DNA of 43,409 nt, taken from contig NZ_AZRY01000155.1 of the NCBI RefSeq assembly GCF_000520515.1, positions 1 through 43,409 on the forward strand, in the 5' to 3' direction. Source of the DNA: Arthrobacter sp. H20. Lineage in GTDB: Bacteria > Actinomycetota > Actinomycetes > Actinomycetales > Micrococcaceae. Below are positions 1 to 43,409 of this stretch, in pieces (the first letter of the stretch is position 1; every line of letters starts with the position of its first letter). Position numbers and translations under genes: made by a program. The notes beneath the pieces are model-generated. The model was not told the DNA's origin, did not search any database, and saw only the letters and a program-made list of their open reading frames with translations.

Positions 1-1
1 A

Positions 2-775
2 GTCGGATCGGTTGGTCAGATTTATCTTGATGATCAGACCGGGAACCCGAGCTGGGTCACCGTGAAGACCGGAATGTTCGGCACATCGGAGTCCTTCGCA
101 CCGCTCGAAGGGGCAAGCGTCGACGGCGACGACGTCCGGGTCGGGTATTCCAAGGACCAGATCAAGGACGCGCCGCGGGTGGATCCCGATGGTGACCTCA
201 GTGTTGAAGAGGAGAGCCGTCTGTACCAGCATTACGGACTCAGCGCGCCTGGAGGCACCGGAAACTACGCTGAGTCCCAGTCCAGGGATATTGACGTTAA
301 AAACCAGCCCGGTTACCAGTCCGGGGATGAGCGCGTTGATCCTGCTGGCGAGTCCAGTGTTGTCGGCCACGACACCTCCGGTCCCACCACTGATGATGCG
401 ATGACGCGTTCCGAGGAGCGCGTGAACGTCGGTACCGAGAGCCGGGAAACCGGGCGGGCACGGCTGCGCAAGCATGTTGTGACGGAGATGGTGACCAAGA
501 CCGTCCCCGTGAGCCGTGAAGAGGTCACGATCGAGCGCGAGCCGATCACTGATGCCAACCGCGGCGATGCCGTTGACGGTCCGGCTATCAGCGAAGAGGA
601 ACACGAAGTGATCCTTCACGCCGAAACTCCGGTCGTGGAGAAGGAAACGGTTCCGGTGGAACGCGTGCGGATGGGTAAGGAAACCGTCACGGACGAGGAA
701 ACTGTCACCGAGGAAGTCCGCAAGGAACAAATCGACACCGAGGGTGACGACAACTCACGCCGGGACAACCGGTAG
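2..775 (+). CDS. PRC-barrel / DUF2382 (YsnF/AvaK-type) stress protein, 5' partial
   Basis: The reading frame is open from base 2 and enters the window inside a gene. The residues before the first possible start (VGSVGQIYLDDQTGNPSWV) are a typical PRC-barrel strand, so GTG 62 is not the real start. A PRC-barrel half (about residues 1-45) is followed by an acidic, low-complexity linker. The C-terminal DUF2382 domain begins at ERVNVGTESRETGRARLRK and ends in alternating VTIERE/VERVRMGKETV strands. DUF2382 proteins are usually linked to general stress responses; the biochemical role is unknown. The next gene starts 9 nt after the stop, which suggests an operon. The family call is firm; the function is inferred only from the family. 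Confidence 0.88.
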   Translation, partial: VGSVGQIYLDDQTGNPSWVTVKTGMFGTSESFAPLEGASVDGDDVRVGYSKDQIKDAPRVDPDGDLSVEEESRLYQHYGLSAPGGTGNYAESQSRDIDVKNQPGYQSGDERVDPAGESSVVGHDTSGPTTDDAMTRSEERVNVGTESRETGRARLRKHVVTEMVTKTVPVSREEVTIEREPITDANRGDAVDGPAISEEEHEVILHAETPVVEKETVPVERVRMGKETVTDEETVTEEVRKEQIDTEGDDNSRRDNR

Positions 776-784
776 GAAAAGCAG

Positions 785-1483
785 ATGAGCACGAGCGCAG
801 GTTCAGCCCAGCCCCGGGACGACAGTCCGAACCGTGGGGACAGCCGAAAAGACACAGCTCCGAGGAAGCGTTCCGAACGTCGCCATGGCGAATCCGATTC
901 TCACGGCACGGACCCCGATCAGCGGTGGGACCGGGAAAGCGTCGTCGAACGCGAGAAGGAGCAGTTCGGCGGAATTAAGATCGGTTCGGCGTTCTTCGGC
1001 TGGCTGACTGCCACCGGCACCGCAGTGCTACTGAGTGCTTTAGCCACTGCCCTCGGCGCGGCCGTCAGCGCGGTCACCGGCACCGATGTCGCAGCCGGCG
1101 CGACCGAAGATCCACAAACCGCTGGGATCGTCGGCATCGTCGTGTTGCTGGTCATCTTGTTGGTGGCTTACTACTGCGGCGGATACGTTGCTGGCAGAAT
1201 GGCGCGGTTCAACGGCATGAAACAGGGCATCGCCGTGTGGGTATGGGCCGTAGTCATCGCCATCATCGTGGCAATCCTCGGTGTCATCGCCGGGGACCAG
1301 TTCAACATCCTTGCCCAGATCCAAAGCTTCCCGCAGATCCCGGTGAACCCTGCTGAACTGACCACTCCGGCGATCATCGCCGCCGTGGTCGCCGCCGTCG
1401 TTGCGCTGATTGGTGCGATCCTCGGTGGCCTGGCGGGCATGCGATTCCACCGCAAGGTTGACAAGGCAGGACTCGGAAACTGA
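785..1483 (+). CDS. Four-helix membrane protein with charged N-terminal tail
   Basis: 232 aa starting at ATG 785, with an AGGAAAAG Shine-Dalgarno (SD) sequence in the 9-nt gap after the DUF2382 gene. Residues 1-60 are hydrophilic, rich in Arg, Asp and Ser, and probably cytoplasmic. Four hydrophobic segments follow, at roughly residues 67-98, 115-140, 150-172 and 193-218, with small-residue (Ala/Gly/Ile/Val) helices. The layout resembles YrzE/TIGR04086-like envelope proteins often found beside DUF2382 genes in Micrococcaceae. No enzymatic motif is visible. I infer a role in envelope stress from the neighbours only. Confidence 0.8.
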   Translation: MSTSAGSAQPRDDSPNRGDSRKDTAPRKRSERRHGESDSHGTDPDQRWDRESVVEREKEQFGGIKIGSAFFGWLTATGTAVLLSALATALGAAVSAVTGTDVAAGATEDPQTAGIVGIVVLLVILLVAYYCGGYVAGRMARFNGMKQGIAVWVWAVVIAIIVAILGVIAGDQFNILAQIQSFPQIPVNPAELTTPAIIAAVVAAVVALIGAILGGLAGMRFHRKVDKAGLGN

Positions 1484-1550
1484 GGTAACCGTACCTCCAG
1501 CCCGCATCGTTGGGGAAAGATCGAAAAGAACCGAAACGAAGGAGAAGATC

Positions 1551-1721
1551 ATGCAGATCGACAAGCAGCAGATCCTGGATCATTTGAAAAGCAAGGCCGA
1601 CCAGGCCGAGAAGGAACTGCCCGATCAGGTCGACACAGACAAGGATCAGGGGATGCTCAGTAAGTTTGGTATCAATCCCCAGGACTTAGTGGGCAAGCTT
1701 CCAGGCGGCCTCGGCGGGTAA
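1551..1721 (+). CDS. 56-aa hypothetical protein of the DUF2382 operon
   Basis: A small protein starting at ATG 1551, behind a strong SD (GAAGGAGAAGATC, about 7 nt spacing). The same frame stays open further upstream, but inside the previous gene, so the SD decides the start. The protein is charged and amphipathic in its first half (LKSKADQAEKELPDQVDTDK) and ends in a Gly-rich tail (LVGKLPGGLGG). It has no transmembrane segment. It is the last gene before a strong terminator, so it is probably the third member of this stress operon. I do not recognise a function. Confidence 0.72.
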   Translation: MQIDKQQILDHLKSKADQAEKELPDQVDTDKDQGMLSKFGINPQDLVGKLPGGLGG

Positions 1722-1727
1722 CCAGAT

Positions 1728-1782
1728 ACGTCCGCATTGCCGGGCCGAGGTCTTTACAGGCACCGGCCCGGCAACCGGACGT
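1728..1782. terminator. Strong bidirectional hairpin between convergent genes
   Basis: Outer arms ACGTCCG/CGGACGT (1728-1734, 1776-1782) enclose inner arms TTGCCGGGCCG/CGGCCCGGCAA (1737-1747, 1764-1774) around a 16-nt loop, giving 18 base pairs. There is no U-tract on either side, as is common in high-GC actinobacteria. It separates the 56-aa gene from the convergent SGNH-like gene. Confidence 0.8.
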
Positions 1783-1815
1783 CCAGCATTAGGCTCCCCG
1801 GCAGGGGCCCCTTAT

Positions 1816-2415
1816 TTACTGGGGTGCGGGTACTTCCAGCCACTGAAACCACCCGCGGTGGAGGACCAGCCAAGCCATCAGCCCGTAGCCGGCCTGGCCC
1901 GGCCCGCCGCCGTTGGCAGCCAGGTCACTGCGCCACTGTTCGTGTGCCTGCAGCGGTGTGAACGTGTCAACGTACACATGCTTGCGCCGGGTGGTGACGT
2001 CGGCGAAGGCCGCCGAGAGATCCGCTAGCCTCCGGTTCCTTTCAGCATCGAGGCCCGGGGGAGGCCCGACGACAAGTACCTTGACGCTCATCTGCGCAGC
2101 GCCGTCCAGAATGTTGGCAAGGTTCAGACGGCTGCGCGCGGTTGACAGGTCAAGGTCAAGATCGCGGTCCGACAGGCCGATCACCAACCTGTTCTCGAAG
2201 CCGTCGTCGAAACGTCGCCCTGACTCCTGCTGCCACCGGTTTGCCAGGGCCTCTGTGCCCTCGTGAGGGGCAGCGAGGGTGAAGGCCTGGAGCGAGACGC
2301 CGTCGGGAGCCGTCCGTGCGAGGACACGGCCAAACCAGCCGAGCGCGCGAGGATCTCCAAGGCCCGCGAGCAGTTCGTCACCTACGGCTGCGAGCCGGAT
2401 TCTGCGTTGTTCCAC
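1816..2415 (-). CDS. SGNH/GDSL-fold protein, predicted catalytically dead
   Basis: 199 aa starting at GTG 2415 with an AAAGG SD 7 nt upstream. The N-terminus RIRLAAVGDELLAG aligns with block I of SGNH/GDSL esterases (GDSLTxG), but the nucleophilic Ser is Glu. The block III region reads VIGLSDRD where GxND is expected. The C-terminal block V reads NGGGPGQAGYGLMAW where DGxHPxxxGY is expected, so the catalytic His is missing as well. The fold call rests on these aligned blocks. Loss of Ser, Asn and His together points to a non-hydrolytic homologue, perhaps a binding protein. The gene lies 62 nt downstream of kgd on the same strand and may be co-transcribed with it. Confidence 0.72.
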   Translation of the reverse strand: MEQRRIRLAAVGDELLAGLGDPRALGWFGRVLARTAPDGVSLQAFTLAAPHEGTEALANRWQQESGRRFDDGFENRLVIGLSDRDLDLDLSTARSRLNLANILDGAAQMSVKVLVVGPPPGLDAERNRRLADLSAAFADVTTRRKHVYVDTFTPLQAHEQWRSDLAANGGGPGQAGYGLMAWLVLHRGWFQWLEVPAPQ

Positions 2416-2477
2416 TGTTTACCTTTGTCCACTCATTGATTGTTCACCTGTGATCCGTGGTTCGAACCGAGGTCAAA

Positions 2478-5400
2478 CTACTGACGTTCGAACGCCTTTT
2501 TCACCAGGATCTCCTGCTCCACGGCGTGGCGCTTTGCCGAGCCGGTTGCAGTGGACGCCGAGGCTGGACGGGACGCCAGGCGCAGGGGGCGATCAAGGTG
2601 TTCCGGCAGGTTGAGGCCGATAAATGGCCAGGGTCCCTGGTTGGCCGGCTCGTCCTGGGCCCACACGAGGTCGGCGTTCGGGTACTTGTTTACTGCCGCT
2701 TTGATCTCCTCAACTGGAAGCGGCGCCAACTGTTCCACCCTGATGATCGCTGTCTTCTGGTCATCGGTCTTTTGGCGCGAGTTCAGCAGATCGTAATAGA
2801 GGCGCCCCGACACCAGAATGACGTGGTCCACGTCTTTGACATTGGGCTCCTGCTTGTCCGGAATCACCTCCTGGAAGGTGCCGTTGGTGAAGTCCTCAAC
2901 TGAACTTGCGGCAGCTTTCAGGCGCAGCAACTGCTTCGGGGTGAAAATGATGAGCGGTTTCCGAGGCCTGGTGTAGGCCTGGCGGCGCAGCAGGTGGAAA
3001 TGGGACGCTGCGGTAGTGGGGTTGGCCACCACCATATTGTCTTCGGCGCACATCTGTAGGAAGCGTTCAATGCGGGCTGAAGAGTGGTCAGGGCCCTGGC
3101 CCTCGTAACCGTGCGGCAGCATCAGCACCAGCGATGAGCGCTGGCCCCACTTTTGTTCGGCAGAACTGATGAACTCATCGATGATTGTCTGGGCGCCATT
3201 GACGAAGTCACCGAACTGGGCCTCCCACAGAACCAGTGCGTCGGGGCGTTCGACAGAATAGCCGTACTCGAAACCCATTGCAGCGTATTCCGACAGCAGG
3301 GAGTCGTAGATCCAGAACTTCGCCTGCGCTTCGCTCAGATCATCGAGTGGCAACCATTCCTTGCCGGTCGCCCGGTCGTGGAATACCGCATGACGCTGCA
3401 CGAAGGTTCCGCGGCGCGAGTCCTGCCCTGCCAGGCGGACTGGAACACCTTCCATGAGGAGCGAACCGAACGCGGCAAGCTCGCCGAAGCCCCAATCGAT
3501 GCCCCCCTCACGAGACATCTGCTCGCGCTTGTCGAGCAACGCCTTCAGCTTCGGGTGCACGGTGAAGTTCTCAGGCACTGTTACGTGGACCTTGCCAATG
3601 TGGGCGAGGGTCTCGGCAGTGATAGCGGTGCTCGACGGTACGCCGACTCCAGAGTCGGACTGCTGGGCCAGCGGGCGTTCGATGTCGGAGACGGCTGCTG
3701 CATCCTTGGTAACGATCGGGATGGGTGACGTCTGGGCCGCATGCGTCTCCGCAAATACCCGTTCCAGGCGTTCCTGGTAGTCCCGTAGCGCCTGCTCTGC
3801 TTCGTCCTGGCTGATGTCTCCGCGGCCGATCAGGGCCTCCGTGTACAGCTTACGGACTGACCGTTTCGCCTCGATGAGGTTGTACATCATCGGCTGGGTC
3901 ATCGACGGGTCGTCGCCCTCATTGTGACCACGGCGGCGGTAGCACACCATGTCGATCACAACGTCCTTGTTGAACTTTTGCCGGAACTGGTAGGCCATTT
4001 GGCCGACGCGCACCACTGCCTCGGGGTCGTCCCCATTGACATGGAAGATCGGCGCCTGAACCATCTTCGCAACGTCCGTCGAGTAGACGGAGGACCGTGA
4101 GGCGGTGGGGGAGGTGGTGAAGCCTACCTGGTTGTTCACGATGATGTGGATGGTGCCGCCGGTGCGGTACCCCCTCAACTGGGACAGGTTGAGGGTCTCA
4201 GCCACAACTCCCTGACCCGCGAAGGCGGCGTCGCCGTGGATCTGGATGGGCAGTACCGGGAAGGTGTCGCCCTGGTCCAGGCGGTCCTGCTTGGCACGGA
4301 CAATTCCTTCCAGCACTGAGTCCACCGCCTCGAGGTGAGACGGGTTGGCGGCCAGGTAGATTTTTGTCTCGTTGCCGTTGTCCGAAGTGAACGTCCCCTC
4401 GGTGCCGAGGTGGTACTTCACGTCACCCGACCCCTGCACGGAGCGTGGGTCCTGGGTTCCCTCGAACTCGCGGAACACTTGGCCATAGGTCTTGCCCGCG
4501 ATGTTGGTGAGGACATTCAGCCGTCCGCGGTGGGCCATGCCGATGGCCACCTCGTCCAGACCGTCGTCGGCCGCGTTGGAAATTACGGAGTCCAGCAGCG
4601 GAATCAGCGACTCACCGCCCTCCAGCGAGAAACGCTTCTGCCCGACGAACTTGGTCTGGAGGAACGTCTCGAAAGCTTCAGCAGCGTTCAGCTGACGAAG
4701 GACCCGCATCTGTTCTTCGCGGCTCGGTTTGGAATACGGGTGCTCCAACTCGTCCTGGAACCATTGGCGCTCCTCCGGATCCTGGATGTGCATGTACTCG
4801 ATGCCGGTGGTGCGGCAGTAAGCATCACGGAGCACACCGAGGATGGTGCGGAACTTCAGCATCGGCTTGCCGCCGAACCCGCCCGTGGGCCATTCCCGGT
4901 CCAGGTCCCAGAGTGTGAGACCGTGCGTCCGGACATCGAGGTCAGCGTGTTTGCGCTGCACATACTCCAGCGGGTTGGTATCAGCCATCAGGTGTCCGCG
5001 GACCCGGTAGGCGTGGATGAGTTGCTGGATACGAGCAACCTTGTTGATCTCATCCATCGGATCAACCTGAATATCGGCGCTCCACCGGACCGGCTCGTAA
5101 GGAATCCGCAGAGCTTCGAAGATTTCGTCGTAGAAGTTCTGCTCCCCGAGCAGGAGCTGGTGGATAATCCGCAGGAACTCGCCGCTGCCTGCACCCTGGA
5201 TCACGCGGTGATCGTAGGTGGAGGTCAGGGTGATGGTCTTGCTGATCGCGTGCCGCGCAAGGGTTTTCTCGCTGGAACCCTGGAATTCTGCTGGGTATTC
5301 GAGTGCGCCAGCGCCGATGATGCAGGCCTGGCCCTTGGACAGGCGCGGTACCGAGTGGACGGTGCCGATTCCACCGGGGTTGGTCAGGGAAACAGTGGTT

Positions 5401-6395
5401 CCGGCGTAGTCGTCGGCGCCGAGCTTGCCGCCGCGCGCCTTCTTGACCAGTTCCTCGTAGGCGTGCCAGAAGTCCGAGAAATTCATCGTCTCGGCCTTCT
5501 TGATGTTGGGTACCACCAATGACCGGGTGCCATCAGGCTTTGGCATGTCGATAGCGAGACCGAAGTTGACGTGGGCTGGCTGAACTGCTGATGGCTTGCC
5601 GTCGACGACGTCATAGTAGACGTTCTGGGAGGGGAACTGGGCGAGCGCGCGGATGATGGCGTAGCCGATGAGGTGAGTGAAAGACACCTTTCCGCCGCGG
5701 GCTCTTGCCAGCTGGTTGTTGATGACCACCCGGTTATCAATGAGGAGCTTGGCGGGAATGGCGCGCACACTCGTGGCGGTGGGAACCGTCAGGCTGGCGT
5801 CCATGTTGGTGGCAATAGCCTTGGCCGGTCCGCGAAGGACTTTGACCGTGTCCTCGTCCATGTCGGTTGTGCGGTCGGACTTCGGCAACTGGGCGGGAAT
5901 CGGAGTCGCCGACGGCTTCTCGGCCTTGGCATTCTCTGACTGCTTCGACACGGGCTTTTCGGCTCTTTCCTGGGCTGCCTTTTCGATGGCACGGTCGGCG
6001 TTGTCCTCGGCCTTGATAGCGGCCTGTGAATGAGTCTCTTTGGGAACCGGCGGCTTTGCTGATTCCTCGAAACTGGCGGGCGATTCGCCAGAAGACTTGG
6101 GCGCGGCGGTCTCAGCATTGACTACGGGCAGCTCGCGGGTAGCAGGATTATGGCCGAGGTCGCCACTGCTGTTGTTGATACTGCCGCCGGTGACGCCGGT
6201 GTTACTGGCGCTGCGGGGGGCGGAATGGCGGCCGTTCTCTGATTTTGTATCTTCGGCGGCGAAGGAATCAAACAGGGTCCACCACTTCTTGTCCACCGAA
6301 TTCCGGTCCTGTTGGAACTGTTCGTATAACTCGTCGACAAGCCATTCGTTTCCGCCGAATTCTTCAGGTAGACGGTGGTTGGGTTGTTCTGGCAC
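2478..6395 (-). CDS. kgd: Multifunctional 2-oxoglutarate dehydrogenase E2o/E1o (alpha-ketoglutarate decarboxylase)
   Basis: 1305 aa from GTG 6395. This start is preceded by GGAAGAGG with a 10-nt spacer and gives the conserved N-terminus PEQPNHRLPEEFGGNEW; the frame stays open 19 codons further. Residues 1-45 are the conserved N-terminal helix, and 45-180 form a low-complexity Ala/Glu/Lys/Pro linker. Residues 185-415 form a succinyltransferase (E2o-like) domain with TYDHRVIQGAGSG near residues 393-405. From about 425 onward is the thiamine-diphosphate E1o part (MAHRGRLNVL, GDAAFAGQG, NNQVGFTT). In actinobacteria this fused enzyme does the first TCA step from 2-oxoglutarate with a separate E2p and lipoamide dehydrogenase. 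It lacks a lipoyl domain, as expected for the family. Confidence 0.97.
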   Translation of the reverse strand: MPEQPNHRLPEEFGGNEWLVDELYEQFQQDRNSVDKKWWTLFDSFAAEDTKSENGRHSAPRSASNTGVTGGSINNSSGDLGHNPATRELPVVNAETAAPKSSGESPASFEESAKPPVPKETHSQAAIKAEDNADRAIEKAAQERAEKPVSKQSENAKAEKPSATPIPAQLPKSDRTTDMDEDTVKVLRGPAKAIATNMDASLTVPTATSVRAIPAKLLIDNRVVINNQLARARGGKVSFTHLIGYAIIRALAQFPSQNVYYDVVDGKPSAVQPAHVNFGLAIDMPKPDGTRSLVVPNIKKAETMNFSDFWHAYEELVKKARGGKLGADDYAGTTVSLTNPGGIGTVHSVPRLSKGQACIIGAGALEYPAEFQGSSEKTLARHAISKTITLTSTYDHRVIQGAGSGEFLRIIHQLLLGEQNFYDEIFEALRIPYEPVRWSADIQVDPMDEINKVARIQQLIHAYRVRGHLMADTNPLEYVQRKHADLDVRTHGLTLWDLDREWPTGGFGGKPMLKFRTILGVLRDAYCRTTGIEYMHIQDPEERQWFQDELEHPYSKPSREEQMRVLRQLNAAEAFETFLQTKFVGQKRFSLEGGESLIPLLDSVISNAADDGLDEVAIGMAHRGRLNVLTNIAGKTYGQVFREFEGTQDPRSVQGSGDVKYHLGTEGTFTSDNGNETKIYLAANPSHLEAVDSVLEGIVRAKQDRLDQGDTFPVLPIQIHGDAAFAGQGVVAETLNLSQLRGYRTGGTIHIIVNNQVGFTTSPTASRSSVYSTDVAKMVQAPIFHVNGDDPEAVVRVGQMAYQFRQKFNKDVVIDMVCYRRRGHNEGDDPSMTQPMMYNLIEAKRSVRKLYTEALIGRGDISQDEAEQALRDYQERLERVFAETHAAQTSPIPIVTKDAAAVSDIERPLAQQSDSGVGVPSSTAITAETLAHIGKVHVTVPENFTVHPKLKALLDKREQMSREGGIDWGFGELAAFGSLLMEGVPVRLAGQDSRRGTFVQRHAVFHDRATGKEWLPLDDLSEAQAKFWIYDSLLSEYAAMGFEYGYSVERPDALVLWEAQFGDFVNGAQTIIDEFISSAEQKWGQRSSLVLMLPHGYEGQGPDHSSARIERFLQMCAEDNMVVANPTTAASHFHLLRRQAYTRPRKPLIIFTPKQLLRLKAAASSVEDFTNGTFQEVIPDKQEPNVKDVDHVILVSGRLYYDLLNSRQKTDDQKTAIIRVEQLAPLPVEEIKAAVNKYPNADLVWAQDEPANQGPWPFIGLNLPEHLDRPLRLASRPASASTATGSAKRHAVEQEILVKKAFERQ

Positions 6396-6470
6396 TAGTA
6401 ATACGCCTCTTCCGTAAGTTGCCGTGAGCCCGGTGGGGAAGGCCTGAAGCAAATTCGCCGCTCTAGAAAA

Positions 6471-6480
6471 CTGTATACAG
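6471..6480. other. Perfect 10-bp palindrome in the kgd-guaB1 intergenic region
   Basis: CTGTATACAG lies in the 265-bp divergent region between kgd and guaB1. On the minus strand its TATACA could serve as a -10 box for kgd, about 80 nt upstream of the start, but I find no good -35 at 16-18 nt. It may equally be a regulator half-site pair. The rest of the divergent region shows only the guaB1 -10 box and no other clear structure. Confidence 0.3.
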
Positions 6481-6603
6481 ACCCGCGGTCAGTCTAATGA
6501 CAGTCTTGGGCAACAAGCCAATCCCTCAGCCAATCTCGGGCGATGCCGGGGGACGGGTCGTGGGCACGTGGATGAGGACTCAGCTGCGCACTCATCCAGA
6601 TGA

Positions 6604-8124
<1,521 letters not shown>

Positions 8125-8439
8125 CAAGGGTACTGGTGTTGGTTAGTCGCTGATGTAAACTGGAACTCTTATGGACAGTTCCTCTAGGGGCCGGCCCTCG
8201 ATGCGTCAGCAGCGGATCTCCGCAGCACGCTCGACTCGCGCCGGCAGACCCCGCACTCATGCCCATCATCTACTTCCGGCACTACTGAGCCCGGTGGAAC
8301 CTGATCCCACCCGGTCAAGCGATTCAGGCGGTTGTTCAACGGAGCCGCTATCGGAGCCTTCTAGACCGGGCTTACCCGGTTATCTGCGTGGCCGCAGCAG
8401 TGAGAGTTACCGTACCGCCCGGATGGCGGTGAGCACACC
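8125..8439 (+). promoter_or_regulatory. 315-bp structured leader of the CNNM operon
   Basis: This gap has no convincing gene. A -10-like TAAACT (8156-8161) would start a leader of about 270 nt. The leader holds successive perfect or near-perfect hairpins: GGAACT/AGTTCC (8162-8182), GCGG/CCGC (8212-8223), a bulged CCGG-TGG stem (8291-8314), ACCGGG/CCCGGT (8365-8380), CTGCG/CGCAG (8384-8397) and ACCGCC/GGCGGT (8414-8430). The last stem takes in the first GG of the SD GGTGAG (8428-8433) of the downstream gene. An alternative GGTG/CACC pairing (8428-8431 with 8436-8439) would also hide it. This looks like a cis-regulatory RNA, possibly metal-responsive given the downstream genes. It does not resemble the M-box consensus as I know it. 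Confidence 0.5.
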
Positions 8440-9786
8440 GTGGAGATTTATTTCCTGATAGCGGGCCTGCTGCTCGTCCTGGGAACCGGTTTCTTCGTTG
8501 CAGTCGAATTCTCCCTTGTCGCGCTCGACCAGGCCTATGTCCAGCGGGCAGTCGACAATGGCGACAAGGGCGCAGTCCCTCTGCTGAAGTGCCTCAAGTC
8601 GCTGTCCACCCAGCTCTCGAGCTGTCAACTGGGGATCACCCTCACCACTCTGCTCACCGGCTATGTGATGGAACCGTCGGTGGGCAGGCTGATTCAGGGT
8701 CCGCTGACCACCATCGGCATTCCGGACGCGATCCTTGGCACTGTGTCACTCGTCATCGCGATGACCCTTGCCACCCTGTTGTCGATGCTGATTGGCGAGC
8801 TGGTTCCCAAGAACCTTGCCATCGCCCTCCCCTTCAAGATTGGCAAGCTGCTGGCCCGCCCGCAGCTGATCTTCACTGGCGTGTTCAAGCCTGCGATAGT
8901 CGTCTTGAACGGCTTCTCGAACCGGGTACTGAACCTGTTTGGGCTGGAGGCGAAGGAAGAAATCTCTGGCGCACGGACACCGTCCGAGTTGTCCTCCCTG
9001 GTCCGTCGGTCGGCTGAAATGGGGACGCTCGACGCTGGCACCGCCAACTTCCTCGCGCGAACCTTCAGCTTCGCCGAACGCACTGCCGCCGACGTCATGA
9101 CGCCGCGGATCCGGATGGAGACTATCGAGTCGGACCAGAGCGTGGCCGACGTCGTCGACCTCGCCCGGCGGACCGGCTTCTCCCGGTTCCCACTGATCGC
9201 TGATTCCCCCGATGACATTCGGGGAGTGGTCCATGTCAAGAAGGCAGTGGCTGTGCCCCGCGGTAAGCGTGCAGGCCTGCCGGCTGGCACGATCATGACC
9301 GAGGTCCTCCGTGTTCCGGAGACTGTTCACCTGGATTCGCTCCTCGCGGAGCTTCGGGAGGCAAATCTTCAACTGGCGGTTGTGCTCGACGAGTACGGCG
9401 GAACAGCCGGCGTGGTGACCCTCGAAGACCTGGTCGAGGAGATTGTCGGCGAGGTTGCCGACGAACACGACAAGCTCAAACCGGGAGTGCTGCAGAGTGC
9501 CTCCGGGAACTGGTTCTTCCCTGGCCTGATGCGGCCTGATGAGGTGACCGACCAGATTCCGCGCCTGTCGGTGCCTGATGAGGCAGGCTATGAAACCGTG
9601 GCCGGGTACATCATGGCCCAATTGGGACGCATCGCGGCACCCGGAGACCGGGTCGACGTCCCCGGCGGAATCCTCGAAGTGGAGCGCATGGACGGCCGCC
9701 GGATCGACCGGGTCAGCTTTATCCCGATGGAACCGGCAGAGGATGCTGTGGAACTGGCAACAGTGGCGATGGAAGGTCAGCGATGA
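8440..9786 (+). CDS. CNNM/HlyC-CorC family transporter-associated membrane protein
   Basis: 448 aa from GTG 8440, with SD GGTGAG and a 6-nt spacer. Residues 1-190 form the CNNM (DUF21) transmembrane domain: an N-terminal helix (YFLIAGLLLVLGTGFFVAVEFSLVAL), then helices around residues 65-85 and 95-125 with the conserved GELVPKNLAI. A CBS pair follows at about 205-335 ([38 protein letters not shown]). A CorC/HlyC-type C-terminal domain follows (about 345-430, GNWFFPGLMRPDEV). CNNM proteins are implicated in Mg2+/Co2+ efflux or homeostasis; 'hemolysin' labels are historical. It overlaps the next CNNM gene by 4 nt. Confidence 0.9.
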   Translation: MEIYFLIAGLLLVLGTGFFVAVEFSLVALDQAYVQRAVDNGDKGAVPLLKCLKSLSTQLSSCQLGITLTTLLTGYVMEPSVGRLIQGPLTTIGIPDAILGTVSLVIAMTLATLLSMLIGELVPKNLAIALPFKIGKLLARPQLIFTGVFKPAIVVLNGFSNRVLNLFGLEAKEEISGARTPSELSSLVRRSAEMGTLDAGTANFLARTFSFAERTAADVMTPRIRMETIESDQSVADVVDLARRTGFSRFPLIADSPDDIRGVVHVKKAVAVPRGKRAGLPAGTIMTEVLRVPETVHLDSLLAELREANLQLAVVLDEYGGTAGVVTLEDLVEEIVGEVADEHDKLKPGVLQSASGNWFFPGLMRPDEVTDQIPRLSVPDEAGYETVAGYIMAQLGRIAAPGDRVDVPGGILEVERMDGRRIDRVSFIPMEPAEDAVELATVAMEGQR

Positions 9787-10877
9787 ACGACTGGGCAGGA
9801 ATCGTATGGCTGGTAGTCCTGTTGATCGGCAACGCCTTCTTTGTTGGTGCCGAATTTGCTGTGATGTCTGCCCGCCGTAGCCAGATTGAACCGCTGGCTG
9901 ACGCAGGCTCGAAGCGGGCCAAGACCACTCTGTGGGCAATGGAGCACGTTTCGTTGATGCTTGCGTGCGCTCAACTGGGCATCACCGTGTGCTCCCTATT
10001 GATTCTGCAGGTCGCTGAACCGGCGATCCACCACCTGTTGGTGGTGCCTCTCGAAACGGTGGGTATTGGTGCCGGACCCGCCGACATCATCGCGTTCGCG
10101 ATAGCGCTGCTCATAGTGACGTTCCTCCACGTGACGTTCGGCGAGATGGTCCCGAAGAACATCTCAGTGTCTGTCGCCGACAAGGCGGCATTGCTGCTCG
10201 CTCCGCCGCTCGTCATGATCGCCAAGGTTGTGAACCCGATTATCAGTTCACTGAACTGGCTGGCGAACCACATTCTGCGGGCCATGCGGGTGGAGCCCAA
10301 GAATGAGGTGACCTCGTCCTTCACCCTTGAGGAAGTGCAGTCTATTGTTCAGGAGTCGACCCGCCATGGCCTCGTGGATGATGGCTCGGGTCTGATCTCC
10401 GGTGCCCTTGAGTTCTCGGGCCAGACTGCTGGAACAGTAATGGTTCCGTTGGAGGAGCTGGTAAGTGTCCGTACCGACTCCACACCCGCTGACTTTGAGA
10501 AGACAGTGGGCAGGACTGGGTTCTCCCGCTTCGTGTTGATGGATGAGAACGATGCCCTGACGGGCTATATGCATCTCAAGGACATCATGTCCATCTCGGA
10601 GGAGATGTATTCCAAGCCCATCACCGAGAACAAGGTGCGGACCTTGGCGAACCTGCGAATGGATGACGAAATCGAGACGGCGCTGAGCACCATGCAGCGC
10701 ACCGGATCGCATCTCGCCCGGGTGTTGGGTCCCGACGGTGCCACCCATGGGGTGCTGTTTCTTGAGGACATCATTGAGCAGCTGATCGGCGAGATCCGGG
10801 ATGCCACCCAAAGTCAGGGCCACCGGCGGACAGGTGCCAGCGTCGAGGACCTTGGTTTGGACCGAAGCGTCAAGTAG
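9783..10877 (+). CDS. Second CNNM domain/CBS protein lacking the CorC C-terminal domain
   Basis: 364 aa starting at ATG 9783, inside an ATGA overlap with the preceding CNNM gene, so the two are translationally coupled. Residues 1-190 hold the DUF21 membrane domain (first helix around 7-28, GEMVPKNISVSVADKAALLLAPP near 120-142). A CBS pair follows (about 205-335; GRTGFSRFVLMDEND, HGVLFLEDIIEQLIGEI). The protein ends soon after the CBS pair, with no CorC/HlyC domain, so it is about 85 aa shorter than its partner. Tandem long and short CNNM genes are common in actinobacteria (Rv1842c/Rv1841c), which suggests a heterodimer. The Mg2+/Co2+ role is inferred from the family. Confidence 0.88.
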   Translation: MNDWAGIVWLVVLLIGNAFFVGAEFAVMSARRSQIEPLADAGSKRAKTTLWAMEHVSLMLACAQLGITVCSLLILQVAEPAIHHLLVVPLETVGIGAGPADIIAFAIALLIVTFLHVTFGEMVPKNISVSVADKAALLLAPPLVMIAKVVNPIISSLNWLANHILRAMRVEPKNEVTSSFTLEEVQSIVQESTRHGLVDDGSGLISGALEFSGQTAGTVMVPLEELVSVRTDSTPADFEKTVGRTGFSRFVLMDENDALTGYMHLKDIMSISEEMYSKPITENKVRTLANLRMDDEIETALSTMQRTGSHLARVLGPDGATHGVLFLEDIIEQLIGEIRDATQSQGHRRTGASVEDLGLDRSVK

Positions 10878-10894
10878 CCCACCTGAACCTGTTT

Positions 10895-10923
10895 ATGCGA
10901 ATGATTCGCGTTTGCGTTAGACT
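10895..10923 (+). promoter_or_regulatory. Zur-type operator overlapping the znuABC promoter
   Basis: A perfect dyad GCGAATGATTCGC (10897-10909), extended to 10895-10911, has the AATGATT core typical of actinobacterial Zur boxes. The -10 box TAGACT follows at 10918-10923, so the operator covers the expected -35 region, as for a repressor. A zur-like gene lies at the end of the same locus. Confidence 0.72.
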
Positions 10924-10973
10924 CGGAGTCAAGAGTTAGTGATCCGAGCAACTACACGTAGATCGAGGGATAC

Positions 10974-11957
10974 ATGCGACGCCTTTCCACATCCACAGGC
11001 CTTATTGGGGTAGCAGCCGTGGCGCTGGCACTGACCGGGTGCGGGCAGTCTCAGGGTGAAAGCGCTTCAGTCGACACCGCTGGGGACAGCATTCAGGTCG
11101 TCGCCTCGACCAACGTCTACGGCGATATCGCCGAGACCATCGGTGGGGACGGCGTCTCGGTCACCTCTATTGTTGACAGCCTGGCGCAGGATCCGCACTC
11201 CTATGAGGCAACGGTTCAGGACAAGCTGGCTGTGTCCGAAGCTGATCTCGTGATCGAAAATGGTGGCGGGTATGACCCGTTCCTCCATAATCTTGCCGAC
11301 GAGGTGGAAATGGACCACGACTTCATGATCTCGGCCGTGAGCATTGCCGGGTACGACGAGGGTGAGTCTGAAGAGGAGCACGCTGAGCACGAGGGTGAGT
11401 CTGAAGAGGAGCACGCTGAGCACGCCCACGGATCATTTAATGAGCATGTCTGGTATGACCTTGAGGCGATGGGTGCGGTTGCCGGCGCCATCGGTGACAA
11501 GCTTTCAGAAATAGATCCGGAGAACGCTGAAACATACAGTGCCAATGTCGGAGAATTCAACGACGGCATCGCAGCGCTTACCGACAGGCTCGCCGCGATG
11601 AGCGCTGATTCAGACGGCGAAACGGTTGCAATTACCGAACCGGTTCCGGTCTACCTCCTCGAAGCAGCAGGGCTCGAGAACATCACGCCGGGGGACTACA
11701 GCGAGGCGATTGAGGAAGGGTCGGACGTATCAGTGGCCGTCCTCAACGAAATGATGACCCTCATGGAAGACGAATCCTTGGCCTTCCTTGCCTATAATGA
11801 GCAGACGGAGAGTCCCCAGACCCAGGCCGTCCGTGACGCAGCGGACGCGGCGGGGGTGGAAATCGTCAACTTCACCGAGACAGTGCCTGATGGGGAAGAC
11901 TTCCTGACCTGGATGACTTCCAATGTGGACGGTATCGAAAGCGTTCTCAACCCCTGA
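10974..11957 (+). CDS. znuA: Zinc ABC transporter substrate-binding lipoprotein
   Basis: 327 aa from ATG 10974, with GAGG upstream. The lipoprotein signal peptide (residues 1-23) ends in the lipobox LTGC, so the protein is anchored outside the membrane. The cluster A-I fold is clear: VASTNVYGDIAETIGGD, DPHSYEATVQD, NEHVWYDLEAM (a metal-binding His region), and LAFLAYNEQTESPQTQAV near the end. Between the domains lies an acidic, His-containing loop made of two identical copies of EGESEEEHAEH followed by AHG, typical of zinc-binding ZnuA loops. The Zur-type operator upstream and the zur gene nearby favour Zn2+ over Mn2+. It is the first gene of the znuABC cluster. Confidence 0.88.
   Translation: MRRLSTSTGLIGVAAVALALTGCGQSQGESASVDTAGDSIQVVASTNVYGDIAETIGGDGVSVTSIVDSLAQDPHSYEATVQDKLAVSEADLVIENGGGYDPFLHNLADEVEMDHDFMISAVSIAGYDEGESEEEHAEHEGESEEEHAEHAHGSFNEHVWYDLEAMGAVAGAIGDKLSEIDPENAETYSANVGEFNDGIAALTDRLAAMSADSDGETVAITEPVPVYLLEAAGLENITPGDYSEAIEEGSDVSVAVLNEMMTLMEDESLAFLAYNEQTESPQTQAVRDAADAAGVEIVNFTETVPDGEDFLTWMTSNVDGIESVLNP
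11358..11423 (+). repeat. Perfect 33-bp tandem duplication in the znuA metal loop
   Basis: Two identical 33-bp units (11358-11390 and 11391-11423) encode EGESEEEHAEH twice. They are identical at the DNA level, including the third codon positions, so the duplication is recent or kept uniform by slippage. Copy-number change would alter loop length by 11 residues without a frameshift. Confidence 0.95.
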
Positions 11958-11961
11958 TCGT

Positions 11962-11975
11962 TGGCGGCAACGCCA
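11962..11975 (+). other. GNRA-capped hairpin between znuA and znuC
   Basis: TGGCG-GCAA-CGCCA forms a 5-bp stem with a GCAA tetraloop just after the znuA stop. It has no U-tract. It may stabilise the znuA part of the message, as is common for binding-protein genes, rather than terminate it. Confidence 0.45.
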
Positions 11976-12056
11976 CCACACTACCCTTCGCTGGAGATGA
12001 ACTAACTGGCTCTGACCTATGACCACCTCACGACTGAGCACCGTAGCGCCGAGCCC

Positions 12057-12842
12057 GTGGTTCGCCTCCGGTCGGCCTCCCTATCCTTCGGCGAGCGCGT
12101 TCTCTGGCAAAACCTTGACCTGGACATCCGCAAGGGTGAGTTCTTCGCGGTGCTGGGGCCCAATGGGTCAGGCAAGACCAGTCTCCTCAAGGTGCTGCTG
12201 GGTCTGCAGCAGTTGGACTCGGGGTCAGCCACAGTCAACGGCGCCGCGGTGCGCCGCGGAAGCCGCGAGATCGGGTACATACCCCAGCAGAAGTCGTTTC
12301 CACCTGAAACTCCGCTGCGGGCGCGCGATCTGGTAGGGCTTGGCGTCGATGGACATCGCTGGGGCGTCCGGTGGAAGGGGCGGGAGTACAACTCGGTAGT
12401 CGACGCGCTGCTGGAGAAAGTGGGGGCGTCCGCCTACGCTGATGCGCCGGTGGGCCGTCTGTCAGGAGGGGAACAACAGAGGTTGCGTGCCGCCCAGGCA
12501 CTTGCCACCAACCCGCAGGTGCTCCTCTGCGACGAGCCGTTGCTGTCCCTGGACCTTCACCACCAGCAGGCTGTCAGCGGACTCATCAACTCACAATGCC
12601 GTGACAATGAGTCGGCCGTGGTGTTTGTCACCCACGAGATTAACCCGATCATTGACTATGTCGACCGCGTGCTTTATCTGGCGGGAGGACAGTTCAGAGT
12701 CGGGCCGACCCATGAAGTCATGACCAGCGAGGTGCTGTCCGAGCTCTACAGCTCCAACGTCGAGGTGCTCCACAGCAAGGGACGGATCATTGTGGTCGGG
12801 CTCCCCGATGACACCACCCACCACCACGCGGAAGGACACTGA
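12057..12842 (+). CDS. znuC: Zinc ABC transporter ATP-binding protein
   Basis: 261 aa if begun at GTG 12057, giving the complete first strand VRLRSASLSFGERVLW. Walker A GPNGSGKTSLLK is near residues 34-45, the signature LSGGEQQRLRAAQAL near 140, Walker B VLLCDEPLLSLDLH near 165 and the switch His in VTHEINP near 197. The C-terminus is His-rich (TTHHHAEGH). GTG 12057 has no visible SD. The same frame runs back 17 codons to CTG 12006, which sits 9 nt after a good SD (GGAG at 11993-11996); the stop TAA just before it bounds the frame. A non-canonical CTG start adding 17 residues is therefore possible. The next gene starts 2 nt after the stop. Confidence 0.88.
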   Translation: MVRLRSASLSFGERVLWQNLDLDIRKGEFFAVLGPNGSGKTSLLKVLLGLQQLDSGSATVNGAAVRRGSREIGYIPQQKSFPPETPLRARDLVGLGVDGHRWGVRWKGREYNSVVDALLEKVGASAYADAPVGRLSGGEQQRLRAAQALATNPQVLLCDEPLLSLDLHHQQAVSGLINSQCRDNESAVVFVTHEINPIIDYVDRVLYLAGGQFRVGPTHEVMTSEVLSELYSSNVEVLHSKGRIIVVGLPDDTTHHHAEGH

Positions 12843-12844
12843 GA

Positions 12845-13735
12845 GTGGACCTGCAGGAGATCTTTACCGCAGTCTTCAACTTCGACAACTACTCCGACTT
12901 GCTCCCCCTGGTGCAGAACTCGCTGTGGGCGGGTGCAGTGCTCGGGCTTCTGGGCGGACTGATTGGCACCTTTGTCATGATGAGGGATCTGGCCTTCGCC
13001 GTGCACGGTATCGCCGAACTCTCGTTTGCCGGCGCAGCGTTCGCCCTGCTCATCGGCGCCAACGTCATCTACGGATCCCTGGTCGGATCGGTGCTCGCCG
13101 CAGTGCTGCTTGGGGTGATGGGGATCAGGGCGAGGGACCGGAACTCAATCATCGGCGTGATTATGCCGTTTGGTCTCGGCCTCGGAATTCTCTTCCTCGC
13201 CCTTTACGAGGGCCGGGCAGCCAACAAATTTGGCCTCCTGACCGGCCAGATCGTCTCGGTCGACGACGTCCAACTTTCACTCCTGGCTGGATGCGCCGTA
13301 GCGGTGATGGTGGCGCTGCTGGCTATCTGGCGGCCGCTCACGTTTGCCAGCGCCGACGCCGACCTGGCCGAAGCCCGCGGCGTACCCGTCCGTGGGTTAT
13401 CGATCATGTTCATGTTCCTGTTGGGCGTATCCGTAGCGCTGTCCATTCAGGTGGTGGGTGCACTGCTGGTGCTCGCCCTCCTGATCACGCCCGCCGCGGC
13501 AGCTCTGAAGGTGACATCCTCGCCTCGAATCGTGGTGTTACTCAGCGTGGTCTTCGCCTGCGTGTCAGTGGTCGGTGGAATCCTGCTGGCGCTGGGTGGT
13601 CGAATCCCGATCAGCCCGTACGTGACAACTATTTCCTTCATGATCTATCTGGTGTGTCGGGGAATCAGCTGGCAGCGGGGCCGCAGGACGACGTCGACCG
13701 CTGCCCGCCGCCCAGTGCTGGCCGGATCCGCCTAA
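12845..13735 (+). CDS. znuB: Zinc ABC transporter permease
   Basis: 296 aa from GTG 12845, directly after znuC. It is an ABC-3 family permease with about eight hydrophobic helices, beginning at LVQNSLWAGAVLGLLGGLIG. Motifs include MMRDLAFAVHGIAELSFAGAA and, later, SIQVVGALLVLALLITPAAAA. It would form the membrane channel of the importer with ZnuC. The last 60 residues hold a final helix and a short basic tail. Its stop overlaps the stop of the convergent zur gene by 4 nt, so importer and regulator are physically linked. Zinc specificity is inferred from the operator and zur, not from the permease itself. Confidence 0.9.
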   Translation: MDLQEIFTAVFNFDNYSDLLPLVQNSLWAGAVLGLLGGLIGTFVMMRDLAFAVHGIAELSFAGAAFALLIGANVIYGSLVGSVLAAVLLGVMGIRARDRNSIIGVIMPFGLGLGILFLALYEGRAANKFGLLTGQIVSVDDVQLSLLAGCAVAVMVALLAIWRPLTFASADADLAEARGVPVRGLSIMFMFLLGVSVALSIQVVGALLVLALLITPAAAALKVTSSPRIVVLLSVVFACVSVVGGILLALGGRIPISPYVTTISFMIYLVCRGISWQRGRRTTSTAARRPVLAGSA

Positions 13736-14169
13736 CCAGCTGTTTGTTCGGCAGTGCAGGCCGGGCACAGACCGTAGATTTCAACTGTGTGAGCTACCTC
13801 GGTGTACCCATGCTCATCGGCGATGCGTGCTGCCCATTTCTCCACCGCTGGTGCTTCGATTTCGACGGCGCGGCCACAGTTCCGGCAGAGCAGATGGTGA
13901 TGATGGTGCGGCGCATCGCACCTGCGGTAGACCGCTTCACCCTCACCGTTCCGTAGCACATCGACTAGTCCGTCCTCGGACATGGACTGCAGGATACGGT
14001 ACGTGGTGGCGAGGGAAACCGCGTTGCCAGTCTCATGCAGCCGCCGGTGAAGTTCCTGGGTGCTGACAAAATCATCGAGCGTATCGAGGGCCGCGCTCAC
14101 CGCCAGACGCTGCTTGGTGACCCGTTGTTCTGAGCCTTTGCGCACTACTGGCTCTGCTGTTGGTGGCAC
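13732..14169 (-). CDS. zur: Fur-family zinc uptake regulator
   Basis: 145 aa from GTG 14169, preceded by a strong AGGAGG SD with a 10-nt spacer. The N-terminal winged helix includes VTKQRLAVSAALDTLDDFVSTQELH and TTYRILQSMSEDGLVDVL. The dimerisation domain has the metal-binding string DAPHHHHHLLCRNCGR and a second CxxC in LCPACT, giving the Cys4 structural zinc site of Fur/Zur proteins. The context (convergent with znuABC, which carries a Zur-type operator) supports zinc-dependent repression rather than iron or manganese. No copy of the AATGATT dyad is evident in front of this gene, so autoregulation is not indicated. Confidence 0.9.
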   Translation of the reverse strand: MPPTAEPVVRKGSEQRVTKQRLAVSAALDTLDDFVSTQELHRRLHETGNAVSLATTYRILQSMSEDGLVDVLRNGEGEAVYRRCDAPHHHHHLLCRNCGRAVEIEAPAVEKWAARIADEHGYTEVAHTVEIYGLCPACTAEQTAG

Positions 14170-14244
14170 CTATGGATCGCCTCCTGATGGCTCGAATATT
14201 ACTGACCTTCGCGACAAGATTACCAGCGGTAGCAGGTTCGGCTG

Positions 14245-14271
14245 TTGGCAGGCACGCCCCAGCGGTAGGCT
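14245..14271 (+). promoter_or_regulatory. Leaderless promoter of the metallo-beta-lactamase gene
   Basis: TTGGCA (14245-14250) and TAGGCT (14266-14271) are separated by 15 nt. The -10 box ends 6 nt before the ATG, so transcription would begin at or next to the start codon. There is no SD. Confidence 0.6.
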
Positions 14272-14277
14272 AACGCG

Positions 14278-14937
14278 ATGAAGCTCACCAAGTTTATCCA
14301 CTCCTGTGTCCGCCTGGAGAAGGACGGGGCGGTGCTGGTCGTCGATCCAGGATCGTTCTCCGACGTGGAGACTGCCCTCGCAGGCGCCCATGCCGTGCTG
14401 ATCACCCACGAGCACGCCGATCACTTCGATGAGGAAAAAGTAGTAGCGGCGTTGCAGGAGGATCCGTCGCTGCTGATCTATGCTCCGGCGGCGGTGGCAA
14501 GCCTCCTGGCGAATCGGCTCGACGACGACGGCCCAGTCCGGGTGCACACGGCCCAGCCGGAGCAGCGGTACAGTGTCGCTGGCTTTGAGGTGCAGACCTT
14601 CGGCGGTCAGCATGCTCTAATTCACCCGCACATTCCGATGGTCGCCAATGTCGGGTACTTCATCGACGGCTCCGTCTACCACCCGGGGGATTCCTTCATT
14701 GTCCCGCATGGCGTTGATGTCTCCGCGCTCCTCGTTCCGGTGCATGCGCCCTGGTCCAAGACCGCCGAAGTGATCGATTTTGTCACTTCGGTCAGGGCTG
14801 CACGTGCGTTCCAGATTCACGACGCACTGCTTAACGAGCAAGGTCTGCAACTGGTCGAGAGCCACGTGGCCCGTCTTGGCAACCTGTACGGCACCGAGTT
14901 CCGTCACCTTGCCCCCGGTGAAAGCGTGATGATTTAG
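14278..14937 (+). CDS. Metallo-beta-lactamase fold hydrolase (UlaG-like)
   Basis: 219 aa from ATG 14278. The start is fixed by a leaderless promoter rather than an SD. The hallmark THEHADH lies at residues 43-49 (H44, H46, D48, H49). Further metal ligands are likely at GGQHALIHPHIP (about 104-115), the Asp of YHPGDSF, and the His of FQIHDALL. It matches the short UlaG/YtnP-like group of single-domain metal-dependent hydrolases; the substrate is unknown. The convergent PhoD gene overlaps its stop by 4 nt. It appears to be a monocistronic gene with divergent transcription from zur. Confidence 0.85.
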   Translation: MKLTKFIHSCVRLEKDGAVLVVDPGSFSDVETALAGAHAVLITHEHADHFDEEKVVAALQEDPSLLIYAPAAVASLLANRLDDDGPVRVHTAQPEQRYSVAGFEVQTFGGQHALIHPHIPMVANVGYFIDGSVYHPGDSFIVPHGVDVSALLVPVHAPWSKTAEVIDFVTSVRAARAFQIHDALLNEQGLQLVESHVARLGNLYGTEFRHLAPGESVMI

Positions 14938-16592
14938 CTCCTTGGCGAAACGGTCACAGTGGAGACTTGTTCCAGCTCCGGCGAGAGATGATCGCCGTCG
15001 ACCACTACGCCGCGCTCCCACCAGAGGCGCAGACCGTCCGGCCCGTCTTCGAGACCGGCGAGGTTGTTGTCGAACCAGGGGCCCTTTAACCGGGTCCAGC
15101 GGAAGGGCGGATCAGGGACCTTGGCGGAGCGGGCTACCAGTGCGCCCACCGGGCTGGCGACGCCGTAGGAGAGGATGGCAGTCGCAAAGCGCATCGCGCG
15201 GGGGAGCGGGTTACGGATCGGCGAGCAGACGGCCTGGATGATCCGGCTTCCTGACGAGCGCTCCACCTCGGAAACGTACGAGAAATGCACGTCGCCGGAG
15301 AGGAATGTGACAGTCTCGGGTGCCTTGCCACGTTTCCCGTCCGCCACTTCAACCGCCATCTTTGCCACCGCCCTGAAGCTGCGTTGGAAAGCACCCCAAT
15401 GCTCAAGATCGACGGTGCGCCGCATTTTTTCACCGATCTTTGCGCCAAACGTACCCCAGGCGCCGTCGGCCAGCGCTTCGTTCCACGCCTCAATGTGGTG
15501 CAGCCCAGGGGGCAGCAGGAAGGGGAGCGAGGTGGCAACCAACAGATGCCTGAAGCCGCCCTGCATCTGCCCATCGAGCCAGGCCAACTCCTGCTCATCC
15601 AGCACCGCCCGCTTCTCGGGGGTGAGCACCCGGCCCGCTCGGGAGTCGAGGACCACCAGGCGGACGTCGCCGATCTCCCGGGCGAAGCTCCACCGGTAAG
15701 TGGAGGGCTGCTGGTTGGTCCGGTCGGCGAATCGGTCCAGCACATCACTGATGTCCAGTTCCGCCTCACCGTGGTGGGCGCTGATCAGCTGCCAGATTTC
15801 GTCCTCCGCGCGGTGCTCTGGGGAGAGGTTACCCAAATGTTGGTGCACCCAGTAGGACGCCAGGCCCGAGACGATTCGCCCCTGCCACCAGGAGGTCGCC
15901 TCCATCGCCTGTTTCCATTTCAGTGACGTGTTCCAGTCGTCCCGGATGTCATGGTCGTCGAAGATCATCGCGCTGGGCAGGGTGGAAAGCAGCCACCGGT
16001 TGGCGTCGTCGGACCAGGCGAGGTTGTACAGGTGGGCGTACTCCTCGTAGTCCTTGAGCTCCTCGCCCGGTTCTTCCTCAATGTTCCGCCGTGCCCTGAT
16101 GAACTCCTGCATCGCGTCGCTGGTCACGTCGGCGTACACCTGGTCGCCGAGGAACACCACCAGATCGGGCCAGGCCACGTCGTCGACCCCCCCCGCCATG
16201 TTGAGGGCGTAGGCACGCATCGAGTCGACGCCGTGTTTGCCGTTCCCGGCTTCGTTGTGCGGCACACTGGTCCGGCACGAGCCAAAGGCCAACTTGATCG
16301 GTCGACCCGGGGTCAACGTGGCAATCATTGACGGGGGAAACGCTGTCCCGGCTTTGGGCCATACCTGCTCGCCATCTATCGACACCGTGTACTCGGTGAC
16401 GGTTCCGGGTTCCAGGCCGTCAGCCTCCACCAGGGCGTAGTGGTGGCCGTGGACGCCGAACGTCCTGGCGTCCCAGGACTGATCGCCGGCAGCAACAGTT
16501 ACCTGCGCAGCGTGTCGGGTTTCCACCCAGATACTGGCCGAGGTCAGATCGACATAACGCATCATGGGACCAAGCACCAGGGAATCAGTCAT
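14934..16592 (-). CDS. PhoD-like metallophosphatase (alkaline phosphatase D family)
   Basis: 552 aa from ATG 16592. Residues 1-80 form a beta-sandwich (SASIWVETRHAAQVTVAAG). The phosphatase core then starts at KLAFGSCRTS near residue 95. Metal-site motifs are VVFLGDQVYAD (about 150), IFDDHDIRDDWN (about 210), LVVLDSRAGRVL and FLSGDVHFSYVSE (about 430). No signal peptide is visible, unlike secreted Bacillus PhoD, so a cytoplasmic or differently targeted phosphodiesterase/phosphatase is likely. The gene sits behind its own leaderless promoter, 44 nt downstream of the PLP-enzyme gene. Natural substrate unknown. Confidence 0.87.
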   Translation of the reverse strand: MTDSLVLGPMMRYVDLTSASIWVETRHAAQVTVAAGDQSWDARTFGVHGHHYALVEADGLEPGTVTEYTVSIDGEQVWPKAGTAFPPSMIATLTPGRPIKLAFGSCRTSVPHNEAGNGKHGVDSMRAYALNMAGGVDDVAWPDLVVFLGDQVYADVTSDAMQEFIRARRNIEEEPGEELKDYEEYAHLYNLAWSDDANRWLLSTLPSAMIFDDHDIRDDWNTSLKWKQAMEATSWWQGRIVSGLASYWVHQHLGNLSPEHRAEDEIWQLISAHHGEAELDISDVLDRFADRTNQQPSTYRWSFAREIGDVRLVVLDSRAGRVLTPEKRAVLDEQELAWLDGQMQGGFRHLLVATSLPFLLPPGLHHIEAWNEALADGAWGTFGAKIGEKMRRTVDLEHWGAFQRSFRAVAKMAVEVADGKRGKAPETVTFLSGDVHFSYVSEVERSSGSRIIQAVCSPIRNPLPRAMRFATAILSYGVASPVGALVARSAKVPDPPFRWTRLKGPWFDNNLAGLEDGPDGLRLWWERGVVVDGDHLSPELEQVSTVTVSPRS

Positions 16593-16598
16593 TACTCA

Positions 16599-16604
16599 GT
16601 TCTA
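16599..16604 (-). promoter_or_regulatory. -10 box of the PhoD gene (leaderless)
   Basis: Read on the minus strand, TAGAAC ends exactly 6 nt before ATG 16592, and no SD is present. The -35 region is weak. It lies just downstream of the hairpin at 16618-16636. Confidence 0.5.
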
Positions 16605-16617
16605 CCCGGTTCCCGCG

Positions 16618-16636
16618 ACTGCCGCTATCCGGCAGT
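16618..16636 (-). terminator. Hairpin directly after the PLP-enzyme stop codon
   Basis: ACTGCCG-GATAG-CGGCAGT (minus strand) gives a 7-bp stem with a 5-nt loop, starting at the base after the stop codon at 16637. It has no U-tract, so it is a weak terminator or an mRNA 3' stabiliser. Confidence 0.5.
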
Positions 16637-17719
16637 TCAGTCCTGCCAGGTGTCAGTGGCGAAGAAGTGCTCCAACACAGCGGTGTAGGGGGTCGGCTCC
16701 AGGTCGCGCGCGGAGAGCCAGGCGTCATCGTCGTAGGAGCCCGCATACCGGGTTCCAGCGTCGCACATGAGGGAGACGACGCTGCCCCGGCGCCCTTCGG
16801 CCATCATCCCGGCGATCAGGGTCCAGACACCCCACAAATTCGTCCCGGTGGATGGGCCAGCATGCAGGCCGGTGAGCTGACGAAGGTGGCGCATCGCAGC
16901 GACCGAGGCGGAGTCGGGCACCTGGATCATGTGGTCGATCACGCCGGGCACGAAGCTGGGTTCCAGCCGGGGCCGTCCGATGCCCTCGATCCGGGAGGGA
17001 CTGCCCGCCGCGGCCGTGCCGGAGGTTTGCCACGCCGGGTAGAAAGCTGAGTTCTCCGGGTCGACGACTGCCAGCCGGGTGGGGTGACGTTGATAGCGGA
17101 TGTACCGGCCGATGGTCGCACTGGTCCCGCCGGTACCTGCCCCCACGACGATCCAGTCGGGGATGGGGTGCTGTTCGAGGGCAAGTTGGCCGAAGATCGA
17201 TTCAGCAATATTGTTGTTGCCTCGCCAGTCGGTGGCGCGCTCAGCGTAGGTGAACTGATCCATATAGTGGCCGCCTGCCGTAGCTGCCAGGGTTGCAGCG
17301 GTGTCGTACACCTCTGACGCGTGATCCACGAAGTGGCACGCGCCGCCGTATTGTTCGATCAGGTCGATCTTTTCCCTGCTGGTGGTGCGGGTCATCACGG
17401 CGATGAACGGCAGGTCCAGTAGCTGGGCAAAGTATGCCTCGGAGACGGCGGTGGAGCCGCTGGACGCTTCGACGATGGTCGTGCTCTCGCCGATCCAGCC
17501 GTTCACCAGGCCGAAGAGGAACAGCGAGCGTGCCAGCCGGTGCTTGAGGCTTCCTGTGCGGTGAGTCGACTCATCCTTCAGGAACAGTTCGATTCCCCAG
17601 TGCTCCGGCAGCGGAACCGCATAGAGATGAGTATCAGCGGATCGGTTGTTTTCAGCCTCGATCCGGCGGATGGCTTCGGCTGCCCAGGAGCGGTCCGGGA
17701 GGGGCGTCAGGGTGTTCAC
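16637..17719 (-). CDS. PLP-dependent cysteine synthase-fold enzyme, probable L-cysteine desulfhydrase (Cds1-like)
   Basis: 360 aa from GTG 17719, which a leaderless promoter specifies. It is fold-type II: the PLP lysine is K59 in [16 protein letters not shown], followed by [18 protein letters not shown] (substrate loop) and [18 protein letters not shown] (phosphate-binding Gly loop). The [13 protein letters not shown] form and the extended C-terminus resemble Mycobacterium tuberculosis Rv3684 (Cds1), which releases H2S, pyruvate and ammonia from cysteine. I infer that activity; cysteine synthase or another beta-replacement activity cannot be excluded. A sulfurtransferase gene is divergent from it, 138 bp away, which supports a role in sulfur metabolism. 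Confidence 0.82.
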
Positions 17720-17725
17720 TGGTTT

Positions 17726-17731
17726 AGCCTA
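17726..17731 (-). promoter_or_regulatory. -10 box of the Cds1-like gene (leaderless)
   Basis: TAGGCT on the minus strand ends 6 nt before the GTG start at 17719. No SD is visible. The -10 hexamer is identical to that of the metallo-beta-lactamase gene at 14266. Confidence 0.55.
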
Positions 17732-17819
17732 CCGGGCCCACCCGTTCCAGCTCGGAGGAGTTGACGGGCTGTGGATTGGAGTACGGGCCCGGGCTGTGGT
17801 GGACTTGTGCTGACAAGGC

Positions 17820-17835
17820 CCGGCAGTGTTGCCGG
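17820..17835 (+). other. Hairpin in the sulfurtransferase 5' region
   Basis: CCGGCA-GTGT-TGCCGG is a perfect 6-bp stem ending 10 nt before the SD AAAGGAG of the sulfurtransferase. A TTGACG -35-like motif lies further up, at 17761, with no clear -10. The stem may tune translation or be incidental. Confidence 0.4.
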
Positions 17836-17857
17836 TCACATTCAAAAGGAGATCTTG

Positions 17858-18688
17858 ATGAAGACTCTGATGGACGTGCAGGCCCTGCGGGACCGGATGA
17901 CCTCCGGTGCGCAGACGGTCCTGCTGGATGTCCGCTGGGCGTTGGGCGATCCCCACGGCCACGGTCATTACCATTCAGCCCACATTCCCGGCGCGGTCTA
18001 CGTTGACCTTGAAGCCACGCTCAGCGGTGAACCGTCGGCACGGGAGGGTAGGCACCCGCTCCCGGGCATCGATCGGCTGCAGGAAGCCGCGCGCCAGTGG
18101 GGCATCAACGACGGCGATGTGGTGGTGGCCTATGACAACTCAGGCAATACGTCAGCCGCCCGGCTGTGGTGGCTGTTGCGCTGGGCGGGCCTGGATGCTG
18201 TGCACCTGCTCGATGGTGGGCTGGCCGCCTGGACCAGCGCTGGCTTCGAGACCGAGGGCGGAGAGGAACAGCATTGCCTCGGCGAGGTGGAACTGAACCA
18301 CGGGTCCATGCCGGTTGTGGACATTGACAGAGTTCCGGAGATTGCAGAGCACGGCGTGCTGCTCGATGCCCGGGCGGACGAGCGATTTCGTGGGGAAGTG
18401 GAACCGCTGGACCCCAAGGCTGGTCACATTCCCGGGGCGGTCGGCGCTCCAACGACTGGAAACCTCACCGCTGATCAGCGGTTTAGGACGCCGGCCGATC
18501 TGCGCCGCCGCTTTGAGGCACTGGGTGTCAGGGATGCCGTCGAGATCGCTGTGTATTGCGGATCGGGGATCACCGCCGCCCATCAGATAGCAGCCCTGGA
18601 GATCGCAGGTTATCCAGCTGCGCTGTACCCGGGGTCCTGGTCGCAATGGTCCTCACGGTCCGATCTACCAGTGGCAACGGGCGCCTGA
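17858..18688 (+). CDS. sseA: Rhodanese-type sulfurtransferase (3-mercaptopyruvate sulfurtransferase-like)
   Basis: 276 aa from ATG 17858, chosen because AAAGGAG lies 7 nt upstream; the frame is open 29 codons further but without an SD. Two rhodanese domains occupy about residues 1-125 (inactive, starting VQALRDRMTSGAQTVLLDVRW) and 145-270. The catalytic Cys is C234 in VYCGSGITAAH. A CGSGxTA loop is typical of mercaptopyruvate sulfurtransferases, whereas thiosulfate enzymes have charged CRxGxR loops. It moves sulfane sulfur from 3-mercaptopyruvate to thiol acceptors or cyanide. Its divergence from a cysteine-desulfhydrase-like gene fits cysteine/sulfide metabolism. Confidence 0.88.
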   Translation: MKTLMDVQALRDRMTSGAQTVLLDVRWALGDPHGHGHYHSAHIPGAVYVDLEATLSGEPSAREGRHPLPGIDRLQEAARQWGINDGDVVVAYDNSGNTSAARLWWLLRWAGLDAVHLLDGGLAAWTSAGFETEGGEEQHCLGEVELNHGSMPVVDIDRVPEIAEHGVLLDARADERFRGEVEPLDPKAGHIPGAVGAPTTGNLTADQRFRTPADLRRRFEALGVRDAVEIAVYCGSGITAAHQIAALEIAGYPAALYPGSWSQWSSRSDLPVATGA

Positions 18689-18715
18689 AGACCCGCCACA
18701 ACTGTCACCCCATCG

Positions 18716-18773
18716 TCGAGTCAACACGAATGACCGGTTTCCGGCGCGAAACACGTTATTTCTGTTGACTCGA
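18716..18773. repeat. Palindromic dispersed element, copy A
   Basis: A 58-bp element made of two inverted 25-nt arms around an 8-nt centre. The outer 11 bp are perfect (TCGAGTCAACA/TGTTGACTCGA). Its left arm matches copy B at 34161 in 23 of 25 positions. It lies 27 nt after the sulfurtransferase stop and 20 nt before the HIT gene start, and could act as a terminator, an RNA structure or a protein-binding dyad. Confidence 0.85.
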
Positions 18774-18793
18774 TCCGGAACCAGAGGAGTTGC

Positions 18794-19225
18794 ATGAGTA
18801 CCCTATTCACCAAGATTATCGACGGCGACATTCCCGGGCGGTTTATCTGGCAGGACGACGACGTCGTGGCGTTCCTCACCATTGCCCCGCTCACTGATGG
18901 ACACACCCTGGTCCTCCCACGGCAGGAGGTAGCACACTGGGTGGAGGCGGAACCGGAGCTCCTCGCCAAGGTGATGGCGGTGGCTCAAACGGTAGCGAAG
19001 GCCCAGACGGCTGTGTTCGCTCCGAAACGGGTGGGGGTGCTGATGGAAGGGTACGAGGTGCCTCATCTGCACGTCCATGTCTGGCCGACGCAGAGCGCCA
19101 AGGACTTCGACGTGCACGCCGTCGACCACAACCCCGATCCTGCCATCCTGGACGCCAACGCCCACGCCCTCCGGGAAGCCCTCCGCTCGGCCGGGTACGG
19201 GGCGCACGTTCCCGAGACGAGCTAG
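18794..19225 (+). CDS. HIT family protein (histidine triad nucleotide hydrolase/transferase)
   Basis: 143 aa from ATG 18794, with SD GAGGAG. The opening STLFTKIIDGDIPGRFIWQDDDVVAFL is the classic HIT N-terminus. The histidine triad HLHVHVWP has H91, H93 and H95, with H93 or H95 as nucleophile depending on alignment. An earlier conserved His (DGHTLVLPRQEV, H37) also belongs to the fold. It is probably a nucleoside phosphoramidase or dinucleoside polyphosphate hydrolase of the HinT type. It is monocistronic: palindromic element copy A lies just upstream, and the hrpA gene converges from the other side. Confidence 0.9.
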   Translation: MSTLFTKIIDGDIPGRFIWQDDDVVAFLTIAPLTDGHTLVLPRQEVAHWVEAEPELLAKVMAVAQTVAKAQTAVFAPKRVGVLMEGYEVPHLHVHVWPTQSAKDFDVHAVDHNPDPAILDANAHALREALRSAGYGAHVPETS

Positions 19226-19265
19226 CCGGCAGAGCTGGTTCACGGGCCGAGCTGGCTAACCGGCT
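19224..19265. terminator. Possible bidirectional terminator between HIT gene and hrpA
   Basis: Arms AGCCGG (19224-19229) and CCGGCT (19260-19265) enclose a bulged AGCTGG/CCGAGCT stem. The structure overlaps both convergent stop codons and has no U-tract. The pairing is weak, so this is tentative. Confidence 0.35.
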
Positions 19266-22200
19266 GAGCCCACCCCGGTCCGCTGTGCTGCCATCGCCTC
19301 GGCGATGGCAGCACGGATCCGCTTCTCCGACACGGTGTACGCGGTGCCCAGCTCCTGGGCAAACAGGCTGATCCTGAGCTCTTCAAGCATCCAGCGGACT
19401 CTTGCGAGAGCGGGAGGGGTTTTACGGCCGCCCGGCGCGAGGGCTGCGACGGCGTCGTCGTACTCATCTTCCAGACGCTGGACGACGGCGACGCCGAGCG
19501 AATCCCGCTGGACATTACCGGACAGCTTGGCGAGCCGAGTCTCGATGCCGGCCAGGTAGCGGGGCAGATGGCTCAGCTGGGCGTACCCGGTTTTCGCCAC
19601 GAAGCCCGGGTACACCAGCTGTTCCAGCTGACTCCGGACATCATTGAGCGCGGTGATCTGGGCAAGGCTGGTGGACCCTTTGAGGTGTTTCTCGATCCTG
19701 CGGGTGCTGGACAGGATCTTTTCGATAGTGGCGGTGACAGCGAACACCGTGTCAATGAGCTCGGCGCGGACTGTTTCATAGAGTGAGTTGAACCCGGTCT
19801 CCGTCCAGGGCAGGGTCTGCGGTGTCAACTTGTCGACCGCGGCGAGCGTGCAGTCCTCGATCAGCCCCGCGACACTCCCATGTGGGTTCTGGCTGAACGT
19901 GAGCTTTTCCGCGTTGCTGAGGTGCTCCAGAACGTACTTGGCGGGGCTGGGAACGCGCACGGTCAGGAGCCGGATGACGCCGTCGCGCATGAAGGCGCCC
20001 TGCTCGGCCGGGTTGGGGAAGACGGCGAGTCCAGCGGAGCCGCCCTCGTCGGTCAACGCCGGGTAGCCGGTCACGGTGTGCCCGTTCACCAACCGGGTCA
20101 CCTGCCGCGGGATGTCACCAAATGTCCACGCTGTGAGGCCGGATTGCTCGGTGACCCCACTGCCGATTGTCGAGTCAGACGGTGCCTGGGCGCCGGTTGC
20201 AGAGCCGGACGCGGCGCCGTTGAACCCGCGTCGGGACCCTGCTGCTCCCGCCTGCGCAGCCTTCTTCGCTAGCCGGGCGGTGGCAGGGGTGGCGCCCAAC
20301 GATTCGGCGATCGCCCGGCGTGTTTGGGGTGCAAGCCGCTCCTGCAAGGCTGCCAGGTCGGTGCCCTCATCGAGGATCTTTCCCTGGCCGTCAACCACCT
20401 GAAAGGACATCAGCAGGTGATCGGCCAGCACGCCGCGATTCCATGAACCCGGTGCGATGATGTGTCCCTTGAGCCTGCGCAGGGCCAGTTCCAGGGACTG
20501 TTCAAGATCATCGCTCGTCGGATCGAAGTCGGTATTCAGCGCTGCGACAGCACTCCGTGCAACGTCGGGGGCGGGAATGAAATTCTTGCGCACCTGTTTC
20601 GGCAGCGACTTGATCAGGGCGGTCACCAGTTCCACCCGCAGCCCGGGAATCTGCCAATGAAACGCCCTTGCTTCGAGCTGGTTCAGGAACACCACCGGGA
20701 TCTGGACCGTGACGCCGTCGGACGCGCCCTGGACCCCGGGCGAGAACTCATAACTGAGGGGCAGCTCGAAGCCGCCCTGATGCCAGGTCGTGGGGAACGC
20801 TGACTCATCCAGGTCACTATTGGCGGCGAGTAAATCCCCGGGCAAAAAGTCGAGGTGATCCGGCTGCCCATGTCGGATGTTCTTCCACCAGGAGTCGAAG
20901 TGCCGTTCAGAGACGACCTCTGGCCCTACCCTGGAATCGTAGAACTCGAACAGGGTTTCGTCATCGACCATCAGGTCGCGGCGGCGCAGCCGGTTCTCCA
21001 GCTCTTCGATCTCGGCGAGGCGTGCCTTGTTGCGGTGGAAGAACTTGTGGTGGGTTTTCCAGTCGCCCTCCACCAGGGCATGCCTGATAAACATTTCGCG
21101 GGCAACCTCGCGGTCGATCCGCCCGTAGTTGACCCGGCGCTGCGGGACGATTGGGACGCCATACAGGGTGACCTTCTCGTGGGCCATGACCGCGCCCATC
21201 TTCCGGGACCAGTGTGGCTCACTGTAGCTTCGCTTCACCAGGTGCGGCGCCACCTCCTCGGCCCACAGGGGGTCAAACTTCGCCGCAACCCGCGCCCAGA
21301 GCCGTGAGGTCTCCACCAGCTCGGCTGCCATCACCCAGTCGGGTGACTTTTTGAACAGAGCGCTGCCGGGGAAAACGGCGAAGCGGGTACCTCGGGCACC
21401 GGCATACTCACGCTTGCGCTGATCGTAGAGGCCGATGTGGCTCAGCAGCCCGGCGAGCAGGCTGATATGGATTACTGTGTCGTTTCCGACCGGGTCCACC
21501 GGATCGGGGGAGAGTGTGATCCCCAGCGGCTTGGCCAACTGACGCAGCTGAGCGAACAGGTCCTGCCATTCCCTGACCCGCAGGTAGTTGATGAACTCGT
21601 TGCGGCACAGCCTGCGGAACTGGGTAGAGGAGAGCTCCTTTTGCTGGTCCTGCAGGTAGCGCCACAGGTTCAGATATCCGGTGAAGTCCGAGTTCTCGTC
21701 GAGGAAGCGCTTGTGCATCGTCGTGGCGGTCTGCAGCTTCGCGCCCTGGTCCGCCTGCGGACGCTCTCGTGGATCCTGGATGGTGAGGGCAGCCGCGAGC
21801 ACCATCACCTCCTTGGCGCACCCGCGGTGACCTGCCTCCACGATCATGCGGCCCAGCCGGGGGTCTACCGGCAGTTGCGCCAGCTTGCGGCCAATTGGGG
21901 AGATGCCACCCGAAGCCTCCAGCGCACCGAGCTCCTTCAGGAGGGTCACCCCGTCGTTGATGGCCTTGGAATCAGGGGGCTCAACAAACGGGAAGTCGGC
22001 AACATCCTTGGGCCCGCGGGTGACCCCCATGGCGGTCATCTGCAGGATCACTGCTGCCAGGTTGGTGCGCAGGATCTCAGGGTCGGTGAATGGGCGGCGG
22101 GCCTCGAAGTCTTCCGCCGAGTACAGGCGGATGGCGATGCCGTCGGAGACCCTGCCACACCGGCCGGAGCGCTGGTTGGCCGAGGCCTGGGATACGCGTT

Positions 22201-23236
22201 CGATCGGCAACCGTTGCACCTTGGTGCGGTGTGAGTAGCGCGAAATACGGGCAGTGCCGGTGTCGATGACGTACTTGATGCCGGGAACCGTGAGCGAGGT
22301 TTCGGCGACGTTAGTGGCAAGAATGATTCGCCGTCCCGGGCCGGAGGGCCGGAAGACCCGGTGCTGTTCCTGCAGCGACAATCTGGCGAACAGCGGCAGG
22401 ATGTCGGTGCCCTCGAGCCGGGGATTGACCTGGACCCGGGCACGGAGGGCATCGGCCGCATCGCGAATCTCGCGCTCGCCGGAGAAGAACACCAGAATGT
22501 CCCCGGGGGCTTCCTTGGCCAGTTCGTCGACGGCGTCGCAGACGGCGTCGAGCGGGTCCCGGTCCTCCTCCTGCTCGCCGGGATCGGCGCCGGCGTCAGA
22601 TTCGCCGGCCGGCTGGCTCAGTGGGCGGTACCTGATTTCCACCGGGTAGGTCCTGCCGGAAACCTCGATGATTGGTGCCGGGGCCTTGATGCTCACGGCT
22701 TCGTCGGCCGCGAAGTGCGCGGCGAAGCGTTCGGGGTCAATGGTGGCCGAGGTGATGATGAGCTTTAGATCGGGCCGCTGCGGCAGGATCCGCTTCAGAT
22801 AACCGAGGATAAAGTCGATGTTCAGGCTGCGCTCGTGGGCCTCATCGATGATGATGGTGCTGTACTTCTTCAACAGTCGATCATGCTGGATTTCGGCCAG
22901 CAGGATGCCGTCAGTCATCAGCTTGATTTTGGTGCTGCGGCTGACCTCGCCGGTGAACCGTACCTGGAAGCCGACCTCAGCGCCCACCTTGACATCCAGT
23001 TCCTCGGCGATGCGCTCGGCAACAGTGCGTGCGGCAAGGCGTCGGGGCTGGGTATGGCCGATCAGGCCATTGTCGGCGAGGCCCAGCTCCACGCACATCT
23101 TGGGAATCTGGGTGGTCTTGCCGGAGCCGGTTTCGCCGGCAATGATCGTCACCTGGTTTGCGGCGATCGCAGCCATGATGTCGGCGCGGCGCTCGGAAAC
23201 CGGGAGTTCAGGGGGGTAGGAGATAGTCAGTGCCAT
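19256..23236 (-). CDS. hrpA: ATP-dependent RNA helicase HrpA (DEAH-box)
   Basis: 1326 aa from ATG 23236 (MALTISYPPELPVSERRADI); a TTG four codons upstream is less likely. Walker A GETGSGKTT is at residues 34-42, DEAH at 131-134 in IIIDEAHERS, and the helicase C domain shows NVAETSLTVPGIKYVIDTG and RSGRCGRV. The HA2, OB-fold and long C-terminal DUF3418 regions follow, making the standard length for actinobacterial HrpA. HrpA helicases unwind mRNA and rescue ribosomes stalled or collided on structured mRNA. A Gly/Ala-rich low-complexity patch lies around residues 1010-1050. It is monocistronic. Confidence 0.95.
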   Translation of the reverse strand: MALTISYPPELPVSERRADIMAAIAANQVTIIAGETGSGKTTQIPKMCVELGLADNGLIGHTQPRRLAARTVAERIAEELDVKVGAEVGFQVRFTGEVSRSTKIKLMTDGILLAEIQHDRLLKKYSTIIIDEAHERSLNIDFILGYLKRILPQRPDLKLIITSATIDPERFAAHFAADEAVSIKAPAPIIEVSGRTYPVEIRYRPLSQPAGESDAGADPGEQEEDRDPLDAVCDAVDELAKEAPGDILVFFSGEREIRDAADALRARVQVNPRLEGTDILPLFARLSLQEQHRVFRPSGPGRRIILATNVAETSLTVPGIKYVIDTGTARISRYSHRTKVQRLPIERVSQASANQRSGRCGRVSDGIAIRLYSAEDFEARRPFTDPEILRTNLAAVILQMTAMGVTRGPKDVADFPFVEPPDSKAINDGVTLLKELGALEASGGISPIGRKLAQLPVDPRLGRMIVEAGHRGCAKEVMVLAAALTIQDPRERPQADQGAKLQTATTMHKRFLDENSDFTGYLNLWRYLQDQQKELSSTQFRRLCRNEFINYLRVREWQDLFAQLRQLAKPLGITLSPDPVDPVGNDTVIHISLLAGLLSHIGLYDQRKREYAGARGTRFAVFPGSALFKKSPDWVMAAELVETSRLWARVAAKFDPLWAEEVAPHLVKRSYSEPHWSRKMGAVMAHEKVTLYGVPIVPQRRVNYGRIDREVAREMFIRHALVEGDWKTHHKFFHRNKARLAEIEELENRLRRRDLMVDDETLFEFYDSRVGPEVVSERHFDSWWKNIRHGQPDHLDFLPGDLLAANSDLDESAFPTTWHQGGFELPLSYEFSPGVQGASDGVTVQIPVVFLNQLEARAFHWQIPGLRVELVTALIKSLPKQVRKNFIPAPDVARSAVAALNTDFDPTSDDLEQSLELALRRLKGHIIAPGSWNRGVLADHLLMSFQVVDGQGKILDEGTDLAALQERLAPQTRRAIAESLGATPATARLAKKAAQAGAAGSRRGFNGAASGSATGAQAPSDSTIGSGVTEQSGLTAWTFGDIPRQVTRLVNGHTVTGYPALTDEGGSAGLAVFPNPAEQGAFMRDGVIRLLTVRVPSPAKYVLEHLSNAEKLTFSQNPHGSVAGLIEDCTLAAVDKLTPQTLPWTETGFNSLYETVRAELIDTVFAVTATIEKILSSTRRIEKHLKGSTSLAQITALNDVRSQLEQLVYPGFVAKTGYAQLSHLPRYLAGIETRLAKLSGNVQRDSLGVAVVQRLEDEYDDAVAALAPGGRKTPPALARVRWMLEELRISLFAQELGTAYTVSEKRIRAAIAEAMAAQRTGVGSAG

Positions 23237-23247
23237 GGTTGATACCA

Positions 23248-23253
23248 ATTCTA
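23248..23253 (-). promoter_or_regulatory. -10 box of hrpA
   Basis: TAGAAT on the minus strand ends 11 nt before ATG 23236, so the message would have at most about five leader nucleotides. There is no SD. The hairpin at 23266-23281 occupies the -25 to -40 region. Confidence 0.45.
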
Positions 23254-23265
23254 GGCGGTTGATGG

Positions 23266-23281
23266 TGAGCGGGTCCGCTCA
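23266..23281 (-). terminator. Short hairpin over the WYL regulator stop codon
   Basis: On the minus strand TGAGCG-GACC-CGCTCA pairs perfectly over 6 bp and includes the stop codon of the WYL gene. It may end that transcript before the hrpA promoter. No U-tract is present. Confidence 0.4.
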
Positions 23282-24235
23282 GCCTCCTGATGCCCTTGTG
23301 AGGCGTGCCGCCGCTAGCCGGGCGCGCTCGCGCATCTGGGGTGGCTCCAGTATCTCGAACTCAAGCTCAAGGGCCACCAAGTGCATCAGCGGCCAGTCGA
23401 GTGAATCGAAGCCGGCCCGCATCAGGGTGTGCAAGTCCCCGTCGCTCTGAAGCTCGGCGGTGCCTGGGGAAATCTTTTGCGAGACCTCGGTGATATTCCC
23501 CGTCAGACGGACGACGACGTCGTACTTGTACGGTGAGCGCGTGATGGACTGCTGCACGTACAGGGCAAGGTCGCTGGCGGGAAGTGGGCGGGGGCTGAAC
23601 CTCTCACGCTGCGCCGGGACGCTCTGGCACCGGTCCACCCGGAACGTGCGCCAATCCTCCCTGGTGGAGTCCCACGCCACCAGATACCAGCGGCGGCCGG
23701 TATCTACGAGCCGGTAGGGTTCGACCACCCGACGCGAGGATTCACCATCCTGGCGGGCATACCTGAAGACCACTGTCCGTCGTTCGGTGATCGCGGCGGA
23801 GAGGGCGGTGAGGATCTCTGGCTTCACCGGCGTGCTGACGGCTGACATCCGGGTTACTGCATTTCGCAATCCTGCAAACCGGGGGCGAAGCCGGCTGGGG
23901 AGTACCTGTTCCAGTTTGGTCAGCGCCCGCACTGACGCCTCGCCAATCCCCGCGACGGGGCTCGCCGTCACGGCGCTGAGGCCGAGGGCGACGGCGAGCG
24001 CCTCGTCGTCGTCGAGCAGTAGCGGGGGCAACTGCGCGCCAGCGCCCAACTGGTAGCCGCCGGCCACTCCCGGTGAGGCGTGGATGGGGTATCCCAGGGT
24101 GCGGAGTTTTCCCATATCCCGTCGGACGGTGCGCTCGGTGACGCCCATTCGGGCAGCAAGCGCCGAGCCGGTCCATTCCCGGCGTAGCTGAAGCAGCGAG
24201 AGCAACTGAAGCAGCCGTGCGGAGGTTTTCAACAT
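23279..24235 (-). CDS. WYL-domain transcriptional regulator (DeoR/HTH_11 type)
   Basis: 318 aa from ATG 24235. The N-terminal helix-turn-helix is clear (LLQLLSLLQLRREWTGSALAARMGVTERTVRRDMGKL, residues about 8-45). It is followed by the short wing LGYPIHASPGVAGGYQLGAG. The WYL domain lies at about 135-215 (VVFRYARQDGESSRRVVEPYRLV, RWYLVAWDSTREDWRTFRVDR), and a WCX-type C-terminus ends the protein. WYL domains bind ligands such as nucleic acids or nucleotides and often regulate DNA-damage or defence genes. No defence genes are adjacent. The target is unknown; the divergent truncated DinB gene 62 bp away is the obvious candidate. Confidence 0.9.
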   Translation of the reverse strand: MLKTSARLLQLLSLLQLRREWTGSALAARMGVTERTVRRDMGKLRTLGYPIHASPGVAGGYQLGAGAQLPPLLLDDDEALAVALGLSAVTASPVAGIGEASVRALTKLEQVLPSRLRPRFAGLRNAVTRMSAVSTPVKPEILTALSAAITERRTVVFRYARQDGESSRRVVEPYRLVDTGRRWYLVAWDSTREDWRTFRVDRCQSVPAQRERFSPRPLPASDLALYVQQSITRSPYKYDVVVRLTGNITEVSQKISPGTAELQSDGDLHTLMRAGFDSLDWPLMHLVALELEFEILEPPQMRERARLAAARLTRASGG

Positions 24236-24241
24236 GCCACC

Positions 24242-24247
24242 AAGTTA
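24242..24247 (-). promoter_or_regulatory. Possible -10 box of the WYL gene (leaderless)
   Basis: TAACTT on the minus strand ends 6 nt before ATG 24235. A GGTGG directly before the ATG is too close to work as an SD. The hexamer is only a moderate -10 match. Confidence 0.35.
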
Positions 24248-24285
24248 GTCCCAAACCAGGTCAGTAGCTGTCCTGAATTGCTTTC

Positions 24286-24291
24286 TATTCT
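24286..24291 (+). promoter_or_regulatory. -10 box of the DinB gene (leaderless)
   Basis: TATTCT ends exactly 6 nt before ATG 24298. No SD and no good -35 are visible. The promoter is divergent from that of the WYL regulator within 62 bp. Confidence 0.45.
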
Positions 24292-24297
24292 GGCCGG

Positions 24298-24642
24298 ATG
24301 GACCTCATCAAGGAATTGACCGAGCAACTTCGGTGGCACTGGGATCATCAGGCACGCCCCCGGCTAGGCGGTTTGACTGATCAGGAGTACTTCTGGGAGC
24401 CGGCGGTACGGGAACCGCGGCCCGGCGGTGCGGGAACCGCGGCCCTCCAGATGGGGAGCGGCGCACTCACCATCGACTTTGAGTATCCGGAGCCGGTGCC
24501 GGCTCCTGTCGCCACGATTGCCTGGCGGATGGGTCATCTGATGGTCGGGGCACTGGGTGCCCGGGTGGGCTCACACTTCGGGGGCGAGCCGATGGACTAT
24601 CAGACGTTCGAGTATCCGGGTACCGCTGACGTGACACGTTGA
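24298..24642 (+). CDS. DinB-superfamily protein, C-terminally truncated (probable decaying gene)
   Basis: 114 aa from ATG 24298. It keeps the start of actinobacterial DinB/DUF664-like proteins (LTEQLRWHWDHQARPRLGGLTDQEYFW) and the middle (VATIAWRMGHLMVGALGARVGSHFGG), including the first conserved metal His. It ends at FEYPGTADVTR, where family members of roughly 170 aa continue with a C-terminal helix carrying the HINREVIHHGAE-like metal site. That segment is absent in all frames before the tRNA. A 22-bp tandem duplication lies in the linker at 24402-24445. It is probably non-functional or altered, although the promoter looks intact. Confidence 0.65.
   Translation: MDLIKELTEQLRWHWDHQARPRLGGLTDQEYFWEPAVREPRPGGAGTAALQMGSGALTIDFEYPEPVPAPVATIAWRMGHLMVGALGARVGSHFGGEPMDYQTFEYPGTADVTR
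24402..24445 (+). repeat. 22-bp tandem duplication inside the truncated DinB gene
   Basis: Two 22-bp units (24402-24423, 24424-24445) differ at one base (A 24408, G 24430). Because 22 is not a multiple of 3, the second copy is read in a different frame from the first. The codons on both sides still look like the DinB family. Confidence 0.9.
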
Positions 24643-24666
24643 ACAGACTTGCACCTTAAAGCAGTC

Positions 24667-24697
24667 AACCCCCAGACTTCAGTGAAATCTGGGGGTT
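24667..24697. terminator. Terminator between the DinB gene and tRNA-Arg
   Basis: AACCCCCAGA (24667-24676) and TCTGGGGGTT (24688-24697) form a perfect 10-bp stem with an 11-nt loop. Followed by GTTCT on the plus strand. On the minus strand it begins 7 nt after the tRNA 3' end, so it can serve both convergent units. Confidence 0.8.
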
Positions 24698-24703
24698 GTT
24701 CTG

Positions 24704-24776
24704 TGCCCTCGATAGGATTCGAACCTACGACCTTCTGCGCCGGAGGCAGACGCTCTATCCCCTGAGCTACGAAGGC
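24704..24776 (-). tRNA. tRNA-Arg (anticodon CCG)
   Basis: A 73-nt cloverleaf on the minus strand. The acceptor stem is GCCTTCG/CGAGGGC plus discriminator A. D-arm region GCTCAGGGGATAGAGC, anticodon loop CTCCGGC (anticodon CCG, reading CGG codons) and T-arm GTAGGTTCGAATCCTAT are all intact. CCA is not encoded. Its cognate synthetase argS is divergent, 149 bp away. Confidence 0.95.
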
Positions 24777-24913
24777 GGGATGCCGGTTAGACCGGCCCCG
24801 AAATGGGACTCACTGAGCTTATCAGGGAAGGACCCCCTGACGAAAACCCCTGACCGCTCCACGTGTGGTGCACGCCGTAACGTCACAGAAACGGCCGCAG
24901 CGGTGCGCGCCGT

Positions 24914-24919
24914 TATGCT
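24914..24919 (+). promoter_or_regulatory. -10 box of argS (leaderless)
   Basis: TATGCT ends 6 nt before GTG 24926. Two nearby ATG codons (24915, 24922) are out of frame with argS, and no SD is present. This promoter probably drives argS-lysA and perhaps the whole lysine/threonine operon. Confidence 0.5.
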
Positions 24920-24925
24920 GGATGA

Positions 24926-26575
24926 GTGACTCCTGAAGAACTCTCTGCCGCTATCTCCTCCTGCCTGAAAGACGCTGTCGCCGCTGGCGAATTCGACGTC
25001 GTGCTTCCGTCTGAGGTGCGGGTGGAACGGCCCAGGAGCCGGGAGCACGGGGACTGGGCCACCAACATCGCTCTCCAGCTTTCGAAGCAGGCAGGGATGA
25101 ACCCGCGTGAGTTCGCCCAGATTCTCAGCGGTCGCCTGGAGCAGCTCGACGGCGTCAAGAGTGTTGCCATCGCTGGTCCCGGGTTCCTGAACATCACTCT
25201 CGACGCCGCCGCCGCGGGTGAGCTGGCACGCTCAATTGTTGACGCCGGCCCCGCCTTCGGTGCCAGTGGGCTGATGGCTGGCACCAAGATCAACCTCGAG
25301 TTCGTGTCGGCGAACCCCACCGGTCCCATCCACCTCGGTGGCACCCGCTGGGCAGCCGTCGGAGACGCGCTCGCCCGGCTCTTCCAGTCCCAGGGCGCCG
25401 ACGTGACCCGCGAATATTACTTCAACGACCACGGTGCCCAGGTTGAACGGTTCGCACGGTCCCTCTGGGCCAGTGCCAAGGGCGAGCCCTCTCCAGAAGA
25501 CGGGTACGGTGGCGCCTACATTGACGACATCGCAGCCCGGGTCCTTGTGCTCGATCCTGCGATCCTCGATCTCGAACGGGATGAGTCGATCGAGCGGTTC
25601 CGGGAGCTGGGCGTCGACCTGATGTTCAGCGACATCAAGAAGTCGCTGCACGACTTCGGTGTCGATTTTGACGTCTACTTCCATGAGCATTCACTTTTTC
25701 AGGACGGTTTCGTCGAAGGTCTGCTCGAGAACCTCAAACTCTCAGGGAACCTGTTCCTAGAGGACGGCGCCTGGTGGTTGCGGTCCACTGAATTTGGCGA
25801 CGACAAGGACCGCGTGGTCATCAAGTCCGACGGCGCCCCGGCCTACATTGCCGGCGATATCGGCTACTTCGTCAACAAACGCCGCCGCGGCTTCGATCTG
25901 AACATCATCATGCTCGGAGCGGATCACCACGGGTACGTGGCCCGGCTCAAGGCGGCCGCTGCCGCGCTGGGAGATGACCCGGACACCGTCGAGGTGCTGA
26001 TCGGCCAGATGGTCAACCTGATGAAGGACGGTGTCCCGGTCAGGATGTCCAAGCGTGCGGGGACCGTTGTCACGCTTGAGGACCTGGTCGACGCCGTCGG
26101 GGTTGACGCTGCCCGGTACACCCTTGCCCGCTTCTCGGCGGATTCCAACATCGACATCGACCTTGACCTCTTGACCCGGCGCACCAACGACAACCCGGTG
26201 TTTTATGTGCAGTACGCCCACGCCCGGACCCACGCGGTGGAGCGCAACGCAGCTGCCGCCGGCGTGGACACCAGCGCATTCGATGCCTCGGAGCTCAGCC
26301 ACCCCACCGAGGGTGAGCTGCTGGCGGCGCTCGGCCAGTTCCCAGGGATGGTTGCGCAGGCCGCAGCTTTCCGCGAACCGCATCGCGTAGCCCGCCACAT
26401 CGAGGTCATCGCCGGTACCTACCATCGCTGGTATGACGCCTGCCGGATCGCGCCACTGGGAGACGAAGCGGTCACCGACCTGCACCGCACCAGGCTCTGG
26501 CTGAACAACGCCACCCAGCAGGTTCTAGCCAACGGGCTGGGCCTCCTTGGCGTCTCAGCACCGGAGCGGATGTAA
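24926..26575 (+). CDS. argS: Arginyl-tRNA synthetase
   Basis: 549 aa from GTG 24926, the usual class Ia ArgRS length. The Add1 domain at about residues 1-110 ([11 protein letters not shown]) precedes the catalytic core with the HIGH-like motif [11 protein letters not shown] near 130. The KMSK-like motif [12 protein letters not shown] is near 373. The C-terminal DALR anticodon-binding domain ends in [27 protein letters not shown]. It charges tRNA-Arg; the tRNA-Arg(CCG) gene sits divergently upstream. lysA follows after 2 nt, the conserved argS-lysA pair of actinobacteria. Confidence 0.97.
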
Positions 26576-26577
26576 CA

Positions 26578-28047
26578 ATGACCAACGATTCACCGCTGGC
26601 CCCTGGCTGGCTGAGCTACCCTGACGACGTCAACCGGCTGAACACCGCCCTGTGGGCTCGTGATGTCGCCCGTGACGGCGATGAGCTCTCGATCGGGGGC
26701 CTGAACGTCGGGGCTCTCGCTGAACAGTTTGGCACTCCACTGTTTGTGGTGTCCGAGAACGATTTCCGGGCCCGTGCGCGCAGCTTCAAGGACGCCTTCA
26801 ATGCAGCCTTCGCCGACCTGTGCGGGGGCGTGGACATCTACTATGCAGGCAAATCCTTCCTGTGCACTGAAATTGCCCACTGGGTAGCCGAAGAAGGCCT
26901 GCGGCTGGATACCTGCTCCGGCGGTGAGCTCGCCATTGCCATGCGGGCCGGTATACCGGGGGAGCACCTTGGACTTCACGGGAACAACAAGTCCGACGCC
27001 GAGCTGGGACGGGCGCTGGATGTGAACGTGGGGCGCATCGTGGTGGACAGCCTGCCCGAGCTGGAGCGGGTCGCCGCGCTGGCTGGCGCCCGCGGCACCA
27101 CCGCCAACGTGATGTTGAGGCTCACCCCAGGCGTCCATGCTTCTACCCACGAGTTCATCGCGACCGCCCACGAGGACCAGAAGTTCGGGCTTTCCCTGGC
27201 TGGCGCAGCGGGCAGCTCGAGTCCTGCGGGTTCGGTGGCGGCCTCAGGCGACCACGCCTCACCCGCCGCCCAGGCAGTCGCTGCCGCGCTAGCCCACGAG
27301 TCCATCAACCTCCTGGGCGTTCATTGCCACATCGGATCGCAGATCTTCGAGTCTGAGGGCTTCGAACTTGCCGCACGCAGGCTACTGGCCTTCCTGGCAC
27401 AGGTCCGGGACCGCCACGGCGTCGAACTCCCCGAACTGGATCTCGGCGGCGGCTACGGGATCGCCTACACCGAGGCCGACAAGCCCCGCCCTCCGGCGGA
27501 AATCGCGACGGCGATGGCCGACGTCGTCGGGTCCACCTGTGCCCTGCTGGGCCTGCGCGTCCCACGGATTTCCATTGAGCCCGGGCGGGCGATAGTCGGG
27601 TCAACCACCTTTACTCTGTACACGGCGGGCACCACCAAATCTGTCAGGGTTGACGTCGACGGCGCCGACAGTCAGCCGCGGCGGTACGTGTCGGTGGATG
27701 GCGGAATGAGCGACAACCCCCGTCCAGTCCTCTACGATGCTGACTACTCAGCGGTGCTCGCCTCCCGGGCGTCGGCTGCCACCCCAGTATTGTCCCGGGT
27801 GGTCGGGATGCACTGCGAGAGCGGCGACATAGTGGTCCGGGATGTCTACCTTCCCGAGGACACTGACGCCGGTGATCTCGTGGCAGTTCCAGGCACTGGA
27901 GCCTACTGTTGGGCGCTGTCCAGCAACTACAACTGGGTTGCCCGCCCACCGGTCGTGGCAGTCCGGGATGGCAGTGCACGGCTGATCGTGCGCGGCGAAA
28001 CCGAGGACGACATCCTGGCCCGCGACATTCCCCGCACCACCAACTGA
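26578..28047 (+). CDS. lysA: Diaminopimelate decarboxylase
   Basis: 489 aa from ATG 26578, two bases after argS. The PLP lysine is K92 in YYAGKSFLC of the TIM barrel. Substrate and phosphate sites appear in VHCHIGSQIFE, DLGGGYGIAYTEAD and SIEPGRAIVGSTT. The cross-subunit Cys is C413 in MHCESGDIV. It makes L-lysine from meso-diaminopimelate. An Ala/Ser/Gly-rich insert (about residues 212-240, AAGSSSPAGSVAAS) breaks the barrel after DQKFGLSL and is not part of the core fold. It is the second gene of the argS-lysA-hom-thrC-thrB cluster. Confidence 0.96.
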   Translation: MTNDSPLAPGWLSYPDDVNRLNTALWARDVARDGDELSIGGLNVGALAEQFGTPLFVVSENDFRARARSFKDAFNAAFADLCGGVDIYYAGKSFLCTEIAHWVAEEGLRLDTCSGGELAIAMRAGIPGEHLGLHGNNKSDAELGRALDVNVGRIVVDSLPELERVAALAGARGTTANVMLRLTPGVHASTHEFIATAHEDQKFGLSLAGAAGSSSPAGSVAASGDHASPAAQAVAAALAHESINLLGVHCHIGSQIFESEGFELAARRLLAFLAQVRDRHGVELPELDLGGGYGIAYTEADKPRPPAEIATAMADVVGSTCALLGLRVPRISIEPGRAIVGSTTFTLYTAGTTKSVRVDVDGADSQPRRYVSVDGGMSDNPRPVLYDADYSAVLASRASAATPVLSRVVGMHCESGDIVVRDVYLPEDTDAGDLVAVPGTGAYCWALSSNYNWVARPPVVAVRDGSARLIVRGETEDDILARDIPRTTN

Positions 28048-28063
28048 TTGCAGGAGCGACACC

Positions 28064-29416
28064 ATTTCATTTGATCCAGCTTCGAAAACTCCCAACGCGT
28101 CCACCCTCCGGGTCGCACTGCTGGGCTGCGGCAACGTGGGCTCCCAGGTGGCCCGGATTTTGCTCGAAGACGCCGATGCGCTGGCTGCACGCACCGGAGC
28201 CCGGCTCGAACTGACAGGCATCGCAGTGCGCACCATCGATGCGCCCCGCGACGTCGACTTGCCGCGGGAGCTTTTCACCACAGATGCTGAATCACTGGTC
28301 GAGGACGCCGACATTGTCATTGAGCTGATGGGTGGGATCGAACCAGCACGGACGTTGATCCTGCGCTCCATCGAGCACGGCGCGACAGTGGTTAGCGGCA
28401 ACAAGGCGCTGCTGGCGCTCGATGGTCCCACCCTGTATGAGAAGGCTGACGCCGCTAAAGTCCAGCTCTCCTATGAGGCAGCAGTGGCGGGGGCAATCCC
28501 TATCCTGCGCCCTATCCGTGACAGTCTCTCCGGCGACCGCATCACCCGGGTTCTCGGAATTGTTAATGGAACCACCAACTTCATTCTCGACCAGATGGAC
28601 ACCACCGGCGCCCAATTTGACGACGCCTTGGCCGAGGCCCAGCGCCTGGGCTACGCGGAAGCCGATCCCACTGCCGATGTTGAGGGTCACGACGCCGCAG
28701 CGAAGGGAGCCATTCTTGCTTCCCTCTCCTTCCACACCCGCTTTGCGCTGGAGGACGTCTACTGCGAGGGCATCACCAAGGTAACCGCAGCTGATATCGC
28801 GGCTGCCAAGGATGCCGGGTTCGTCATCAAACTCCTCGCTATCGCCGAGCTAGTCCCACGGGACGGAGCCGACGGTACCGGCACTGAGGGTGTCAGCGTC
28901 AGGGTGCACCCCACTCTTTTGCCACGGGACCACCCACTGGCGGCGGTCCACGGTGCCTTCAACGCAGTCTTCGTCGAGGCTGAGAACGCCGGTGAGCTGA
29001 TGTTCTATGGCCAGGGCGCCGGCGGCACACCCACCGCCTCGGCCGTCCTGGGTGACGTTGTCAGCGCTGCTCGACGGCTGGTGCTAGGCGGACCTGGACG
29101 GACCGAAACCACAACCGGCCACGTACCTGCCCTGAGTATCGATTCGGTCAGCACCAGCTATTCGATCGGGCTCGATGTCGCTGATCAGCCGGGAGTACTT
29201 GCACGGATCGCCCAGCTGTTCACAGAACAGGGTGTGTCAATCGAAACCCTTCGGCAGAGCATCCATCACGCAGATGACGCGGGACAAGCCACGGCAGAGC
29301 TACGCATCGTGACACACCGGGCCAGCGAGGCAGCGCTCGCTGCAACAGTTGAACAGATCCAGGACCTGGACGTCATCAATTCAGTGACGAGTGTCCTTCG
29401 AGTGGAAGGAGCCTAA
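28064..29416 (+). CDS. hom: Homoserine dehydrogenase, predicted ATT start
   Basis: 450 aa if begun at ATT 28064, which lies 7 nt after a perfect AGGAG (28052-28056). The first ordinary start, GTG 28136, falls inside the NAD(P)-binding motif and would remove the first strand and GCGN of RVALLGCGNVGSQVA, so translation must begin upstream. No in-frame ATG, GTG or TTG exists between the SD and that motif. Beyond the Rossmann domain, NGTTNFILDQM and the catalytic region around EADPTADVEGHDAAAK are present. A C-terminal ACT domain (YSIGLDVADQPGVLARIAQLF) likely mediates threonine feedback. The product feeds threonine and methionine synthesis. The gap to lysA is 16 nt. Confidence 0.93.
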   Translation: MSFDPASKTPNASTLRVALLGCGNVGSQVARILLEDADALAARTGARLELTGIAVRTIDAPRDVDLPRELFTTDAESLVEDADIVIELMGGIEPARTLILRSIEHGATVVSGNKALLALDGPTLYEKADAAKVQLSYEAAVAGAIPILRPIRDSLSGDRITRVLGIVNGTTNFILDQMDTTGAQFDDALAEAQRLGYAEADPTADVEGHDAAAKGAILASLSFHTRFALEDVYCEGITKVTAADIAAAKDAGFVIKLLAIAELVPRDGADGTGTEGVSVRVHPTLLPRDHPLAAVHGAFNAVFVEAENAGELMFYGQGAGGTPTASAVLGDVVSAARRLVLGGPGRTETTTGHVPALSIDSVSTSYSIGLDVADQPGVLARIAQLFTEQGVSIETLRQSIHHADDAGQATAELRIVTHRASEAALAATVEQIQDLDVINSVTSVLRVEGA

Positions 29417-30544
29417 GTGGCTCACCAATGGCGCGGCGTTATCCGCGAATACGCAGAACGCTTGCCCGTCTCGGAGACCACAACGATCATCACCCTGGGC
29501 GAAGGTGGGACTCCACTGGTGCCAGCCAAGGCGCTTTCCGAGCTGACCGGGTCCCAAGTCTTCCTCAAAGTGGAAGGAATGAACCCCACTGGGTCGTTCA
29601 AGGATCGGGGCATGACCATGGCCATCACAGCGGCGATCGAATCCGGGGCGAAGGCAGTGGTTTGCGCCTCGACCGGTAACACCTCAGCCTCGGCGGCCGC
29701 CTATGCTACCCAGGCAGGCATCACCTGCGCCGTGCTGGTCCCGGACGGCAAGATCTCAATGGGTAAGCTCAGCCAGGCCATCGCGCATGGCGCCGAACTG
29801 TTGCAGGTTAACGGCAACTTCGACAATTGCCTCGACGTGGCACGAAAGCTTGCCGAGGCGTACCCGGTTTTTCTGGTTAACTCGGTCAATCCCGCCCGGA
29901 TTGAGGGTCAGAAAACCGCTGCCTTTGAGGTAGTTGACGTCCTGGGCGACGCACCTGACTACCACCTGTTACCGGTTGGAAATGCAGGCAACATCACCGC
30001 TTACTGGAAGGGCTACCGGGAGTACTCTGAGCCGTACACCAACCCACACGGTGTTGACGACGGGACTGTGCTGCCGCCCGTCGCTACCAAACGTCCGGTG
30101 ATGTGGGGCTTCCAGGCTGAAGGCGCTTCGCCTCTGGTCAAGGGCCACCCCGTTACCGAACCCGACACCATTGCGACGGCGATCCGGATTGGCAACCCTG
30201 CATCATGGGATCAGGCAATTGCGGCGAGGGATGAATCCGGAGGACTGATTGAATCAGTGACCGATGAGGAGATTCTCGAAGCGCACCGTTGGCTGTCTGC
30301 GCGCGAAGGTGTCTTTGTCGAGCCAGCGTCGGCTGCAGGGGTCGCGGGCCTCCTGAAAAAGCATGCAGCGGGTGCAGCGCCCGTCGGCAAAACCATAGTG
30401 ATCACCGTAACGGGCCATGGCCTCAAGGACCCCCAGTGGGCACTGAAAGCCGCGGACGGGTCCGACGTGGAGCCGACCAAAGTGGATTTCGACGTCGTCA
30501 GCGTCGCTACAGCGCTGGGGCTTGAGGACCGCGCGGGTGAGTGA
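29417..30544 (+). CDS. thrC: Threonine synthase
   Basis: 375 aa from GTG 29417, the base after the hom stop, with AAGGAG in the end of hom. The PLP lysine is K62 in [17 protein letters not shown]. The phosphate loop is [18 protein letters not shown], and the C-terminal part includes [14 protein letters not shown]. It is the shorter (actinobacterial/plant-like class) threonine synthase, which converts O-phosphohomoserine to threonine. Its last codons overlap thrB by 8 nt, so hom-thrC-thrB is a single translationally coupled unit. Confidence 0.96.
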
Positions 30545-31547
30545 ACGGGTGCCCGCGCCGGAGGTTGACCACGCTGTCGGCAGCACCAGGATGGTGGCGG
30601 CGGGTCAGGAGGCAACGATCCGGGTCCCCGCAACCAGCGCGAACCTGGGGCCGGGGTTCGACAGCCTGGGTCTTGCGGTCTCCCTGTTCGACACTGTCAG
30701 GGTGCGAACCACCACCAGCGGAACTGTCAGTGTCGCTGTGACTGGCGAGGGCGCCGATGAGCTGCCCAGCGACGGAACCCATCTGGTCGCCCGTACTCTC
30801 CTGAGCACCCTCGAAAGGGCAGGATTCGGTTGCCCCGGCCTTGAACTGGAAACACAGAATCTGATCCCCCACGGCAGGGGCCTCGGTTCCTCTGCGGCGG
30901 CTATTGTCTCGGCCGTCCTGGCTGCCAATTTTTTGCTTCCGGAGGATAACCGGGTGGACGAGGCGGGAGTCCTCCAACTGTGCTCGACTCTTGAGGGTCA
31001 TCCTGACAACGTGGCACCTGCCCTGCTGGGGGCCCTGGCTATCTCGTGGGAAACGGGAAGACTTTTTCGAAGCACCCGTGTGCCGGTTCATCAAGCGATT
31101 GTCCCCGTAGCGGCAATCCCCTCGACTTCCCTGTCGACTGAGACAGCACGGGCGCTGCTTCCGGCTTCCGTTTCCCACTCAAGCGCCGCGACCAACGCTG
31201 GTCGCGCCGCACTCCTGGTCCACGCGTTGTCGCACAGGCCTGAGTTCCTGTTGGACGCCACTGCCGATTTACTGCATCAGGACTATCGCGCTCAGGCGAT
31301 GCTGCCCAGTGCCACTCTCATGCGGCAACTTCGGGCGCAGGGATTTCCGGCGGTGATCTCCGGTGCTGGCCCGACAGTAATGACCCTGGCCACCAGTGAT
31401 GCCGAGGCTGAGGCGGTCAAGGAAGTCATTGAGTCGCTATCCGTAGATCAAACCAATGCAGATTCCCTGCCCCGGTGGCGCGTCCTAAAGCTGCCTGTGG
31501 CCGTTGAGGGTGCTAAACTGGTGGTGCACCAACGGAATGGACCGTGA
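30537..31547 (+). CDS. thrB: Homoserine kinase
   Basis: 336 aa from GTG 30537, overlapping thrC by 8 nt. TTG 30522 and ATG 30591 are in-frame alternatives. I prefer GTG 30537 for its position at the thrC stop and GAGG about 10 nt upstream. It is a GHMP kinase: [20 protein letters not shown] near the N-terminus, the ATP loop [18 protein letters not shown] near residue 110, and [10 protein letters not shown] in the C-terminal domain. It phosphorylates homoserine for ThrC. Its stop codon is shared with the GTG of the 27-codon Cys-rich ORF. Confidence 0.95.
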
Positions 31548-31627
31548 CCCGTCTTTACTGTCGTAACTGTTTCAAGCAGTCGCAAGGTGGCAGGATGGAT
31601 TACTGTTCAGCTGAGTGCTTCTGCTGA
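31544..31627 (+). CDS. 27-aa cysteine-rich zinc-ribbon-like small protein
   Basis: GTG 31544 overlaps the thrB stop as GTGA, a typical coupling arrangement. The 27-residue product has five Cys in the pattern CxxC-x11-CxxxC-x-C (YCRNCFKQ, then DYCSAECFC). CxxC with a following YCSxxC is how small zinc ribbons and treble-clef knuckles such as DUF2256-type peptides bind zinc. No dedicated SD is clear, so expression would depend on reinitiation after thrB. It could be a genuine metal-binding micro-protein or a leader peptide of rho. I do not recognise the family. Confidence 0.5.
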   Translation: MTRLYCRNCFKQSQGGRMDYCSAECFC

Positions 31628-31899
31628 AATGGCCGTCATTGTCTTTTGACCGCTGCAAAGCTGCATGATTATCAGCAGTCGCATCACCTCCGGTGTAACC
31701 TCCCACGAACGTCAGAGTGCCATCGGTTTGAAGATAAACCGAAAGCCTACTTACTTCCGAAGGTTCCTAGCACGTACGGCCAGGCCGGACTCTTCCGGCA
31801 GGACCGAACCCTTACCGCCAGTTCGTATAACGGCGGCGGGGCTAACCAAACGCGGTCCACATCAGAGTTGGACCGCCCGACGAGGGGGAAGGATCCTTC
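31628..31899 (+). promoter_or_regulatory. Structured 5' leader of rho
   Basis: This 272-bp gap has no convincing gene. A TTGACC (31646-31651) with GATTAT (31667-31672) 15 nt away is a possible promoter. Three perfect hairpins follow: TCGGTTT/AAACCGA (31723-31742), GCCGGA/TCCGGC (31784-31799) and GCGGTCCA/TGGACCGC (31852-31876). The last ends 7 nt before the long SD GGGGGAAGGA (31884-31893). Long leaders are usual for rho genes, which autoregulate by premature termination. Confidence 0.5.
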
Positions 31900-34092
31900 G
31901 TGACTGAAACCACTGACCTGTTATCAGGTGTGGACACATCAACCGCCGGCACAGCCGACGCTCCCGCTTCCAAAAGCTCCGGCCTTGCCGGGCTGAAGCT
32001 CGCCCAGCTCCAGGCCCTTGCCGGCCAACTGGGTATCACCGGCGGGTCCAGGATGCGCAAAGGCGACCTGGTCTCGGCCATCTCAGATCATCAGCGTGGT
32101 TCAGCGGTTGCAGACCGTCCCAAGGACGGCTCAGCAACCGAAGGAAACGGTGCCGCGGAGCCAGAATCCAGCCAGTCAAACGGGTCCACCCGTTCCTCGC
32201 GCCGTTCGTCCGGCCGCGCCGGAAGCCCCGCCGCTGCCGCTTCATCGGACGGCGAGGAGACTGCACCAGAGCAGACCGAACGTCCTTCGCGTACCCGGAA
32301 CCGTAATCGGCGTGCCGGATCCGACGGCGTTGTAAGCGTACCGACCGCTGACGCCGCCCAGCCGGAGGCGACTAACGGTTCAACAGGCGACGATGCCGAC
32401 AACAACGGCAGCGACAACAGCGGCCGTGACAACAGCGGAGAGCGGTCACGTGGACGTTCCCCCCGCGAGAATCGCCGTGGCCGTCGCGGCGAAGAGCGCG
32501 CTGAGGGCACGTCGAGTGAGGCAGCCGAGTCGTCGTCCGATGAATCCTCGCGTGGCGCCGACCGGGGCAGCCAGGGTGGCGACTCGGCCACCGGTTCCAA
32601 CGAGCAGACCGAGTCGAACGGCCGCAATGATCGTGGCGGACGCACCCGGAATGACAACCGGAACGACAACAACGACAACCGGAACAACGACAACCGGAAC
32701 GACAACAACCGGGATGATGACAGCCGGGGCCGCAACCGCAACCGCCGCAACCGTAATTCCCGCGATGACAGCGGCAACGGAAATGATCGCGGAAACGACC
32801 GCGGCAATGATCGCGGAAACGACCGCGGACAGGGCAATGACCGTGGCAGCCGGTTCCGTGACCGCAACGACAGGAACGACCGTCGTCGCAACCGCAACCA
32901 GAACCCCGAGGTCGACGACGTCGAGGTCACTGACGACGACGTCCTGCTGCCCGTCGCTGGCATCCTCGACGTCCTGGAAAACTACGCGTTCGTGCGGACC
33001 TCGGGCTACCTGCCCGGCCCCAACGATGTCTACGTATCCCTGGCCCAGGTCAAGAAGCACAATCTGCGCAAGGGCGACGCCGTGGTTGGCGCCATCAGGG
33101 CGCCCCGTGACGGCGAGAACCAGAACAACACGCGCCAGAAGTTCAACGCGCTGATCCGCGTCACTTCGGTGAACGGCAAGCCCGCAGAGGACCTCAAGGA
33201 CCGCGTTGAGTTCGCCAAGCTGGTCCCGTTGTATCCCACCGAACGCCTGCGCCTTGAGACTGAGGCGAAGAAAATCGGGCCTCGAGTCATCGACCTGGTG
33301 GCGCCCATCGGCAAGGGCCAGCGCGGTCTGATCGTTTCGCCGCCGAAGGCAGGCAAGACACTCATCCTGCAGGCCATCGCCAACGCGATCACCATCAACA
33401 ATCCTGAGGTTCACCTCATGATGGTGCTGGTCGACGAACGGCCCGAGGAAGTCACCGACATGCAGCGCACGGTCAAGGGGGAGGTCATTGCCTCGACCTT
33501 CGACCGGCCAGCTGATGACCACACCACGGTCGCCGAACTCTCCATCGAACGCGCCAAGCGTCTCGTGGAGATGGGAATGGATGTGGTGGTGCTGCTCGAT
33601 TCGATGACACGTCTGGGCCGTGCCTACAACCTGGCAGCGCCGGCCTCCGGCCGGATCCTGTCCGGTGGCGTGGACTCCGCTGCTCTCTACCCGCCGAAGC
33701 GCTTTTTCGGTGCAGCCCGCAACATCGAAAACGGTGGATCCCTCACCATCCTTGCCACTGCACTCGTGGAGACCGGGTCCAAGATGGACGAGGTCATCTT
33801 TGAGGAGTTCAAGGGCACCGGCAACATGGAACTGCGCCTGTCCCGGAACCTCGCCGACAAGCGGATCTTCCCGGCGGTTGATGTGAACGCGTCAGGTACC
33901 CGTCGTGAAGAGAAGCTGTTGTCCCCGGACGAGGTCAAGATCATGTGGAAGCTGCGCCGGGTTCTGTCCGGACTGGGCGAGCAGCAGTCACTTGAATTAC
34001 TGACCAACAAGATTCGGGAAACCCAGTCGAACGTCGAGTTCCTGATGCAGGTCCAGAAGACCACGCTCGGTTCCAAGAACGACGACGACTAG
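31900..34092 (+). CDS. rho: Transcription termination factor Rho with long disordered insert
   Basis: 730 aa from GTG 31900, against about 420 for E. coli Rho. Residues 25-65 are the Rho N-terminal SAP-like domain (LAGLKLAQLQALAGQLGITG). Residues 70-345 are a disordered insert: Ser/Glu-rich first, then Asn/Asp/Arg/Gly-rich. The cold-shock-like RNA-binding domain starts near 348 (PVAGILDVLENYAFVR). The RecA-type motor has Walker A SPPKAGKT at 480-487, VLVDERPEEVTDM and VVVLLDSMTRLGRAYN. In Micrococcus luteus a comparable insert lets Rho act on structured high-GC RNA. The hexameric helicase terminates transcription. Confidence 0.97.
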   Translation: MTETTDLLSGVDTSTAGTADAPASKSSGLAGLKLAQLQALAGQLGITGGSRMRKGDLVSAISDHQRGSAVADRPKDGSATEGNGAAEPESSQSNGSTRSSRRSSGRAGSPAAAASSDGEETAPEQTERPSRTRNRNRRAGSDGVVSVPTADAAQPEATNGSTGDDADNNGSDNSGRDNSGERSRGRSPRENRRGRRGEERAEGTSSEAAESSSDESSRGADRGSQGGDSATGSNEQTESNGRNDRGGRTRNDNRNDNNDNRNNDNRNDNNRDDDSRGRNRNRRNRNSRDDSGNGNDRGNDRGNDRGNDRGQGNDRGSRFRDRNDRNDRRRNRNQNPEVDDVEVTDDDVLLPVAGILDVLENYAFVRTSGYLPGPNDVYVSLAQVKKHNLRKGDAVVGAIRAPRDGENQNNTRQKFNALIRVTSVNGKPAEDLKDRVEFAKLVPLYPTERLRLETEAKKIGPRVIDLVAPIGKGQRGLIVSPPKAGKTLILQAIANAITINNPEVHLMMVLVDERPEEVTDMQRTVKGEVIASTFDRPADDHTTVAELSIERAKRLVEMGMDVVVLLDSMTRLGRAYNLAAPASGRILSGGVDSAALYPPKRFFGAARNIENGGSLTILATALVETGSKMDEVIFEEFKGTGNMELRLSRNLADKRIFPAVDVNASGTRREEKLLSPDEVKIMWKLRRVLSGLGEQQSLELLTNKIRETQSNVEFLMQVQKTTLGSKNDDD
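32650..32712 (+). repeat. Asn/Asp/Arg codon repeat in rho
   Basis: Imperfect tandem copies of GACAACCGGAAC with AACGACAAC spacers encode repeating DNRN/NDN units. The purine-rich plus strand would itself be unstructured RNA, which may matter for Rho loading on its own message. Confidence 0.85.
32773..32847 (+). repeat. Tandem 12-bp NDRG codon repeat in rho
   Basis: Five near-identical 12-bp units (AATGATCGCGGA and variants with AACGACCGCGGC) encode NDRG repeats, the last after a GQG break. Alternate units share codons, so the array probably grew by duplicating a 24-bp pair. Slippage would change length in frame. Confidence 0.9.
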
Positions 34093-34103
34093 CAAGCCAG
34101 CCG

Positions 34104-34144
34104 CCGCCCACGCTCGTCCGGTCCGCCGGATAGAGCGTGGGCGG
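34104..34144 (+). terminator. rho 3' terminator hairpin
   Basis: A perfect 12-bp stem CCGCCCACGCTC/GAGCGTGGGCGG (34104-34115, 34133-34144) has an inner TCCGG/CCGGA stem in its loop. It starts 11 nt after the rho stop and is followed by the weakly T-rich TGTTGTGCTT. Confidence 0.85.
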
Positions 34145-34160
34145 TGTTGTGCTTAACCAA

Positions 34161-34213
34161 TCGAGTCAACAGAAATGACCGGTTTGCCGCCCGGGGTAGG
34201 TTATATCTGTTGA
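34161..34213. repeat. Palindromic dispersed element, copy B
   Basis: Left arm 34161-34185 matches copy A (18716-18740) at 23 of 25 positions. The right end GTTATATCTGTTGA matches GTTATTTCTGTTGA of copy A. The 14 bases between are different in sequence but equal in number. A perfect 8-bp TCAACAGA/TCTGTTGA stem remains. It lies between the rho terminator and prfA, 31 nt before the prfA ATG. Confidence 0.85.
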
Positions 34214-34244
34214 ATGGAATTCGTCCGAAAGAGGTATTTTCCAA

Positions 34245-35321
34245 ATGTTTGAGTCGATCCAGAACCTGCTCGACGAGCACGCCGAGCTGCAGCTACGGCT
34301 CTCGGACCCGGCAGTGCATTCCGACCAGGTCCTGGCCCGCAAGCTCGGCCGCAGGTACGCCGAGCTCAGCGGTATTGTCGATGCGCATACCAAGTGGGAG
34401 GCGCTCAAGGACGACCTTGAGGCAGCGCAGGAAATGGCTGACGACCCCGAATTCGCGGCCGAAGTGCCGGTCCTCGAGGAACAGTTGGCCGCGGCACAGG
34501 AACGTCTGCGCCGTCTCCTGATCCCACGCGACCCCAACGATAGCCGTGACGTCATCATTGAGGTCAAGGGCGGCGAAGGCGGCGACGAGGCAGCATTGTT
34601 CGCCGGCGATCTGCTGCGCATGTACACCCGCTACGCTGAAACCCGCGGCTGGAAGACCGAGATCATCTCCGCCAACGAGTCCGATCTTGGCGGGTACAAG
34701 GATGTCCAGATGGCGATTAAGGGCTCGTCCAACGACCCCGGGGAGGGCGTCTACGCCCGCCTGAAGTTCGAGGGTGGCGTTCACCGCGTGCAGCGTGTTC
34801 CAGTCACCGAATCGCAGGGCAGGATCCACACCTCCGCAGCGGGAGTTCTCATCCTGCCTGAGGTTGACGAGCCGGAGGAAGTGGAGATCAGCCAGAACGA
34901 TCTGAAGATCGACGTCTACCGCTCATCAGGGCCTGGCGGTCAGTCAGTGAACACTACTGACTCGGCCGTGCGGATCACTCACCTCCCGACGGGAATTGTG
35001 GTTGCGATGCAAAACGAGAAGTCCCAGCTGCAGAACCGTGAAGCGGGGATGCGGGTGCTCCGGTCCCGGATTCTGGCACACCAGCAGGAGCAGATTGATG
35101 CAGCGAACTCCGATATCCGGAAGTCGCAGATCCGCACGATGGATCGCTCCGAGCGCATCCGCACCTATAACTACCCTGAGAACCGCATCGCTGATCACCG
35201 AACCGGGTACAAGGCCTACAACCTTGATGCGGTAATGAACGGTGACCTCGAAGCGGTGGTCCAGGCAGGCATCGAAATGGACGAGCAATCCCGGCTTGAC
35301 GCAATTGGCGAGGACGACTGA
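34245..35321 (+). CDS. prfA: Peptide chain release factor 1
   Basis: 358 aa from ATG 34245, with GAGG about 11 nt upstream. The codon-recognition motif is PVT (186-188, in [21 protein letters not shown]), the PxT class of RF1, so it reads UAA and UAG. The peptidyl-hydrolysis motif GGQ is at 231-233 ([18 protein letters not shown]). The C-terminus [19 protein letters not shown] is typical. Cytoplasmic. prmC, which encodes the methyltransferase of this GGQ glutamine, follows 11 nt later, the standard pairing. Confidence 0.97.
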
Positions 35322-35332
35322 GTTCCCTCTGA

Positions 35333-36229
35333 ATGACTAATGATCAACGACCGTCTGAAGAGTCGCTGGAGAGCGCCCTCGAGCGTGCAGTTGGCATCCT
35401 TGCCGACGCCGGTGTGCCCAGCCCGCGGGTCGACGCCCATTTGCTGGCAGCGCACGTGCTGGGGGAGCCGGTAGGGCGGGTGAAGACGCTGGCGCTGCTC
35501 GGTGCCGGCGCACCAGCAGGCTACTTCGAGCTGGTCGCCGAGCGCGCGCAGCGGGTGCCGCTGCAGCACATCACGGGAACGGCCTATTTCCGTCGGGTGG
35601 AGCTGTCGGTTGGGCCCGGCGCGTTCATCCCGCGCCCTGAAACGGAATCGGTGGCGCAGCTCGCCATCGATCACTCACTGACGCTGACACGGCCCAAAGT
35701 GGTTGACCTCGGCACGGGAAGCGGCGCGATAGCCGCAGCTATCGCCGATGAGGTGCCTGATGCCGACGTCTACGCGGTGGAATACAGCCCGCTGGCTCAT
35801 GCGTGGGCGGAACGTAACCTCTCAGGCCGGGGTGTGAGGTTAATCCTGGGGGACCTGCGGGACGCATTGGATGACGCTGACGGCACGTTCGATGTAGTGG
35901 TCTCCAACCCTCCTTACATTCCGTCGGCAGCTGTGCCCCGAGAACCTGAAGTGGCTGATCATGACCCCCACATTGCGCTTTACGGCGGTGGAAGGGACGG
36001 GCTGGAACTCCCTTTGGCCGCGGCGCAAAGTGCAGCGCGGCTCCTAGTCCCCGGCGGATACTTTGTGATGGAGCATGCTGAAGTGCAGGCCCAGTCGATC
36101 GCCGCGCTCCTGGCCTCCGACCCCCGCTGGTCAACAGTGCAGAGCCATCAGGATCTTACCGGGCGTGACCGCTCAACCTCGGCTGTGCGCAGCCAATACG
36201 CCAACTCAGGCGCACCAGTGAAAGAATAA
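35333..36229 (+). CDS. prmC: Release factor glutamine methyltransferase PrmC
   Basis: 298 aa from ATG 35333. The N-terminal helical domain (residues 1-85) holds SPRVDAHLLAAHVLG and ends in VPLQHITGTAYF. The SAM-binding Gly loop VVDLGTGSGAIAAAIA lies at about 123-138, and the substrate motif NPPY at 192-195. It N5-methylates the glutamine of the GGQ motif in RF1 and RF2. It sits between prfA and tsaC, with gaps of 11 and 4 nt, forming a compact translation operon. Confidence 0.95.
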   Translation: MTNDQRPSEESLESALERAVGILADAGVPSPRVDAHLLAAHVLGEPVGRVKTLALLGAGAPAGYFELVAERAQRVPLQHITGTAYFRRVELSVGPGAFIPRPETESVAQLAIDHSLTLTRPKVVDLGTGSGAIAAAIADEVPDADVYAVEYSPLAHAWAERNLSGRGVRLILGDLRDALDDADGTFDVVVSNPPYIPSAAVPREPEVADHDPHIALYGGGRDGLELPLAAAQSAARLLVPGGYFVMEHAEVQAQSIAALLASDPRWSTVQSHQDLTGRDRSTSAVRSQYANSGAPVKE

Positions 36230-36233
36230 GTCA

Positions 36234-36950
36234 GTGACCACCAGCTATGACTGTTCCGATCCCGCTCAACGCAGCGACGGGTTAGCCCATGCCCAACGAG
36301 CTATCGCAGCCAATCAGTGTGTGGTGCTCCCCACCGACACCGTGTATGGCATCGCCGCTGACGCGTTCTCGCCGCAGGCCGTTGCTACCCTCCTGGCGTC
36401 GAAGGGGCGTGGCCGGAGCATGCCGCCGCCGGTGCTGATTCCCCGGGTTCAGACGATGGATGGACTCGCTGCGGATATTCACCCAGATGCCAGAAAGCTG
36501 GCCGAGGCGTTCTGGCCCGGCGGGCTGACCTTGATATTCCGGGCGCAGCCTTCCCTGACGTGGGACCTTGGTGACACCCTTGGCACGGTGGCGTTGCGTG
36601 TACCCGACGATCGGGTGGCACTGGATCTGCTGGCGTTCACTGGCCCCCTGGCCGTTTCCTCAGCCAACCGCACGGGCGCCCCTGCCTCGACCACTGGGGC
36701 TGAGGCGTTCGATCAGCTAGCCGCAGCGGTTGAGGTATACCTAGAGGGTGGACCGCGCAGTGCCACCGCGTCGACAATCGTCGATGCGACGGGGGAGGAC
36801 CTGGTCCTGGTCCGCACGGGCAGCATCTCTCTTGAGGAACTGCAGGAAGTTGTCCCTGGGCTCAAGGACACCCCTAGCGAGTCGACTGACCTTAACGTCC
36901 CGCACGGCCCTGACGACGCCGGGACGCAGCCTTCTCCAACACCCCGCTGA
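36234..36950 (+). CDS. tsaC: L-threonylcarbamoyladenylate synthase (TsaC/Sua5/YwlC)
   Basis: 238 aa from GTG 36234, 4 nt after prmC. The YrdC fold is clear: VVLPTDTVYGIAADAF (residues 29-44), AFWPGGLTLIF (about 92-102), VALRVPDDRVA, and LAVSSANRTGAPAS near 140. It makes threonylcarbamoyl-AMP from Thr, bicarbonate and ATP for t6A modification of tRNA position 37. The usual KxR motif is present as KGRGR. No C-terminal Sua5 domain is present. The last 59 bp overlap the 3' end of the convergent epimerase gene, an unusually long antisense overlap. Confidence 0.93.
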   Translation: MTTSYDCSDPAQRSDGLAHAQRAIAANQCVVLPTDTVYGIAADAFSPQAVATLLASKGRGRSMPPPVLIPRVQTMDGLAADIHPDARKLAEAFWPGGLTLIFRAQPSLTWDLGDTLGTVALRVPDDRVALDLLAFTGPLAVSSANRTGAPASTTGAEAFDQLAAAVEVYLEGGPRSATASTIVDATGEDLVLVRTGSISLEELQEVVPGLKDTPSESTDLNVPHGPDDAGTQPSPTPR

Positions 36951-37839
36951 CTCGGTGTTCTACGCGTATGCCGTGGGTGTCCGACCAGCCCGTCTCCTGA
37001 GCTTGCCCAAACCACATTAGCTCCACGCGGCGCAGGCTGCCATGGAGTCGTTCTCCGGCAGCCGCCGACACAGCGTAGCCCACGCGGAGCAGCACGCGGC
37101 ACAGCCGCCGGGGTAGCACGATCGGGGTACCGCCGGCAGCTTCCAGGACGGAGCGGACTGTCATTCCCTCGCTCGGCTGCAGAACGACTGCCGGAACCGA
37201 TCCCTCAAAAGTTCCGATCTGGACAACAAAATCCGCCAATGATTCCACCGATGTGACGGGAGTCGCAGCGGTGCCGGGGGCAGCTACCGACGCAAGAGGC
37301 GAACCGGCCAGCTTGGCCAGGGCAGTAGTTGTCGGCCGATCAAGACCCTGAACTGAGGTAGCCCGGAGCACAACTGTGCTGAGACCGGCCACGGCACCCC
37401 GGAGCGTCTGCTCCCCCAGAGCCTTGCTCCGGGAGTAGGGCGAAAACGGCGCGAGTTCGAATGACTCGTCAAGCACATCCCGTTGTCCCTGGACTGCAGC
37501 GCTGCTGAGATGGATCAGGCGATCGACACCCGCCGCAGCGCAGGCCTGCGCCAGTAACGCGGGGAGCAGCGAGTTGGCACCGCGCAGCTGGGGAGTGTCA
37601 CCGCTTCGCGGAGCGGCAAGGCCGGCGGCATTTACCACTACTGTTCCACCAGCTACTGCAGCGGTGAGCTCGGCGAGAGCCGGGTGATCGGCCGCCTCCG
37701 CGATAAGTTCGACTACCGTTGTGGCGTTACTGGTCAGGCGGGGCGCAGAAATTGCTGCGACGTCTAGACCGGCGGCTTCCGCGGCGTGCATCACCGCTGA
37801 ACCGACAAAACCGGTGGCACCAAGGATCAGCCAGGGCAT
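36892..37839 (-). CDS. NAD-dependent epimerase/dehydratase-like SDR protein
   Basis: 315 aa from ATG 37839. An N-terminal nucleotide-binding loop GATGFVGSAV (residues 7-16) and a catalytic YSRSK (YxxxK) preceded by HLSSAAVQG mark an extended SDR. The C-terminal half lacks obvious sugar-nucleotide motifs. It may act on a nucleotide sugar as an epimerase, reductase or dehydratase; the exact reaction is unknown. The start overlaps the preceding GT2 gene by 13 nt on the same strand. Its 3' end overlaps tsaC by 59 bp. It is the last gene of the three-gene minus-strand glycan operon. Confidence 0.8.
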   Translation of the reverse strand: MPWLILGATGFVGSAVMHAAEAAGLDVAAISAPRLTSNATTVVELIAEAADHPALAELTAAVAGGTVVVNAAGLAAPRSGDTPQLRGANSLLPALLAQACAAAGVDRLIHLSSAAVQGQRDVLDESFELAPFSPYSRSKALGEQTLRGAVAGLSTVVLRATSVQGLDRPTTTALAKLAGSPLASVAAPGTAATPVTSVESLADFVVQIGTFEGSVPAVVLQPSEGMTVRSVLEAAGGTPIVLPRRLCRVLLRVGYAVSAAAGERLHGSLRRVELMWFGQAQETGWSDTHGIRVEHRVSGVLEKAASRRRQGRAGR

Positions 37840-38813
37840 CGTGAGCGTCGTCCCTTCTGCTGTTCTATCCGGTCAGGATCCACTGGCGGCATCGGCTGCC
37901 ATCCGGGGTCCGTGAGGATCCCACGCGACTCGCGCCACCCCCGCCACAGGGAAGCCAGTCCGGAAAGCGAATGCTCCACCGCGACAAGTCGCAGCAACTC
38001 CTTGGCAGCGGTGAGCAGCGTGCCCATTCCGAATCCCCAGCGGTTGAACTTGCCATTGGCCCTCAGATAGCGTGCCAGATGGCCCCGGTTCCGCATGCCG
38101 CAATACCGGCCCAGGTCATTGGAATCATTGAGATGCCGGACTCCGAGGTCGATCTGCTTCTGCGGACGAGCCTTCTTCAGTACGTACCCGTTGATGTAGG
38201 CGACGGGCTCAGACTGGGCTATCAGCCAGCCGTAGGTGGTGTCGTCACCGTTGAGGAAGAATCGCGGATCTGGCAGGCCGACGCGGCGCACCACATCGGC
38301 GTGCACCAGCATTCCTTCGAAGCAGCCCACGTTGGTAAGAAACACTTCGCGGTGTCGGAAGACGTTTCCGCGAACCGGAAAATGAACACCAAGGAATGCG
38401 TTGAAGTGGTGTTGCCAGAAAAAGGGCTTGCCAGAGTGGTCGTAGCGGCGACCGTGCAGGCACCGGTAGGTTCCCATCCAGGGCTGGAACGCAGCGATCG
38501 CGCCAGGCAAGGCCTCGACGTCGTCGTCCATCAGCCACAGCCATTCTGCGCCCTCCGCGAGGGCTCGTTCAGCGCCAACAGAGAAGCCGCCGGACCCGCC
38601 AACGTTCTTGTGCAGGCGATGGTGAATCAGCGGAACGGGCAGGTTCGCCGAGGCGATTACCTCGTCCGTGTCGTCGGTGCTCGCGTTGTTGACCACTATG
38701 ACGGCGCTGGGTGCAGGGTCCAGGCGCGCGATTGTCTGCAGCAGGACTCGCAGGTAACCGGCCCGGTTGAAGGTGGTGACCACCACCGTCACGGAGGCGC
38801 CAGCAGCTGACAT
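37827..38813 (-). CDS. Glycosyltransferase family 2
   Basis: 328 aa from ATG 38813, 1 nt after the upstream glycosyltransferase gene. It is GT-A fold: VTVVVTTFNRAGYLRVLLQTI at the N-terminus, VVNNASTDDTDEV for nucleotide binding, and the metal-binding DDD in WLWLMDDDVEALPGA near residue 95. The acceptor-side motif is FFLNGDDTTYGWLI near 190. It resembles actinobacterial galactofuranosyl/rhamnosyl transferases in having a long N-terminal GT-A domain and a basic C-terminal tail. The sugar donor and acceptor cannot be read from the sequence. It is the middle gene of the operon. Confidence 0.88.
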   Translation of the reverse strand: MSAAGASVTVVVTTFNRAGYLRVLLQTIARLDPAPSAVIVVNNASTDDTDEVIASANLPVPLIHHRLHKNVGGSGGFSVGAERALAEGAEWLWLMDDDVEALPGAIAAFQPWMGTYRCLHGRRYDHSGKPFFWQHHFNAFLGVHFPVRGNVFRHREVFLTNVGCFEGMLVHADVVRRVGLPDPRFFLNGDDTTYGWLIAQSEPVAYINGYVLKKARPQKQIDLGVRHLNDSNDLGRYCGMRNRGHLARYLRANGKFNRWGFGMGTLLTAAKELLRLVAVEHSLSGLASLWRGWRESRGILTDPGWQPMPPVDPDRIEQQKGRRSRCPG

Positions 38814-38814
38814 C

Positions 38815-39714
38815 CTAAAAGCCCTGGTCCGACGGCGGTCCGAAGCCTCGCGCGCGGACGCCAGTGAAGTATGCAGAGAACCATTCGGTGAAGCCGCGCA
38901 AATCGCGGTGCTTCAGGAAATACAGCGGGTAGCCCACCCCATCGGCGATCAGCGATCTCACCCGGCCGTAGCGGCGGGTCAGGTATCCGCGGTTGCGGTA
39001 GTAGTAGAAACGTTTGAATGCTGTCTCAGGGACCAGAACATGAAGCCGGTCACCGAGCACCTGCTGCGTCTCGGCCCAGCCCGGCGGATGGCTGAGTGCA
39101 ACAGTGGTCACAGTGCCGAACGGGATTCCAGCCTTGCGCAGGCGCAGCATGAAGTCAGTCTCGTCCCCGCGGATGAACAGTCGCAGGTCAGGAAGCCCCA
39201 CCCGGAAAAACACTTCAGTGCGGATCAGGGCACCGTTGAAGAACTGACCGACATCCCTGATGATCCCCAGCTTCTCGACTTCGGCGCGGTCGTGCACCGA
39301 ACGGCCCGCCATGCGGAAGGGGAAAGATAGTTTTGTCGGTTCACCGGGGGCAACTATCAGCGGGACGACGACGTCGAGCCGCTGGGTTTTTGCCGCCTCC
39401 AGCAGGGTCGCGAGTGCGAGGGGGTCTTCGGGGTGGGCGTCGTCGTCCATAATCCAGACCCACTCGGCGCCGCTCGCCATCGCGGAGAGTATTGCCAGGG
39501 AAAAGCCGCCAGCGCCGCCTAGATTACTCAGAGAACGGATGTAGTTCACTGGTGCATCAGACTCGGCGGCGATGGCCTCGATATTGTGGGTTCCGGAGTC
39601 AACCAGCGCTACCGACGTGAGGTTCACACTCTGCTGGGACAATGCCAGCAGGAGGGTACGGAGGTCGTCGGGGCGGTCAAATGTTACTGCCGCAACGGCC
39701 ACGGTATCCTGCAA
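38815..39714 (-). CDS. Glycosyltransferase family 2, GlfT-like
   Basis: 299 aa from TTG 39714, chosen for AAAGGA 5 nt upstream. The N-terminal strand AVAAVTFDRPDDLRTLLLAL, SLSNLGGAGGFSLAILSAM and the DDD motif in WVWIMDDDAHPEDPLAL (near residue 92) define the GT-A fold. RLFIRGDETDFMLRLR near 190 is the probable catalytic-base region. The RFYYYRNRGYL motif near 245 and the overall layout are similar to GlfT1-type galactofuranosyltransferases, so a role in surface polysaccharide is likely. The exact sugar is uncertain. It is the first gene of the minus-strand glycan operon. Confidence 0.87.
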   Translation of the reverse strand: MQDTVAVAAVTFDRPDDLRTLLLALSQQSVNLTSVALVDSGTHNIEAIAAESDAPVNYIRSLSNLGGAGGFSLAILSAMASGAEWVWIMDDDAHPEDPLALATLLEAAKTQRLDVVVPLIVAPGEPTKLSFPFRMAGRSVHDRAEVEKLGIIRDVGQFFNGALIRTEVFFRVGLPDLRLFIRGDETDFMLRLRKAGIPFGTVTTVALSHPPGWAETQQVLGDRLHVLVPETAFKRFYYYRNRGYLTRRYGRVRSLIADGVGYPLYFLKHRDLRGFTEWFSAYFTGVRARGFGPPSDQGF

Positions 39715-39883
39715 AACAGTCCTTTCCGGTCCACTCGCAACACGCCTCGAAAGCGGTCAGGGCCGGGTAGTGCGGTTAGTATTCTCGGGTAGAGAGAGTC
39801 TATTACACCAGCACGAGCTGAGATTCTGCCGTGAGGACTCGAAGAGCACGTTTGCAATAATCGCCGAGCCGTTGTTAGGAACC
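39715..39883. promoter_or_regulatory. Divergent intergenic region of the glycan island
   Basis: 169 bp between the GT2 gene (minus) and the FlaA1-like gene (plus). AT-rich patches such as TAGTATTCT (around 39777) could hold promoters for both directions, but no confident -35/-10 pair can be assigned. No repeat or RNA gene is seen. Confidence 0.35.
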
Positions 39884-41713
39884 ATGAAACTCGCTGACAG
39901 CGTGGATCCAGCCCGGGACGGGCCCGGGAACCGCAGGACCACCCGGTCGGAGAAGCCAGCCCTCTGGCTCTGGTCGCAGTACATTTTCGATTCAGTCGCC
40001 TGGGTCGTGGCAATTCTGCTGGCGCTGGTCCTCCGGTACGAACTACTCATCAATCAGATCAACGTGCCCGGCGTAGTGGTGTTCTGCGCGGTCGCCCTTG
40101 TCGCGCAGCTGGCGGTCGGCCTGAGCTTTGCCCTCTATCGCGGGCGGTACAGCTTCGGCAGTTTCCACGAAGCGAAACTGCTTGTCATCGTGACGGTCAT
40201 CGTCTCGGTCATCCTGCTACTGGTGAGCATTGCGTTCTTCTCGATCATCGAGATTCCCCGCAGCATCGGCATCATCGCCTTTCCCTTTGCCTGCATGTTC
40301 ATGGCGTCGACCCGCTATCTGAAACGCATGTTCGTGGAGAGCAAGGCGAAACCCGGTGAAGATGCACAGCGCACCCTTATCTATGGCGCGGGCTTCCTGG
40401 GCGGTTCCCTGGTTGGCCGGATGCTCCAGGACCGGGACTCTCCGTACTTCCCCGTGGGCCTGATCGACGACGACCCGGCAAAGAAGCACCTTCGGCTGGC
40501 GACCGTACCGGTGCTGGGCCGGCTCGAGGATCTCCCGGGCATTATTTCGCGTACCCGTGCCTCGATTCTGGTCATAGCCTTTGCCGACGTCGAGGCGGCC
40601 CAGGTGCGCAAGGTGTCCGACCTGGTGGCAGGGATGAATATCAGGGTACTGGTGCTCCCGCCGCTGCGGGACATGCTGGCCACCAGCAGCTCAGGCGCAG
40701 GGTTCTCGGACTTCCGCGAGGTAGCGGTCGAGGACCTGATTGGCCGCCGTCCGGTGGATATCCACGCTGACGAGGTGGCCGGGTATATCACCGGCAAGAA
40801 GATCCTGGTCACGGGTGCCGGCGGTTCCATTGGATCTGAGCTATGCCGCCAACTCGCGCACTTCAGTCCGGCCGAGCTCATCATGTTGGACCGGGACGAA
40901 ACAGGGTTGCAGTCCACCCAGCTGTCCATGACCGGGCGCGGCCTGCTGACCGGCAAGGACACGGTGCTTGCCGACATCCGCGACGCGGACACTCTGCTGG
41001 GAATCTTTGAGTCGCGCAGACCCGAGGTGGTCTTCCATGCAGCGGCCCTCAAACACGTGTCGCTGCTGGAGCAGTACCCGGAAGAGGCCTGGAAGACCAA
41101 TGTGCTCGGCACGCAGAACGTGTTGGACGCCGCCACAGCGGCGGGCGTAAAGCACTTCGTTAACATTTCGACCGATAAGGCAGCGAATCCCACCAGCGTG
41201 CTGGGACACTCCAAGCGGGTCGCCGAGAAGCTCACGGCCTGGCAAGCCATCCAGACGGCCAATAGCTACGTGTCGGTTCGGTTCGGCAACGTGATCGGGA
41301 GCCGGGGGTCGATGTTGCCATTGTTCACCGAGCAAATCCGGGTGGGTGGGCCCATCACGGTGACCGATCCCGAGGTCACCCGATTCTTCATGACCATCCC
41401 GGAGGCCTGCCAGCTGGTTATTCAGGCGGGTGCCATCGGGCGTCCCGGGGAGGTGCTGATCCTTGACATGGGCGAGGCAGTGAAAATTCTCGACGTCGCC
41501 CAGCGGATGATCGCCATGTCCGGGAAAGACATTGAAGTGGTCTTCACCGGGCTTCGGCCCGGGGAGAAGATGCACGAGGATCTGGTGGGATTCGGTGAGG
41601 ACGGAGCCCGGCCGCTGCATCCAAAGATTTCCCACACCTCCGTATCCACCCTTGACCCCCTGCAACTCAATCTGATCGATTGGAAGCGGAAGGGTGGGAT
41701 TCTCAGTGAATGA
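39884..41713 (+). CDS. FlaA1/WbpM/CapD-type nucleoside-diphosphate-sugar dehydratase/epimerase
   Basis: 609 aa from ATG 39884, the first ATG after the divergent promoter region; the frame is open upstream only through antisense of the glycosyltransferase gene. Four transmembrane helices occupy about residues 30-150. A first Rossmann-like domain (LIYGAGFLGGSLVGRML, about 163-180) follows, then the catalytic SDR domain from ILVTGAGGSIGSELC (about 306). STDKAANPTSVLGHSKRVAEK carries the serine and lysine region; Tyr of YxxxK is replaced, as in this family. Such enzymes are membrane-bound UDP-HexNAc 4,6-dehydratases. The next gene, a WbpL-like transferase, overlaps its end. Confidence 0.9.
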   Translation: MKLADSVDPARDGPGNRRTTRSEKPALWLWSQYIFDSVAWVVAILLALVLRYELLINQINVPGVVVFCAVALVAQLAVGLSFALYRGRYSFGSFHEAKLLVIVTVIVSVILLLVSIAFFSIIEIPRSIGIIAFPFACMFMASTRYLKRMFVESKAKPGEDAQRTLIYGAGFLGGSLVGRMLQDRDSPYFPVGLIDDDPAKKHLRLATVPVLGRLEDLPGIISRTRASILVIAFADVEAAQVRKVSDLVAGMNIRVLVLPPLRDMLATSSSGAGFSDFREVAVEDLIGRRPVDIHADEVAGYITGKKILVTGAGGSIGSELCRQLAHFSPAELIMLDRDETGLQSTQLSMTGRGLLTGKDTVLADIRDADTLLGIFESRRPEVVFHAAALKHVSLLEQYPEEAWKTNVLGTQNVLDAATAAGVKHFVNISTDKAANPTSVLGHSKRVAEKLTAWQAIQTANSYVSVRFGNVIGSRGSMLPLFTEQIRVGGPITVTDPEVTRFFMTIPEACQLVIQAGAIGRPGEVLILDMGEAVKILDVAQRMIAMSGKDIEVVFTGLRPGEKMHEDLVGFGEDGARPLHPKISHTSVSTLDPLQLNLIDWKRKGGILSE

Positions 41714-42728
41714 GCTGCAGCTCGCACTGGTGGTCGGCGTGGCTCTGGTCCTGAGCGCATTGCTCCCGTTTGCCCTCAAGCCCTTGCTGGCGAAGCTCGG
41801 TGTGCTGGATATTCCCAACGAACGCTCGTCCCACACAGCGGTAGTCATCCGCGGCGTCGGCATCACTGTTGCAGTGGGTATTGCGGCAGGACTGGCGCTC
41901 TCTCTGGTGACAGGTCTGGTGGCGGTGGATCGCTCCCTGATCCTGATTATCCTGGCCATGCTCTCCGCGGCAGCGCTCCTCGGCTGGATTGAGGACTATC
42001 GTGGGATCTCGATTCAGGTGCGGGTGCTCCTCCAGCTGGCCATCGGGGCCGTAGGCACTGCAGCTTTAGCCTGGACCATTGGCCAGAGCTTCTGGTGGGT
42101 GCCGGTCGGTGCGCTCGCTGTGGCAGCCTACGTTAACGCAGCGAACTTTATGGACGGAATCAACGGAATTTCCGGCATGCATGGTGTGGTGGTCGGTATT
42201 TTCTATGCGGTTGCTGGGATGCTCAGCTCCCAGCTGTGGTTGGTCGTCGCGGGACTGGTCCTCGCCGCTGCCTTCGCTGGCTTCCTGCCCTGGAACCTCG
42301 GCAGGGGAACCGTGTTCCTCGGCGACGTCGGCAGCTACCTGTTGGGCGCATCGGTCGCTGCTATTGCTGTCACCGGCCTCCTCGCGGGGGTATATCTCGA
42401 ATATCTGCTCTCGCCGGTGCTGATCTACCTCGCTGATACGTTCACCACCTTCCTGCGCCGGGTGCGCGCCGGTGACCGCTGGTACGCCCCACACCGGGAA
42501 CATGTCTACCAACGTCTCACCGACGTGGGGCTGACCCATGTGCAGTCGGCACTGGTGGTAACGGTTGCGTCGATGCTGACCGGCGCTGCGGGGTTTGTCG
42601 CCGCGACCGCCCCGCCGCTGGTCGCTGTGGCCTTTTCGCTCCTCGCCGCAGCAGCGGTTGTGCTGTATCTCTACACACCGCGGTTGCTGGCCAAAAAGTC
42701 CACCGGCCGTATCTCGTTGGAGCGATGA
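41706..42728 (+). CDS. Undecaprenyl-phosphate sugar-1-phosphate transferase (GT4, WbpL/WecA-like)
   Basis: 340 aa from GTG 41706, which overlaps the previous stop by 8 nt and has GGTGGG 7 nt upstream; GTG 41694 is the alternative. About ten hydrophobic helices. Motifs: LGVLDIPNERSSHTAVVIRGVG (cytoplasmic loop 1), AANFMDGINGISG (DxxD-like metal/catalytic region), FLGDVGSYLLG, and the HREHVYQRL of the last loop. The NERSSH and NxMDGxxG forms match the WbpL branch, whereas actinobacterial WecA has a different loop. It loads the first sugar phosphate on undecaprenyl phosphate. WbpM-type and WbpL-type genes commonly pair to build FucNAc/QuiNAc-initiated glycans. Confidence 0.9.
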   Translation: MNELQLALVVGVALVLSALLPFALKPLLAKLGVLDIPNERSSHTAVVIRGVGITVAVGIAAGLALSLVTGLVAVDRSLILIILAMLSAAALLGWIEDYRGISIQVRVLLQLAIGAVGTAALAWTIGQSFWWVPVGALAVAAYVNAANFMDGINGISGMHGVVVGIFYAVAGMLSSQLWLVVAGLVLAAAFAGFLPWNLGRGTVFLGDVGSYLLGASVAAIAVTGLLAGVYLEYLLSPVLIYLADTFTTFLRRVRAGDRWYAPHREHVYQRLTDVGLTHVQSALVVTVASMLTGAAGFVAATAPPLVAVAFSLLAAAAVVLYLYTPRLLAKKSTGRISLER

Positions 42729-42810
42729 ATCTACCGACTACCTCAGGAAGATCGCGCTCTGGCCTCATTGCTTCATGCAACGGGTGTTCCTCAGTGATTT
42801 CTATCTACGG

Positions 42811-42816
42811 TAGAAT
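42811..42816 (+). promoter_or_regulatory. Possible -10 box of the atp operon
   Basis: TAGAAT in the 154-bp gap between the GT4 gene and atpI. The -35 region is not well conserved. It would start a transcript with a leader of about 60 nt. Confidence 0.4.
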
Positions 42817-42882
42817 TTGTAGCGTTCTCGCCGCGGCAAGCTTCAGCTGTGCCCTGCGCCCAAATCTATGGATGGATCACCC

Positions 42883-43392
42883 ATGAGTACACCGGATGCA
42901 GTACGCGCTGGCTCACCAGGTGACGCAGTGCTCCCAATCTCAGGGCCAACCGGGTCACTGTGGATGATGATCTTGCGGGGTTGCCTAACGGTCACTGGCG
43001 CGCTGGCGTTGCTTGCCTTCCTGTTGGGATTGGTGGCAGTTGATCTGCGGGCAGCACTCAGCTACGTAGCTAGCTTCAGCCTGGTAGCGACGTTCTTCTC
43101 TATCAGTCTTCTCGTCGGCCACTACGGAGGTCGGCGCAATCCAACCCGCGCCATGACCCTTTTTGCCCTGACGTACCTGGTCAAAGTTGTCGGTTTTGGC
43201 GCGCTACTAATCGTCGTCGGTACCCCGGACTGGCTGGACCGGACATGGTTCCTCGTCGGAGGACTGGCCACGGTGGTCTTATGGCAGATCGTTGAACTGT
43301 ATCTGTTCTCTAAGTCCCGCCACCTGCTCTATGACGATCCTGAGACAGTAGACCGCACCAGTGGAAAGGAGCGCGACCATGAAGCACAATGA
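42883..43392 (+). CDS. atpI: AtpI-like ATP synthase accessory membrane protein
   Basis: 169 aa from ATG 42883; ATG 42868 is an in-frame alternative and neither has a strong SD. Four hydrophobic segments lie at about residues 25-50, 58-80, 92-115 and 125-147, with charged loops (GHYGGRRNPTRAMT). The size and topology fit the variable AtpI/UncI protein that precedes atpB in ATP synthase operons; identification rests mainly on topology and genome context (behind prfA-prmC-tsaC and a wecA-class gene). A role in c-ring assembly or Mg2+ supply is family knowledge. The next ORF overlaps its 3' end. Confidence 0.7.
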   Translation: MSTPDAVRAGSPGDAVLPISGPTGSLWMMILRGCLTVTGALALLAFLLGLVAVDLRAALSYVASFSLVATFFSISLLVGHYGGRRNPTRAMTLFALTYLVKVVGFGALLIVVGTPDWLDRTWFLVGGLATVVLWQIVELYLFSKSRHLLYDDPETVDRTSGKERDHEAQ

Positions 43393-43409
43393 CAATGACA
43401 ATGACAATG
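43379..43409 (+). CDS. Start of the next gene (probably atpB), 3' partial
   Basis: ATG 43379 lies 8 nt after GGAAAGGAG (43362-43370), which overlaps the atpI end. Reading from it gives MKHNDNDNDN. A second possibility is ATG 43389, in the +1 frame, overlapping the atpI stop as ATGA and giving MTMTMTM. The window ends too soon to decide. Being next after atpI, it is probably atpB, but nothing here proves that. Confidence 0.4.
   Translation, partial: MKHNDNDNDN
43386..43409 (+). repeat. Four tandem ACAATG hexamers at the window end
   Basis: ACAATG occurs four times in a row up to the last base and may continue past it. It spans the atpI stop and the start of the next gene. Each unit adds an ATG in the frame of ATG 43389, and adds Asp-Asn in the frame of ATG 43379. 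Confidence 0.85.

Follow-up and report, generated by a model that had tools for sequence, protein, structure and literature searches.

To our knowledge, the bacterial palindromic repeats that have a partner enzyme are all tied to HUH transposases, in the arrangements called REPtrons. According to PMC3733652, REP palindromes are 20–40 bp long and one of their ends is marked by a GTAG or CGTC tag. The two palindromic elements described here are in a 43,409 bp stretch of DNA from Arthrobacter sp. H20, referred to as the window; the genome (G000) is 3.44 Mb in 88 contigs and is 94.6% complete. We think it probable, while keeping considerable reserve, that both belong, as solitary copies, to a REP-like family of palindromes partnered by a predicted nuclease with AbiEi-like and DUF559 (Vsr-like) domains. 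Repeats and nuclease look like an undescribed repeat-plus-nuclease system. No report of DUF559 with such palindromes was found in the open-licence PMC literature, and closed or preprint reports are possible.

The window elements and their family

The two elements and their neighbours are as follows:

17858–18688, + strand: rhodanese/sulfurtransferase gene (Pfam Rhodanese), upstream of the HIT copy; its start is the gene caller's choice, and the ORF begins at 17771
18715–18774, no strand: 60 bp palindromic element, HIT copy, 26 nt past the rhodanese/sulfurtransferase stop
18794–19225, + strand: HIT-domain protein gene (Pfam HIT), downstream of the HIT copy
31900–34092, + strand: rho (Pfam Rho_RNA_bind and Rho_N), upstream of the prfA copy
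34104–34144, + strand: GC-rich hairpin with arms at 34104–34115 and 34133–34144, read by eye from the letters
34160–34219, no strand: 60 bp palindromic element, prfA copy, with a degenerate right end, in the rho–prfA gap
34245–35321, + strand: prfA (Pfam PCRF and RF-1), downstream of the second copy

The GC-rich hairpin, judged by its sequence, is probably the terminator of rho itself and lies outside the palindrome family. Short repeats at 32398–32825 encode an Asn/Arg/Asp-rich stretch in the N-terminal part of rho, and a 33 bp perfect tandem repeat lies within an ORF at 11356–11421.

The original prediction, made from the letters of the window, described a 58 bp element with a second copy, and both are where it placed them. 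The HIT copy has 11 perfect outer pairs, the left arms of the two copies are identical at 23/25 positions, the centres diverge at equal length, and the start codons, read from the letters, are 20 and 31 nt past the element ends it gave. The full element is approximately 60 bp, a palindrome with a unit consisting of ATCGAG, a variable 4–5 nt and a core ending in ATGAC, and with about eight free central bases. That the two copies share an orientation, as was also remarked, carries little weight, because the element is palindromic and the hairpin model built for the family matches both strands. The model matches span 18713–18776 and 34158–34221. With up to three mismatches allowed, the left-arm pattern has three matches in the window, namely both left arms and the right arm of the HIT copy, against 0.01 expected from shuffles. 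Both copies fold better than shuffled sequences (z −5.9 for the HIT copy, which beats 200/200, and z −3.4 for the prfA copy, which beats 199/200). A search of positions 15000–36000 of the window against Rfam gave no match to either element with an E-value of 5 or less.

Two is the right number of copies for the window, and the genome has nine, all of fixed length; an additional partial match at C78:83575 is doubtful (E 0.0014, single strand). The hairpin model, built from 59 copies that come partly from the genomes later compared, matches 34/37 genomes of the Arthrobacter group (E up to 0.01) and 36/149 Micrococcaceae genomes, representing 14/32 genera (E up to 0.001). A pattern scan matched Arthrobacter echini, Arthrobacter agilis, Arthrobacter bussei and others, with a few matches in unrelated taxa. 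In one other genus, three genomes (G115, G090 and G171) hold about 60 copies each, with forward/reverse half-site matches of 60/59, 60/61 and 56/56 and no match to the reversed pattern; two further genomes of this genus (G184 and G155) have one and none of this type. The near-constant columns of the Arthrobacter set are C5 G6 A7, C13 A14, A18 T19 and C22, with their mirror letters, and C5 G6 A7 is found in 90% or more of the 59 aligned elements, which are near-symmetric and approximately 60 bp long. In other genera the palindrome core also differs, with length and symmetry kept. The arms are alike within a genome and different between species.

The family takes several further forms. G022 has approximately 29 palindromes (58 matches over two strands), among them those of a second arm type that has no known cassette. 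Close pairs of palindromes are seen in G031, with spacings of 92 and 253 bp (L097 2390–2545 and L041 1500–1816). A palindrome with the same core is present in Cryobacterium ruanii, which belongs to another family (L144 1775–1834), beside what we take, from the letters, to be the 3′ end of fabF. Two other roles were considered and rejected. For an uptake sequence, there were only two unpaired half-sites at three mismatches, against one for the reversed pattern. An origin-centred chromosome-organising site was raised by the G022 palindromes, which, among the matches listed, lie at 0–0.9 and 2.5–3.6 Mb of the single contig; the prfA copy at 2.08 Mb (L109) breaks this pattern.

Across the 59 copies, arm covariation is 0.318, compared with 0.168 after shuffling. 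Columns 10–12 change on both arms between species, with 21–22 double changes each, and columns 9 and 15 have 10 and 13. Covariation is not seen in every genome. Among 17 copies in G115, the arms pair at 432/476 positions versus 391 expected, a value reached by 0/2000 shuffles; G022, with two sub-types, also pairs beyond shuffles (p 0.004), and G000 does so weakly (p 0.017). In G005 the arms pair no better than at random (283 versus 286.6, p 0.77), which counts against the nuclease as partner, although this genome is itself without the nuclease. We infer that arm pairing is maintained in genomes with a living system and decays in those from which the nuclease has gone. Simple copying of the whole element would not be expected to leave the arms nearly constant and the centres free, a further point against the favoured explanation.

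Between G115 and G090, nine orthologous copies agree at 510/541 letters (94%), with two compensated double changes and 18 pairs otherwise changed. Copies can therefore stay in place for a long time. Five of the 12 G090 stretches had been chosen for the model matches they were known to contain. Seven of the nine copies compared come from these five, so no rate of movement is drawn from them; the stretches chosen by offset alone contain two copies (L203 and L208), and both were kept.

Conservation at orthologous positions differs between the two window sites. A prfA match was present in 38/38 genomes of the genus, and model matches to the prfA copy were found in 11/30 fetched prfA loci, the window's included, with two more copies (in G016 and G031) identified by position. 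The arm sequence of the prfA copy varies with the species (G016 and G031, for instance, have GTGCG), and among the 30 fetched loci the prfA gap of other species gave no model match. The HIT copy is in G000 and, orthologously, in G005. Two close relatives, G008 and G010, keep both genes but have no palindrome at this site, and their stop–start gaps are 43 and 67 nt; the G000 gap is 105 nt, or 45 nt without the element. The HIT gene was found in 13/20 fetched stretches, 12 of them readable upstream, and the hairpin model detected no element in any of the 20. The difference at the HIT site is insertion-like, between sequences too diverged for a target-site duplication to be read. The prfA copy is older than the HIT copy. 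The earlier observation of two palindromic elements is confirmed and was understated. All three grounds it named for rejecting its interpretation (a genome with just the two copies, no orthologous conservation, no arm covariation) are contradicted by the nine copies in the genome, the conserved prfA copy and the covarying arms, and the interpretation is partly supported.

A predicted nuclease gene beside the palindromes

Three palindrome pairs, approximately 1.06–1.08 kb apart in three species, enclose the same kind of ORF. All three ORFs match PF04480 (DUF559) above the cut-off (21.5–23.1 versus 20.6 bits), as do all 14 genes of the genus scan described next, and a match to PF18741 is under its cut-off. 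The N-terminal part, about residues 18–150, matches the PADLOC AbiEi models in 3/3 proteins (best E-values 2e-11, 8e-13 and 6e-6). NCBIfam has no family for two of the three and one match, far below cut-off, for the third; the best hit in a search of solved structures was GlmU (E 0.046), and a single-sequence structure prediction had a mean pLDDT of 42. The PF04480 matches point to a DUF559/Vsr-like predicted nuclease, which probably cuts DNA.

The genus scan covered 53 loci, comprising 50 DUF559 loci and the three pair-enclosed ORFs, and used a motif scan for family palindromes. It yielded 14 distinct nuclease genes (15 loci; L250 is the same as L260), carried by 14 genomes of the genus, that adjoin such palindromes, 10 on both sides and four on one, and for two of these four a second palindrome was seen on closer reading of the locus. 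At 38/53 loci no family-type palindrome adjoins the gene, which counts against the proposed partnership. A strict palindrome scan (20 of 24) found palindromes on both sides of one and on one side of six of the 14 genes; it recovers few because the cassette palindromes of the genus are more degenerate, hence the use of the motif scan there. The acidic motifs R-P-D and E-Y-E-G-E-H-H are invariant in 14/14 proteins, 13 of which are 50–84% identical to the A. echini protein. The G022 gene (L094, C1:3603474–3604608) is frame-broken upstream. In the cassettes that were read, there is no second gene between the palindromes.

When the protein family was searched for in 61 genomes, picked for the presence or absence of repeats or cassette, 149 matches were found in 48 of them. 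The 70 that were examined (30 at loci already returned and 40 fetched; G016:C76, of like strength, was left out) have palindromes of 54–70 bp on both sides in 31 cases, on one side in 21 and on neither in 18. Among 216 control genes from stretches not chosen for elements, the counts were 0 and 4 for both sides and one side, and this is the fair control; an earlier one (1 and 31 of 140) came partly from element-chosen loci. Four further strong matches (0 both, 2 one, 2 none) bring the totals to 31, 23 and 20 of 74. The genes without any palindrome also count against the partnership. The left and right palindromes of many pairs are visibly alike and those of paralogues differ, as seen without scoring.

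Outside the family Micrococcaceae, a class-wide search found a match in 69/197 genomes. At 28 loci of other families (29 minus the G000 locus), a looser rule gave palindromes on both sides in 11 cases and on one side in 12, versus 0 and 3 of 212 controls. The plasmid NZ_CP012477.1 of Arthrobacter sp. ERGS1:01 encodes a ‘hypothetical protein’ (WP_054009319.1) with a palindrome on each side; of two other plasmid matches, one is flanked on a single side and the other on neither. The 9-mer described below is upstream in all three. In family f38, from several large-genome actinomycetes, a common GTTGATCATGGAGAA-type palindrome surrounds DUF559 genes (L361–L364, L367, L370 and L371). A distant relative of the nuclease on a phage-labelled contig, which may be bacterial DNA, has a 59 bp palindrome about 0.1 kb downstream (L405; MT837503.1).

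A 9-mer, TTNTCCACA on either strand, is upstream of 63/83 distinct nuclease genes (64/84 entries, L271 and L094 being one gene) and downstream of one, compared with 0 upstream and 4 downstream of 404 control genes. Three of the four added nuclease genes also have it upstream. In most cases it reads TGTGGATAAC on the sense strand, and it lies 28–37 nt before the start in 12/14 genes of the Arthrobacter set; of the other two, L259 is without it and one is the broken G022 gene. Loci of other families have it in 9/28 cases. We take this 9-mer, by consensus, to be a putative DnaA box.

Likeness between scattered copies and cassettes bears on the partnership in both directions. Scattered copies resemble the cassette palindromes of their own genome at 18.1/22 positions and those of other genomes at 14.1/22, in a comparison of 63 of the 68 scattered copies (the other five had no cassette palindrome to compare) that was not corrected for phylogeny. 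The own cassette is best or tied for only 36 of the 63, the second palindrome type of G022 has no known cassette, and the main palindrome type of G090 does not match the one cassette tested; all three count against the nuclease as partner. Genomes with a cassette have a median of 14.5 model matches (n = 14, four subtracted) versus 4 in those without (n = 23; p 0.001, phylogeny uncorrected). G005 and G016, with 30 and 35 model matches and no cassette found, again count against it.

The cassette has a preferred site. Ten genomes, from two genera, have the nuclease gene between purH and a transporter gene, with only one palindrome found in G184; of the other cassettes, four share a second neighbourhood and the one in G029 is in neither. 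In the corresponding gap of G000 (181 nt) and G005, a single palindrome without the nuclease lies between recognisable edges, from which we conclude that the cassette was probably lost from both, leaving one copy. The best nuclease match in G000 is a paralogue at C27:35435–36319 (L365, the same as L261; E 4e-60). It scores above the PF04480 cut-off, yet a Pfam search with the matched stretch gives no family at 1e-4 or better. The paralogue is preceded by the 9-mer and, under the looser rule, followed about 100 nt downstream by a 61 bp palindrome of a different type, the arm of which was found nowhere else among 389 fetched loci; by the stricter rule there is no adjoining palindrome.

Gene-end positions and competing explanations

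When positions were assigned with our own gene caller, 42 of 110 distinct copies were in gaps between convergent genes, 54 in tandem gaps, 13 in divergent gaps and one inside a called gene. In 152 other gaps of the same loci, the figures were 15, 84 and 53. In tandem gaps, 38/54 copies are nearer to the upstream stop (median 26.5 versus 91 nt). The placement in front of a start codon, to which the original prediction drew attention, is thus incidental. Each of the eight copies that were folded gives a hairpin that scores better than those of nearly all shuffled sequences. Among the copies displayed, judged by inspection, most have no T-tract behind the stem, and L208 is one that does.

Relatives of H20 carry the nuclease gene between two palindrome copies, with further copies scattered behind other genes. 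On the favoured explanation, the N-terminal domain would recognise whatever in the arms is lineage-specific, the nuclease domain would nick or cut the extruded hairpin or dyad, and break repair or copying would spread the palindrome and keep the copies alike. The cassette-type nuclease seems to have been lost from G000, at its level of completeness, and from the genomes closest to it, which would make orphans of both copies in the window. As 3′-end hairpins working in both directions, these copies may still have a function. In a more tentative extension, which may well be wrong, the predicted nuclease family would be Actinomycetes-wide and, with its DnaA-box promoters, made in step with replication initiation to act on cognate hairpins extruded at forks; repeat, nuclease and replication would then form one coupled, mostly vertically inherited system.

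The strongest competitor holds that the palindromes are bidirectional terminators or mRNA 3′ stabilisers kept by the host, and that the nuclease gene, selfish-like, merely carries one at each end. The excess of convergent positions, the proximity to upstream stops, the hairpins formed by 8/8 folded copies and the near-identity of the nine orthologous copies, with their two compensated changes, are what it would predict. Terminators have no need of a shared sequence, yet the arms are alike genome-wide and differ between species; most displayed copies also lack the T-tract, 13/110 lie between divergent genes, and the prfA copy comes after a separate rho hairpin. As flanking of one nuclease family on both sides is also left unexplained, we regard this account as unlikely.

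Less likely still is that the palindromes are sites for autoregulation by the AbiEi-like domain, with the scattered copies serving as decoys or genome-protecting marks in a system akin to toxin-antitoxin or defence systems. The PADLOC matches in 3/3 proteins, palindromes near the gene and a DnaA-box-like site at a fixed upstream place would suit it, but neither a site downstream of the gene nor some 60 dispersed copies, most of them behind genes, would be usual for an operator, and the cassettes read contain no second gene. That the palindromes are operators of an ordinary regulon, as the two window copies and an aceA–aceB copy upstream of start codons might suggest, is most improbable given the over-representation of convergent positions and identified neighbours with no evident common function.

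Comparison with known systems

If the repeat-plus-nuclease reading is correct, the place of the REP partner is held, in one bacterial family, by a non-homologous and uncharacterised nuclease family, with like cases elsewhere in the class. DUF559 proteins would gain a testable substrate, and gene-end hairpins in Arthrobacter and its relatives would be accounted for. The question of why bacteria retain repeat–enzyme pairs for so long could also be put to a second, independent example.

Several described systems share features with this one. Miniature inverted-repeat transposable elements (MITEs) and other elements with terminal inverted repeats are likewise short non-coding palindromes with a gene-carrying relative, but here a whole palindrome, not half of one, is at each end of the nuclease gene. 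As with homing endonuclease genes, the nuclease gene may spread by break repair, which concerted arm change within species would fit; unlike them, it was not seen in introns or inteins, and the repeat spreads without the gene. An AbiEi-like N-terminal domain is shared with AbiE-type toxin-antitoxin systems, but in this case it is fused to a nuclease domain.

The closest parallel is with REPtrons, which, in the excerpt of PMC8266576, share with this system short, scattered, extragenic and lineage-specific palindromes and an enzyme gene flanked by copies and held at one place across species. The RAYT-type Y1 HUH transposase domain (PF01797) is absent from 38/38 genomes of the genus and present in one of 12 other Micrococcaceae that have the repeats (G197). 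The original suggestion of a REP-like family thus stands as an analogy, without the transposase it implied, and we conclude from the absence of the domain across the genus that the palindromes are not REP/RAYT elements. The enzyme is a DUF559/Vsr-like nuclease here and an HUH Y1 transposase there; the palindromes here are approximately 60 bp and near-symmetric, those of the Arthrobacter type have CGA at each end, a GTAG or CGTC tag is lacking, and a DnaA-box-like site lies upstream of the gene. As the REPtron layout is present while the defining transposase and tag are absent, the system works like a REPtron but is not one.
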